Source of the DNA: Candidatus Altimarinota bacterium
GTDB taxonomy: Bacteria; Patescibacteriota; Gracilibacteria; BD1-5; UBA6164
DNA length: 51,109 nucleotides
Direction of reading: 5' to 3'
NCBI GenBank assembly: GCA_028696815.1
Contig: JAQVGG010000007.1
Span: forward strand, 1 to 51,109
Position numbers and translations under genes: made by a program. Below the pieces are notes generated by a model that searched no databases, had not been told where the DNA came from, and was given only the letters and a program-made list of their open reading frames with translations. Shown one piece after another: positions 1-51,109 of the stretch. Position 1 is the first letter of the stretch; every line of letters begins with the position of its first letter.

Positions 1-2
1 AA

Positions 3-59
3 AACTATGTTGAACAACAATGACAAGAGGAACACTATACCGAAGAAATAGAACTTTAA
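3..59 (+). CDS. C-terminal end of an unknown gene (5' end outside the window)
   Basis: Only the last 18 codons are present, ending in TAA. The frame contains one in-frame TGA, read as Gly, and has an acidic end (QEEHYTEEIEL). It is the best of the three forward frames because it is polar and acidic like a real C-terminus; the other two end in unlikely sequence. The product cannot be identified. A type I restriction remnant lies 900 bp downstream, so an hsd gene is possible, but nothing in these residues shows it. Confidence 0.45.
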
Positions 60-73
60 ATTCCAGTAAAAAC

Positions 74-102
74 AAAAAGCCCCATCCCTTTAGGGTGGGG
101 TT
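74..102. terminator. GC-rich hairpin terminator
   Basis: CCCCA and TGGGG plus CCCT and AGGG pair around a 2-nt loop, with one bulged T (80-100). An A-rich run precedes it on the + strand, which is a T-run on the minus strand. It follows the partial gene by 15 bp. It may terminate in both directions, although the U-tract is clearer on the minus strand. Confidence 0.55.
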
Positions 103-224
103 GAAGAAAAGTTAAAACTTATTTACTGTTAGGTAAATTGAAAGAGATTCTGAAATAACTTGACAAAACTTTTATTTTTCACAAAATACAAATTAATTAA
201 TATTAATTTTATAGTAAAGATTAT

Positions 225-680
225 ATGAATTGATTAAAATGAAGCGATAATGATATCTTAACTCCTCCTGATTTAGATGAAAGTATATTAATACTTATGT
301 CAGAGTTAAGAACAGAATTTCCAAATATGAGCCAGGCTACACTAGAAAAAAATTGAGCTTTTATTAGAATGCTTGAAGATTATAACTGAGATAGTATTCA
401 TGGTATAGATGAGTTTTTAAGCAAAAGATGATATGAAGTAAAAGGTATTAAATATAACAACACCTCTTGAGTTACATTTTCTGAAGAGGAAAAGAAAAAC
501 ATAGAATCATGAAAGTATTATATTTGACTAAAGTGATTTTTTGATAGTAAATGATGAAAAATCAATATGTATTATTATACTATATTAGCAAAGAAAAAAG
601 ATAAATTTTGAATCGAATGAATAAAAGATAAAGTATCTAGTTTTGTAAATTGATTATTCCATAATCCTCAAACTAATTAA
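225..680 (+). CDS. Hypothetical protein, 151 aa
   Basis: The frame opens at ATG 225 and runs 151 codons to TAA 678-680 with more than a dozen in-frame TGA codons. It is invisible in the standard code and convincing in code 25. The protein is soluble, starts MNGLKGSDNDILTPPDLD, and has a charged central part (KGIKYNNTSGVTFSEEEKK) and a Lys-rich C-terminal part. I see no signal peptide, membrane segment or catalytic motif and I do not recognise the family. The preceding 165 bp hold only the hairpin and AT-rich sequence. It lies in the accessory patch with restriction and BRO-N remnants, which suggests a horizontally acquired or fast-evolving gene. Confidence 0.7.
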
Positions 681-706
681 AAAAATATCATAATAAATCA
701 AATTCA

Positions 707-961
707 ATGCTACAAGTATCCCTTAAAATAAGCGCAGAAAACTGATTTTCTACCACTGATATAGTAAATATCCCAAGCGTCTCAGATGAAGTCGCTGTAT
801 TATTGTGAACGGATTATCCCCTAACCGAAGAACATCATCAGTTAATAGATGATGAATTGACACCTTATATTGAACAACATTTAGAGTCACTGAGAGATAA
901 AATCTGAGATGCTTATTTTTGGCAAGAGTACTCTATAGTACAAGATAGTGTCAGGAATTAA
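707..961 (+). CDS. Hypothetical acidic protein, 84 aa
   Basis: ATG 707 to TAA 959-961, with three in-frame TGA codons read as Gly. The protein begins MLQVSLKISAENGFSTTDI and is rich in Asp/Glu and Leu. I do not recognise it. Its codon use differs from its neighbours: it has more C-ending codons (GTC, CCC, ATC, ACC), suggesting recent arrival, though from a donor with the same code because the TGA glycines are in place. Its last codons overlap the remnant of an hsdS gene in another frame, so the end of this gene may have been fixed by the recombination that destroyed hsdS. A strongly acidic small protein could be an anti-restriction or antitoxin-like factor, but that is a guess. Confidence 0.6.
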
Positions 962-1028
962 AAGATTAGAAGATATAAAACAAAGTTTATTAAAAGAAGC
1001 CTTTGCAGGTAAATTAGTGAAAGAATAA
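939..1028 (+). pseudogene. hsdS: 3' remnant of a type I restriction specificity subunit (hsdS)
   Basis: The frame after the stop at 936-938 reads YKIVSGIKRLEDIKQSLLKE followed by AFAGKLVKE and TAA at 1026-1028. The run 'IKQSLLKEAFAGKLV' is the typical conserved C-terminal helix of HsdS proteins, where it ends the second conserved region. Everything upstream (two target-recognition domains, roughly 350 residues) is missing and no hsdM or hsdR is next to it. The junction lies inside the end of the 707-961 gene, so this looks like a deletion or replacement scar. An intact hsdS outside the window is not excluded. Confidence 0.6.
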
Positions 1029-1206
1029 TTTGCAAAAATGCTAAAAATATATAATATAAGTGTATATATAGTATATAATAGTAAAACTATGCAAAAAATG
1101 CATATTGCAAACTCTAATAAATCAGTAGTTTTTTATAGCTGAATCAAATCCAAAAAATAAGGATATAATGGTAAAACTTTTAATAAATCTAATAAATTAA
1201 AATTTT
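1029..1206. other. Non-coding stretch with gene debris
   Basis: Highly AT-rich, with alternating TA runs near 1045-1080. An open frame at 1129-1200 reads FFIAESNPKNKDIMVKLLIN and then stops; it has no plausible start and looks like the tail of a decayed gene. I see no RNA gene or clear promoter. It leads into the first copy of the 82-bp direct repeat at 1192. Confidence 0.4.
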
Positions 1207-1273
1207 ATGAAAAAAATCAAAGTATCAATACAAGACGAAAATACACTTGTTTTATTAGAAGATGGTTTAAAGG
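1192..1273 (+). repeat. 82-bp direct repeat, copy 1
   Basis: Matches 2225-2306 with two differences (C/A after the AAAAAAAT run, C/T in the GAC/GAT codon). It contains the start codon and first 22 codons of the DUF2130 gene. The two copies are 1033 bp apart and flank the BRO-N gene. Confidence 0.9.
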
Positions 1274-1302
1274 AGTTGAATAGATGTTCCTTAAAGTTTT
1301 AG
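1207..1302 (+). pseudogene. Truncated duplicate of the DUF2130 gene start
   Basis: ATG 1207 opens a frame beginning MKKIKVSIQDENTLVLLEDG, the same 20 residues as the DUF2130 gene at 2240. After GLK it leaves the homology and stops at TAG 1300-1302. It is a 31-codon remnant without the DUF2130 domain, left by the rearrangement that placed the BRO-N gene here. It may still be transcribed, because the upstream repeat carries whatever expression signal the intact gene has. Confidence 0.75.
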
Positions 1303-1377
1303 TATTAAATTTAAATTTATATTAGTATTTTTTCTTTTTGAGAAAACATAGAAGTGTTTAAAGATTAATAAAAAACC

Positions 1378-2184
1378 ATGCAAAACAATAAAAATATTAC
1401 ACTTTTCGATTATAAAAATGTAAAAGTAAGAACCGTTATCATTGATGGAGATGTTTGGTTCGTGGCAAAAGATGTTTGTGATATTTTAGAGATAAAAAAT
1501 CCAACAGATGCATTATCAAACCTGTCTGAAAGAATGAAAATGACCTTGGAAGGTAAAGAAAGCATCCTAGGCATTACCGAGGATCCTAATGTAGTAAGAA
1601 TATTACTTGTTTCAGAGCCTTGAATGTATAAGCTAGTTTTCAAATCAAGAAAACCTGAAGCAGAAAAGTTTAGTGATTGGGTTGTGTGTGAAGTTTTACC
1701 AACTATTAGAAAGACATGAAGCTATGGAACTACAAAATCTTTGAGTCCTATGATGATGAGATTTAGTCTAAATTCAAAACAAAATAGCACTCTAGGATAT
1801 TGGTCTATGTTAAATAAAATGGTTGAACTTTTTGCTTTACCTCTAGAACATAATTGATTTGAATTACCTGAAAATATTATACCAGATATTAGCACAGGTA
1901 TTTTGTTTAATAAATATATAAAATCTAAATGATATAATCCAGAAAAAATTTGTAAAACTTACACTCATATTTACCCAGATGGGAGACAGATACCTTGAGT
2001 TAGACAATATCCTGATTCATTATATCCTCTTTTTACGCAGTGGTTTCAAAAAGAATGGTTAGCAAAAAGATGCGCAAAGTATATTATTGAAAGAACAGAT
2101 GATCATGTTTTACCATATTTAGAAAACACATTTCCTCATGTTATTTACTATAAAGAACAGAATAAATTAGAAAGTAAAAAGTAA
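1378..2184 (+). CDS. BRO-N domain protein (phage antirepressor-like), 268 aa
   Basis: The first ~110 residues are a BRO-N domain: ITLFDYKNVKVRTVIIDGD, the signature VWFVAKDVCDILEIKNPTDA, and the later EPGMYKLVFKSRKPEAEKF and WVVCEVLPTIRKTGSYG. BRO-N domains bind DNA and occur in phage antirepressors and mobile-element genes. The C-terminal ~150 residues (SMLNKMVELFALPLEHNGF, IYPDGRQIPG, LENTFPHVIYYKEQ) match nothing I recognise and probably give target or partner specificity. In-frame TGA codons at the conserved EPGMY and TGSYG glycines support code 25. The gene sits between 82-bp direct repeats, so it is probably mobile-element cargo. There is no integrase or phage structural gene nearby. 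Confidence 0.85.
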
Positions 2185-2224
2185 GTTTTCGTAAAATACA
2201 AGAAATAATAAATAACATTACTTT

Positions 2225-2306
2225 ATAAATTAAAATTTTATGAAAAAAATAAAAGTATCAATACAAGATGAAAATACACTTGTTTTATTAGAAGATGGTT
2301 TAAAGG
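2225..2306 (+). repeat. 82-bp direct repeat, copy 2
   Basis: Second copy of the repeat at 1192-1273. It covers the last 15 bp before the DUF2130 gene and its first 22 codons. Here the reading frame continues intact. Confidence 0.9.
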
Positions 2307-3502
2307 GTGATATAATAGACCTAAAATCTATTCATGAGACAGATATAGATAAAGCTACTATTACAAATGTAGTGAACTCTATAAAACGCGAAAAATTTAA
2401 TGAAGAATTAAAAAAGGAAACAGAAAGAATAGAAAGAGAAAATGAACTAAACTTAAAACTTAAAGAACAAGAAATCGCAGAACGTGCTAAACAGGGCTTA
2501 TATGAAAAAGAAAAAGAAATTGCATTATTGCAATCAGAGTTAAAAACCATAGCAGAAAAAACAGAATCTAACTTGAAGTTAAAAGCTATAGAAGAACAAC
2601 AAAAGAGAGATAAAGAATACCAAGAAGCATTGCGTCAAAAAGATAGCGAGATAAATAATATCAAGCATGAAAAAGAGTTAAATGAAGAAAAACTAAAAGA
2701 ACAACTTAAGTCAAGTGAAACAGCACTTGTATCACTTAAAGAGTATCGTACTAAGATGAGCACAAAGATGCTTGGAGAATCTCTAGAGATTCATTGTGAA
2801 AATGAGTTTAATAAAATAAGAGCAATAGCATTTCCAAATGCTCAGTTTTGAAAAGATAATACTGTTTCTGGATCTGGTTCTAAGTGAGATTATATTTATA
2901 GAGAGTATGATGAAAACGGAAACGAAATCTTATCAATTATGTTTGAAATGAAAAACGAAGATGATACAACTGCAACCAAGAAAAAAAATAAAGATTTCTT
3001 TAAAGAATTAGATAAAGATAGAAAAGAAAAAAACTGTGAATATGCAGTATTAGTAAGTCTGCTTGAAAAGGAGAATGAGTATTATGATGATATAGTAACA
3101 GTTCATGATTACGGGCTAATGTATACAATAAGACCTCAGCACTTTATCACAATTATAGGTTTTTTACGTCAGGCAAATATCAAATCACAAAACTTAAGAC
3201 ATGAGATTCATATACTAAAAAATCAAAACATAGATGTTTCAAATTTTGAGGTCAATATGAATGCTTTTAAAGATGCATTTTCAAGGAATTATGAGTTAGC
3301 TTCGAGTCAATTTTCTAAAGCTATAGAAGAGATAGATAAAACTATTGATCACTTAAATAAAGTAAAGGAAAATCTATTAAAATCAGATAATAACTTGAGA
3401 TTAGCAAATAATAAAGCTACTGATTTATCTATTAAGAAACTTACAGCTAATAGCCCAAGTGTCGCAAAAGCATTTGAAGAACTAGATAATGCAAAAAATT
3501 AG
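2240..3502 (+). CDS. DUF2130 family protein, 420 aa
   Basis: Residues ~45-185 are a long charged coiled coil (repeated E/K heptads, for example EKEIALLQSELKTIAEKTE), followed by the globular DUF2130 core: KMLGESLEIHCENEFNKIRA, a Gly-rich turn (SGSGSKGDYIYREYDENG), then IMFEMKNEDDTTATKKKNKD, FFKELDKDRKEKNCEYAVLV and TIRPQHFITIIGFLRQ. The E-x-K (EMKNE) and the downstream Lys-rich strand resemble a PD-(D/E)XK nuclease-like core, as proposed for this family, but I cannot prove activity. Length fits DUF2130 proteins. Two in-frame TGA codons (in the QFGKD and SKGDY turns) split it in the standard code. The family is often found near restriction or mobile genes, as here. It ends 15 bp before a strong hairpin. 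Confidence 0.85.
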
Positions 3503-3517
3503 GAAAATCATTTTTAT

Positions 3518-3554
3518 AAAAAAGCATAATAAATTTTATATATTATGCTTTTTT
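3518..3554. terminator. Bidirectional terminator between convergent genes
   Basis: 14-bp perfect stem (3518-3531 with 3541-3554), 9-nt loop, A-run on one side and T-run on the other. It serves the DUF2130 gene (+) and the ABC-2 permease gene (-). Confidence 0.85.
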
Positions 3555-3562
3555 TGTATAAA

Positions 3563-4318
3563 CTAACTCCTAATTCCCTTTCCTTTCTTTAATAAATACA
3601 AAATCCAAGAGTACAACACAACTATAAATACAACTAAAATAACAACTGATACTCATATATTTACATCACTTACTCAGATAAAAGCATATCTAAGTCAGTT
3701 AATCATGTAAAGTATAGGATTAAATTTGCTTAATTCTTGCCAAAATGGTGAAAGCATATTTATAGAGTAAAATACTCATCAAAGATATATAAGTGGTGTG
3801 ATCACAAAGTTTGGGATAATATTTACATCATCGAAATTGTTTGCATATAGTCAGTTTAGAAGTCATGCAAGTGAAAATACAGTTGATGTTAACAAGATAA
3901 ATAAAAATATATAAAAATAATTATGGATATCTAACTCTATAAAAAATAAACTCACGATAAAAACAAGTATTCAAGCTATAACTCATCTAGCTATTCATGC
4001 AATAGTATATCCAAGTATTATTTTATGGTTACTTATCGGAGAAACTAAAAGTTCTTCTATGTTTTTAAACATCTTTGCTGTAAAAAATCAAAAAGAAGTT
4101 AGATAATAGCTTCACATAATAATAGACATCATCAAAAGCCCAGGAAATATAAAATCCATATAACTTACTCACTCTATAACAGTTACCTGATCTCAGATAA
4201 ATTTTCAAAATATAAGTATGTATAAAACAACTGTAATAACTGGTGGAAGAAGTGTCTGTCTCCAGATTTTTAAGAAGTTTTTTATCTCTTTTCATGCAAG
4301 TGTAAGTAGATCTGTCAT
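3563..4318 (-). CDS. ABC-2 type transporter permease, 251 aa
   Basis: Membrane subunit of an ABC exporter of the ABC-2 (YadH/NodJ-like) type. It starts MTDLLTLAGKEIKNFLKIWR and contains six hydrophobic segments. Family features include the first helix (QTLLPPVITVVLYILIFGK), the amphipathic EELLVSPISNHKIILGY (the classical 'LLvsPis' motif after helix 2) and the late IYLGGVFYSINMLSPFW and NPILYMINGLRYAF. Length fits. It begins 1 bp after the stop of the ATPase gene (TAA 4320-4322, ATG at 4318), so the two are translated as a pair. Substrate is unknown; relatives export polysaccharides, lipids or drugs. Confidence 0.88.
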
Positions 4319-4319
4319 G

Positions 4320-5228
4320 TTATCTTGTTAAGTTTATAAATAATTGCTCTATTCTCGAACTCTTGTTTCTGAAGCTTGTTATCGTGATATCTTCTTTGTT
4401 TAAATCACCTATAAGCTCATTTATAGTTTGAGATTTTTTTAGTGTTATCTCTATTTCATGTTCTCAAGATATTTTTGCTAAATATTTTTTTTCTAGCTTT
4501 TCTGGTAGTGTTTCCATGCTTTCAGAAGTATCAAGTAAGACTACTTCTTCGTTAAGTTTTTTTAAAAGTTTCTTGGTTGTAGTATCTTCTATGATTTCTC
4601 ATTTATTTATAATCGCTACTTTGTTACAAAGCGCCTCTACTTCTTCTAGATAGTGAGTTGTTAAAAGTATAGTTGTTCAAGAACTATTTAGCTTTTTTAT
4701 AAATTCCCATGTAGTTTGCCTTAGTTCTACATCAACTCAAGCAGTTGGCTCATCAAGTATAAGTAATTTCGGTTCATGAACTAGTGCTCTAGCTATCATA
4801 AGTCTTCTTTTCATACCTCCTGATAGTTCTCTTGCTTCAGCATTTCTTTTTTCCCATAGTCATAGTTCTTGTAATAATTTCTCAGTTCTCTCCAAGGCAA
4901 TTTTTTTTGGTACACCATAATACCCTGCTTGAATAACAGGTACATCTATAACTTTTTGAAATATATTGAAATTGTGTTCTTGAGGCACAACTCAGATATA
5001 GCTTTTTGCTTTATCAAAGTCTTTATCTATATCTACTCAAAAAACTTTTACAGATCATGAGTTTTTGTTTACCAGATCTGTAACTATCCCAATTGTTGTG
5101 GTTTTTCATGCTCAATTATGTCATAGGAGTGCATAAAAGTCTCATTTTTCTATTGTAAAATTTATTCACTTCAATACTTCTTTTCAACTGTAAGTTTTTA
5201 CCAAGTCTTTTATCTCTAATGCGTTCAT
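4320..5228 (-). CDS. ABC transporter ATP-binding protein, 302 aa
   Basis: Motor subunit for the permease next to it. Visible motifs: Walker A GHNGAGKTTT (residues ~38-47, with TGA glycine), Q-loop [14 protein letters not shown], signature [18 protein letters not shown], Walker [14 protein letters not shown], and the H-loop LLTTHYLEE. The MKRRL form of the signature and the C-terminal ~80-residue extension are typical of the drug/polysaccharide-type ATPases paired with ABC-2 permeases (CcmA/YadG group). It starts at ATG 5228, 6 bp after the DUF4012 stop, so all three genes probably form one transcript. Confidence 0.92.
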
Positions 5229-5234
5229 GTTTTG

Positions 5235-7331
5235 TTATCTTTTATTATAATTAAAATCTGTAGTTACATTATTGTATTCATTTATTCAAGATTTATCTCA
5301 GATAGATATATTGTATCTATTTATTCAAGATTGTTTATGAAATTTGAAATCATATTTTCTACACTCAGAGTTTTTTATAGTGTATTTTATATCATAAGTT
5401 TTTGTTTCTCCTGGATTTGTATACATATAAAAGTCTATGTAACTTGTCGAGTTAAACTGTTTTATAGTAGCTCAATTAAATCATTGTATTTCAGCATCTT
5501 TTGGTAGTAGTACTCTAATAAATTGTTTATTTGTTCAGTTTCATTGTATATTTAAAAGTTTATCAGTTGCTTCTATATTATGCTTATTCATCAAATCAAT
5601 AATCCTTTGTTTATCTGTATTTGTATAGTTGTGATGCAGAGATATTTTTAAGTTTGTATCTATACTACAATCATTGTTTTGAGTTATGTATTTTTCATAA
5701 GTCCTTTCTATATATCTATCAGTTTTATTTCATCCTACAGAAGTAAAAACTGGATAAGCAAAATCTAGAGTTTCATTTAAATTATTTTCTCAACTTAAAT
5801 CAAGTTTCATTAAAAGCTCATTTTCTAGTTTAGAAAAGCTATGTATAACAAGTTCCCTGTTTTTTATCTCATCAAATATTATTTTTAAATAGGCTCCTAG
5901 ATTTCAATCATTTAAGATTTTTTCTTCTAGTATTTTAGCGAAATCAAAAAGTATTTGTTTAGGTGTACCAAGAGTTCAGGTTTTGTATGTTTTAGCTTCA
6001 ACCAGTATAGAAAATATCTCAGAAAAATTTTCACTTGTTATTGTTTCGTCTATTTCTTCAAAATATATGCCACCAGTTTTTTCTAATATTTTAAGAACAG
6101 AGTTCATATTTATATAAACTATTCAGTCTATATCATATCATCATTTATTTAAAAAATAGTTTATAGAACTAGAGGATGAATTATAATCCAAGTAATAATT
6201 AGCATCTCTTAGATGAAATACATCTGATATCTGATATAATCATTTTGGTGCTTGTCTTTTTTCTTTATAGTTTTTATCAATTACCCATTCATACGCATAG
6301 ATGTCTTTTTTTTCAAAGCTTTTTACATCTCATCTAAATAGTTCAAGTATAGCTGCACTTCACATAAAACCTCATGTTGGTCTTATCTCATCATTGTTTT
6401 GAAATACTAAAAAGTATCTTTTAGTGTTGTAGTGTCAAAGTAAACTAAGAAGTTTTTCTGAATTATTATTTAGATAATTTACTTTTGATTTTAAATCCAA
6501 TAGTTTTATTTTAAATCTTTCTATTTTTGAATAGTTTTCATCATTTGGATTTAAACTTATCTTGTCTATTTTTGATAATATATTATCTAGTTTAAACTCT
6601 ATCTCCTCTAAATATACTAGTTTTTCTTCAAGTATCTCAGACTTATATATCTCTACACTTGTATTTTCTAGAAGTTGATTTTTAACTGATTCATATTGCT
6701 TAAGTAATTCTCATAGAAGTATAGAACTTTCTTTTCATACTGAGATTGCTGCATTTACATTTTTTATCTCTCTATTTGGAATAACAGAAAATGGTTTAAA
6801 AAGTATATCTGCAAAAATCAGGTTTATCTTTGCGTCACTTATGTTGTCTTCTAACTCATTGAAGCTACTTACTTTTTCTATATTTTCTAGCTTATAAAAA
6901 CTTGATTTTACAAGATACTCTATCAAAAACTTATCTCAAAGTATGATAAAAAAAACAAGTAATATATAAATTGAAACTTTTGTTGTAGTTTTTTTCTCGT
7001 TTAGTTTTTTAAATTCTCTAAATATGTTTTTATAAAACTTAGCTTTAGTAAGTTTATTGAAAAGGCTTTGAGATTTAAGTATCTGGGTTTTTAAGTCTAT
7101 CTTGCTTTTTAGCTTCCCTTTTTTACAAAGAGAATCAAAAATCTTTGTTTTGTTTTTACTAGCTTTTAGTTTTTGTTTTGATCTCAAGTCAATTTTTTCA
7201 AGTTCTTCATCCTGTAATCCTTCTAAATTCACTTCACTAAGCTCATTTAAAGGCTCAATCTCAACTTCCTCTTTATCAGGAGTCAAATCCACTTCTTTTT
7301 CCAGGTTATTGAAAATATCGTTTAGCTTCAT
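5235..7331 (-). CDS. DUF4012 domain membrane-anchored protein, 698 aa
   Basis: A cytoplasmic, very acidic-then-basic N-terminus of ~115 residues (MKLNDIFNNLEKEVDLTPDK) is followed by one transmembrane helix (VSIYILLVFFIILGDKFL, ~118-136) and a large extracellular part. The DUF4012 core is recognised by YFLVFQNNDEIRPTGGFMGS, the hallmark 'qN.aElRptGGf.gs' motif, followed by IDGIVYINMNSVLKILEKTG and the VTSENF-like TITSENFSEIF stretch. DUF4012 proteins are common in Gram-positive and CPR genomes; some resemble LytR-CpsA-Psr envelope enzymes in context, but the function is not known. It is first in an operon with an ABC exporter, which suggests a cell-envelope role. Many TGA codons, including in the GG pair region. 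Confidence 0.85.
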
Positions 7332-7405
7332 TATTAATTTTAGAGTTTACAGATTAGTATTTTAAGTATTTTATAGAAAATATACTTTATGACAAGTTGA
7401 AACAT

Positions 7406-7446
7406 AAAAAAATATTATTTCATTACATATGAAATAATATTTTTTT
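7406..7446. terminator. Terminator after dnaA
   Basis: 18-bp perfect stem (7406-7423 with 7429-7446), 5-nt loop and A/T flanks. It follows the dnaA stop (7462-7464) by 15 bp on the minus strand and separates dnaA from the DUF4012 operon. Confidence 0.85.
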
Positions 7447-7461
7447 CTAATTTCTACTTCT

Positions 7462-8880
7462 CTACAATCCTACTGACTCCCTAATCCTGTTTAATTCATT
7501 TAGTAAATTTTGGTCTTTTTTGATTAATTTTTCTAGTTTGTTGCAAGAGTAAAGCACTGCTGCATGATTTCTTCCTGAGAAGATGTTACCAATCCTCTCA
7601 TAAGTGTAGTTCATCTTTGTTTTAAGTAAATACATACTTACTTGTCTAGGAATCATAAACTCCTTTTTCCTATTTTCTCATAGGATTCATTCTTTTTCTA
7701 TACCGAAGTGAGATGATACAGCATCAATTATATCTTCATAACTTTTTATAGTAAACTTTGGTTTTTCGTATTTCGTAGAACCAAGTATATCAGTTGTAAA
7801 GCTTAATTTCTTTAGTTTTTCAGCTATTTTGTTTAATGCTGGAGTATTTCAAGTTAATTCATACTCTGCTATAAGTTGGTTTAATATACCCTCTAGTTCT
7901 CTTATGTTTTCAGTTACATTTGCTGCTATAAACTCAGCAACATCTTGAGGAAGCATAAACTCTTTTTCTCTTGCTTTTTCTTGTAATATAGCAAGTCTTG
8001 TTTCAAAGTCAGGTTTACCTATATCAACTGTTATACCCCATTCAAATCTACTTCTAAGTCTTGGTTCTAAGTTTTCTAGCTCTTTTGGCGCTCTATCTCA
8101 GCTAATAACTATTTGTTTATTAGCATCATAAAGTAAGTTAAATATATTATATAGTTCATTTTGTGTTTGTTCTTTTTTAGCTAAGAATTGCACATCATCT
8201 ATTATAAGAATATCAACTTCTCTGTATTTTTCTCTTAAAGCTTCAACTTTTCTTTTTTTAACTGCGCTTACATATTCAGTTATAAATTTGTCTGCTGTAG
8301 TATAAGCTACTTTTTTGTCTTTAAATTTTTTAAATATTTCATTACCTGTTGCTTGTAGTAGGTGAGTTTTACCAAGTCATACATCTCCATATATATATAG
8401 TGGATTGTATGATTTACCTGGATTTCTAGTAACTGCTTCACAAGCTGAGTAAGCTAATTGATTATCTGATCAAACTATAAAGTTTTTTAAACTGTATCTT
8501 TCATTTACAGATTTTTTTTGAGTTACAGAGTGTCATAAATCATTATTTATTGTTTCTTTTTTTGAAGATTTTTTTGAGCTATCTTTGTATAGTTTAGTAC
8601 AGTCAATTACATTTATATTTGAAGGATTGTCTATATTATCATCTACTATAAAATCGATTTTTTCTATTGTTGGAATTTCTTGTTTTGTTGATTTTAAAAT
8701 ACAATCATAAAATTTTGCTTGAAGGTTATCTTTCATGAAACTTGAAACAGTACCAAATATAACTTTGTTTTCGGTCTCATCAATTATGGAAATCTTTCTA
8801 AAATAAACTAGGAAGTCTTGTTTTTTTATATCACTTATTAAATTTAATAAAATATTTTTTAATTTATAGTGCTTTTCCAT
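7462..8880 (-). CDS. dnaA: Chromosomal replication initiator DnaA, 472 aa
   Basis: Initiator ATPase that opens the replication origin. Domain I covers about residues 1-85 ([20 protein letters not shown]), then a short linker and the AAA+ core: [17 protein letters not shown], Walker [15 protein letters not shown] (~160-173), Walker [16 protein letters not shown], sensor 1 KQIVISGDRAPKEL, box VII/Arg finger [13 protein letters not shown], sensor 2 [13 protein letters not shown]. Domain IV has the helix-turn-helix signature [18 protein letters not shown]. The first glycine of GLGKT is encoded by TGA (8376-8378 as TCA on +), the best single proof of code 25 here. It has no dnaN/recF/gyrB neighbours. 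The start at 8880 is the only ATG giving a normal domain I. Confidence 0.96.
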
Positions 8881-9118
8881 ATTAATATTTTTTGTTTAAT
8901 TTTTAATGATTTTTTCCTTTTCTTTTTTTCTGCGTAATTCAATTTATCTAAAAAGATTTATATGTCAAAACTATATTTTGGTTTGACAGAATTTGATGTT
9001 TAAAAAATGTGAACAAGATATCTTTTTCTTTTGTTTAAAAGGAGAAAAACGAGTTTTTAACATTTTTAATAAATCAGTTGTCAAGAAATTTTGTTAAAAA
9101 AATAACTTTGTTTTTTAA
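8881..9118. other. Intergenic region upstream of dnaA (possible origin, unproven)
   Basis: 238 bp, strongly AT-rich, with runs of T and A. Since dnaA often lies beside the origin this is the first place to look, but I cannot find any good match to the 9-bp DnaA box TTATCCACA. A TTGACA-like hexamer occurs near 8985 on the + strand without a gene following it. The dnaA promoter should lie here on the minus strand; I cannot place it. Confidence 0.3.
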
Positions 9119-10570
9119 TTAAAAAATTTGTGATTCATTTTGATATTTTGCTAGACTTGGTAAAGACTCCTGATTAAATTTTCAATCTTTCATTACTAGT
9201 ACTTTTTTAGTTCACTTAATAAAATAAACTTCTGAGTTTTCAAAGCTTCAAATTATATCCCAATGGAAGTCAGCATTGTGATTTCAATTATCCATTTCAG
9301 GATATTTATAACAGTTACCTAAAGCTATATGCATTCAAATAGCTTTTTCTGCAATTAGTTGATGAATAATGGTTCATGGTTTTACTTGAGGAGTGGTACC
9401 GAAGGCTATTTCTCATAAATACCTATTTGCTTTGTTTTTATCAAATAATAAATTTAGTCTATTAATAATATTTACTTTTTTTGTTTCAATATAATCATCT
9501 GATTCAATTGATAAATTTACCAATTTTCAGTTTTCAAAATATAATTTTAATCATTTAACCACTCTTTCATCATCGTTAAACATCTTAATCACGTTTTTAT
9601 TTGGAAACAATATCCATCAATTTACATCATGTTTATTCGGAGCAGAAAACACCTCCGCTCAAGGAGTATTAGTATCTCACCAACTATTTCTTGCTAATTG
9701 TCACTTAATTCAAAATCTTATATCTCATTCTTTTCATTTGATTTCTATTTCATCATAACCATCAAAATATGCTTTTAATTCATTGTTTGCTTCTCTTATT
9801 TTTTCAACATCCATAGAAAATGCTTGCTCAAATTTTTTTGCAAATTCTACTTCACTATTACTTGTTTCATCATCTAAAAACTGTTGCCTAGACGGAAAAT
9901 ATGTTTTAAGCCTTGGTATGTGGTTTTTTCATAAATGTTTCATATCATCATTATACTTTCTTTCAATTTCTCACATCATTTCTCTACTTTGATTGTTTTC
10001 TGCAAAAACTTTGTATGGTAGAGTTGTATCTTTTATCTCTACAAATTTATCTACATTATAAATCTCTTTGATTAGATATCAGAAAGCTCTTTCCATCGCC
10101 TTTAGATTTGTTCATATTTGTACTGCTGATTCAGAGTCAAATATATAATACTTTACTAGTATTTTTGATAATACAGAGTTTTTATCTTTATTTCTTTTTA
10201 TTAATTCCCCAATAAATCAAAATGCATGAGTAGATGGAACTTGGATTAAAACATTTTTTGCTCACTCAAAAACAAGCACCTTTTCAAGATTATTTAGAAA
10301 CAATTTATATATATTGTTGTTTATTTTGGCTAATTCTTCAATTTCTTCTTTAGTTTTAAGTTCGTGTCTTCTGCTTTTTCTTTCATTTTCTTCTTGATTA
10401 TCTGTTCATACTCTTTTTAATCATCAAGTAATTATAGAGATATTTTCTTTTATATGCCCTATTTCTCATAAAATTCATAAATCATTTATAAGTACACCTA
10501 AATCATCGTCTTTTCACAGAGTTCTAATAGGGTTTATCAGTGTTTGATTTATAATAATTTCAGTTGTCAT
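9119..10570 (-). CDS. M29 family aminopeptidase (copy A), 483 aa
   Basis: Metal-dependent aminopeptidase of the thermophilic M29 (AmpS/PepS/AmpT) family, releasing N-terminal residues from peptides in the cytoplasm. Conserved C-terminal signatures: ARNSWGDTNTPGAEVFSAPN (first metal Glu), then RYLGEIAFGTTPQV (second Glu), EKAIGMHIALGNCYKYPEM (metal His and the conserved Tyr) and ADFHWDIIGSFENSEVYF (metal His and Asp), with V-L-V-M-K-D-G near the end. So all six expected ligand/active residues can be placed. The N-terminal half is divergent and longer than in bacterial AmpS (~410 aa). The next gene upstream, copy B, is a paralogue, 105 bp away across a hairpin. ATG 10570 is the only sensible start. 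Confidence 0.85.
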
Positions 10571-10624
10571 TTCGCATGATAAGGTATATAATTTATTTTA
10601 TTTTACTATATTTTTATTCAATAT

Positions 10625-10655
10625 AAAAAAAATAGCCAGGTTAATTGACTATTTT
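10625..10655 (-). terminator. Weak hairpin between the two M29 genes
   Basis: A 7-bp stem (AAAATAG with CTATTTT) around a 13-nt loop, followed on the minus strand by a run of T. It probably attenuates or ends the copy B transcript before copy A. Confidence 0.45.
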
Positions 10656-10675
10656 AGCTTGACAAAAGTATGTTA

Positions 10676-12079
10676 TTATTGATTATGAAGTTTTTTTATT
10701 TCTTGTTGATACTTAAATAATTTTGGTGTTGCTTCATTTGTGAACTCTCAATTATTCATAATTACCATTTCTTCTCAACTTTTCTTTTTAAATTTAACTA
10801 TACTTCCATCATTTATAGATCTAATTAAATCCATATGATAATCTGCTCATTTATTTCAGTTATTTACTTCTGGGTACAAGTAAGAGTTTCATATAGCTAT
10901 ATGCATTCAGATAGCCTTTTCTCCTAAAAGCCTATGTTTTGTTCATGCTGGTATAAAAAAGTTGGTTCCAAATGCAAGTTCTCATAATCTTCTATTTGCT
11001 TCAGTTTTAAATAATTTTTCTTTTAATTCATTGATTAATCTATTATATTCCTCTTCGTTATAAGCACCTTTATCAATATCAACTTCTTCAAGTAATCAAT
11101 CTTTGAATCTTAACATTAATCATTTAACCCTTTCATTTATAGCTGTCATAAATATCTCATTTGAGTATTTTATCCATCAATTTGTTCAATTAATTGTTGG
11201 AGCTGAAAATACTTCTGTTCACGGATAATTACTCTCAATGGTACTGTTTCTTGCTCACATTCATGATATATCAAATCTTATATCTGCATTTGCTCAACTT
11301 ATTTCGACTTCATCATATTCTCTAAATAATTCAGCTAATTGTTCATTAGCATCTTTTATTCTTCCCCAATCTATACTACAAGCTCTTTCATATAATGCAT
11401 AAAATTCTTCCAAACTTAGGTTTTCATCTTCTGCTTGTTTTTGTGTTGGGAAATATAATCTCAATTTTGGTTTTTCTCTAGTAAATTCCCTTGTTTTTTC
11501 TTCATAATAAGATAAAATAGCTCAAAAATTTGCTTTTCATTCTTTTGTTTTAATAAAACTTGATAAAGGTTCTGTATAGTCAACAATTTGTATAAATCTC
11601 TCCACACCACTAGATTTATCTATCAATTCCTGATAAGCTGCCATTATTCAGTTTGGATTATTGTCGGTGTCTATAGTTGAAGGTATATCTATAATCACAT
11701 ATTCAATGTCTAGTTGTGATAACTTGCTACTTTTATCAGCTAATCTTTCAATCAAAAAAGCTAAAAAATCATGAGCATGAGTAGATGGAACTTGAAAAAG
11801 TATTTTTCAATCTTCTCTTGTATATTGCCTCTCAATGTCTTCTAAAAGCTTTTTATAAAGCTTAAATTTTAATTTTTGCAAATTTCTAGTTTGCTCTAAA
11901 TTATTACTCCACTCTTCTTGTGTCTCGAATTCTATAACTAGATTTATTCTATCCTTAACTCATTCTGCTGTTTTTAATGCTTCTAATTCTAAAAGAGCTT
12001 GGTTCATATTATTACTCACAGAAGCTCCTAGAGTATCACTAAATGTTAAATGAGTTTGATTTGTGCTTTGATTATTCAT
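10676..12079 (-). CDS. M29 family aminopeptidase (copy B), 467 aa
   Basis: Paralogue of the downstream gene with the same C-terminal signatures: ARNSTIESNYPGTEVFSAPT, RRLGELAFGTNFFIPAGTKH, GEKAIGMHIAIGNSYLYPEV and ADYHMDLIRSINDGSIVKF. In the last motif Trp of copy A's FHWD is Met (YHMD), but the His and Asp ligands remain. The two copies are clearly diverged across the N-terminal half, so this is an old duplication, perhaps with different peptide preference. It has a shared segment of unusual type, QVPSTHAHDFLAFLIERL (copy A: QVPSTHAFGFIGELIKRN), which I take as a family feature of this lineage. A hairpin precedes it (12093-12130), so it probably has its own promoter or reads through from the ATP-grasp gene. 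Confidence 0.84.
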
Positions 12080-12092
12080 AGTAAATAGTTAA

Positions 12093-12130
12093 AAAATATC
12101 TGTTATATTATACTTTATAACAGATATTTT
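12093..12130. terminator. Hairpin after the ATP-grasp gene
   Basis: 15-bp perfect stem (12093-12107 with 12116-12130) and 8-nt loop. It lies 5 bp past the ATP-grasp stop on the minus strand and 13 bp ahead of the M29 copy B start. It is A/T-rich on both sides so it could act in either direction. Confidence 0.7.
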
Positions 12131-12135
12131 GTCAA

Positions 12136-13404
12136 TTATTCCAAAATCATCAATTTACTATAATTTTCCTCAACCACTTTTAAATCTTTTTCAAACTCTT
12201 CAAAATTTTTATTTTTAAGCTTTAAGATTCCGGCTTTTGAAAATCAATGTTTTGTTAATCAAACTTCTTTTCATATAAAGTTATCTATTAGTCTAATCTT
12301 GTAAAAAGATTTAAGTCCTTTAAATTTTTCAACTATACTTTCATTAAACTCTTTTAGTATTCATCTGATTGTAGAATAAAATAAAATTATGCTTATATTA
12401 TATAGTAAGTTAAACTCGATATTTTTAGTGTATAACATCTCCAGCATATTTACTCAAAAAGCTTCACTAATCATTTCAAGTCTGTATCATCAAATTCTTC
12501 AATTTACCTCAATAGTTTTTAATTGTCATTTTGAATTGATTTTAAATTCATGATGTATGAAATTGTTTTTTATTCATAATGCTTTAACTGTTTCTGATAC
12601 AAATTTATTTAAATCAATTTCCTTAAATTTATTTATCACTCACTGATTAATATTTCTTGAATAATTCATAAAATCATCAATTCAGATATCAGGTCATAAC
12701 TTCACTTCAACAGCTTGAGTCAATGAAGTTTCTCATTTTTCATCTACTAAATAATCTATAGAATACATCTCTCAATCAACAAATTCTTCAGCTAAAATAA
12801 TCTCATTATTGTATCATTTACTTTGAAAAACCTCTAAAAAATTTTTATAGTTATTTATATACTCTATAAACTGATTTTCGTTTTCTATTTTTGATACTCA
12901 TGCACTTTGTATTCAAGAAGATGGCTTAAGTATAAATGGATATCATATATATGACACTATCTCCTCTAACTTCAAATCTTCTAGTTTTTTTTCTATAAAT
13001 TTTACACTTATATCTGGGTTATATTCTTGGATGAGTTTTCTTTGCAAGTGTTTATTTCTAAATATATCTGGATTTGATGTAGATTCAGTATTAATTAACT
13101 TTTTTAATTTACATGTAAGTATAACTAATTCCTCAGTAAATGTATTTATAAATGTTACCACTTTCTCCTGACTTAAACTTATAATTATTCATTCAAGTTC
13201 TATATTATCTTTATATGATAATATAGTTATTCATTTACTTTCTAATTTTTCTAAATAAATTTTATCATTGATTTTATCTCATTGACAAAGTACAAATGTT
13301 TTAACTCAATGTTTTATATATATGTCATTAAATGCATCTACATATGAATAATGTAGATTTAAACAATTTTGCCTTTTGGCTATATTTATTAATATTTTTT
13401 CCAT
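12136..13404 (-). CDS. ATP-grasp ligase, 422 aa
   Basis: ATP-grasp enzymes join a carboxylate to an amine (or similar) through an acyl-phosphate. Here the fold is seen in IGYPFILKPSSGIQSAGVSK (ATP-binding Lys and flexible loop), EIILAEEFVDGEMYSIDYLV (adenine-side Glu), FIHHEFKINSKGQLKTIEVN followed by GRIGGYRLEMISEAFG (the Mg-binding E-x-N and downstream Arg). This resembles the carbamoyl-phosphate synthase/PurK/L-amino-acid ligase branch rather than tubulin tyrosine ligase. The N-terminal ~120 residues form the preATP-grasp part. The product is unknown. It follows the DUF1704-type peptidase gene by 5 bp (stop 13410-13412, ATG 13404), so they are cotranscribed and probably act on the same kind of peptide or protein. 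Confidence 0.8.
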
Positions 13405-13409
13405 AGTTG

Positions 13410-14573
13410 TTATAAAATAGATTTAATTTTTTTTAGCATACTTTCAAAGTATTTTTTAGAGTCTAGGTTATTATTTTTAGATATTAAGTTATTATTAATC
13501 TCATATGTTCATATCCTTCATGATAGTATTTTCTCGTAGTTTGATTTATCTGATTTTATAAGATTTTTTACAAATTCATATGATTTTGTATATATAAGAT
13601 CTTTTAAAAATAATTTTGTTGATCATAACTCAGAAAATCTATAAAATCTATAGTAATATTGATCACTTTTTTCTTTTGTAAATCATTTAAACTTTAATAT
13701 CTGATATATTTTTTCTTTTTTTTCTTCTTCACTTATATCTTCAAGTATTGCCTTAAATGCCATATCATAGTACGGTACATATTCAAGTCAATCTATAATT
13801 TTTTTTCAGTATTTATATTCATTATATAATGCAATTCATTCCTCAAGCTCTGCTTTATCTGAAAAACTATAGTTAAATCATAAATTTATCTTTCAGTTAA
13901 TATATCTAAATGCATGGGTGGTTTCATGAAAAAATAATGTAATTATAGACCTGATAGAATAACTACTATCATTGGGGATTTTAACTATTCAACCATCTTG
14001 TGCTTGATTTATGTAATCTCAAAATATAAAATCTATTTCAGGGCAAATCTTTTTTGAAAAATTAATTAGCTTTACTAGTTCTTTTTTTTCTACGTATCTA
14101 TCATCTATTTTTGCATGTATTGATGTTGCATCTAAATCAAATTTATCAATCCTACTTTTATCAACTCAAAAGAATTTTACATTGTATTTATCATAATTTA
14201 TATCATTTTTTTCTATCTTATATTTTTTATTTATTTTATTCGCCTCTATATCATAAGTCTTTTTTAAAAAGTCTAACACATATTCATTGTACTCTATCTC
14301 ATTTTTAATAATTTTTATGTGAAGTCAATCTAATTTTTTTTCATCATATAATTTTTGTTTTACTTTTTTTAATCATTTTTTCTTTTTTTCTATTTTTAAT
14401 AAAAATCATTTTTTATATGCTATTATATCATCAGGAATTTCATTAAAAATAGACATATTCAAAAAGACCTCTTTTTCCTTACCTATAGGTTTTAGTGTTT
14501 TTACAAAGGATAATTTATTTTTTCAAATTTCTTTTAAATATTCTTTAAATATTTTTTTGTTTGATTTTTGCAT
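13410..14573 (-). CDS. DUF1704 (MATCAP/'QEGLA')-like metallopeptidase, 387 aa
   Basis: The core reads LFFHETTHAFRYINGKIN (zinc motif HExxH, ~residues 228-245) and, about 20 residues later, KAELEEGIALYNEYKYG, which matches the 'QEGLA' motif whose Glu is the likely third zinc ligand. This pairing is the signature of DUF1704, a family that includes the human tubulin carboxypeptidases MATCAP1/2 and bacterial proteins of unknown substrate. The N-terminal ~130 residues are Lys-rich and helical. From memory most family members have HExxxH; here it is one residue shorter. It is the first gene of a probable operon with the ATP-grasp ligase. The start codon at 14573 is 92 bp from the divergent RNase P RNA gene. 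Confidence 0.68.
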
Positions 14574-14630
14574 ATCAAATTATTTTTTAATTACAAATTT
14601 GATAATATCTATAGAAAGTAAAAAAACAAC

Positions 14631-14657
14631 TTTTCTTTTTAAAATTTTCTATATAAT
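14631..14657 (+). promoter_or_regulatory. rnpB promoter
   Basis: A perfect TATAAT at 14652-14657 lies 8 bp before the first paired base of the RNase P RNA; the -35 region (TTTTCT near 14631) is weak, spacing about 15 bp. Confidence 0.6.
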
Positions 14658-14665
14658 AGTGAATA

Positions 14666-15037
14666 ATGAGAGCAAACATCTACCGTTCCATTTTTTTGGA
14701 AGGGAGGAAAGTCTGGACACCATGAAGACAATAGTAAAGGATAACAACCTTGGTCTTGCGATATATATAAAACGCAGGAAACGGCCAGTGCCACAGAGAC
14801 TATACTACCCCGTTTTTCGGTGGGAAAGGTGAAAAGTCATCAGTGTGTTTATTTGCTATGATGATTCTCCCGTTTTCGGGAGAGTGGTAAACCCTACTTG
14901 GTGTAATGGGAATGGTACTACTACTTTGTTCATGTTTTCTATTGCTTAGTAGTTAGTATACCCAGCTTGATTCCGCGGGTAATCGCGGGACTAGATAGAT
15001 TGATGTTGAAGTACAGAATCCGGCTTATTACTCTCAT
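14666..15037 (+). ncRNA. rnpB: RNase P RNA (M1 RNA)
   Basis: Catalytic RNA that trims tRNA 5' leaders. Universal blocks are in order: GGGAGGAAAGTCTGGACACC (14702-14721, CR-I), the GCAGGAAACGGCCAGTGCCA block with ACAGAGAC (CR-II/III region, 14774-14800), GGTAAACCC (near 14886), and at the 3' end AGATAGATTGATG then GTACAGAATCCGGCTTAT (CR-V). The ends pair (14666-14672 with 15031-15037, ATGAGAG/CTCTCAT), which fixes its length at about 372 nt. This is a type A architecture. No protein-coding frame is conserved through it. Flanking genes are the divergent DUF1704 peptidase and adk downstream. Confidence 0.95.
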
Positions 15038-15067
15038 TTTTAATAAACTTAAAATTTAAAATATATA

Positions 15068-15682
15068 ATGAAACTAGTTTTTACTTGAATACAATGATGT
15101 GGTAAATGAACTCAAGCTAGACTGCTTGTTGAAAAATACTGATACACTTTAGTTGAAATGTGAGGTGAGTTCAGAAAAATAATTGCTTCTGGAAGCGAGT
15201 TGTGATTAAAATTAAAAGAAATAATGGATACTTGAGCTCAAGTTCCTTGAGAATTAGGTATTGCTGTTATGGAAGAAGCAATATTAAAAAACGATACAGA
15301 AAATGTTATTTTTGATGCATTTGTCAGAAATGAACGGAATAAAGAAATATTTGATAGACTTTTACCTGATTATAAAGTATTATTTTTTAACTTATCTGTT
15401 GAAAAAGCAAAAGCTAGACTTATTTGAAGGATGTACGACCCTGTTTCTTGAGAAACATTTCCTGCTTGAACTAAGTTAAATCCAAAAAACTCTGTAGAGT
15501 TAGTAAAAAGAGATGATGATAAAGATGAAGCTGCAATTTTAAAAAGAATATCAGAATTTGAAAACAAAACTTTAGCTATTGTTGAAATACAAAAACAAGA
15601 ATGAAGAATTATAGAGGTAAATGCAGATCAAAGTATAAATGAGGTTTTCCATGAGATAGAAGAAAAACTTTGATTAAAATAA
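15068..15682 (+). CDS. adk: Adenylate kinase, 204 aa
   Basis: Converts ATP + AMP to 2 ADP. It starts MKLVFTGIQGCGKGTQARLL, whose P-loop GxxGxGKGT contains glycines written as TGA. Next come the AMP-binding region (YTLVEMGGEFRKIIASGSEL and GAQVPGELGI, where VP follows the usual 'G.lVPdel'), VIFDAFVRNERN in place of the normal 'DGFPRt.Q' and the LID start RLIGRMYDPVSGETF, with the DxxxGxxY-like segment. The LID is short with no Cys zinc cluster. The replacement of the DGFPR motif by DAFVRN is a noticeable divergence. Length is within the usual 190-220. The small downstream gene follows by 17 bp. Confidence 0.88.
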
Positions 15683-15699
15683 TAATTAATTATAAAAAT

Positions 15700-15849
15700 A
15701 TGAATGGAAATGATAGATTAAGTTTAGGTGAAGTAGAATTAGTGCAAAGACTTACGAATAACTGATATTCACAAGTTCAAATAAATAATGCAGTAGATTT
15801 TTTTAGAGCAGCTGTAGAGAAAATAAATTGAATAAAACATAAATTATAA
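15700..15849 (+). CDS. Small hypothetical protein, 49 aa
   Basis: ATG 15700, two in-frame TGA codons, TAA 15847-15849. Sequence starts MNGNDRLSLGEVELVQRLTN and continues with a predicted amphipathic helix (INNAVDFFRAAVEKINGIK). It has no membrane segment or Cys. It lies between adk (17 bp) and the methyltransferase (3 bp), tightly inside an operon, which supports it being real. The family is not recognised. It might be a small RNA- or protein-binding helper, without direct evidence. Confidence 0.6.
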
Positions 15850-15852
15850 AAT

Positions 15853-17025
15853 ATGTATTGATTCCAACTTTGAAGGGAGTTTAAGCTTTCTATTGCTGAG
15901 ATTTTGTCAGTATTTAGCGAAGCAGAGGTTTTATACTCTGCTTCTTCTGTTTTAATTTTAAATAATATATCAGAAAATGATGTATTAAATAAAGCTAAAA
16001 ATTTATGATGAACCATAAAGATTTTTGAACTTGCTTTATTTCAAGATGAAGAATCGATTTTAGATCACATAATATCACTTTCTGCTTGAGTCGAAGGTAA
16101 GTTTAAATATAGTTTAAATTTGTTTTGAGAAAAAAATATTAACCCTGAGAATTTTTTAAAAAAATCAAAAAGGACTTTAAAAGAAAAAGGTATTTCTGCT
16201 AGATATTTTAACAAGGATAGTTGAGAAAATCTAAGTTCTGCCCAGATTATCTGAAACTCTATACTGAAAAAATGATTTGATCTAAATATAGTTGATTTAG
16301 GTTGAATTTATTATTTTTGAAAAACTCTCTGGGTGCAAGATATAGACGCTTATAGTAAAAGAGATTACGGAAAAACAAGAGACATGGATATCGGTATGCT
16401 ACCACCAAAGCTAGCACAGATGATGATAAACCTTGCGTGAGATGATAACAAAAGTTTATATGATCCATTTTGTGGACTTTGAACTGTTTTGATAGAGTGA
16501 ATACATATGGGTATAAAAAATTTATTTTGAAGTGATTTTAATCCTGATATGGTAAAGGCAACAAAAGATAATCTTTATAAGTTGCAATCAAATTTTAATT
16601 TTTATTACGAGGTTCAATTATTTGATGCTAGAGATATGTGAGATAGTGACATATTAAAAAAGAACAATATTTCAAAAATAGTAACAGAAGGTTTTTTATG
16701 AGAAGTAATGACAAAGAAAAATATAAGTATTGATAGAATAAATATCCAAAGAAATAATTTATCTAAACTATATGAAAAATTTTTTTCTGGTTTAAATAAA
16801 GTATGATTCTCTTGAACAATAGTTATATCCTTCCCTTTTTGGGAGTTAAACTGAAAGCATATTTATTTTACAGAAATCTATGATATACTTGATAAATATG
16901 TAAATATAATTCCTATTTTTCCAAAAGAATTTCAATTCAAAGAAACTAGATCATGAAGCCTTTTATACAAGAGACAAAGTCAACTAGTTTGAAGAGAGAT
17001 ATTTAAATTGACAATTAAGAAATAA
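15853..17025 (+). CDS. Trm11/TrmG10-like SAM-dependent RNA methyltransferase, 390 aa
   Basis: The catalytic half follows the archaeal/eukaryotic tRNA guanosine-10 N2-methyltransferase (Trm11/TrmG10) layout: DIDAYSKRDYGKTRDMDIGM and LPPKLAQMMINLAG lead into SAM motif I SLYDPFCGLGTVLIEGIHMG (~205-224), motif II GSDFNPDMVKATKDNL, then KIVTEGFLGEVM where the family has the catalytic 'D/N-PPYG'. Here TEGFLGE replaces it, as in some distant relatives. The N-terminal ~150 residues correspond to the THUMP position but are divergent (YWFQLWREFKLSIAEILSVF). It sits in an operon with adk. The most likely role is methylation of tRNA or rRNA guanine; the exact site is unknown. Confidence 0.72.
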
Positions 17026-17067
17026 TATATTAAAATACTTATAGATTTTATTTATAAGTATTTTTTT

Positions 17068-18621
17068 ATGCAACATCAGATTCGTTTGGATAATCAACCG
17101 CATTTTATTCCAGAATATCAGGAAGCTTTATTTAATATAGAAAATGGTATTGATGTAGATATACCATGAGTTTTTGTTTTTCAAAATCCTCAAAATTGAA
17201 AAAAAATAGATTTATACAAATCTGTAAATGATAGTAATTATTATACTATTGATTGAAAAGTTTTTGATTTTCCTGCTATGGATGATGTTAAATTAACACA
17301 AAAAAAAGAAAGAGTTACTAGGATAGATTTGTTAAACTTTCGTGGTTTAGATGATAATTGAATAGAAAAACTTATAAAAGAGTCATTATGAGTTGATATA
17401 AATACTCAGCAATGAATAGATAAATTAAATGATTTTTTTCTAGAGTGAGTTAGATTTCTAGAAGAGGTGTGAAGAAAATTACCTGATAAATATATCGATA
17501 ATAATTTCTTTGCTGATAAAAATGAGGTACTTATGTTTTGTAAAGATACTACCAAAAGCTGAAGGAAGCAGGCATATATAAATTGTTTAATTTCAAAATC
17601 TATAAGTGTTGTAGCTGATGTAATAACAAATGAAGAAAGAATGCATTTAGAAGAAAGGACTGAATTTATAATCAATAAATATATAAGAAATAGAAAAGAG
17701 GTTACTATGTTAACTGATAATACTTGATATCTTACTTTATGAAAAAGGAAAATTTATTTTGCTTTTAGTTATAGACATAAATCAGATAAATCTGCTAAAT
17801 TTAAAGTAGCTAAAGATCCAGAATATTTCTCTACGACTAAATTTTTTGATGATATATGACTTACTCATTATACCTCTACAAAAGAAGAATCAATTTTATT
17901 AGATAATTTTCTTAATTGTATTATTTATTGAAATGATGCAAACTATGAAATTGATAATAAATGATATTTCTCATCTGAAATTATAGAAGATAATTCAGAT
18001 AAACTATCTTCTTCTTATCTTGATAAGTTGAGAAAACTAGAGAGAAAAAAGAGACAATGAAGTGATTCTAGGTATAGTGAATCAAAGTCAAAATGAGATT
18101 TAAATGTTCCTAGGAGAGAGCATTTAGATATTCCATGAGCAGTTTGAGATAATATATGATTTGAAAAAAAAGCAGATACATTTGATTCTCAAAATGAGTA
18201 TTGACTAAGCTTACAACCAGTATACTGATACTTTAAGTATTTTGATATAATGTCTAGATTTTACCAATGATATATATCTGAATCTGAAGTGGATTTTGTA
18301 GTTGATTTATTTTTTCTTAATCTTCCAGAAGAACTTAGAAAGAAAAATAAACTTATGGAAGTAATTTGAAAAGAAAAAACTATTGATGAGTACTTTGATG
18401 AATTAGAGTATGATTTAAATGAAAAATTATTTTTAGTAAAACCAAATCAAAATAGAAAAGCAAAAGAAAGAGAATTAAAAGTTGCTTTTAAGCAATATTA
18501 TTTATCAAAAATGTTAAAGGTTGAAGTTGAGTGAAGAGTCTGAATTTATCTTACCACACCAAGAGAATATCATCTATCTCTTGCCTGATATAGAAAGAAA
18601 ATGACTATTATCAGAAACTAA
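17068..18621 (+). CDS. Hypothetical protein, 517 aa
   Basis: ATG 17068 to TAA 18619-18621, around 30 in-frame TGA codons. It starts MQHQIRLDNQPHFIPEYQEA. I see no signal peptide or membrane helix. The middle has a basic, low-complexity linker (KLERKKRQGSDSRYSESKSK, ~330-350) between two acidic globular parts; the C-terminus ends TTPREYHLSLAGYRKKM. No catalytic motif stands out. The three Cys are scattered. The size, intact frame and own 3' terminator show that it is a functional gene, but I cannot place it in a family; it may be lineage-specific. It follows the methyltransferase gene by 42 bp and ends at a shared hairpin. Confidence 0.75.
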
Positions 18622-18644
18622 AAAAGAGCCGTAGGCTCTTTTTT
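18621..18644. terminator. Terminator at the end of the 517-aa gene
   Basis: AAAAAGAGCC and GGCTCTTTTT form a 10-bp stem with a 3-nt loop. It begins at the last base of the stop codon and is symmetric, so it also serves the minus strand. Confidence 0.85.
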
Positions 18645-18646
18645 AG

Positions 18647-18772
18647 TTATTCCATACATTTATTATAAACCTCACTAAATTCTTCTTGTTTCATAAAAGC
18701 TACAACACTATTACTTCTATTTCCATACCAACAATAAACTAGATATTTTTTGTTTTTATCTAGGTTTAATTA
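18647..18772 (-). pseudogene. Rhodanese-domain remnant
   Basis: A frame after the stop at 18770 reads LDKNKKYLVYCWYGNRSNSV, then VAFMKQEEFSEVYNKCME and TAA (18647-18649). This is the C-terminal half of a rhodanese domain: strand, active-site Cys loop CxxGNRS, helix, and the closing 'GF..VYN'. The upstream half (D-x-R motif) is absent; another frame just upstream (about 18775-18830) gives LTITYGEEDLINKI with a stop before it, as expected from frameshifts in a decaying gene. It lies directly downstream of miaB. Rhodaneses deliver sulfur, so a past link to the sulfur-inserting MiaB is possible but unproven. Confidence 0.5.
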
Positions 18773-18851
18773 TCTTGTTTATCAAGTCTTCTTCTCAATA
18801 AGTTATAGTTAGTTTATTTTAAAAATCTTGTTGTGATAATTGTATACTTAT

Positions 18852-20447
18852 TTAAACTAGTTCTCAAGTTAATATATACCTATCCATTCAAGTAATTTTT
18901 ACTTTTACAAGATCTCAGATTTTTATTTGTTTTTCCTTAATTTCTTCCTTTGATGTCAAAGGAAGTGACTCGGAATGTAATGGAGAGTCGATGGATTTAG
19001 AAATAAATACTTCCTTGAAATTCCTAGTCCTACCAAAAAAATATCAATCTTTTTCTCAAGAAATAAGTATTTCCTCTACTTTATCTAACATAAGATTATT
19101 TCTTTTACTTATATTTTCAAGTAGTTTATCGTTTAGTATGTGCCATCTGTTAGCTTTTACTGTATCGCTAATATCATCTGGGTATAATTTTGCAGCAATA
19201 GTTCCAGGTCTTACGGAGTATCTAGCATTGTATGTAAAATCAAATTGACACTCTTCAAATGCTTTTAATGTCTCATTAAACATAACTTCAGTTTCTCAAG
19301 AAAATCATACAATTATATCAGTTGATATTCAAAAAGAAGGATCTTTGCTTCTTAGATAATTAACCATTTTTTTAAAATCTACATATGAATGTTTTCTGTT
19401 CATCTTCTTTAGCATATCGTCACTTCAAGATTGTAGTGCAAAATGCAAGTAGTTACAAGTTTTATCAAGTTCAAAGTGTGCATCAAGTATATCTTGAGTC
19501 ATATCATGGGGATTACTTGATGTAAATCTAATTCTATCAAGTCATTCTATCTTATCTAATTCTTCTAATAGTTGTCTAAATGGAGACTTAAATCAATCTT
19601 CAATTGCGAATTTTCAATTACGAATATTATTGTTATTTGAATTGTCTTTTTCGTAATTCGTAATTTGTAATTTTGAATTGTTTGTATTCCACTTTCCTTT
19701 TTCCTCATTCCAGTATTTTCTATCTATCCATTGTTTTCAGTATGAGTTTACATTTTGTCATACTAAAGTTATTTCTTTAGCTCATGCTTTAACTGCTTCT
19801 TTTGCTTCTGAAACTATATCTTCTATACTTCTACTATTTTCTTTTCATCTAGTATAAGGTACTATACAATAAGAACAATAATTATCACATCCTGTTTGGA
19901 TTATTATACTAGCTTGTGAAGGGTTTTCTCTTAGTTGTTTTGCTTTTAAATAGTCATCAAACTTATAATCAGTTCAAATAGGCTCTTTAAATATATGAGT
20001 AAGTATTAAAGGTAAAAATTTTGTATCTTCAATTCTTAGTGTAAAATCAATTGTTTCACTTCTTGGGAATAGTTTGTCATCATTGTTAAATATAGCACTT
20101 TGTTCTTTAGCTATTTCTATTTTTTTAGCTCTATTTCTCTTTATTTCTCACTCTAGATGTTTGCTTGCAAGTCATGTTTTTCTAACCATACAACCTGTTA
20201 TTCAAACAGTTATTGGTGATTTTCAGATTTGGACTCTATTTTTATTTTCTTTTTTTACTTCATTTATCATTCAAAATACTCTATCTTCTCATTTTTGCCT
20301 TACGCTACATGTGTTAAACACCACGATATCAGCTTTACTCCACTCAGACGCTTTGATAAATCATGATTGAAGTAAAATCATGTTAAGTTTTTCGCTATCA
20401 GCCTGATTCATAGCGCATCAAAATGTTTGAAGAAAATATTTTTTCAT
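18852..20447 (-). CDS. miaB: tRNA-2-methylthio-N6-dimethylallyladenosine synthase MiaB, 531 aa
   Basis: Radical-SAM methylthiotransferase modifying A37 of tRNAs. Order: N-terminal MTTase domain ([37 protein letters not shown] and TGCMVRKTG provide the three Cys for the auxiliary cluster), radical-SAM motif [20 protein letters not shown] (CxxxCxxC), then LVGQNVNSYG, and [52 protein letters not shown], and a C-terminal TRAM domain ending [19 protein letters not shown]. At 531 residues it is about 60 longer than E. coli MiaB; roughly 40 extra residues follow GQNVNSYG and are encoded partly by an inverted-repeat element. ATG 20447 starts with [11 protein letters not shown] exactly as expected. 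Confidence 0.95.
19601..19680. repeat. Palindromic element inside miaB (family 1)
   Basis: Arms 19601-19625 and 19656-19680 are inverted copies matching at 19 of 25 positions, built from AATTACGAAT/AATTTG-type words. It is in frame and encodes a polar, Asn-rich segment ([19 protein letters not shown]). A half-copy of the same word family lies at 45064-45082 upstream of dnaB. Confidence 0.75.
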
Positions 20448-20494
20448 GTATATTTATTTATATTAAGTTTCAATAATATAAGAAAAAAATAAAG

Positions 20495-20528
20495 AAAATC
20501 AATCCCGAGTATGTGGGATTGATTTTTT
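20495..20528. terminator. Terminator overlapping the antiporter stop
   Basis: 12-bp perfect stem (20495-20506 with 20515-20526), 8-nt loop, then T-run. On the minus strand it starts at the antiporter stop codon (20527-20529) and lies upstream of miaB. Confidence 0.85.
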
Positions 20529-22671
20529 AAAATACTCTATCTATATCAGTTAGTATTCATTTTTCTATTTCTTCAATAAATCTTATATATAATTTAGGAG
20601 TTATTATTTCTCTGTCATAAAGTTTATTTACAACCTGTTCTTCAAGTTTTAAAAGTGTTTTATCTGTTAATCTTGCTTCAATAACCATTATAGAAGTTTT
20701 GTGTTCTTTTGCTATGGCATTCATCTTTTCTCTAGCAGTATTATGAAAAGCCTCATACACTTTTATGATTTCTAAAAATATATTTTTATCAAATCAAAAA
20801 TCAATATCCATTAATTCTTTTAACTCTTTAATAACTTTTCTTGTTATAATAACCCTTGTTCTATTTCTTACATATCTATTTATTGGGTCATCTTCTTTTG
20901 CTCTTATCTTGTTTATAAATCTTTCAAATATATCATAATCATTTGGAGTATCATCTGTAGATTTGTTTAATTGTGGTTTTCATGCTTCTAGTCTCTCTAC
21001 TTGTCTTGTTATCTTATGAAGTATGAACTTAAAATTATGTTCTGTTATCTCATTATATCCAAATAAATCTTTTAAATATTGTTTTTCTACTCATAAAGCA
21101 TGAAGAGATATAGCTCTTTTAATTAAATCTTGTGAATTTTGTCATTCATTTTGGAGTAATGTCTTTAATGATTTTACAGCATTTTGAAGTTTTTCTTCAT
21201 ACTTATTCTTTAGCTCTAAGTATTCTCACTCAGTTAGATAAGTCCTTTGGTATAATTTATTTAATTTTTCAAGGATTTTTAGATTTGTAAGTATTTTTCA
21301 TTCATCGTACTCAAACTCTTCAAGAGGACTAAGTTTTGATACTCACATCTTTTTCATCACCCATGATATAGTAGTAGCTTTTATAAGTAGTGTAAACATG
21401 ATACTACCAATAGTTATAACTAATACAAAATCTTTTATATCAAAATCAAAATTCCAACCTACTCTTTGTTGGAAAGCAAGGATTTTTTCATAATTTGGAT
21501 CTCAAACTCATGGTATCATAAGAGCCATCATAAGAGCAAGTGCTCATCTCAAACTTCACCAAGAAAGTAGATGTTGCCATTTAATAGGGATACGTTCCTC
21601 TATTTTAAATAAATTTATAACACCTATCGGTATATATATGCTTATTGCTCTAGCTATACTTACAACTAGTATTACAACAAAAATAGGTAGTATAAATCTT
21701 GTGAAGTCTATATTTACATGAGAAAGTATTAGTCACATAAGTATAAATACAAGCGAGTTTGCAACGAAAGCAAAAAACTCCCAAAATCTTTCCATATGAT
21801 GTTCTACTTTTGGACTTATCTTATATCTACCGTAGTTTCAAATAATTATTCAAGCTATAGTTGTTGCTATAACTCACGAGATTTGTAAATGAAATCACAT
21901 AACACTTACATGTTCACTTATAAATTCAGCTAGTATAAATGTTAAGTGAGCAAGTACCATTGTAAGGGTTATTTCTACCGCTTCACTATTTTTTATCTCT
22001 CAAATGATTTTTGAGAAAACTATTCAAGTTATTCATCCAAAGATCATTCCTCAAACCGCCATTGATATAAATGATACAACTCACTCAAAAATTGTTGTAG
22101 CATCAATTGTGCTTCATTCGATTATAATTCATAGTACTATTAAAAATAATGCTAGTGCTGTTCCATCGTTAAACAGACTCTCTCACTCAAATATTAATGC
22201 TAATCTTCTAGGAGCTCAGATTGATTTAAAAATTGCAAGAACTGCAACAGGATCTGTTGCTGATATAAGTACTCAAAATAAAAGACATACCAAGAATGGT
22301 ATTTCAAATCATATAAATGGAAATAGAAAATAGAGTCATGCTCAGACAATAAATGCTGAAATAATAAGTCATATTACGGCAAGTGTACTTATACTCTTCC
22401 AGTTATTTAGTAATTGTCTGTAGTTTATATTGTATGCAGACTCAAATAGAAGTACTGGTAAAAATACAAAAAATAGTATTTCAGGAGTAAGTTCAAAATG
22501 ATTTATAAAATTGAAGAAAGATACTTGAGATAGTGGCACTAATAACAAGCCTACTATAACAAGAAGTACTGTGTATGGGAAATTAATTTTCTTTGATAAA
22601 AGAAAAGTGAAACTTGATATAGTTAATAAAAAAAGTAAAGATAGTGTTCAACTGAGAAATGAGACTTCCAT
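20527..22671 (-). CDS. CPA1-type Na+(K+)/H+ antiporter with long C-terminal domain, 714 aa
   Basis: About 12-13 transmembrane helices cover residues 1-430. Conserved CPA1 motifs: LTPEILFFVFLPVLLFESAY (helix with 'FLPPLLFE'), CLLFWVLISATDPVAVLAIF (the 'ATDPV' ion-binding helix with Asp), GAPRRLALIFEGESLFNDGT ('EGES.fND'), and SWGSLRGALALMMALMIPG ('GxRGA'). The remaining ~280 residues are soluble, helical and rich in K/E, with NRYVRNRTRVIITRKVIKEL; NhaP-type antiporters have comparable cytoplasmic regulatory tails but I do not recognise the domain. It exports Na+ or K+ for H+, for pH and salt homeostasis. Terminators on both sides indicate a single-gene unit. Confidence 0.9.
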
Positions 22672-22711
22672 ATATGTTATAAATAATTAAAAACTATGGA
22701 ATTATAGTTTA

Positions 22712-22755
22712 AAAAAAATAAAATCAAGTTTTTGTTAACTTGATTTTATTTTTTT
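22712..22755. terminator. Terminator overlapping the dcd stop
   Basis: Stem of 19 bp (22712-22730 with 22737-22755), 6-nt loop, A-run and T-run flanks. It reaches into the dcd stop codon (22754-22756). Confidence 0.85.
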
Positions 22756-23329
22756 AGTACAAATCACTTGTAATTCTACTTTCTTCAGGTAATACTTGAT
22801 ACATATATTTACTCCCTTTTCTTTTATCATATGTATTTTCAACTTTTCATTCTATAGTTTCAAATGCAAATTGTCAGATTCTCATTCCGGTGTATAATGC
22901 TACTGGAAGTTCATTTATATTTGTCATCTCAAGAGTTATGGTTCACTCAAAACCAGGATCGATAAATCATGCTGTTGAGTGGATAATAACTCATAGTCTA
23001 CCAATACTACTTCTTCCCTCACATCTTGCAACTAAATCATAAGGTATTTTTATTTTTTCTAGAGTTACACCTAGTACAAAATCTCCTGGATGTAAAACAA
23101 ACTTTTCTCAATCTATTAGAGTTATAGTTTCTATATGCTCTGGATCAAATCAATTTCTTGAGTCAATAACTGTTTTCCTTGATTTTCTATATATCTTAAA
23201 TGTATTACCTAGTCTAAAATCAAGACTTGCCGGTCATATTTGTTCAAGTACATCATAGTCTCAATTAGATATTACCTCTATTTCTCAAGACTTTAGTCTT
23301 TTTTTTATTTCACTATCAGATAGTATCAT
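22754..23329 (-). CDS. dcd: dCTP deaminase, 191 aa
   Basis: Makes dUTP from dCTP for thymidylate supply; trimeric dUTPase-fold enzyme. It starts [20 protein letters not shown], then [18 protein letters not shown] (substrate pocket), [20 protein letters not shown], and [20 protein letters not shown]. The GRSSxGRxG and H/T-AGxxDPGF motifs include the catalytic Glu (FEG). Length matches the family (about 190). The C-terminus [18 protein letters not shown] corresponds to the flexible lid. It could be the bifunctional dCTP deaminase/dUTPase; sequence alone does not settle that. ATG 23329 is unambiguous. The downstream end overlaps a terminator; upstream is a small membrane-anchored gene 55 bp away. 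Confidence 0.93.
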
Positions 23330-23384
23330 AGATTAAGTATTAGGAATTAAATGTAGTTTCAATTTCATGATTGGTATTGATTTA

Positions 23385-23825
23385 TTATTCTATACTTCCT
23401 GTTAATGTTATTCATGAATCATTAATAGCTCAACTTAAAAATGTTGCTCATGAGCTAATAAGTTGACTAGCTTCATTAATCTTATCTTTTAGTTCATCGA
23501 CTTTTTGAGCAGCTCAACTGATATAGTTTAGAGTTTCATTGTATTTTTCTTCATACTCATTTGCCTTTAACCTTAAATCGTCAATTTTTTCTTTTGTAGT
23601 ACTAATCATATCTATTGCTCCATTTAAAGTTCCTTGTACTTCTTCTTTACTCGGTATATTTGTTATCACTTCATCAAAAGTTTTTTTGAAGTTAATTACT
23701 TTTTCATTAAATCAATCTATATGTAGTATTTGTTCTATATGAGTTGCAACTGCTGGCGCTTTAAATATAAGTAATATATATATAATAAAAAATGCTATTA
23801 TAAGCCAAAATAATTTTTTAATCAT
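23385..23825 (-). CDS. Membrane-anchored coiled-coil protein, 146 aa
   Basis: MIKKLFWLIIAFFIIYILLI is an N-terminal transmembrane anchor or uncleaved signal peptide, followed by about 100 residues of charged heptads (VQGTLNGAIDMISTTKEKID, KVDELKDKINEASQLISSG). It ends with a Gly/Ser-rich tail (GATFLSGAINDSGITLTGSI). No enzyme motif. Such proteins are commonly envelope spacers or complex adaptors, but no function can be assigned. A strong terminator precedes it at 23837, so it has its own promoter, and dcd follows 55 bp later without an intervening hairpin, so the two may share a transcript. Confidence 0.75.
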
Positions 23826-23836
23826 TAATTTTTTAG

Positions 23837-23879
23837 AAAAAAATAAAGTATACTTTTATCTAGTATACTTTATTTTTTT
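23837..23879. terminator. Terminator after the zinc-ribbon gene
   Basis: 17-bp perfect stem (23837-23853 with 23863-23879), 9-nt loop, flanked by A and T runs. It follows the stop at 23894 by 14 bp on the minus strand. Confidence 0.88.
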
Positions 23880-23893
23880 AAAAATCAAAATTT

Positions 23894-24238
23894 CTATTTT
23901 TCAAATAAATCAGATACATTTATGTGCTCAGATTTTAAATCTTTGCTTAAGTTTGTAATTTCTGAATCATTTATACCATGTTTAATTGAGCTTTTTAAAT
24001 TTTTAATGTTCTGTATGCTATTTCTTAAACCTTCTATACTATTTATATTCATTTGAATTATTTGAGATTTAATCATAGAGTGTTTCTTACATTTAGGACA
24101 TTCTACATCTATGTTTACGTTTGCTCATGCAGCTCAAACAATATCAATATTTTCTTCAGTAACAGATGATTTACATTCAGGACATTTATATGTTTTTATC
24201 AAGTTCTCAATCATGGATTTCAAGGCTTGGTAATTCAT
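23894..24238 (-). CDS. Small zinc-ribbon protein, 114 aa
   Basis: From ATG 24238: MNYQALKSMIENLIKTYKCP. A zinc ribbon is formed by CPEC (residues ~19-22) and CPKC (~48-51) with VTEENIDIVGAAGANVNIDV between them. The C-terminal ~60 residues are helical (NSIEGLRNSIQNIKNLKSSI). The spacing resembles treble-clef or rubredoxin-like ribbons of nucleic-acid or protein adaptors; no named family. ATG 24214 (MIENLIK) is an alternative start. It lies 57 bp after gltX and before a terminator, so it is probably the last gene of the gltX transcript. Confidence 0.75.
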
Positions 24239-24294
24239 AATCAAATAGTTATCATCTAAATTATTGTTTCCTCATGATATATTATATACTACTT

Positions 24295-25767
24295 TTATAT
24301 TTCTTTCAAGATTTTTTCTAATCTTTCGCTTGACTTTTGATTTCCTAATATATAAATAAGCTCCAAAGCTCATGGTGAATACTGTTCTCAACTTAACGCA
24401 CATCTCACAGGCCATAATACTTGTCAGTTTTTTAATCAAGCATTTTTGATTTTTTCTATAAATATGTCTCTTACCTCATCTATGTTTGAAAAATCAGAGT
24501 TACTACTTACAACATCTAAAGCAAGTTCCAAAGCTATTTTTGCTATTCCGATACTTTCTACTTTCATTTTCTCATTTAAAAGCAAATCTTTAGCTGGAAT
24601 ATTAGCCTCTCAGTATAAAAATCTAGTATTTTCTTCAAACTCGTCAAATTTCTTGATTTTAGTTTTTAGTTCTCATAAAACTTTTTTATTGTAATCATCA
24701 CTAAATGTTTTTATCTTTTCTAAAAACTCTGGGCTATATTTTGCAAGGTAATTACAAAGCTTATCATAAAGGTAGTCAGTGCTACTATTTTTTAAATAGT
24801 AAGAGTTAAAAAAGTTTAGTCTTTCAACATCAAATACAGCTCAAGCTTTGTGAACTTGTTCTAATTCAAATCTCTCTATAAGTTCATTCATAGAAAAAAA
24901 CTCTTCTGTCGTTTTTGGATTCCATCCTAAAAGTGCTATATAGTTTATAATAGCTTCACTTAGGTATCACTTTTCTATATATGCTTCTACCGCTACATCT
25001 CAAGTTCTTTTTGAAAGTTTTTTCTTGTCAGTACCAAGAAGTAGTGGGATATGGGCAAATACAGGTGGCTTCCATCAAAATGCTTCATACAGTAGTATAT
25101 GTTTTGGAGTTGATGGAGTCCATTCATCTCATCTGATCACATGAGTTACTCACATCAGGTGATCATCTACCACATTTGCTAAGTGGTAAGTTGGAAATCA
25201 ATCAGATTTTAAAAGCACCTGTTCATCAACATCTTTACTCATAACTTTCACTTTTCATTTAATCACATCATCAAAAACTACTTCTTTATTTTCAGGTACT
25301 TTTAATCTAACTGTATATGGTACACCAGAAGCTAACTTTTCTTTTATCTCTTCTAAACTTAAATATCTACACTTTTTATCATATTTTGTTGGTAGTCCAA
25401 GTTCAGTTTGTTCTTTTCTTAACTCATCAAGTCTTTCAGAACTACAAAAACAATAGTAAGCTTTGTCTTCTTGTACTAATTGTTCTATATATTTTTTATA
25501 AATATCTAATCTTTCTGATTGAAAATATGGTCAAAGATCTCAAGGATTATTTGGTCACTCATCTGGTATGAGTCACATATTCGCAAGTACTCCTAGCATA
25601 TTTTCAACACTTCATTCCACGTACCTTGTTCTATCTGTATCTTCTATACGAAGCATAAACTTTCCAGAATGTTTTTTTGCGAATAAGTAGTTATATAAAA
25701 CTGTTCTTAAACTTCAAATATGTACGTATCAAGTAGGACTTGGTGCAAATCTTGTTACTACTGTCAT
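24295..25767 (-). CDS. gltX: Glutamyl-tRNA synthetase, 490 aa
   Basis: Class I aminoacyl-tRNA synthetase. HIGH motif: RFAPSPTGYVHIGSLRT (residues ~6-22, with TGA in PTG); editing-type zinc Cys cluster is partly present ([16 protein letters not shown], later KCRYL); KMSKS motif as [19 protein letters not shown]; anticodon-binding helical domain with [20 protein letters not shown] near the end, as in bacterial GltX. Length is usual. The retained Cys pair CFC...C resembles the zinc site of many bacterial GltX. It may also charge tRNA-Gln, as in bacteria lacking GlnRS, but no gatCAB is in the window. Its start has one of the few Shine-Dalgarno-like stretches here (AAGAGGA, 5 bp from ATG). Confidence 0.95.
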
Positions 25768-25867
25768 TTTTTCCTCTTAAATACTAAATTTTTTTTATTG
25801 TATACATAATAATCACTTTGTAAAGCTGTAATTAGTGGAATTATTTTATAAAATAAAAAAAGTTTGA

Positions 25868-25873
25868 TATAAT
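25868..25873 (+). promoter_or_regulatory. Probable clpP -10 box
   Basis: Perfect TATAAT, 48 bp before the clpP start, in the 154-bp divergent region between gltX and clpP. No good -35 at the normal distance. Confidence 0.4.
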
Positions 25874-25921
25874 TATATAAGTAAATATATTAAACTTATT
25901 AAAATTTAATTTTATATAAAA

Positions 25922-26530
25922 ATGATTGTAGATAATAAAAAACAAGTTAGAAATACTTTAATTCCAACTGTTATTGATAAAACTCCGAGTTGAGAGAGAG
26001 CCTATGATATATACTCTAGATTACTTGAGGATAGAGTTATATTTTTAGGTGATGCTATAGATAGTCATGTAGCTAATACGGTTATAGCTCAGCTTTTATT
26101 TTTAGAAAAACAAGATCCTAAAGCCCCTGTAACTATGTATGTTAATTCTCCAGGATGACACGTAACAGCTGGGCTTGCTATATATGATACTATGCAGCTT
26201 GTAAAATGTCCTGTTCATACAGTTTCAATTTGATTATCAGCTTCTATGGGGTCAATAATTCTAGCATGAGGTGAAAAATGACATAGATATGCGCTTCCTC
26301 ATAGTGAGATAATGATTCATCAACCATTAGGTGGTGCTGAGGGGCAAGCTGTTGAGATTAAATTAGCAGCTGAACATATTATAAAAACATGAATAAGATT
26401 GTATAAGATCCTTTCAAAGCATACATGACAAGATATAAAAAAAGTTGAAGCTGATTGTGATAGAGATTATTTTATGACAGCCGAAGAAGCTTTGGCTTAT
26501 GGACTCATTGATAAAATTATTAAAGGTTAA
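25922..26530 (+). CDS. clpP: ATP-dependent Clp protease proteolytic subunit, 202 aa
   Basis: Serine protease forming the barrel of Clp machines. Recognisable order: [60 protein letters not shown], then the active Ser in [20 protein letters not shown] (the usual 'GxAASMGA' is SASMGS), active His in [20 protein letters not shown], and the catalytic Asp region [20 protein letters not shown] followed by IDKII. Length fits. Several invariant glycines (PGG, GQ, ILAGG) are TGA. It has its own terminator, and no clpX or clpA lies next to it. Confidence 0.96.
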
Positions 26531-26535
26531 ATTTC

Positions 26536-26562
26536 AAAGGCTTAAATGTTTAAGCCTTTTTT
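26536..26562 (+). terminator. clpP terminator
   Basis: AAAGGCTTA and TAAGCCTTT form a 9-bp stem with a short loop, followed by a T-run, 5 bp past the stop. Confidence 0.85.
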
Positions 26563-26576
26563 ATTAGCTATATATA

Positions 26577-26604
26577 TTGACTTATACTATATATTGTATA
26601 TAAT
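26577..26604 (+). promoter_or_regulatory. Promoter for the 310-aa gene
   Basis: TTGACT (26577-26582) and TATAAT (26599-26604) separated by 16 bp, a near-consensus sigma-70 type promoter, 29 bp ahead of ATG 26634. Confidence 0.6.
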
Positions 26605-26633
26605 TAAATTAAATATATTTTTAAATAACTATT

Positions 26634-27566
26634 ATGTGACAGCAACCTGAGTTGTGAGGAAAAAATATTGATAGAGCTATGCATCTAATTGAATTAACGC
26701 AAAAAATACTTGATGAAATTGAAGAAGTAAAATTAAATGTTGAGGCTATATTGGGTGTTTTAGAATTAGATCAGATAAGTTTAGGAAAAAGTTTAGCTAC
26801 AACATTAAACGATTGAAATTATTCAAAAAGAGAAGAAGAGTTGATTGCAAGTATTTTGGTTGAAAATAAAAGAAGTGAAAATACAGATACGAAAGATTTA
26901 ATTAATGCATATCACGATCTTTCTAGTAATATATATGAAAAAATAAGATCATTAATAAATTTACTTAAACAAGATCAAGTAAAAAGTTTTCCTGAGGATG
27001 TTAAAAAGATAATGATTGAGATTTGAGGCTTATTTTCTCAATTAATACCTATTTGATTTATAATCGGAGATAGACTTAAAAAAACACTTACAAAAATTAG
27101 TTTTTCACCAATAGATATTAATAAAATAAAAAAATTATTGTGATGAATTAATCAAAAGTTAGCGATAAGGACAACTCAGATACTTGATGTGCAAAATATA
27201 ATAGAAGATTTGATAAAAAACAATGAAATTGCAAAATTAGTTACTTTGGTTGAATTAGTTGAAAAATGATGAACTTTTAAGGAATTTAAAGTTGAAGTAA
27301 TAAATATTGAAAGTCCTTATAATTTTGAAAAACTAGCTTTAGATCCTGATAAACAGGAAGTAATAAAGAATAGAGTAATAGAAAATGAAATACATACAAT
27401 AGAGTGAGAAATTGATTGATATACAGTAATAGAAAAACTTAAATACTTATGAAATTTAATTAAAATTTGGTGGATGATACCACCTTGGTTAATTAAGTTT
27501 AAGTCATTAAGGGATAATTATATAAGAAATTTAGCTTTAAACCGCATACAAAAAAGAAATAAGTAA
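26634..27566 (+). CDS. Hypothetical mostly helical protein, 310 aa
   Basis: It opens with ATG-TGA (M-G), MGQQPELGGKNIDRAMHLIE, and runs to TAA 27564-27566. The chain is predicted to be almost all helix with heptad-like charge patterns (QKILDEIEEVKLNVEAILGV, NIYEKIRSLINLLKQDQVKS). A hydrophobic stretch GLFSQLIPIGFIIGDRL (~130-147) and a Trp-rich IKIWWMIPPWLIKFK near the C-terminus could touch membrane, but neither is a clear transmembrane helix. Not recognised. It has its own promoter, so it is expressed alone. The last seven codons lie in a 44-bp palindrome and its C-terminus IQKRNK is the same as that of the convergent polyprenyl synthase. Confidence 0.75.
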
Positions 27567-28457
<891 letters not shown>

Positions 28458-28486
28458 ATTTTAATGTATCATACTCCTTTAATTTT

Positions 28487-28528
28487 ACCTCTTTCTCCTG
28501 ATAAGGAGAGAGAATTCAAGAGAGAGGT
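28487..28528. repeat. Purine/pyrimidine palindromic repeat (family 3, intergenic)
   Basis: ACCTCT...AGAGGT ends and an inner CTCC/GGAG pairing make a nested hairpin that fills the gap between uppS and the polyprenyl synthase. Wording (CTCTTTCTCC, GGAGAGAG) is akin to the element inside rimO at 43258-43350. It may double as a processing or terminator hairpin. Confidence 0.6.
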
Positions 28529-29206
28529 TTATTTTCAAAAATTACGTTTAGCTTTTTCAAAGCTATTAATTACACTATCAAGTTCTTCTTCATCAAACTC
28601 TGGCCATCATTTTTGAGTAAAATAATATTCAGAGTATTCGCTATCAAAAAGTAAAAATCAAGAGTGTCTTATGTCTCAACCAGTTCTAACTATTACATCT
28701 GGCTGAGGTAGGTCTTTTGTGTCTAAGTATTTCCTAAACTCTTCTCTTGTAAGAGTTTCAGGATTAAGTCAAGCTTCAAGAATCTTTTTTGTTGCTCTTA
28801 TAATCTCATCTTGTCATCAGTATATTAAAGCAATTGTTAAAACAATTCAAGAGTTGTTTTTAGTTTTTTCTAGTAAGGATGTTAATATCTTTTTTGACTC
28901 TTCTGGTAGTTTTTTTATATCTCAAATTAGATTCAATTTAACTCATTTTTTCATCATATCTCATAAATATTTTTCTATTCAATTTATAAGTTTTATGATA
29001 TGAGAAACTTCTTCTTCTCATCTTTTTTGTAGATTATCAGTTGATAATGCCCATAAGGTCAGATATTTTATACCTTTATCCCAAGCTAGTTGCGTTATGT
29101 TTTTTACATTATCAGCTCAGGCTTTGTGTCATGCTACCGCTGGTAGGAGTCTCTTTTTTGCCCATCTACGGTTTCAATCCATTATAATTGCTAGGTGATT
29201 TATCAT
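28529..29206 (-). CDS. uppS: Isoprenyl (undecaprenyl) diphosphate synthase, 225 aa
   Basis: cis-Prenyltransferase that extends farnesyl diphosphate to the C55 carrier lipid. The N-terminus MINHLAIIMDGNRRWAKKRL holds the hallmark 'hIaiIMDGNgRWAk' with the catalytic Asp. Next GHKAGADNVKNITQLAWDKG, YLTLWALSTDNLQKRGEEEV ('T.yaFStENw.Rp.eEV' with S-T-D-N in place of S-T-E-N), LIGDIKKLPEE, LTIALIYGGQDEII ('a.nYGGr.Ei') and C-terminal PDVIVRTGGDIRHSGFLLFD ('D.liRTsGe.RlSnFllWq'), EYYFTQKGWPEFDEEEL. Substrate-binding Arg residues are kept. Length is slightly short (usually 230-260). It lies 71 bp upstream of its likely partner, the polyprenyl synthase. Confidence 0.94.
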
Positions 29207-29215
29207 ATATTTAGG

Positions 29216-29290
29216 TGGTAGGTTACAGGTGTTAGGTTGTAGGTGTTAAAATATCTCTAAAAGCTAGGCGTCCTAACGCCTACAACCTGT
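29216..29290. repeat. Palindromic GGTGTTAGG/CCTAACGCC repeat (family 4, intergenic)
   Basis: Left arm about 29233-29248 (TAGGTTGTAGGTGTTA) pairs with 29274-29290 (TAACGCCTACAACCTGT) with few mismatches; an inner AGGCGT/ACGCCT also pairs. The left arm itself holds repeated TAGGTTAC/TAGGTTG words. It fills the gap between uppS and the ABC exporter and is far more GC-rich than its surroundings. Confidence 0.65.
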
Positions 29291-29293
29291 CTT

Positions 29294-31045
29294 CTAATTA
29301 ATAATTAAATGTTCAGGATTAGCTAGTGAATAAAATTTTGCTTGTTTTGTCATAAGCTCATTATAATTTCAAGCCTCTACTATTTTTCCATTTTCTAACA
29401 TATAGATCCTATCTACTCCTTGTATAGTTGATAATCTATGTGCTATGATTATACTCGTTCTTCATTTCATAAGATTATCTAAAGCTTTTTTAACTAAGCG
29501 TTCAGTTTTATTATCAAGTGCACTTGTTGCTTCATCAAGTATTAATATTTTAGGATTTTTTAAAAAAAGTCTAGCTATACTTAATCTTTGTTTTTCTCAC
29601 CCAGATAATTTTAGTCATCTTTCTCATATAACTGTATCAATTCCCTCTTTTAAATCAAATACAAAGTTTGCTTCTGCTTTTTTTAAAGCTTGTTCTAATT
29701 CATTTTTTGATGCTTTTGGGTTAGCATAAAGCAGATTTTCTTTAATACTTGAGTTAAATAAACTATTATCTTGAGATACTAGTCATATATTATCTCTTAA
29801 ACTTTCCTTGTTTATATCTTTTATATTTATTGAGTCAATATTAATTTCTCATGATGATATATCCCATAGTCTTAAAATTAAATTTACTATTGTAGATTTT
29901 CATGCTCATGTATTTCAGACAAAAGCAATAGTTTCTCAAGAATTAATTTTAAAATTTATATTATTTATAATTTTTATTCATTCTATGTATTCAAAACATA
30001 CGTTTTTAAATTCTATATTTCATTCTACATCTTCAAGCTTTATTCATCATTTTATTGTATCTTTTTCTATATTATCAAATTTAGTATATAATCTTTGAAT
30101 TGCAGTTAATAATTCTTGTACTTTTCTTAATTGAGAAAATATAAAACCTAGTGGAAAATAAATCCATCATATATATGCAAAAAATAAAAATAATTCAGCA
30201 AAACTAATCTCACCACTTATAACATAATATACTCAAAATCATAATACTATAATTCTTGATATCATCACAATACTTGCTGTATATATATTAGAAATACTCC
30301 ATCATTTATCAACTTTTAATTGTTCATCTAATATATGATTTAATTGATAATCGATTTTTTTATTAAAATATTTTTCTAGAGTTAGTGATTTTGTAAGTAA
30401 AAAATTACTCATTATATTTCATATATCTCAAAAAACTGCTTCCCATTTTTTATTTAATTCTGATTGTATAGGATATAATTTTTTATAAAAATATATTCAA
30501 AATAATATCATTATAGGTAACATAGAAAATGTTAATAAAGCCATTTTAATATGAAAATAAAATAGAACAATAATTATGGTTATAAGAGAAATGAAGTTTT
30601 TATAATAGTCTAAAAAAAATGTATGTAAAAACCAAAATTCAGAATCCGTTCATCTATCAAGTATTTTATAAATATTTCAAGGTTTATTTTTTAGATATTT
30701 ATCATAAGTCATATTTATAATCTTTGATGAAAATTTTGCAGTAATATTTTTATAATGAGCTACTAAAGGTTTAGATATAAATATATAACTATAAATAAAT
30801 CATGAACTTATAGTTAAAATAATAAATAATCACCAAAATAAAATGAGATTTATAAATATAGAAATTTCAAATACTCATGTTTTAAAATACTCTTCAAGTT
30901 GCTTTATAATTTGTGTAAAAACTATTGGTTCAGCTATACCTATAAGAGTGGTTATAAATCAAAAAACAAGTATGAAAACAAATTTTGTTTTTCATACTGT
31001 TTCTATATAACTTTTAAATATTGTTTTTAGAATGGATTCTTGCAT
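29294..31045 (-). CDS. ABC exporter with fused membrane and ATPase domains, 583 aa
   Basis: Half-transporter of the MsbA/LmrA type that works as a dimer. Residues 1-330 contain about six helices ([40 protein letters not shown]). The ATPase follows: FAFVGNTGAGKSTIVNL-like Walker A (AFVGNTGAGKST, glycines as TGA), [19 protein letters not shown] (Q-loop), [20 protein letters not shown] (signature), [17 protein letters not shown] (Walker B), and [20 protein letters not shown] (H-loop). Length is typical. The substrate could be a lipid, peptide or drug; neighbours (uppS, polyprenyl synthase) make lipid-linked sugar export a reasonable guess only. It starts 2 bp after the secF stop, so they are cotranscribed. 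Confidence 0.9.
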
Positions 31046-31047
31046 AA

Positions 31048-32061
31048 TTAAACTACTATTTTATCTTCTATACTTTGTTCTGTTTTTTTGATCTCGCTTA
31101 TTTTTTTATTCTTATTGAACTCGTAAAGAAGAGGAGAAGCTATAAATATAGAACTGTAAGTACCAACTACCGTACCATATAACATAACTAACACAAATCA
31201 TGAAATAGTTTCAGGACCAAAGAATAAAATAGTTAAGAGTACAAAAAATAAAGTCAAACTTGTAAATATACTTCTTCTTAATGTATCTGATATAGATACG
31301 TCAAGTATTTCATCTAATGGTTTGTTTTTTGAAATCATATTTTTTCAGTTTGCTCTAATTCTATCAAATACTACTATCGTATCGTTAATAGAATAACCCA
31401 ATATAGTTAATAGAGCTGTAACAAAAAATGTGTCTATTTTAAATTCTGGGAAAAATATAGAGCTAACTACATATAATCCTGAAGCTATAAGTACATCATG
31501 AAATAAAGTTATAATTGTTATAACAGAAAAAGACATAACACTTATCCCTGATGCAACTCAAGAAAATGCCCAAGCTAGATAAAATGCAATAGCAAATATA
31601 GCTATAGCTAAAGTTAAAAGAGCTGTATTTTTTATATAATCTCAGAAACTTTTACCTATATTTGTATAACTTGTTTCAGTAATAGTAGAGTCTGATTGTT
31701 TTAATATATCAAGAGCTTTTGTTCTAAAATCATTTTTAAGTTCTTCTAATTTTGCTGTTTCTATACTACTATCAAATCAAGCAATAACTGAAAGACTTTT
31801 TTCTCAACTAATTGTATATGCATTTATAGCATTTATAACTTCTTTATCTTCAAAAACAACTGTTTTTGCTTCTTGCTCAAGTTTAGTTCTAATTTCTTCT
31901 ATATCAATTGTGTTTGTATATGAGTACTCAGCTTGAGTTCCTCATGTCATATCAATACCTAGATTTAGTTTTGTAAACAAAAGTAAAAAAACAGAAACTA
32001 TAAGAAATAATCAAGATACTGTAAAATAAATATATCTATTTTTAATTACATTTAATTGCAT
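31048..32061 (-). CDS. secF: Protein-export membrane protein SecF, 337 aa
   Basis: Accessory subunit that helps the SecYEG channel using the proton gradient. Typical order: N-terminal helix ([20 protein letters not shown]), conserved [15 protein letters not shown] ('GiDFtGGt'), a ~100-residue extracytoplasmic domain, then five helices: [37 protein letters not shown] ('.l.HDv....G.f'), [20 protein letters not shown] ('[22 protein letters not shown]', here IRANGKNM) and [20 protein letters not shown] ('qtlsRTi.TslTtl'). No secD gene is adjacent in the window, though it normally precedes or is fused to secF. The start ATG 32061 directly precedes the first membrane helix. Confidence 0.93.
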
Positions 32062-32138
32062 TGGATAATTTTTAAAAATTTAAAATTCCAAACTATTTTA
32101 CAAAAAATCTGAAAAAAGCAAGAAATAGTCATATTTAT

Positions 32139-32166
32139 TTGTAAAAACTCGTTTTGCTTCTATAAT
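32139..32166 (+). promoter_or_regulatory. Promoter for the DedA-family gene
   Basis: TTGTAA (32139-32144) and a perfect TATAAT (32161-32166) separated by 16 bp, 31 bp before ATG 32198. Confidence 0.5.
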
Positions 32167-32197
32167 ATATTTTGTATTAAAAGATAAAAATCAGTAA

Positions 32198-32941
32198 ATG
32201 CTTAAAAAAATTGCAGATATAATAATTAAATTACTTATAATTCTAACCTTTGTTCTAGCTATACTAGCTTTAGTTAGACCTGATTTGATAAAAGATTTTA
32301 TAGAATGGGTTAAGATAGTTGTCCATGGTTTATGAAATTGGAACTATCTTATTATATTTTTAAGTAGTTTGATAGAATGACTTCCAGTTTTATGAGTTGT
32401 GGTTCCTGGGCAAAATATACTTTTAATAGTAGGATGATTTTTTGCTGAAAAAGCAACAACAAATCTTTATTATGTAATTTTTATAGCATCAATTTGAGCT
32501 ATATTATCAAATTACTTATGATATATACTTTGAAAATATCACTGAGAAGAGTTTTTTAAAAAGTACTGACTGTGGTTTGGTATATGAGAAACAGAAGTGA
32601 GATATCTAAAAAAATGAATAAAAAAGTGGTGACCATGGTGAATTATAGCTTGAAAGTTTCACAATGTAGCAAGAGCTTTTGTTCCTTTTATAGCTGGAAG
32701 TATGTGAATGCATCATAGAACTTTTTTTATTTATAATGTTATATGATCAACTATACGGGCAGTTACTTTTATCATACTTTGAACTCTATTTGCTCAATAT
32801 TATGAAACACTTCTTGATTATCTAATGTATATAATGATTTGAGTTTTAGTTATTACATGAATCTATATCTATAGGTTCAAGAAAAGAGAGTTTTTACAAT
32901 ATATGAAAGAAAAAAATGAAGAATTAGAAAAGAAGCTTTAA
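32198..32941 (+). CDS. DedA family membrane protein (VTT domain), 247 aa
   Basis: DedA/SNARE-associated proteins include bacterial flippases that recycle undecaprenyl phosphate. Visible: hydrophobic N-terminus (IIIKLLIILTFVLAILALVR), VTT core with GLPVLGVVVPGQNILLIVGG ('E....P.lP.e..l..aG'), IASIGAILSNYLGYILGKYH ('ga..Gd...Y.iGr..G'), AGKFHNVARAFVPFIAGSMG ('..rFipg.R.f.p..AG') and MHHRTFFIYNVIGSTIRAVT. Charged C-terminal tail (KEKNEELEKKL). The Arg and Glu residues implied in proton-coupled transport can be seen (GKFHNVAR). It has its own promoter. The prenyl-phosphate genes (27567-29206) nearby make a carrier-lipid recycling role plausible, but this is inference. Confidence 0.88.
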
Positions 32942-32951
32942 GCTTCTTTTT
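32928..32951. terminator. Terminator shared by the convergent dedA and 174-aa genes
   Basis: AAAAGAAG and CTTCTTTT flank CTTTAAG (itself palindromic). It covers the last codons and stop (32939-32941) of the + gene and touches the stop of the - gene (32950-32952). T-run on the + strand. Confidence 0.8.
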
Positions 32952-33474
32952 ATTGAAAAATAGTAACTTCTGTAATACTTTTATGACTTATTTTACGTAT
33001 TCATGATTTTTGCTTTCACTCAATAACCCTAAGCATTCAGTTTGATGTTATACCCCTGACTCTGTATCAAAGTTTGTTTCATTTTTCTATCTTAACTATC
33101 ACTCATCTTCACTCTTTTAAAGCATCAAATATTCACATCTTTTCTATTGCTTCTATCCTGTTATGTATAGAAACTCGACTAGTTTCTTGGATATAAAAGT
33201 AATCTCTCATACTTTTTGGGGTAGATTGCTCTTTTTTGGCTCAAAATAAGCTTAAATAATTTAAATACTTATCGTACATATCTTTTCTTTCTTTTTCTAG
33301 TATAGCTTCATGTAAAGCTCAATAAATATCTACATCACTTCTTGTTTTTAATATTCACATAATCCTATTTACAATTTTTTCCACAACATTAAAAGGTAGT
33401 TCAGGTCTTTCAAGTAGAATTATATCTTGAACTTCATCTCTTAGATATCAATTTGTGCCAGATTTTTCAACCAT
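32950..33474 (-). CDS. Hypothetical protein, 174 aa
   Basis: Begins MVEKSGTNGYLRDEVQDIIL and ends SITEVTIFQ. The N-terminal ~85 residues look helical (LPFNVVEKIVNRIMGILKTR, LHEAILEKERKDMYDKY); the second half, from SMRDYFYIQETSRVSIHNRI, looks like a winged-helix-like or small beta domain (SVSIHNRIEAIEKMGIFDAL, then beta pattern GRGVIVKIEKGNKLGYRVRG). A DNA-binding regulator is possible, but no family motif is clear. No membrane segment. Its stop is 9 bp from that of dedA, which points to a long-stable arrangement. Not recognised. Confidence 0.72.
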
Positions 33475-33535
33475 AATTTTACTTTTACATTTTAAATACT
33501 ATAATTAGCTATGTATATTATACAATAAAACATAA

Positions 33536-34594
33536 ATGATGCAAGATGAATTAGATAAAAATTTTTTAGAAAAGCTAAAAAATATCTATTCAAAAGAAGA
33601 ATTAGATATTATTTTTGCTTGATTTAAAACTGAAAAGAGAAAGGTTACTTTCAGAGTAAATACACTGAAATCATCAAACGAAGAAATAGAACAAGTTTTA
33701 AATAACGATAACTTAAAATTTGAAAAAATATCTTATTTAAAAAATGGATATAAGCTAGTAGATTGAAAAGAAAAAGATCTTTGGGATTTAGATATCTTTA
33801 CTGATTGAAAGATATATATGCAAGGGATAACAAGTCAATTGATTGGAGAGATTGTAATGTTTATTTGTAGTTATTGTCATCCTGAATCTATTTCAGGATC
33901 ATTAAAAAGTAAAAATACAAATTATGATTCTGAAATAAATTCAGAATGACAAGATATTAAGATTCTTGATTTAACAGCTGCGCCAGGGGGGAAAACAAGT
34001 CACATAAGTGCCTTGCTTGAAAATAATTGAGAAATAGTTGCAAATGAAAGTAATACAATCAGATTTGATAAACTTAAATTTACAATTGAAAGACAGTGAT
34101 GTAAAAATGTAAAGCTAGTTAAATGAGATGCAAGAGAGTTGAAAAATACTTATTCACAATGATATTTTGATATCATCATTGCTGATCTACCTTGTAGTGC
34201 AGAGTGAAGGATAAACTTACATAATGAAAAAACTTACAAGTTTTTAGAGAAAGAGTGAATAAATAAAAGAAATTACAAGCTCCAACAGGATATACTAAAA
34301 CACGCTATTTCCCTATTAAAACCTTGTTGAACTTTGATTTACAGTACTTGTACGCTTGATCCACTAGAAAATGAAGGAATAGTTCACTATTTACTTTCAA
34401 ACTATCAAGAATTAGAAATAGTAGATATAAATGATGTTTTTAAAGATGAAAGTATAAAAAAATATACTAAAGCTTGAATAAAATCTTACTGAAAACAGAT
34501 TTACAGAAATGAAGTTCAAAAGGCTGTAAGACTGCTTCCAAGCATTGAAACTGAATGATTTTTTGTAGCTGTGTTAAAGAAAAAGATAAGTTAA
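33536..34594 (+). CDS. NOL1/NOP2/RsmB-family RNA m5C methyltransferase, 352 aa
   Basis: SAM-dependent cytosine-C5 methyltransferase acting on rRNA or tRNA. Core motifs: RVNTLKSSNEEIEQVL ('RvNtLK' start of the domain), YMQGITSQLIGEIV ('qd.aSql'), SAM motif I KILDLTAAPGGKTSHISALL, motif III EIVANESNTIRFDKLK, motif IV IIIADLPCSAEGRI with the P-C catalytic-pair Cys, and motif VI GTLIYSTCTLDPLENEGIVH with the T-C nucleophile Cys. The C-terminus QIYRNEVQKAVRLLPSIETEG ('.R..P...dGFF.a') is normal. Between QLIGEIV and motif I there is an extra segment of ~25 residues encoded by a palindromic repeat. Two consecutive ATGs (33536, 33539) could start it. The N-terminal NusB domain of RsmB is missing, so RsmF/YebU-like or RlmI-like placement is open. 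Confidence 0.9.
33875..33951. repeat. Palindromic element inside the RsmB-like gene (family 2)
   Basis: 27-bp arms 33875-33901 and 33925-33951 are inverted copies with 3 mismatches (TGTCATCCTGAAT.../TGATTCTGAAAT...), with 23 bp between. It is in frame and codes HPESISGSLKSK and DSEINSEG, located just ahead of SAM motif I. Confidence 0.85.
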
Positions 34595-34620
34595 TTGTAA
34601 TTACAATTAACTTATCTTTT
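34581..34620. terminator. 40-bp perfect palindrome over the RsmB-like stop
   Basis: 34581-34600 is the exact reverse complement of 34601-34620. It includes the last codons and the stop (34592-34594) of the + gene and lies 5 bp from the stop of the convergent repeat-protein gene, so it probably ends both. Confidence 0.88.
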
Positions 34621-34625
34621 TAAGA

Positions 34626-34889
34626 CTAAATAGTTCAACTTCTTATTTTATCAGCTAATAATTTAGCATCATTAGCATCTTTTAGAGCTTGAATAGCTGG
34701 ATCTACTGATCTAAGAGAATTACTTTCCACTAGAGCTTGAATAGCTGGATCTACTGATCTAAGAGAATTACTTTCCACTAGAGCTTGAATAGCTGGATCT
34801 ACTGATCTAAGAGAATTACTTTCCACTAGAGCTTGAATAGCTGGATCTACTGATTCAGCTGAATATGATTCTCACATTGTATTTACCAT
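34626..34889 (-). CDS. Small repeat protein, 87 aa
   Basis: From ATG 34889: MVNTMGESYSAE, then copies of the 16-residue unit SVDPAIQALVESNSLR (four SVDPAIQAL cores), and the tail KDANDAKLLADKIRSGTI. The nucleotide repeat is exact between units (48 bp), so the expansion is recent or kept identical by recombination. Each unit is predicted to be a helix followed by a turn. There is no signal peptide or Cys. The unit number could change by slippage or unequal recombination and alter protein length. Family unknown. It lies between convergent (RsmB-like) and upstream flippase genes. Confidence 0.8.
34684..34851. repeat. 48-bp tandem repeat, ~3.5 copies
   Basis: Units start at 34684, 34732, 34780 and 34828 (the last is partial, ~27 bp). 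The first three are identical. They are adjacent without spacers and 48 bp keeps the reading frame. Confidence 0.92.
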
Positions 34890-34938
34890 AATAATATAAT
34901 TAAATTATAAAATACATAAATATTATAACCGTAAAATA

Positions 34939-36429
34939 TTAGTTTGTCAAATTTTTAACTGCCCTATATTCTACTTTCCAGATTAAGCTTGCATATACTA
35001 AAAACAGTACTCCTCAATAAACTAGGTTTAGGTACAATCCTAGTGAAAAACTGTTTATTAGATATAATCACATAATATATAAAATAATTCAAAGTATACT
35101 TGTATATAATATGAACTTAAGTGGAAACTTAAATGTTAGAATATCTCTAGTAAATAAATATCCAAGTATAAAAAAGCTTATTTGAGTTATAACTGTAACT
35201 ATTCAAGCTCATATAAAGCTTAAATAAGGTATTAGGATTATATTTCAAACTATATTTATAATCGTTAATATACTTGTAATTTTTAGTAGTCTATTTTGTC
35301 TCTCTGTTGCTACAAGTAAGTAAGAAAAAATCAAACTAACATAGAAGAATAAAAGTATAAAAAGTACAACTGAAAAAGCTTCACTTGAAGTGTATTTGTT
35401 TAAGTCTGTTACTTCTAGATAATCTGGAGTTGCTATTATTTTGATAATGGTTTCTTTAAATACTAGTCATAAAGAAACAATTCAAACTGCTGCTCAAAAA
35501 AGCACTTTAAAAGCATTTTCAAGTATCTCTTTTATCTTATCTATCTTGTTTTCTTTATAATTTTGTGATAGTATTGGTAAAAGCGCATTCAAGAAAAAAG
35601 CTCACATCATCATAAATACATCCATGATTTTTAGAGGTAGTGAGTAGAGGGCTATACTTCTCTCACCTATCACTCATTTTTCCATCAAACTAATTAAGAC
35701 TATATCTATTTTTGTATAAACTACCGATAAGAACAAGGCTATACCATAAGGAACCGAGATTTTAAAAATATGTTTTATATATTCCCAATCAAACTTAAAT
35801 CTTATATGAGTTATACGTTTAGCATAAAAATAGTTAAAAACCATATTTAAAAATATACCTATAGTTCAAGCTAGTATTATCCATAAAAAAGGATAAAAAT
35901 AGTTTCAGTTTATCTGATTTAATGGAAATAAATAATAAATACCAAAAAATGTAAGCGCTAAAACTAAAAGCTTTCATGAAACTATTGATACAAAAGAAAA
36001 TTCCATTTTCATATATGATTGCATAAGCGCAAGAAAACTCGAATTTAATAGTGAAAATATAGTAAAAAATCCAAGTATCAATATACTTAGAAGTTCTAAA
36101 CTAGAGTTATATCAAGGTAGAAAAAATGCAATAAGTAGAGAAAAAAACAAAACCGAAACTCATGTAATTAGTCTGAGAGTTAGTATATTTCAAAAAATGT
36201 ATTCTGTTTTATCTTTATTTGCTGAGATCTCTTTTATAGTTATAGCATACAATCCTAGATCTACTAAAAAAGCAAAAATATATGAATAATTGTATACTTT
36301 TGAATAAGTTCAATAAAGCTCGACTGTTAAGTAGTTTGTAAGTATTCAGATAAGTACTATTGCTATAACTGCTGTAACTAGTTTTGATAATACTTGAGCT
36401 ATAGTGTTTGAGGCAATTTTTTTTAGCAT
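34939..36429 (-). CDS. Polysaccharide flippase (Wzx/MATE-type, MOP superfamily), 496 aa
   Basis: Around 14 hydrophobic segments through 496 residues. The N-terminus reads MLKKIASNTIAQVLSKLVTA, with the 'n......q.....i......l..l' pattern of oligosaccharide flippases, then YGTYSKVYNYSYIFAFLVDL and GLYAITIKEISANKDKTEYI, where Wzx proteins have 'G....i.r.ia'. Later AKRITHIRFKFDWEYIKHIF and KISVPYGIALFLSVVYTKID, with the 'ip......l..i....D...i' signature, and a polytopic C-terminus. It moves lipid-linked glycans across the membrane, with carriers from the uppS pathway. The divergent GT2 gene (36513) lies 83 bp away and is a natural partner. Exact substrate unknown. Confidence 0.85.
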
Positions 36430-36454
36430 TAAATTAGTTTTTTAGTTACTATAT

Positions 36455-36481
36455 TTGATAATAAAATATTTTAGTTATAAT
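36455..36481 (+). promoter_or_regulatory. Promoter for the GT2 gene
   Basis: TTGATA (36455-36460) and TATAAT (36476-36481), 15-bp spacing, 31 bp before ATG 36513. Confidence 0.5.
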
Positions 36482-36512
36482 AAAATTAATATAAATAAAA
36501 GCAACAAAATTA

Positions 36513-37460
36513 ATGAAAAAAATTTCAGTAATTATTCCGACTCTTGATAGACAAAGCTCATTAGTGAAATCTATAAATGCTATTTTAAATAATAATTTAC
36601 TTCCAGATGAAGTGATTATAGTCGAACAATGAGATATAAATAAAACTAGTGAAGTCTTGATAGAATTTGAAACAAAACTAAACATAAACTTAATTTACTC
36701 TGATATAAAATCTGTTGCTATAGCTCGTAATAAGTGATTTGAGATAGTTTCTTGAGATTATATATTTTTAATAGACGATGATTTAGAAATATCAAACAAC
36801 TATATAGAGATTTGATATAATTATTTAGATACACACTCTTTAGTTTATGCTATAGCTTGAAAAGATAAAAATGTAATTCCACAAAAAAAATCTTTTATAA
36901 AAAAGTTTTTTAGATTTTTATTAGCACAAGACTCTTTAAAAAAAGAAAATATAGTCCTAAAAACAGGTCAAAATACTGTAAACATGGATTATAATGAACC
37001 TACACTTGTAGAGTGGCTTTCAGGTTGTATGGTAATAAAAAAAGAAGTATTAAAACACTTCAGATTTAATTCAAATTTTATCAGATGGAGTTTCTGAGAA
37101 GATGTTTATTTTTCATATCAAATATTTAAAAAATACGGTAAATGAAGTTTGGTATTTGTACCAAATATGACTTATACTCACTCTCCTAGCCCAGTAAACA
37201 GGATAGCTGACATCCAAAAGATTAAGATGATGTTTATATATAGATATATTTTTTGGAAAAATGAAGTTTATAATTGAAAGATCTGAAATCTGATCTTATA
37301 TATTTACTCAGAAATCTGGAGAGCTATACTTCACTCAAAACTTTACGAAAACAGATGGGATGCTTATAAACAAATAACGAAAACACAATGGTATATTCTG
37401 AAAAATTATAAAAAAATAGATAGTTGAGAGAATGATTATAACTCATTTATTTTAAATTAA
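36513..37460 (+). CDS. Family 2 glycosyltransferase, 315 aa
   Basis: GT-A fold enzyme transferring a sugar from a nucleotide sugar. It begins MKKISVIIPTLDRQSSLVKS ('sViIPt.nr...l..'), has LLPDEVIIVEQGD where most have 'EvivvDdgS', KSVAIARNKGFEIVSGDYIF ('g...arN.gi....g.yi.flDdD'), the DxD-type motif FLIDDDLEISNNYIE, and later TLVEWLSGCMVIKKEVL and RWSFGEDVYFSYQIFKKYG (the 'geD.dl..R....G' motif with catalytic Asp). The C-terminal ~70 residues are hydrophobic/aromatic (MMFIYRYIFWKN). Probably acts at the inner face of the membrane in surface-glycan assembly, beside the flippase. Confidence 0.9.
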
Positions 37461-37486
37461 AAAAAGAGTAAATTGAATTGCTCCCT

Positions 37487-37526
37487 AAAAAGTAGAGTTG
37501 ATAAAAAAAGACACTCTACTTTTTTT
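37487..37526. terminator. Terminator between GT2 and ychF
   Basis: 12-bp stem (37487-37498 with 37513-37524), 14-nt loop, A-run and T-run flanks. It overlaps the ychF stop (37525-37527). Confidence 0.82.
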
Positions 37527-38610
37527 AATTATTAAATTTAAATAACATCACATCTCAATCTTGAACTATGTAATCTTTACCTTCTAAACTTACCTTTCAT
37601 GCTTCTCTAGCTTTACTCCATCATCCAAACTCTACTAGGAAAGCCCAGTTAACAACATCTGCTTTTATGAATCATTTTTCAAAATCAGTGTGTATCACTC
37701 AGGCAGCTTGTGGAGCTGTATCTCACTTATGAATAGTCCAAGCTCTTACTTCTTTTTCTCAAGCTGTGAAATAATACATAAGCCCAAGAGCATCATAACT
37801 AGCTTTAATCAAGTTATCTAAACCAGTAGTTATAAGTCACATCTCTTCTAAAAACTCTTTTCTCTCAGTTTCATTCATCTCTATCATATCAGCTTCCAGT
37901 TTAGCACAAATTGGCACCACTCTAGTGTCAGCATTTGTTATACCTATTATATCTTTTAGCTTATCTTCAGGAGTATCCATCATATCCTCGCTTACATTAC
38001 AAGCATAAACAAACTTTTTATTTGTAAGTAGGTGTAAATCTCTTATATGTTCCTTTTCATCTTCGTTTAAGTCTAGATCTGAAACTAATTTTCAGTTATT
38101 TAGTTCAGCTAATACTTTTTCAATTGTTGCAAATTGCACCGCTATCTCTTTGTCTGATTTTGCTTTTCTACCATCTTTTATTATTCTTTTTTCTATAGTA
38201 TCGATATCTGCAAGTATAAGCTCAGAATTGATTACTTCTATATCACTTTTAGGATTTACTTCTCAATGCACATGTATTATATCACCATCTTCAAATACTC
38301 TAACAACTTGAAGTATAGCATCAGCTTCTCTTATGTTAGCAAGAAACTTATTACCAAGTCATTCACCTTCACTCGCTCCTTTTACTATTCCCGCTATATC
38401 TATAAATTCACATGTAGCTGGAATAACTTTTTGTCACCCTACTGCCATTCTTATTTTTTCTAGCCTACTATCAAAAACATTTACCATTCACACATTTGGT
38501 TCTATAGTACAAAATGGAAAATTTTGAGCATCAGCACTGTAGTTTTTAGTCAGAGCATTAAATAAAGTTGATTTTCAAACGTTTGGTAGTCAAACTATAC
38601 CTATTTTCAT
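37525..38610 (-). CDS. ychF: Ribosome-binding ATPase YchF, 361 aa
   Basis: OBG-family P-loop protein that binds ribosomes and prefers ATP. It starts [20 protein letters not shown], the family's exact G1 motif with TGA for glycines. Then [40 protein letters not shown] ('DiAGlv.GAs.GeGLGN'), [20 protein letters not shown], and C-terminal [40 protein letters not shown] (TGS-like start), [20 protein letters not shown], and [16 protein letters not shown], the conserved '[13 protein letters not shown].frfn' end. Length matches (about 363). A strong terminator overlaps the end. Confidence 0.96.
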
Positions 38611-38671
38611 AATAATCTAGCTTTTAAAAAATAATTTTTAGGATTATATAGAAAAGTTAGGTTTAAGCAAA

Positions 38672-38697
38672 AAAAAGCTCCAAAATTGGAGCTTTTT
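38672..38697. terminator. Terminator after the secreted small protein gene
   Basis: 12-bp stem AAAAAGCTCCAA/TTGGAGCTTTTT with a 2-nt loop; it touches the stop codon at 38696-38698 on the minus strand. Confidence 0.85.
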
Positions 38698-38986
38698 AGT
38701 AAATATTTCTCTCTTGCATCACTCTTCTCTTATACTCTATCTCTTCCTTGATTCTTTTGATAAATACATCTTTACAGGTTTTTATTTCTTCACCAGTAAA
38801 AGGTCTTCTTCTCATGGCCTCTAGATAGGTTTGTTCACAGTATCTTAATCTATCATCTTGTATAGTTTGAATCTGTTGTGTATTTGGTGCATTCTCAAAA
38901 CCATCAAATAGATAACTTTCTTCAGCATTTACTACAAAAGGTAAAAGTGATATTATTAAAATCATGATAGAGAGCAATTTTTTCAT
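38696..38986 (-). CDS. Small exported protein, 96 aa
   Basis: MKKLLSIMILIISLLPFVVN followed by AEE is a textbook signal peptide (cleavage after NA-E, VNAE). The mature part of ~75 residues is helical and charged: YLFDGFENAPNTQQIQTIQD, RLRYCEQTYLEAMRRRPFTG, EEIKTCKDVFIKRIKEEIEY. Two Cys (RYCEQ, KTCKD) about 24 residues apart could form a disulfide outside the cytoplasm. Family not known. Own terminator, so a single gene. In a host-attached bacterium such a small exported helical protein might be periplasmic or surface-related, but there is no direct evidence. Confidence 0.82.
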   Translation of the reverse strand: MKKLLSIMILIISLLPFVVNAEESYLFDGFENAPNTQQIQTIQDDRLRYCEQTYLEAMRRRPFTGEEIKTCKDVFIKRIKEEIEYKRRVMQERNIY

Positions 38987-39055
38987 ATTTTTTATTTTTT
39001 AAGTTAAATACTTAATCAATATAAAGTTTTTAACATTTTAATCAAATAAAAAAAT

Positions 39056-39090
39056 AAAAAACATCTAGACAAAGCATCTAGATGTTTTTT
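39056..39090. terminator. valS terminator
   Basis: 14-bp perfect stem (39056-39069 with 39077-39090), 7-nt loop, next to the valS stop at 39092-39094 on the minus strand. Confidence 0.87.
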
Positions 39091-39091
39091 A

Positions 39092-41764
39092 TTATTTAAA
39101 ACTATTTAATTTTTCTTCAAGTTTTTTAAGTTTATCTTTAGCTTGAGCTTTTTTATCCATCTCAGCTCTTACTAAGTGTTCAGGAGCTTTTCTTACAAAA
39201 CTTTCGTTTAGTAGTTTTTTATCAAGAATTGCTATGTATTCTTTTGTGTCAGTTATTTGCTCCTTTAATCTTTCAACTTCTTTTTCTACATCAAGAGCAT
39301 TAGATGTATCAACATATACTTCAACTCAAGCTTTTATAACACCAAAAGCAAGGTTTTCTCACTCTGGTTTTTTATCAACAAGTTTATAATCATCAGCTTT
39401 AACTATTCAAGCTATCAAATCAAGAACTGGAGATATAATCTCAGCATTTTTATTTTTAGCATAGATTTGAAGTCCTATAGTTTTATTTGGCATGACATTG
39501 TTATCAGCTCTGATACTTCTTATCTCCCTTATAATATCTAAAATCAAAGTATTTTCTTTTTCTATTTCTTCATTTCTTTTTAAGTTTACATTTCCCCAAG
39601 CAGCTTCAATCAAATCTCCTTCAAAACCTATTTTGTGATAAATCTCTTCTGTTACAAAAGGTATGTATGGATGCCAAAGTTTAAGTAACTTATTTAAAGT
39701 ATATGATATAACTTTTGCTCCATATTTAGAATTATCCTTAGTAAGTTTAAACTCTTCTATATAATAATCACAAAATTCATTTTTTGTAAATGTTTGTAGT
39801 TCTTGTCCAGCTTCAGAAAAATCAAAATCCTCCATAGCTTTTGTAACTAAATCAGAAAGATACTTAATTCTACTTAAAATCCATTTTTCATGAAACATTA
39901 AAGAGTCATAGTTTTTTTCTAGTTCTGATTCTAGTTTATCAACATCAGTTTCTACTTTTTCAAGGTTTGTTGATACAAAACGAGATGCATTCCAAAGTTT
40001 ATTTATGAAAAACATGTTGTTTTCTACATTTGCTTCATCAAATTTTAAGTCATTTCATGGAGTATTTCAGATAGAAAGTGTAAGTCTTAGCGCATCAGTA
40101 CCATATTTTTCTATCATATCAACTGGATCAACTCAGTTTCATAAAGATTTACTCATCTTTCTACCTATTTTATCTCTTACGAGTCCGTGTAAATAGATAG
40201 TTTTAAATGGAGTTTGTCCTGTAAATTCGTATCAAAAAAGTAGCATTCTGATAACCCAAAAGAAGATGATATCATGTCCCGTTTCAAGTACTGAAGCAGG
40301 ATAAAACTCTTTTACTAAATCTGGCTGCTCTCAACCATCCATGTTATAATCTAGTACAGCAAAAGGCCAAAGAGCAGAAGAAAACCATGTATCAAGAGCA
40401 TCCGGATCTCTAATTAAACTAGTATCTTTTCAGTAGTGTGCTTTGGCAGTCTCAAGTGCTAACTCTTCAGTTTCAGCACAAAACATCTCTCAGTCTGGTC
40501 AATACCAAACAGGGATTCTGTGTCACCATAAAAGTTGTCTTGATATACACCAATCTCTTAAATTAAATATCCAGTCTTCAAATATTTTATTAAATCTTTG
40601 GGGTACTATTTTAAAATCTTTTTCTCTGTAACCTTTTATAACTTTTTTCACTATAGGATCTATTTTTACAAACCATTGAGTTGATATGATTGTTTCTATT
40701 TTAGCTCATGTTCTTTCACCATATCCTACTTTTGAAACATGGTCCTCGATTTTTACTAAATTTCATTTTGATTTTAGTAGTTCAACTATATTAGATCTAG
40801 CAGTTTTATAGTCTTGTCATGCAAATATTCAAGCAACAGCAGTCATCCTACCATCTTTTCAGATAACTATGTTATCAAGAGGTAATCAGTGTCTTTTACC
40901 AACTTGGAAATCATTGGCATCATGAGCAGGAGTTATTTTTACTGCTCAAGTTCCAAACTCCATATCTACCATTTCATCAGCTACTAATGGTATCTCTTTG
41001 TTAACTATTGGTAATATAAGTTTTTTACCAGCTTTAAGTAGTTTTTTATATCTTTTATCCTTTGGATGAACAGCAACTGCTACATCTCAAAGCATAGTTT
41101 CTGGTCTAGTTGTAGCAACAATTACTTCATTATCACTTCAAGAAACAAAGTATGTTATGTGATATAATTTCCCTTTTTCCTCTTTATGAACTACCTCCTG
41201 ATCCGATACAACAGTATCTAAAACTGGATCATAGTTAACCATGTATTCTCATTTGTAAATAAGACCTTTGTTATATAAATCAACAAAAGCTTTATTTACT
41301 TTGTCATTCATAGAGTCTTCAAATGTAAACTTTTCCTTTGACCAGTCACATGAAGTTCACATTTTTCTAAATTGTTGTTGTATTTGTCATCAGTATAAGT
41401 CATTCCAATCCCAGCACTCTTTTAAAAACTCTTCTCTTGAGATAGATTTTTTACTTTTTCATTCTGCAGCTAGTTTTTCTTCTACTTTTACTTGTGTAGA
41501 AATACCGGCATGATCTGTACCTGGAATCATTAGGGTAGCATCTCATTTCATCCTATGATATCTTGTCATGATATCTTCAAGAGTTAACATAACTGAGTGA
41601 CCAATGTGTAGTTTAGAAGTTACATTTGGTGGAGGCATAGGTATGTAAAATTGTTCTCAAGTGGTACTTTTTCTTGGTTTAAATTTTCAGTTCTCTTCCC
41701 ATGATTTATATATTAATTCTTCAAAATCTTTTGGAGAATATTTTTTTGGAAATTCTTTTGTCAT
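39092..41764 (-). CDS. valS: Valyl-tRNA synthetase, 890 aa
   Basis: Class Ia synthetase charging tRNA-Val. It starts [20 protein letters not shown], then the HIGH motif [18 protein letters not shown], editing domain (CP1), and the KMSKS motif in [20 protein letters not shown]. After it come the anticodon-binding domain ([40 protein letters not shown]) and a C-terminal coiled coil ([15 protein letters not shown]-type heptads) that is typical of ValS and distinguishes it from IleS and LeuS. Length fits (860-950). It is a single-gene unit; upstream lies a 60-aa membrane protein gene. Confidence 0.95.
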
Positions 41765-41873
41765 ATTTTGTTTTAATTGTTAAAGATAATTATAATTGCC
41801 TGTTATTTTAAATCTTTAACTGACTCGTACTATATAATATGTTGTCATATTATTTATATGTATATTAAAAAAT

Positions 41874-41915
41874 AAAAAGACCTTGTTTTGTATTATACAA
41901 ACAAGGTCTTTTTTT
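41874..41915. terminator. Terminator after the 60-aa gene
   Basis: AAAAAGACCTTGTTT and AAACAAGGTCTTTTT make a ~15-bp stem with a ~10-nt loop and a T-run. Confidence 0.86.
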
Positions 41916-41938
41916 CAAAATTGTTTTTTATAGAAAGT

Positions 41939-42121
41939 TTATCTATCAACAACTAGGGCAATAAAAGGAGAATTGTATGCAACTTCAGGATGTTCATTAC
42001 ACATTACTAAGTCAGCATAAGCGTAAGCATTAAATATTCCTAATCCAGTTAAAAAAGAAAGTGATAAAAATATATACATATATACTCTGCTCATAAAAGC
42101 TTGTTTTTGTTTTTTTGTCAT
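41939..42121 (-). CDS. Small single-pass membrane protein, 60 aa
   Basis: MTKKQKQAFMSRVYMYIFLS continues into one hydrophobic helix (LSLSFLTGLGIFNAYAYADL), with a short outside tail (VMCNEHPEVAYNSPFIALVV) ending DR. Positive-inside rule puts the N-terminus in the cytoplasm. It may be a signal-anchored or cleaved small exported peptide (YAYA-D could be a cleavage site). The stop is TAA and there is no internal TGA. Flanked by hairpins on both sides, so independently transcribed. Family not recognised. Confidence 0.7.
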   Translation of the reverse strand: MTKKQKQAFMSRVYMYIFLSLSFLTGLGIFNAYAYADLVMCNEHPEVAYNSPFIALVVDR

Positions 42122-42167
42122 AGTAAATAATTAAAAATTTAAATTACAAATAAATTGTAACACATAA

Positions 42168-42202
42168 AAAAATAGACGTCAAATATTTGACGTTCCTATT
42201 TT
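42168..42202. terminator. Hairpin upstream of the 60-aa gene
   Basis: Inner 8-bp stem ACGTCAAA/TTTGACGT with 2-nt loop, mismatched next pairs, then an A/T outer stem. It follows the rimO stop region on the minus strand only at a distance (46 bp away on the wrong side), so it is most likely part of the 60-aa gene's upstream region or ends reads from the right-hand + strand. Confidence 0.45.
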
Positions 42203-42247
42203 ATATTTTTTAAAAAATAAAAAAGTAAGTCCCTATAAACTTTCTTT

Positions 42248-43702
42248 TTATGGATTATAAATGTATACAATTTTGCTTCAAATTTCAAATTCTCAAGATA
42301 TTACATCTCATACTTTTACCTTATCATAATCATCGACCTCAGGAGCTTTTATCTCAGGTCTAACTATTAATGTTTTTTCATCAATTATATCATCTATATA
42401 TCAAACTTGCTCTTCTCCTACTCTAATATCATCTTTTTTATCATATATATCATTTAATACTTTTTTCAGCCTTTTTAGTCTATCTCTTATAGTTTTATTA
42501 TCTACTTTATTTTCAAGTTTTGAGCTATCTGCAAGAGGTTCGTCATGATATCCAAAAACTGAAACACTATCAAACTCGTATCTTTTCGCAAAATTAAGAA
42601 GTTGTTCAAAATCATCTTCTTTTTCTCATGGAAATCAAACAATAAAGTTTGTATGTAAAAATGGTTTATTAAATTTTTCTTTTATATAATCAAGTAGTTT
42701 AAGAATATGTTTATCATCATAAAATCTTCCCATATTTTTTAAAACAGTTGGACTTATATGTTGAAATGGAAAATCAAAATAAGGAAGTAGTTTTTTGAGG
42801 TTTGCAAGTCTGTCTATATGGGATAAACTAAGTATATCTGGATACATATAAAATAACCTTATTTTGAAGTCTCATTCAAGCTTATCTATTTCCTCAAGTA
42901 GCTCTAAAAGTTTAGGGGCTTTGTATAAATCAACTCAATATCTAGTTGTATCTTGAGAAATGATTTCTATTTCTTTTATTCAACTATCAACCATGATTTT
43001 TACTTCTGTGAGTATATCTTCTATTGTTCTTGAGGTTTGTTTTCATCTTATATTTGGAATAATACAAAAACTACATTTGTTATTACATCATTCTGCAATT
43101 TTTAAGTACTCATATCATTTATCAGCATGTAAAAATGCTCTAACAGATTCACTTCAGTAGATATATGCTTTTGTATTGATTTGATCTCAACCTATTTTTG
43201 ATAAGTAAGATTGTAGTTTATCTTTTTTGAGTTTGTAGAGGTTGTGTTTTAAGTTAACACCTCATCCTCAATCCTTCTCCTTCAAAGGAGAAGGAGGTAG
43301 AATATTTTCTTGTCCCCTCTCCTCTCAAAGGAGAGGGTTAGGGTGAGGTATCAATATCTCACTCACATTTTTAACCTCGCTATAAGGTACAACAGCTTCA
43401 AGGTTTTTTAGTCAAGATAAAAACTTATCATCTTTTACAGGTACATAACAACCAATAAGTATAACTTTTTTTCATATATGGTCATAGTACCAGATAGTCT
43501 CTTCTGCTTCGTCTCTGGAACTAGATAAAAATCAGCATGTGTTTATAATCACATACTCTACCTCTTTATCCTCTGGATCAGGAAAAAAGTTGATTTGATT
43601 TTCTTCTGAATTTAGTTTTAAAATCTCTCAAAGAACAAATTCTGTATCAACAGTATTTTTACTACACCCGAGATTTATAACTGAAAAATTTATTTGTTTC
43701 AT
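42248..43702 (-). CDS. rimO: Ribosomal protein S12 methylthiotransferase RimO, 484 aa
   Basis: Radical-SAM enzyme that methylthiolates Asp of ribosomal protein S12. MTTase domain: INFSVINLGCSKNTVDTEFV ('slGC.kN.vDsE'), YVIINTCGFLSSSRDEAEET ('.vNTC.Fi..a..Es...i'), VILIGCYVP. Radical-SAM motif: [20 protein letters not shown] ('.KIaEGCn..CtFCiIP.irG'). Then EIEIISQDTTRYGVDLYKAP ('e..li.QDtt.YG'), FRLFYMYPD, PYFDFPFQHISPTVLKNMGR ('Y.D.PlQH....vLk.M.R'), FIVGFPGEKEDDFEQL, a TRAM domain with EEQVGYIDDIIDEK and the end GEFEIGSKIVYIYNP. The QDTTRYG and QH motifs separate RimO from MiaB. An extra in-frame segment of ~30 residues follows VSEIL and is coded by a palindromic repeat (43258-43350). Confidence 0.95.
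43258..43350. repeat. Composite palindromic element inside rimO (family 3)
   Basis: Outer arms ACCTCATCCTCAATCCT and AGGGTTAGGGTGAGGT pair imperfectly; inside are two hairpins, 43273-43294 (CCTTCTCCTT/AAGGAGAAGG) and 43315-43337 (CCCTCTCC/GGAGAGGG). It is the most GC-rich stretch around and encodes a Pro/Gly-rich insert (PHPNPLLGEERGQ, PPSPLKEKDGGG). Confidence 0.88.
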
Positions 43703-43711
43703 ATATTATAG

Positions 43712-45055
43712 TTAATCTTCCTCTGGAGCATATCCTCCCATATTTCTTTCTATTTCGATAAATTTTTGATTATTTTTTTCAAACATAAGTTCTATATTTC
43801 AAATAGGACCATTTCTGTTTTTTCTTATAAGTATATCTGTTACTCATTTTCTTTCTGTAAACTCATCATAATACTCTTCCCTATACAACATCATAATAAT
43901 ATCAGCATCTTGTTCTATAGATCCTGACTCTCTTAAGTCTGACATTATAGGTCTTTTGTCAGGTCTAGATTCTAGTGATCTAGATAATTGAGAAAGAGCT
44001 ATAACTGGAACTGATAATTCTCTAGCTAGTGATTTTATACCTCTTGATATCTCAGATACCTCTTGCACTCTGTTTAGAGAGTTTCAGTTAGACATAAGTT
44101 GTAGATAGTCAATGATAACTAAATCAAGTCATGACTCTATTTTAAGTCTTCTACATTTACTTTTTAAGTCAGTTAAACTTCATCAAGCTGTATCATCTAT
44201 ATATATATTTGCATTACTTAGTTTTTCCATCGCCTCTCATATTTTCATAAACTCTTCATCCTCTAATTCTCATTTTGCTAGCTTCCAAGAGTTGATTCAC
44301 ATAGCACTTGCTATCATCCTATCAGTCAATTGTTCTTTACTCATTTCAAGAGAAAATATGGCAACATTTTTTCTATTAAATCATATATTTTGCGCAAGAT
44401 TAAGAGCAAAAGCAGTTTTTCACATAGAAGGACGCGCAGCAAGAACCACCATATCTCATCATTTTAAACCTCCTAGCTTATCATCAAGACTTTTAAACTT
44501 AGTTTGAAGTCTATGTTCTTTTATAAGTTCTGGATTTTCGTGTATTTCTGCAAACTCTTCATATCTTTGAGAAAGTATGTCATTTATATGAACAAGTTTA
44601 TTTTTTATAAATGTTTGAGTTACTCAAAAAAGAGATTTTTCAGCTTTTTCAAGTAATTCATTTATAGGTTTATCTTCATCATATCAGCAAGCAATAATAT
44701 CATTTCAACTTCTGATAAGTTTTCTTAATACTGATTTATTTTTTACTATTTGTGCGTATTCAAATATGTTAGCGGTAGTAGGGACAATCTCTGTAAGCTC
44801 AGTTAAATAACTTATTCCTCAGATTTTATCAAGTATTTTTTTATCATCAAGTTTTTCTTTTACAGTTATTAGGTCAATTGGTTTGTTTAATTTATAAAGA
44901 TTCAACATAACCTCAAATATCATTGCATTTGATTCATCATAAAAATCCTCATGTGTTAATAAATCAGAGATAGTTAAAAATCAGTCTTTATCTATGAGTA
45001 AACTTCAAAGCACAGATTGTTCAGCTTCTAAGCTATATGGAGGAATTTTTAGCAT
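43712..45055 (-). CDS. dnaB: Replicative DNA helicase DnaB, 447 aa
   Basis: Hexameric helicase at the replication fork. The start [20 protein letters not shown] is the classic 'PP.n.eAE.svLG.ll' of the N-terminal domain. The RecA-like core has Walker [41 protein letters not shown] ('EMs..ql..R'), Walker [41 protein letters not shown], and [20 protein letters not shown] ('[13 protein letters not shown].v.f..R'), and the C-terminal [20 protein letters not shown]. Length is right (430-470). It starts 9 bp... past no other gene on its strand; rimO begins only 10 bp after its stop, so dnaB and rimO are probably cotranscribed. Confidence 0.96.
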
Positions 45056-45063
45056 ATATGTTT

Positions 45064-45082
45064 CAATTACAAATTACGAATT
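45064..45082. repeat. Half-copy of the family-1 repeat
   Basis: CAATTACAAATTACGAATT, nearly the same words as an arm of the element in miaB (19601-19680). It lies 9 bp upstream of the dnaB start codon, within the dnaB leader. Confidence 0.5.
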
Positions 45083-45107
45083 ATAAATAAAAGTATTCAA
45101 ATATAAT

Positions 45108-45134
45108 AAAAAGTAAACTAGATGTTTACTTTTT
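45108..45134. terminator. Hairpin between the TPR gene and dnaB
   Basis: 11-bp perfect stem (45108-45118 with 45124-45134), 5-nt loop, A/T runs. It probably ends the TPR-gene transcript before dnaB. Confidence 0.8.
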
Positions 45135-45209
45135 ATGTTTAATGATTGTTAATAATTTTTGTGAAAAATTAATCATTCATCTTTAATCTTTTTCTTTTGA
45201 CTTTTGCCC

Positions 45210-45998
45210 TTATAAATGTTTCAATTTTTCAAGTACTTTTGTGTTATATGGTTGTAAATCAAGTACTCTTTTATATGTTTCTATAGCTTCTTCAGTTTGT
45301 CAAAGTAGCTCTAAACAATATCATTTCATTTTTAGTTTTTCAGTATTCCTTGGGAATTGTTTTAAGTATAGTTTAATAAATTTTAAAGATTTTTTATAAT
45401 ATTTCATCTCGTAAGTTAAATCAGCCAAAATTTCAAGCACATCATTGTCGTTCTTTCTTTTATTATATGCTTCTATAAAAACATTTATTGATTCATTAAA
45501 CTTTTTTTGTAATGCTAAATTAAATCAAAGTTTTTTAAGTATTTCAAAGTTATCTTTATAAGCTTTTAGTAAGTCTATATAAATATATTCTCATTTTGTA
45601 TATTCTTTTTCATTTTCGTATATTTTTGCTAAACTGAGATTTAAATCTTTGTTATATTTATCTATAGCAAGACCTTCTATAATAAGTGATTTTGCAGTAT
45701 CTATATATCATTTTGAAAAGTTTATGTCTACTCTTTTTAATATTTCCGCTATTTTTTTACTTTCCTTTTCATTTAATTTTTGTTTTAACTCATGTTTTTC
45801 TATAATTTTTTCTTCTCTATTTTTTAGTAGCTCGCTTATTTTATCAGCTTTTTCTTGTAATAATTTTTTATCTGGTTTAACAATTCTTTTTATGTTAAAG
45901 TACATGTAAATAAATTTGTCTACTATATAGTACACAAAGTATCAAAATGATAATACAAATATAATGATTTCGATTTTTAATAAAATGATGTTGGTCAT
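45210..45998 (-). CDS. Membrane-anchored TPR-like protein, 262 aa
   Basis: An N-terminal hydrophobic helix (IIIFVLSFGYFVYYIVDKFI) anchors the protein, then a charged coiled coil (LLQEKADKISELLKNREEKI, EKHELKQKLNEKESKKIAEI). From residue ~115 there are helical hairpins with TPR spacing: KGEYIYIDLLKAYKDNFEIL, GFNLALQKKFNESINVFIEA, NDVLEILADLTYEMKYYKKS, and GQTEEAIETYKRVLDLQPYN, whose consensus residues (G/A, Y, L-x-P) fit TPR well. A scaffold for a membrane complex is likely; no partner is indicated. It lies between dprA and dnaB on the same strand. Confidence 0.8.
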
Positions 45999-46055
45999 GC
46001 GTTTTTTATTAAGGTCAATCTTAATTATATAAAAATATAATAAAAATCAAGTAAA

Positions 46056-47129
46056 CTAAGCTATTTCATATTTTCAACTACTAGATTTTCTTATAATTCA
46101 ACTTAATTCTAGCATAGATAGTTTAAGATTTAATATATTTATATCTATTTTTATATCCTTAATAATCTCATCAACTCTTAAAGATCACAGAGATAATAAT
46201 TTATATATAGCCTCTTCTATCTCGTCTTTGAAACTTATTTTCATCTTATTTTTTACTTTTTCTTCAGATAGTCAATATTCTCATAATATATCGTTTGCAC
46301 AAGTTACAAGTTTAGCTTCTCAAGCACTAATTAATTTATTGCATCAAACTGATCTCGGTTTAAATATTTCTCAAGGTATAGCATATAAATCTCTTCACAT
46401 ATCAAGAGCAAGTTTTGCTGTTATAAGACTTCAAGACTTTTCTTCAGCTTCAATTACAAGTGTTCAAACAGATAGTCATGCAACTATTTCATTTCTAACT
46501 GGAAAAGTGTAGTTATTTCAAGGAGTTCAAAGTGGAAAAATAGATATAACTCATCATCAAGCATTAACTATATTATTGTATAAGATATTATTTGAACTAG
46601 GATAATCTATATCTATCCCCGTTCACAAAACTGCTAATGTTTTACATGGGCTATTTACACTAGCCTTGTGAGCTTCGCTGTCACATCAAGCTGCTCATCC
46701 TGATACTATACAGAAATTGTTTGATAGAATTGGTACTATTTCATTTATAGCTTTTACTCAATAATCTGTTATCTTTCTTGCTCAAACTACTGCTAAACAG
46801 TTTTGTTTTGGTAGAGTTCATCTCAAGTAAAATAAAAAAGGTTTATTTGGTATTTGTTTTAATGTTTCTGGATAATTATTATCATAAATAGTTATAATCT
46901 CAACCCCTTTATTTTCTAGTCTCACTTTTAAGTTTTCGATGTTTATCTTTTCTTTTTCTTTTAATATCTGTTTTATTTTTAAATCTGCTATTCATAAATC
47001 TTTTAATATTTTTTGATTTATGTTTTCATATATTTCTTTGTAATTTTGATCTTTTTCAAATAATTTAAAAAGATTATTTTGTGTTAATCAGATAGAGTGT
47101 AATAGTGCAAGATATATTTTTTTATTCAT
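46056..47129 (-). CDS. dprA: DNA processing protein DprA, 357 aa
   Basis: Protects incoming single-stranded DNA and loads RecA during natural transformation. The core follows the Smf/DprA Rossmann fold: NPETLKQIPNKPFLFYLRG ('YP..L..i.dpP..L...G'), AVVGARKITDYGVKAINEIV ('iVGsR..t.yG'), VSGGAAGCDSEAHKASVN ('SGlA.GiD..aH..al'), KTLAVLGTGIDIDYPSSN ('.TIaVlg.G.d..YP..n'), EIVAGLSVGTLVIEAEEKSG and SLITAKLALDMGRDLYAIPG ('R...GLs...vvvEa...SGsl.Ta..A...gR.vfavPG'), then CNKLISAGEAKLV. The C-terminal winged-helix part is present (SLRVDEIIKDIKIDINILNL). It suggests competence for DNA uptake. Confidence 0.93.
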
Positions 47130-47173
47130 ATTGATTTGATATAAAAATTAATTTAATTATATTTTAGTCATAT

Positions 47174-47179
47174 TATAAT
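47174..47179 (+). promoter_or_regulatory. Probable glmS -10 box
   Basis: Perfect TATAAT 38 bp before the glmS start in the 87-bp divergent region with dprA; no convincing -35. Confidence 0.4.
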
Positions 47180-47216
47180 TTAATCAAGAATTTTTTTATT
47201 TTTAATAAACTTTTTT

Positions 47217-49049
47217 ATGTGTTGAATATTTGCATATATGTGAGAAAAAGAAGCTACTAGCTTCTTGCTTAATTGATTGAGAAAACTAGAATACAGGTGA
47301 TATGATAGTGCTTGAATAGTAGAGATTAATAACGCTTGAGATTTTTATTTAGAAAAATCTGTATGAAAAGTTTGAAACCTAGTAAATCTGGTTGAAAAAA
47401 ATGAAAAAGATTTAACAAATTATCATATTTGAATAGCTCATACTAGATGGGCAACTCATGGTTGAGTAACACTTGAGAACTGTCATCCACACTATTCTTT
47501 AAATAAGAGATTTTTCTTGGTGCATAATGGGATCATAGAAAATTATATAGAACTAAAAAAATCATTAATCAAGGACTGATATACATTTTACGGTGATACA
47601 GATAGTGAAGTTTTAGTTAAGCTTATAGAAAAATACTTTGAAAAAGATTTAGAATATACGATAAAAAAAATAACTAAGATACTTGAATGAGCTTATGCGA
47701 TTGCTGTTATAGATAGAGAAAATCCAGATGTTTTAGTTTGAGCTAAAATTGGTTCTCCTCTTGTGTTAGGTTTTGGTCAAAAAGAGTTTTTTCTATCAAG
47801 TGATCCAAACGCTCTAAATCAAACGTGTAATAATTTTATACCTCTTGAAGATGGTGAAATAGTTATTATCAAAGATAATAATTTCAATATTTTTAATTTT
47901 AACAATGAGTTACTTGCAGACAAAGAGTATCATGAGTTTGAAGAAATGGAAGAAGAAAGATGAAAATGAGATTATGCTCACTATATGTTAAAAGAGATTT
48001 ATGAGATACCCTATATCTTTAAAAATGCTATAGCCTGAAGAATTAATTACGAAAAAGATGAGATAAAAAGTAATACTTTAGCAAAGCTAACGCAAGAAAA
48101 TATAAAAAAGATAGAGATAATAGCATCATGAACAAGTTACAATGCAGGACTTACTGCTGCTACTTGGTTTGAAGAATTAGCTGATTTACCTACTCAGGTT
48201 CATATGTCAACGGAGTTTAAGTATAAAAAACATTTTATAAATCAGAAAACTCTTTATGTATTTATCTCTCAATCAGGTGAAACAGCAGATAGTTTAGAAT
48301 GTCTAAAAATAGTAAAAAATAAATGAGGTTTAACTTTTTGAGTAGTAAATGTTGTGTGATCAAGTATAGCAAGACTTACAGATATGTGACTTTATACTCA
48401 TAGTTGAACTGAGATTTGAGTTGCCTCAACAAAAGCATTTATTGGTCAACTTACTGTATTACTTTTAATGTCACTAGCTCTTTGAAACTCAAGAAATTTA
48501 GAATATCTAAAATACAAAGAAATAATTTGAGCACTTGAAAATTTTGATGAAAAAATAAATGAAGTATTAAAAAGAGCAGATAAAATAAAAGCTATAGCTC
48601 TTAGATATTCTGATTATAAAAATATGTTTTTCTTAGGAAGAAATCTACTTTATCCAATAGCTATGGAATGAAGTCTAAAGCTTAAAGAAATAACTTATCA
48701 TCACTCTGAGGCTTATTCTTCAGGAGAGTTAAAACATGGTCCTTTAAGTTTGATAGAAGAAAACTTTCCTACAGTATTATTAAATCCAAAAACTAAGCTA
48801 TATGATAAAAATATTTCTACTCTAAAGGAGGTTGGAGCTAGAGAGTGAAAGGTTATCTGATTTATAACTGACTGAGATAAAAATAAGGATTTGTATACAG
48901 ATATTGTTGAAATACCCGATACAATTGAAGAATTAACTCCATTTTTACTTGCTACAACTCTAGATTTATTTGCATACTACATTGCATTAAATTTATGAAG
49001 AGAAATTGATAAACCTAGAAATCTAGCTAAGAGTGTTACGGTTGAATAA
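47217..49049 (+). CDS. glmS: Glutamine--fructose-6-phosphate aminotransferase GlmS, 610 aa
   Basis: Makes glucosamine-6-phosphate, the entry to amino-sugar and peptidoglycan synthesis. It begins [20 protein letters not shown]: Cys2 is the glutaminase nucleophile and its following Gly is TGA. Then [34 protein letters not shown] and [20 protein letters not shown] (glutaminase domain), and two SIS domains with [58 protein letters not shown], and at the end [18 protein letters not shown] with [15 protein letters not shown] ('[15 protein letters not shown]', the universal C-terminus). Length is exactly typical. There is no glmS ribozyme core before it; the 87-bp leader is too short. Confidence 0.97.
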
Positions 49050-49051
49050 AA

Positions 49052-49201
49052 ATTATAATATTTTACAGTTTATTTATAATATTTAGAAACGAATCTAAAC
49101 AAATAAGGATTATTAAAAAAATATGTAAGGCTACTAAAAAGGATATAATTGTAACCATAATAGTTACTATTTGTATTATAGTAGGTATATGGTTTAAATA
49201 G
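49052..49201 (+). CDS. Possible tiny membrane protein (SecE-like?), no normal start codon
   Basis: The frame is open from just after glmS to TAG 49199-49201 and reads FRNESKQIRIIKKICKATKK, then DIIVTIIVTICIIVGIWFK. A basic amphipathic stretch followed by one hydrophobic helix is the layout of SecE, which also carries a 'F..Es..El.Kv.WPt..e' segment before its helix; here the Trp-Pro is KAT. There is no ATG, GTG or TTG in frame, so it would need ATT/ATA or be a remnant. Only the amino-acid pattern supports it. Confidence 0.25.
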   Translation: MIIFYSLFIIFRNESKQIRIIKKICKATKKDIIVTIIVTICIIVGIWFK

Positions 49202-49202
49202 T

Positions 49203-49236
49203 AAAAAAATATAAGATATACAATCCTATATTTTTT
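49203..49236. terminator. Weak AT hairpin after glmS
   Basis: AAAAAATATA and TATATTTTTT can pair around about 14 nt. It lies between glmS (and the tiny frame) and the convergent nucleotidyltransferase, whose stop it touches (49235-49237). Confidence 0.45.
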
Positions 49237-50062
49237 ATATTAACCGTCCATTTACTCTCTCATAAGCGCTATCATTTTGTATATGTTCCCATTCTCCAGG
49301 ATAAATATATCAAATAGTATTAGATATATCTGGTAATCTTGGGAAGAAATCAGTTTCTAAATAATCTCAAAAATCAAATTTATCAAGAAATTTCCTAGTA
49401 GTTATGTATAAACCAGAGTTTGTTAGATTCATCTGACTGGCTTTTGGTTTTTCTACAAACTCTATTACTCTATTTCCATGTATTTTTACATTTCATAGTT
49501 GTTCAGGGTTTAAAACAAATTTTAAACAAAATGAAAAATCAGCTTTTTGTTCTTTGTGATAACTATAATACTCTTCTAAATCAAGGTTTCCATAAAATAT
49601 ATCTCCGTTAGAAATAATTAACTTATCCTTTGTAAACTCATTTTTTAAAGCTTCCTTTAGGGATCCTCAAGTTTTTATTTCAGGATCTAGTTCTATAAAT
49701 TCAAACTGTATATTCTGAAATCTGCTAAAAACTTCATTTTTAAATAAATCCAAAGTTCACTCGGGTATTGTTATAATTATATTTTTAATACTTGCTTTAG
49801 AAAAAATTTCTATTTGCCTACTAATTACTGTTTTTTTTCTAACCTCTAACAATGCTTTTGGTATATCAAATGGATAAACTCTATTATCCCACTTATAATC
49901 ATGTGCAAATATAATAGCAGTCATATCAGCAAAGTCTCAATATCTTTGTTTAAGGATTTTTTCTATGACCTGACTTCTATTTTTTCACTCTCATACTCTT
50001 ACTGATTTATCTATTCTAGATAATATTGTTTCGTCTAAACTTATTGTTATTTTACTTTTCAT
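49235..50062 (-). CDS. Ribbon-helix-helix / sugar nucleotidyltransferase fusion, 275 aa
   Basis: Residues 1-42 are a classic RHH (CopG/Arc) DNA-binding domain: KITISLDETILSRIDKSVRV, then GKNRSQVIEKILKQRYG. From ~47 the chain follows the NTP_transferase fold: MTAIIFAHDYKWDNRVYPFD, PKALLEVRKKTVISRQIEIF, IKNIIITIPEG, LIISNGDIFYGNLDLEEYYS ('vlngD....dl..l'), FCLKFVLNPEQLGNVKIHGN, VIEFVEKPKASQMNLTNSGL, YITTRKFLDKFDF. The normal N-terminal loop GGxGTRxxP is replaced by HDYKWDNRVYP, so nucleotide binding may be altered or lost, while the PK and NGD motifs remain. The C-terminus GYIYPGEWEHIQNDSAYERV is nucleotidyltransferase-like. It could be a sugar-nucleotide-sensing regulator. RHH plus NTase in one chain is unusual. 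Confidence 0.78.
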
Positions 50063-50170
50063 AAAGATAAAATTAAGAAATATTTACTTTAAATTTAAAA
50101 TATTTTACTTAGAAAAACCTAGTTGTCAAATATAAAGTATGACTTTTGTATGATGAATTTTTTTTATACA

Positions 50171-50195
50171 ATTGACTTATCATTTTTATTTATAA
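50171..50195 (+). promoter_or_regulatory. Possible promoter for the 214-aa gene
   Basis: TTGACT (50171-50176) and TATAAT (50190-50195), but spacing is only 13 bp; an overlapping TAATAA slightly downstream would give a better distance. 35 bp before the ATG. Confidence 0.35.
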
Positions 50196-50229
50196 TAATA
50201 AAGGTTATTACTTTATTAAAATAATTATT

Positions 50230-50874
50230 ATGAATATGAATATGAAATTGGTTTCTACAGTTGATGGAGTTAAAAATTTATGGTTGTCTAATTTATGTTG
50301 AATTTGAGAATATAAAGGGAAAATAGAAGATGAAGTTAATAGATTGATTGATTTAACTTCTATAGATGGACTAAGTTTATTAAAGCTTGAGCAAATATTA
50401 AAGAAAACATATGGTGAATGAGAATTAAAATATATAGAATGAAGGAGGTTTGCTAATTGTTTTGCATGGAGAAATACTCAGTTACATAGAGATGCTAAAA
50501 CTATTATTATTCCATGATGAAAAATTGAAAGAGTTTCTGAAACAAATATGTGAATAAAAATTACTGATCCTATTTGATGGTCATCAAAGACTCCTGCTCC
50601 TAGTTGATGAAAAGGAGAAGGCTATGGTTTACTTTGAAAGATTCCACAACTAAGACCTATGAGTACAGATTTTAATCAAGAATTATATAATAATTTGATG
50701 AATCTTTGAATAGAAGTTAGATATAAATGAATAGCTGTTGAAAATTGACAAGAAGAAACTGCTATAATGCCTACTTTTGAACTTATTTGATGAGAAGAGT
50801 TAATTATACCTTTTTCTGAAATAAAAACTAATTTAGATATTCCAACTGCAAAATGGTTTGGGATAAATAATTAG
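50230..50874 (+). CDS. Hypothetical protein, 214 aa
   Basis: Three in-frame ATGs stand near the start (50230, 50236, 50242); I use the first. It reads MNMNMKLVSTVDGVKNLWLS, then RFANCFAWRNTQLHRDAKTI, IIPGGKIERVSETN, a Gly/Pro/Ser-rich loop IGWSSKTPAPSGGKGEGYG, and EETAIMPTFELIGGEELIIP. There are many TGA glycines (about 20). It seems a soluble alpha/beta protein with a flexible loop; I do not recognise the family and see no catalytic motif. It stands alone between the divergent NTase fusion gene and the next gene, with a terminator downstream. Confidence 0.72.
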
Positions 50875-50944
50875 TCATACCTTTTTTATTTATAAGAGTA
50901 TACTTTTAAAATCTTTTCTTCATACTTTTTCTTGCATAACAACG

Positions 50945-50989
50945 AAAAACACTATAATTAAAACAAATATTTAATTATAGTGTTTTTTT
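50945..50989 (+). terminator. Hairpin with U-tract that ends at the next start codon
   Basis: Stem of about 19 bp (50945-50963 with 50970-50988), 6-nt loop, then T7. The following base begins the ATG at 50990. It ends transcription of the 214-aa gene or attenuates entry into the next gene. Confidence 0.85.
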
Positions 50990-51109
50990 ATGCAACAAAT
51001 AAACAATTGTGAAGAGAATCAAGTTTTTATAAGACCAAACTTTTGGTATGAGATCCAGAATAATCCTAAAAAGTATGCTCACATCATCATGATAGCAACA
51101 AAACCAGAT
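50990..51109 (+). CDS. Probable UDP-N-acetylglucosamine 2-epimerase (non-hydrolysing), N-terminal 40 aa
   Basis: The gene runs off the window. The visible part is MQQINNCEENQVFIRPNFWY, then EIQNNPKKYAHIIMIATKPD. The last ten residues match the beginning of non-hydrolysing UDP-GlcNAc 2-epimerases, where a hydrophobic strand ends in a '(G/A)T(R/K)P(E/D)' motif that binds the substrate (usually 'GTRPEiIK'). The preceding ~25 residues form a short extra N-terminus. If right, with glmS (47217) and the nucleotidyltransferase fusion it would add an amino-sugar nucleotide theme. Only 40 residues are seen, so this stays tentative. Confidence 0.5.
   Translation, partial: MQQINNCEENQVFIRPNFWYEIQNNPKKYAHIIMIATKPD

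Follow-up and report, generated by a model that had tools for sequence, protein, structure and literature searches.

The stretch of DNA analysed here (the window) covers 51,109 nucleotides of a Gracilibacteria genome, G000, which has a size of 1.19 Mb in 41 contigs, is 98.8% complete with a contamination estimate of 6.24%, and uses genetic code 25. In this code UGA specifies glycine rather than a stop. The window carries an rsmB-like gene, an intact ORF of 352 aa with 14 in-frame TGA codons, one of which falls at a conserved glycine position. The encoded protein matched Pfam families PF01189 (E = 3.7e-43) and PF17125 (E = 5.5e-9), and its top NCBIfam matches were RsmB/RsmF, yet under the equivalog cut-offs. 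The methyltransferase motifs AAPGGK, DLPCSAEG, and YSTCT are all intact. A second RsmF-type paralogue is found on contig C25 of the same genome (L345), no RsmB homologues were found among viral contigs, and an Rfam scan of the window returned RNase P as its sole match.

Within this gene lies a 77-bp palindromic element that is read in frame, and two further genes of the window, miaB and rimO, hold inserts of other palindrome families, here called B and C (Table 1). Other repeats were also observed in the window. Just 3' of the rsmB-like gene, a 48-bp unit is repeated in tandem approximately four times within a small reading frame (34655-34846). At 1192-1273 and 2225-2306, an 82-bp direct repeat (98%) brackets an ORF (1378-2184) that looks BRO-N/antirepressor-like by eye, and the flanking repeat resembles a gene start duplicated by insertion.

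Table 1. Coordinates of the host gene, the parts of its insert, and the two other palindromic inserts of the window
Feature	Position	Strand	Remarks
rsmB/rsmF-type 16S rRNA m5C methyltransferase gene, host of the insert	33536..34594	+	code 25
Element, two GTCAT-type REP hairpins predicted to form an inverted dimer	33875..33951	.	77 bp; translated as residues 114-138 (CHPESISGSLKSKNTNYDSEINSEG)
Left REP	33875..33902	+	tag TGTC, stem ATCCTGAA/TTCAGGAT 8/8 Watson-Crick, loop TCTAT, tail CAT
AT-rich spacer between the REPs	33903..33923	.	21 nt
Right REP, inverted	33924..33951	-	stem ATTCTGAA/TTCAGAAT 8/8, loop TTTAT, tail CAT
TGA codon in the right tag	33947..33949	+	Gly 138 in code 25, stop in code 11
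Family C insert in miaB (18852-20447)	19593..19682	-	approximately residues 256-285; most relatives lack it
Family B insert (PHPNPLLGEERGQE...) in rimO (42248-43702)	43256..43342	-	about residues 121-149

The element inside the rsmB-like gene

The preliminary description reported a palindrome with 27-bp inverted arms and three mismatches, and such arms are indeed present at 33875-33901 and 33925-33951. Two matches to the 25-nt arm pattern were found in the window, compared with none in 100 dinucleotide shuffles (expected 0.00). When folded as single-stranded DNA, the element reached z = -6.1 relative to shuffles, none of 200 shuffles folding as well. The layout TGTCATCCTGAATCTATTTCAGGATCAT - 21 nt - ATGATTCTGAAATAAATTCAGAATGACA can be read as one long palindrome or as two separate hairpins. 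Each hairpin pairs perfectly internally (8/8 and 8/8), the match across the arms is 18/21, and of the three arm mismatches two are compensated within each hairpin while the third lies in the loop. Single-stranded DNA could also fold as one long palindrome, yet these compensatory changes favour two hairpins, and we therefore interpret the element as an inverted dimer of two REPs. The inverted arms first described are thus real, and the single long palindrome is not retained.

Arms from elsewhere in the genome follow the same general plan, with a TGTC tag, an 8-bp stem (ATYCTGAA/TTCAGRAT), a 5-nt loop, and a CAT tail. Among them, 95% of the stem cells are paired and nine are double-changed, a level that none of 500 shuffles attained, and the pairing was destroyed when the partner columns were slid. 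Pair 7-23, for example, is U-A in eight and C-G in six of these arms, and over all loci it is CG in 335, TA in 142, and mismatched in only 13.

On translation, the left REP reads CHPESISGS, and the right REP, of which the antisense strand is translated, reads YDSEINSEG. The right tag, TGTCA, appears as TGACA on the other strand and contributes an in-frame TGA, so that the right arm reads EGQ. The frame is kept throughout the gene, and the roughly 25 added residues proposed at first proved to be a net insertion of exactly 25 residues (75 nt) relative to the two closest relatives (L062 and L063, approximately 61% identity). A homologue was found in 59 of 60 relatives, with orthologue matches stopping near residue 107 and resuming near residues 137-142, and all 14 aligned relatives lacked the segment. 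At the DNA level, comparison of the flanks with L062 and L063, which are only about 61% identical, showed the added 75 nt and no visible target duplication. The insert directly precedes SAM motif I (ILDLTAAPGGKT), a position that, given what is known of this fold, should correspond to the loop ahead of the first Rossmann-domain strand. A single-sequence AlphaFold2 model of the protein had a mean pLDDT of 31 and was discarded.

Dispersal of three palindrome families

A search of the genome by BLAST and by pattern placed the element, which represents family A, in at least 13 places, so it is not unique to the rsmB-like gene. The full length of the rsmB insert is matched with 85-89% identity by three intergenic copies at other places of the genome. 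Dimers were found on contigs C1, C36, C18, C25, C22, and C7, the other places holding a single arm, and the copies of C36 and C25 have a spacer similar to the 21-nt spacer of the rsmB element. Most copies are intergenic, for instance between rpsI and rpsL, and many copies of the family sit just 3' of genes. Only three of the 13 places are inside ORFs, namely the rsmB-like gene, an alpha-2-macroglobulin-like gene (C40, L010), and an 855-aa ORF with no Pfam match (C36, L015), which suggests that most coding insertions are still purged.

Outside this genome, the arms are present in 37 of 77 genomes of the same order, with 0 to 71 per genome (a reversed-pattern control gave 0), and in 50 of 380 genomes of the phylum. 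The same dimer pattern was detected in at least 118 stretches, drawn from named genomes of several phyla, including Novosphingobium and other sphingomonads (Alphaproteobacteria), Rickettsiales, Flavobacteria and Pedobacter (Bacteroidota), Ignavibacteria, Sulfurovum, Nitrospirota, and many Patescibacteria. Rickettsiales/Rickettsiaceae MAGs (L117, L140, L168) are among them. Searches of phage and plasmid collections with the element gave no match.

It had also been proposed that three different palindrome families occupy rsmB, miaB, and rimO. This holds: the families are distinct and dispersed, and the inserts are missing in relatives (for miaB, in most of them). Most matches of miaB relatives end at residues 254-257 and resume at 283-288, and family C is dispersed in the genome. 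Far longer in-frame insertions were observed at the same place in three miaB relatives (L433 of G001, L437 of G007, and one in G037), with ORFs of 676-699 aa. The rimO insert is absent in, for example, G003, G005, and G008. Another arm pair returned by the repeat search in rimO (42756-42885) is ordinary coding sequence and was rejected as an insert.

Family B, with the palindrome TSPQPSPLEERGQE / PHPNPLLGEERGQE, was found at rimO and in 25 further copies in the genome (loci including L342, L346, L347, L351, and L476), and 23 of these 26 are inside ORFs compared with 1 of the 15 family C copies examined; random window positions fall inside ORFs in approximately 70% of cases. In addition to RimO, its hosts, named from Pfam, are UvrD, RseP, RsmF, RNase R, IleRS (twice), RlmN, MnmA, ThiI, Lgt, RecG (twice), Tex, TsaD, SufBD, and PriA, and many of the host genes are conserved housekeeping ones. 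Family B probably makes a stronger case than the rsmB element itself.

Two sites recur. In IleRS, a family B insert of this genome (L347) and a family A insert of G023 (L240) lie at the same residue, after GAMPYASKHYPF, where the IleRS of two other genomes (L144, L285) has no insert. In PrmC, a CHPELVSGS insert immediately precedes SAM motif I, corresponding in position to the rsmB insert, in both G023 (code 25, L234) and G219 (code 11, L409). The IleRS and PrmC sites were thus each hit twice independently.

Reading frames and the genetic code

To compare intragenic copies between genetic codes, we used copies from ten code-25 relatives, whose code was deduced from ORF coverage, from twelve code-11 Patescibacteria (CPR), and from a mixed code-11 set from the search of other phyla. 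A cluster was considered intragenic when inside an ORF no shorter than 200 aa, with flanks of 40 aa. Intragenic clusters accounted for 42 of 96 in code 25, 10 of 70 in code-11 CPR, and 4 of 117 in the mixed set, while approximately 60% of random positions fell inside such ORFs in both Patescibacteria sets. The difference between code 25 and code-11 CPR is significant (Fisher p = 4e-5), yet spurious ORFs inflate it: reading the code-11 CPR loci in code 25 raised their count from 10/70 to 19/70, so the code-25 excess is partly spurious. With only Pfam-flanked or Pfam-internal insertions retained, the counts (approximately 18/96 in code 25 and 10/70 in code 11) are not clearly different. Most of the gap in intragenic rate between the codes disappears under this strict count, on which the frame-use difference described below does not depend. 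The code-25 cases are also phylogenetically clustered, with G023, G031, and G044 giving most of them and G063 none of eight.

According to Pfam, the code-25 intragenic hosts include RsmF, RsmG, EarP, PrmC, QueA, IleRS, ArgRS, CysRS, Mfd, UvrC, Mur ligase, acetyl-CoA synthetase, and ATP-citrate synthase. In pairwise comparisons, the inserts of IleRS, CysRS, and others were missing in relatives, and one orthologous pair (L245 and L257 of G023 and G031, proteins 74% identical) keeps its insert at the same site.

The number of frames without a stop is three per arm in code 11 and six in code 25. Only CHPELVSGS, VILNLFQD, and ILKQVQDD are open in code 11. Since UGA is read as glycine in code 25, the frame DSEINSEGQ/DPETSSGGQ, closed in code 11, becomes open, which widens the choice of frames compatible with the survival of an insertion. 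Among 50 intragenic code-25 arms, 22 use this frame (21 with TGA as glycine) and 18 use CHPELVSGS; an in-frame TGA occurs in 27 of the 50. The 21 intragenic code-11 arms comprise 12 in CHPELVSGS, nine in ILKQVQDD, and none in TGA frames, the zero being expected by definition. The ratio of DPETSSGGQ to ILKQVQDD is hence 22:3 in code 25 versus 0:9 in code 11, with stops in the tail and spacer also biasing frame choice. DPETSSGGQ is the most hydrophilic frame (GRAVY -1.44) and takes the place of ILKQVQDD, as would be expected if the surviving insertions were chosen as harmless linkers. The rsmB insert uses the same pair of frames, with a CHPELVSGS-type left arm and a DSEINSEGQ right arm. We tentatively propose, with somewhat more doubt than confidence, that in Gracilibacteria the reassignment of UGA lets mobile palindromes supply translated linker peptides throughout the genome, DPETSSGGQ replacing ILKQVQDD and family B being no longer excluded from genes.

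Origin of the insert and relation to known repeats

The insert is very probably a non-autonomous inverted dimer of GTCAT-type REPs (CGTC superfamily) that entered the rsmB-like gene. Such an element would move as hairpin-forming DNA through a recombinase whose gene is not adjacent to it. It would land at random and most coding insertions would be lost, the survivors being those that landed in a loop, added a multiple of three bases, and brought neither TAA nor TAG. In the rsmB-like gene, the insert would be translated, most likely as a tolerated peptide of polar, linker-like character, situated in the loop that precedes beta-strand 1 of the Rossmann fold, and the enzyme carrying it may still work.

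Four other explanations were considered. The insert could be a useful change, kept by positive selection, in enzymes of RNA modification or translation. The preliminary description had pointed to the concentration of inserts in RNA- or ribosome-modifying enzymes, and this focus receives some support, as 9 of 10 insertions in code-11 CPR are in translation-related hosts compared with 2 of 10 random ORFs (p = 0.005), although few random ORFs were sampled and secreted proteins are abundant among them. The repeated use of the same sites, in IleRS by families A and B and in PrmC in both code 25 and code 11, would also fit. However, tolerant loops in conserved cytosolic multidomain enzymes predict the same recurrence and enrichment, and most copies in this genome are intergenic, making an adaptive origin unlikely. 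We consider equally improbable that the element acts at the RNA level, as an mRNA hairpin affecting stability or pausing, with its translation incidental. Its hairpins are strong, and the frequent location of copies just 3' of genes agrees with that reported for REPs (PMC3733652). Inside the rsmB-like gene, however, the ribosome must read through the element, and two of the six open frames take 40 of the 50 code-25 arms (p ~2e-11, the arms of a dimer not being independent), which points to selection on the peptide. A decaying pseudogene, or an assembly or binning artefact, is very improbable: the 41 contigs, the contamination estimate, and the paralogue on C25 would leave room for one, but the 352 codons and all motifs are intact, the protein is 61% identical to L062, a TGA falls at a conserved glycine position, and the family is found on many contigs and in independent genomes. 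Finally, an ordinary lineage-specific expansion of an RsmB loop, with no mobile origin and an incidental palindrome, is hardly credible: relatives do differ by a few residues at the site before motif I (L066 has 3 aa more), but the dispersed copies, with 85-89% identity to three intergenic ones and the dimer in other phyla, already refute it.

For a long time, in-frame palindromes were regarded as peculiar to Rickettsia, and later to a few REP-rich genomes. What is new here is their presence in a lineage whose genetic code differs, where, depending on the family, from 1/15 to 23/26 copies are in frame within genes. The preliminary description knew of no report of such elements in code-25 bacteria, and we found none in the open-access literature, most subscription journals being outside this scope. 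The elements let one ask directly whether a codon reassignment alters the mobile DNA that a proteome can absorb. Sites that took up an insert on two occasions, from different families or in distant lineages, offer natural replicates for the study of new protein loops. On the practical side, inserts of this kind can lead gene finding, domain annotation, and metaproteomics astray in code-25 bacteria.

The inverted, tagged hairpin dimers of the GTAG REPs or REPINs, which RAYT (TnpA-REP) mobilises, resemble the rsmB element in being dispersed and non-autonomous. Those systems have a GTAG tag and a RAYT gene flanked by the repeats, whereas the rsmB element has a TGTC tag and neither feature. Among 22 Y1_Tnp loci, only one had an element copy in its flanks, approximately 0.7 kb away, several element-rich genomes are without Y1_Tnp, and no transposase or other mobilising enzyme was found for the element. 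The sole Y1_Tnp (RAYT-like) gene of this genome (L091, G000:C11:27918-28271) is flanked by GGTACCGGTACC repeats and not by the rsmB element. A RAYT is thus not supported as the mobiliser. Of note, L091 itself also contains GGTACCGGTACC palindromes, translated in frame (GTGT, VPVP).

The CGTC-tagged REPs offer the closer parallel. They carry a CGTC tag, with TGTC as a variant, a stem of 8-9 bp starting with AT, a loop of 4-5 nt, and a short unpaired tail, most commonly CCA. They occur mostly as inverted dimers, in which unlike stems are common, have no dedicated or linked transposase, and include some intragenic copies (PMC3733652). The aligned arms of this genome have the TGTC tag in 17 of 17 cases, a stem of eight pairs (columns 5-12 with 18-25) in which columns 5 and 6 are always A and T, a 5-nt loop in the 17 A1 arms (longer in two further arms, on C18 and C22), and a 3-nt tail that is CAT in 15 of 17 rather than CCA. 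Of 102 dimers taken from other genomes, 61 have unlike arms. The element is thus classified, on its sequence anatomy, as an inverted dimer of GTCAT-type REPs with features of the CGTC superfamily, sharing the 8-bp stem and 5-nt loop, the TGTC tag, the AT-initial stem, the presence of a tail, the inverted dimers, the lack of a linked transposase, and the intragenic copies. It differs in its CAT tail and in its lineage, the reported hosts being Proteobacteria, Chlorobi, Bacteroidetes, Spirochaetes, and Thermotogae, with Patescibacteria not listed (PMC3733652). Unlike the published CGTC REPs, its arms can be read through TGA as glycine, which is not possible where TGA is a stop. An adaptive role for inserts in repair genes has been the subject of speculation (Di Nocera, De Gregorio and Rocco 2013; PMC3733652).

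The first comparison drawn for this locus, with the Rickettsia palindromic elements, is sound and can be refined. In both cases, palindromes lie in frame within housekeeping proteins that are unrelated to one another, RNA-modifying enzymes among them. RPE-1 forms a longer palindrome, whereas the rsmB element has 77 bp and two hairpins, in a host that is not Rickettsia. RPE-4 and RPE-6 of R. conorii are members of the CGTC-tagged REPs (PMC3733652), and it is these, rather than RPE-1, that the element resembles in its anatomy.
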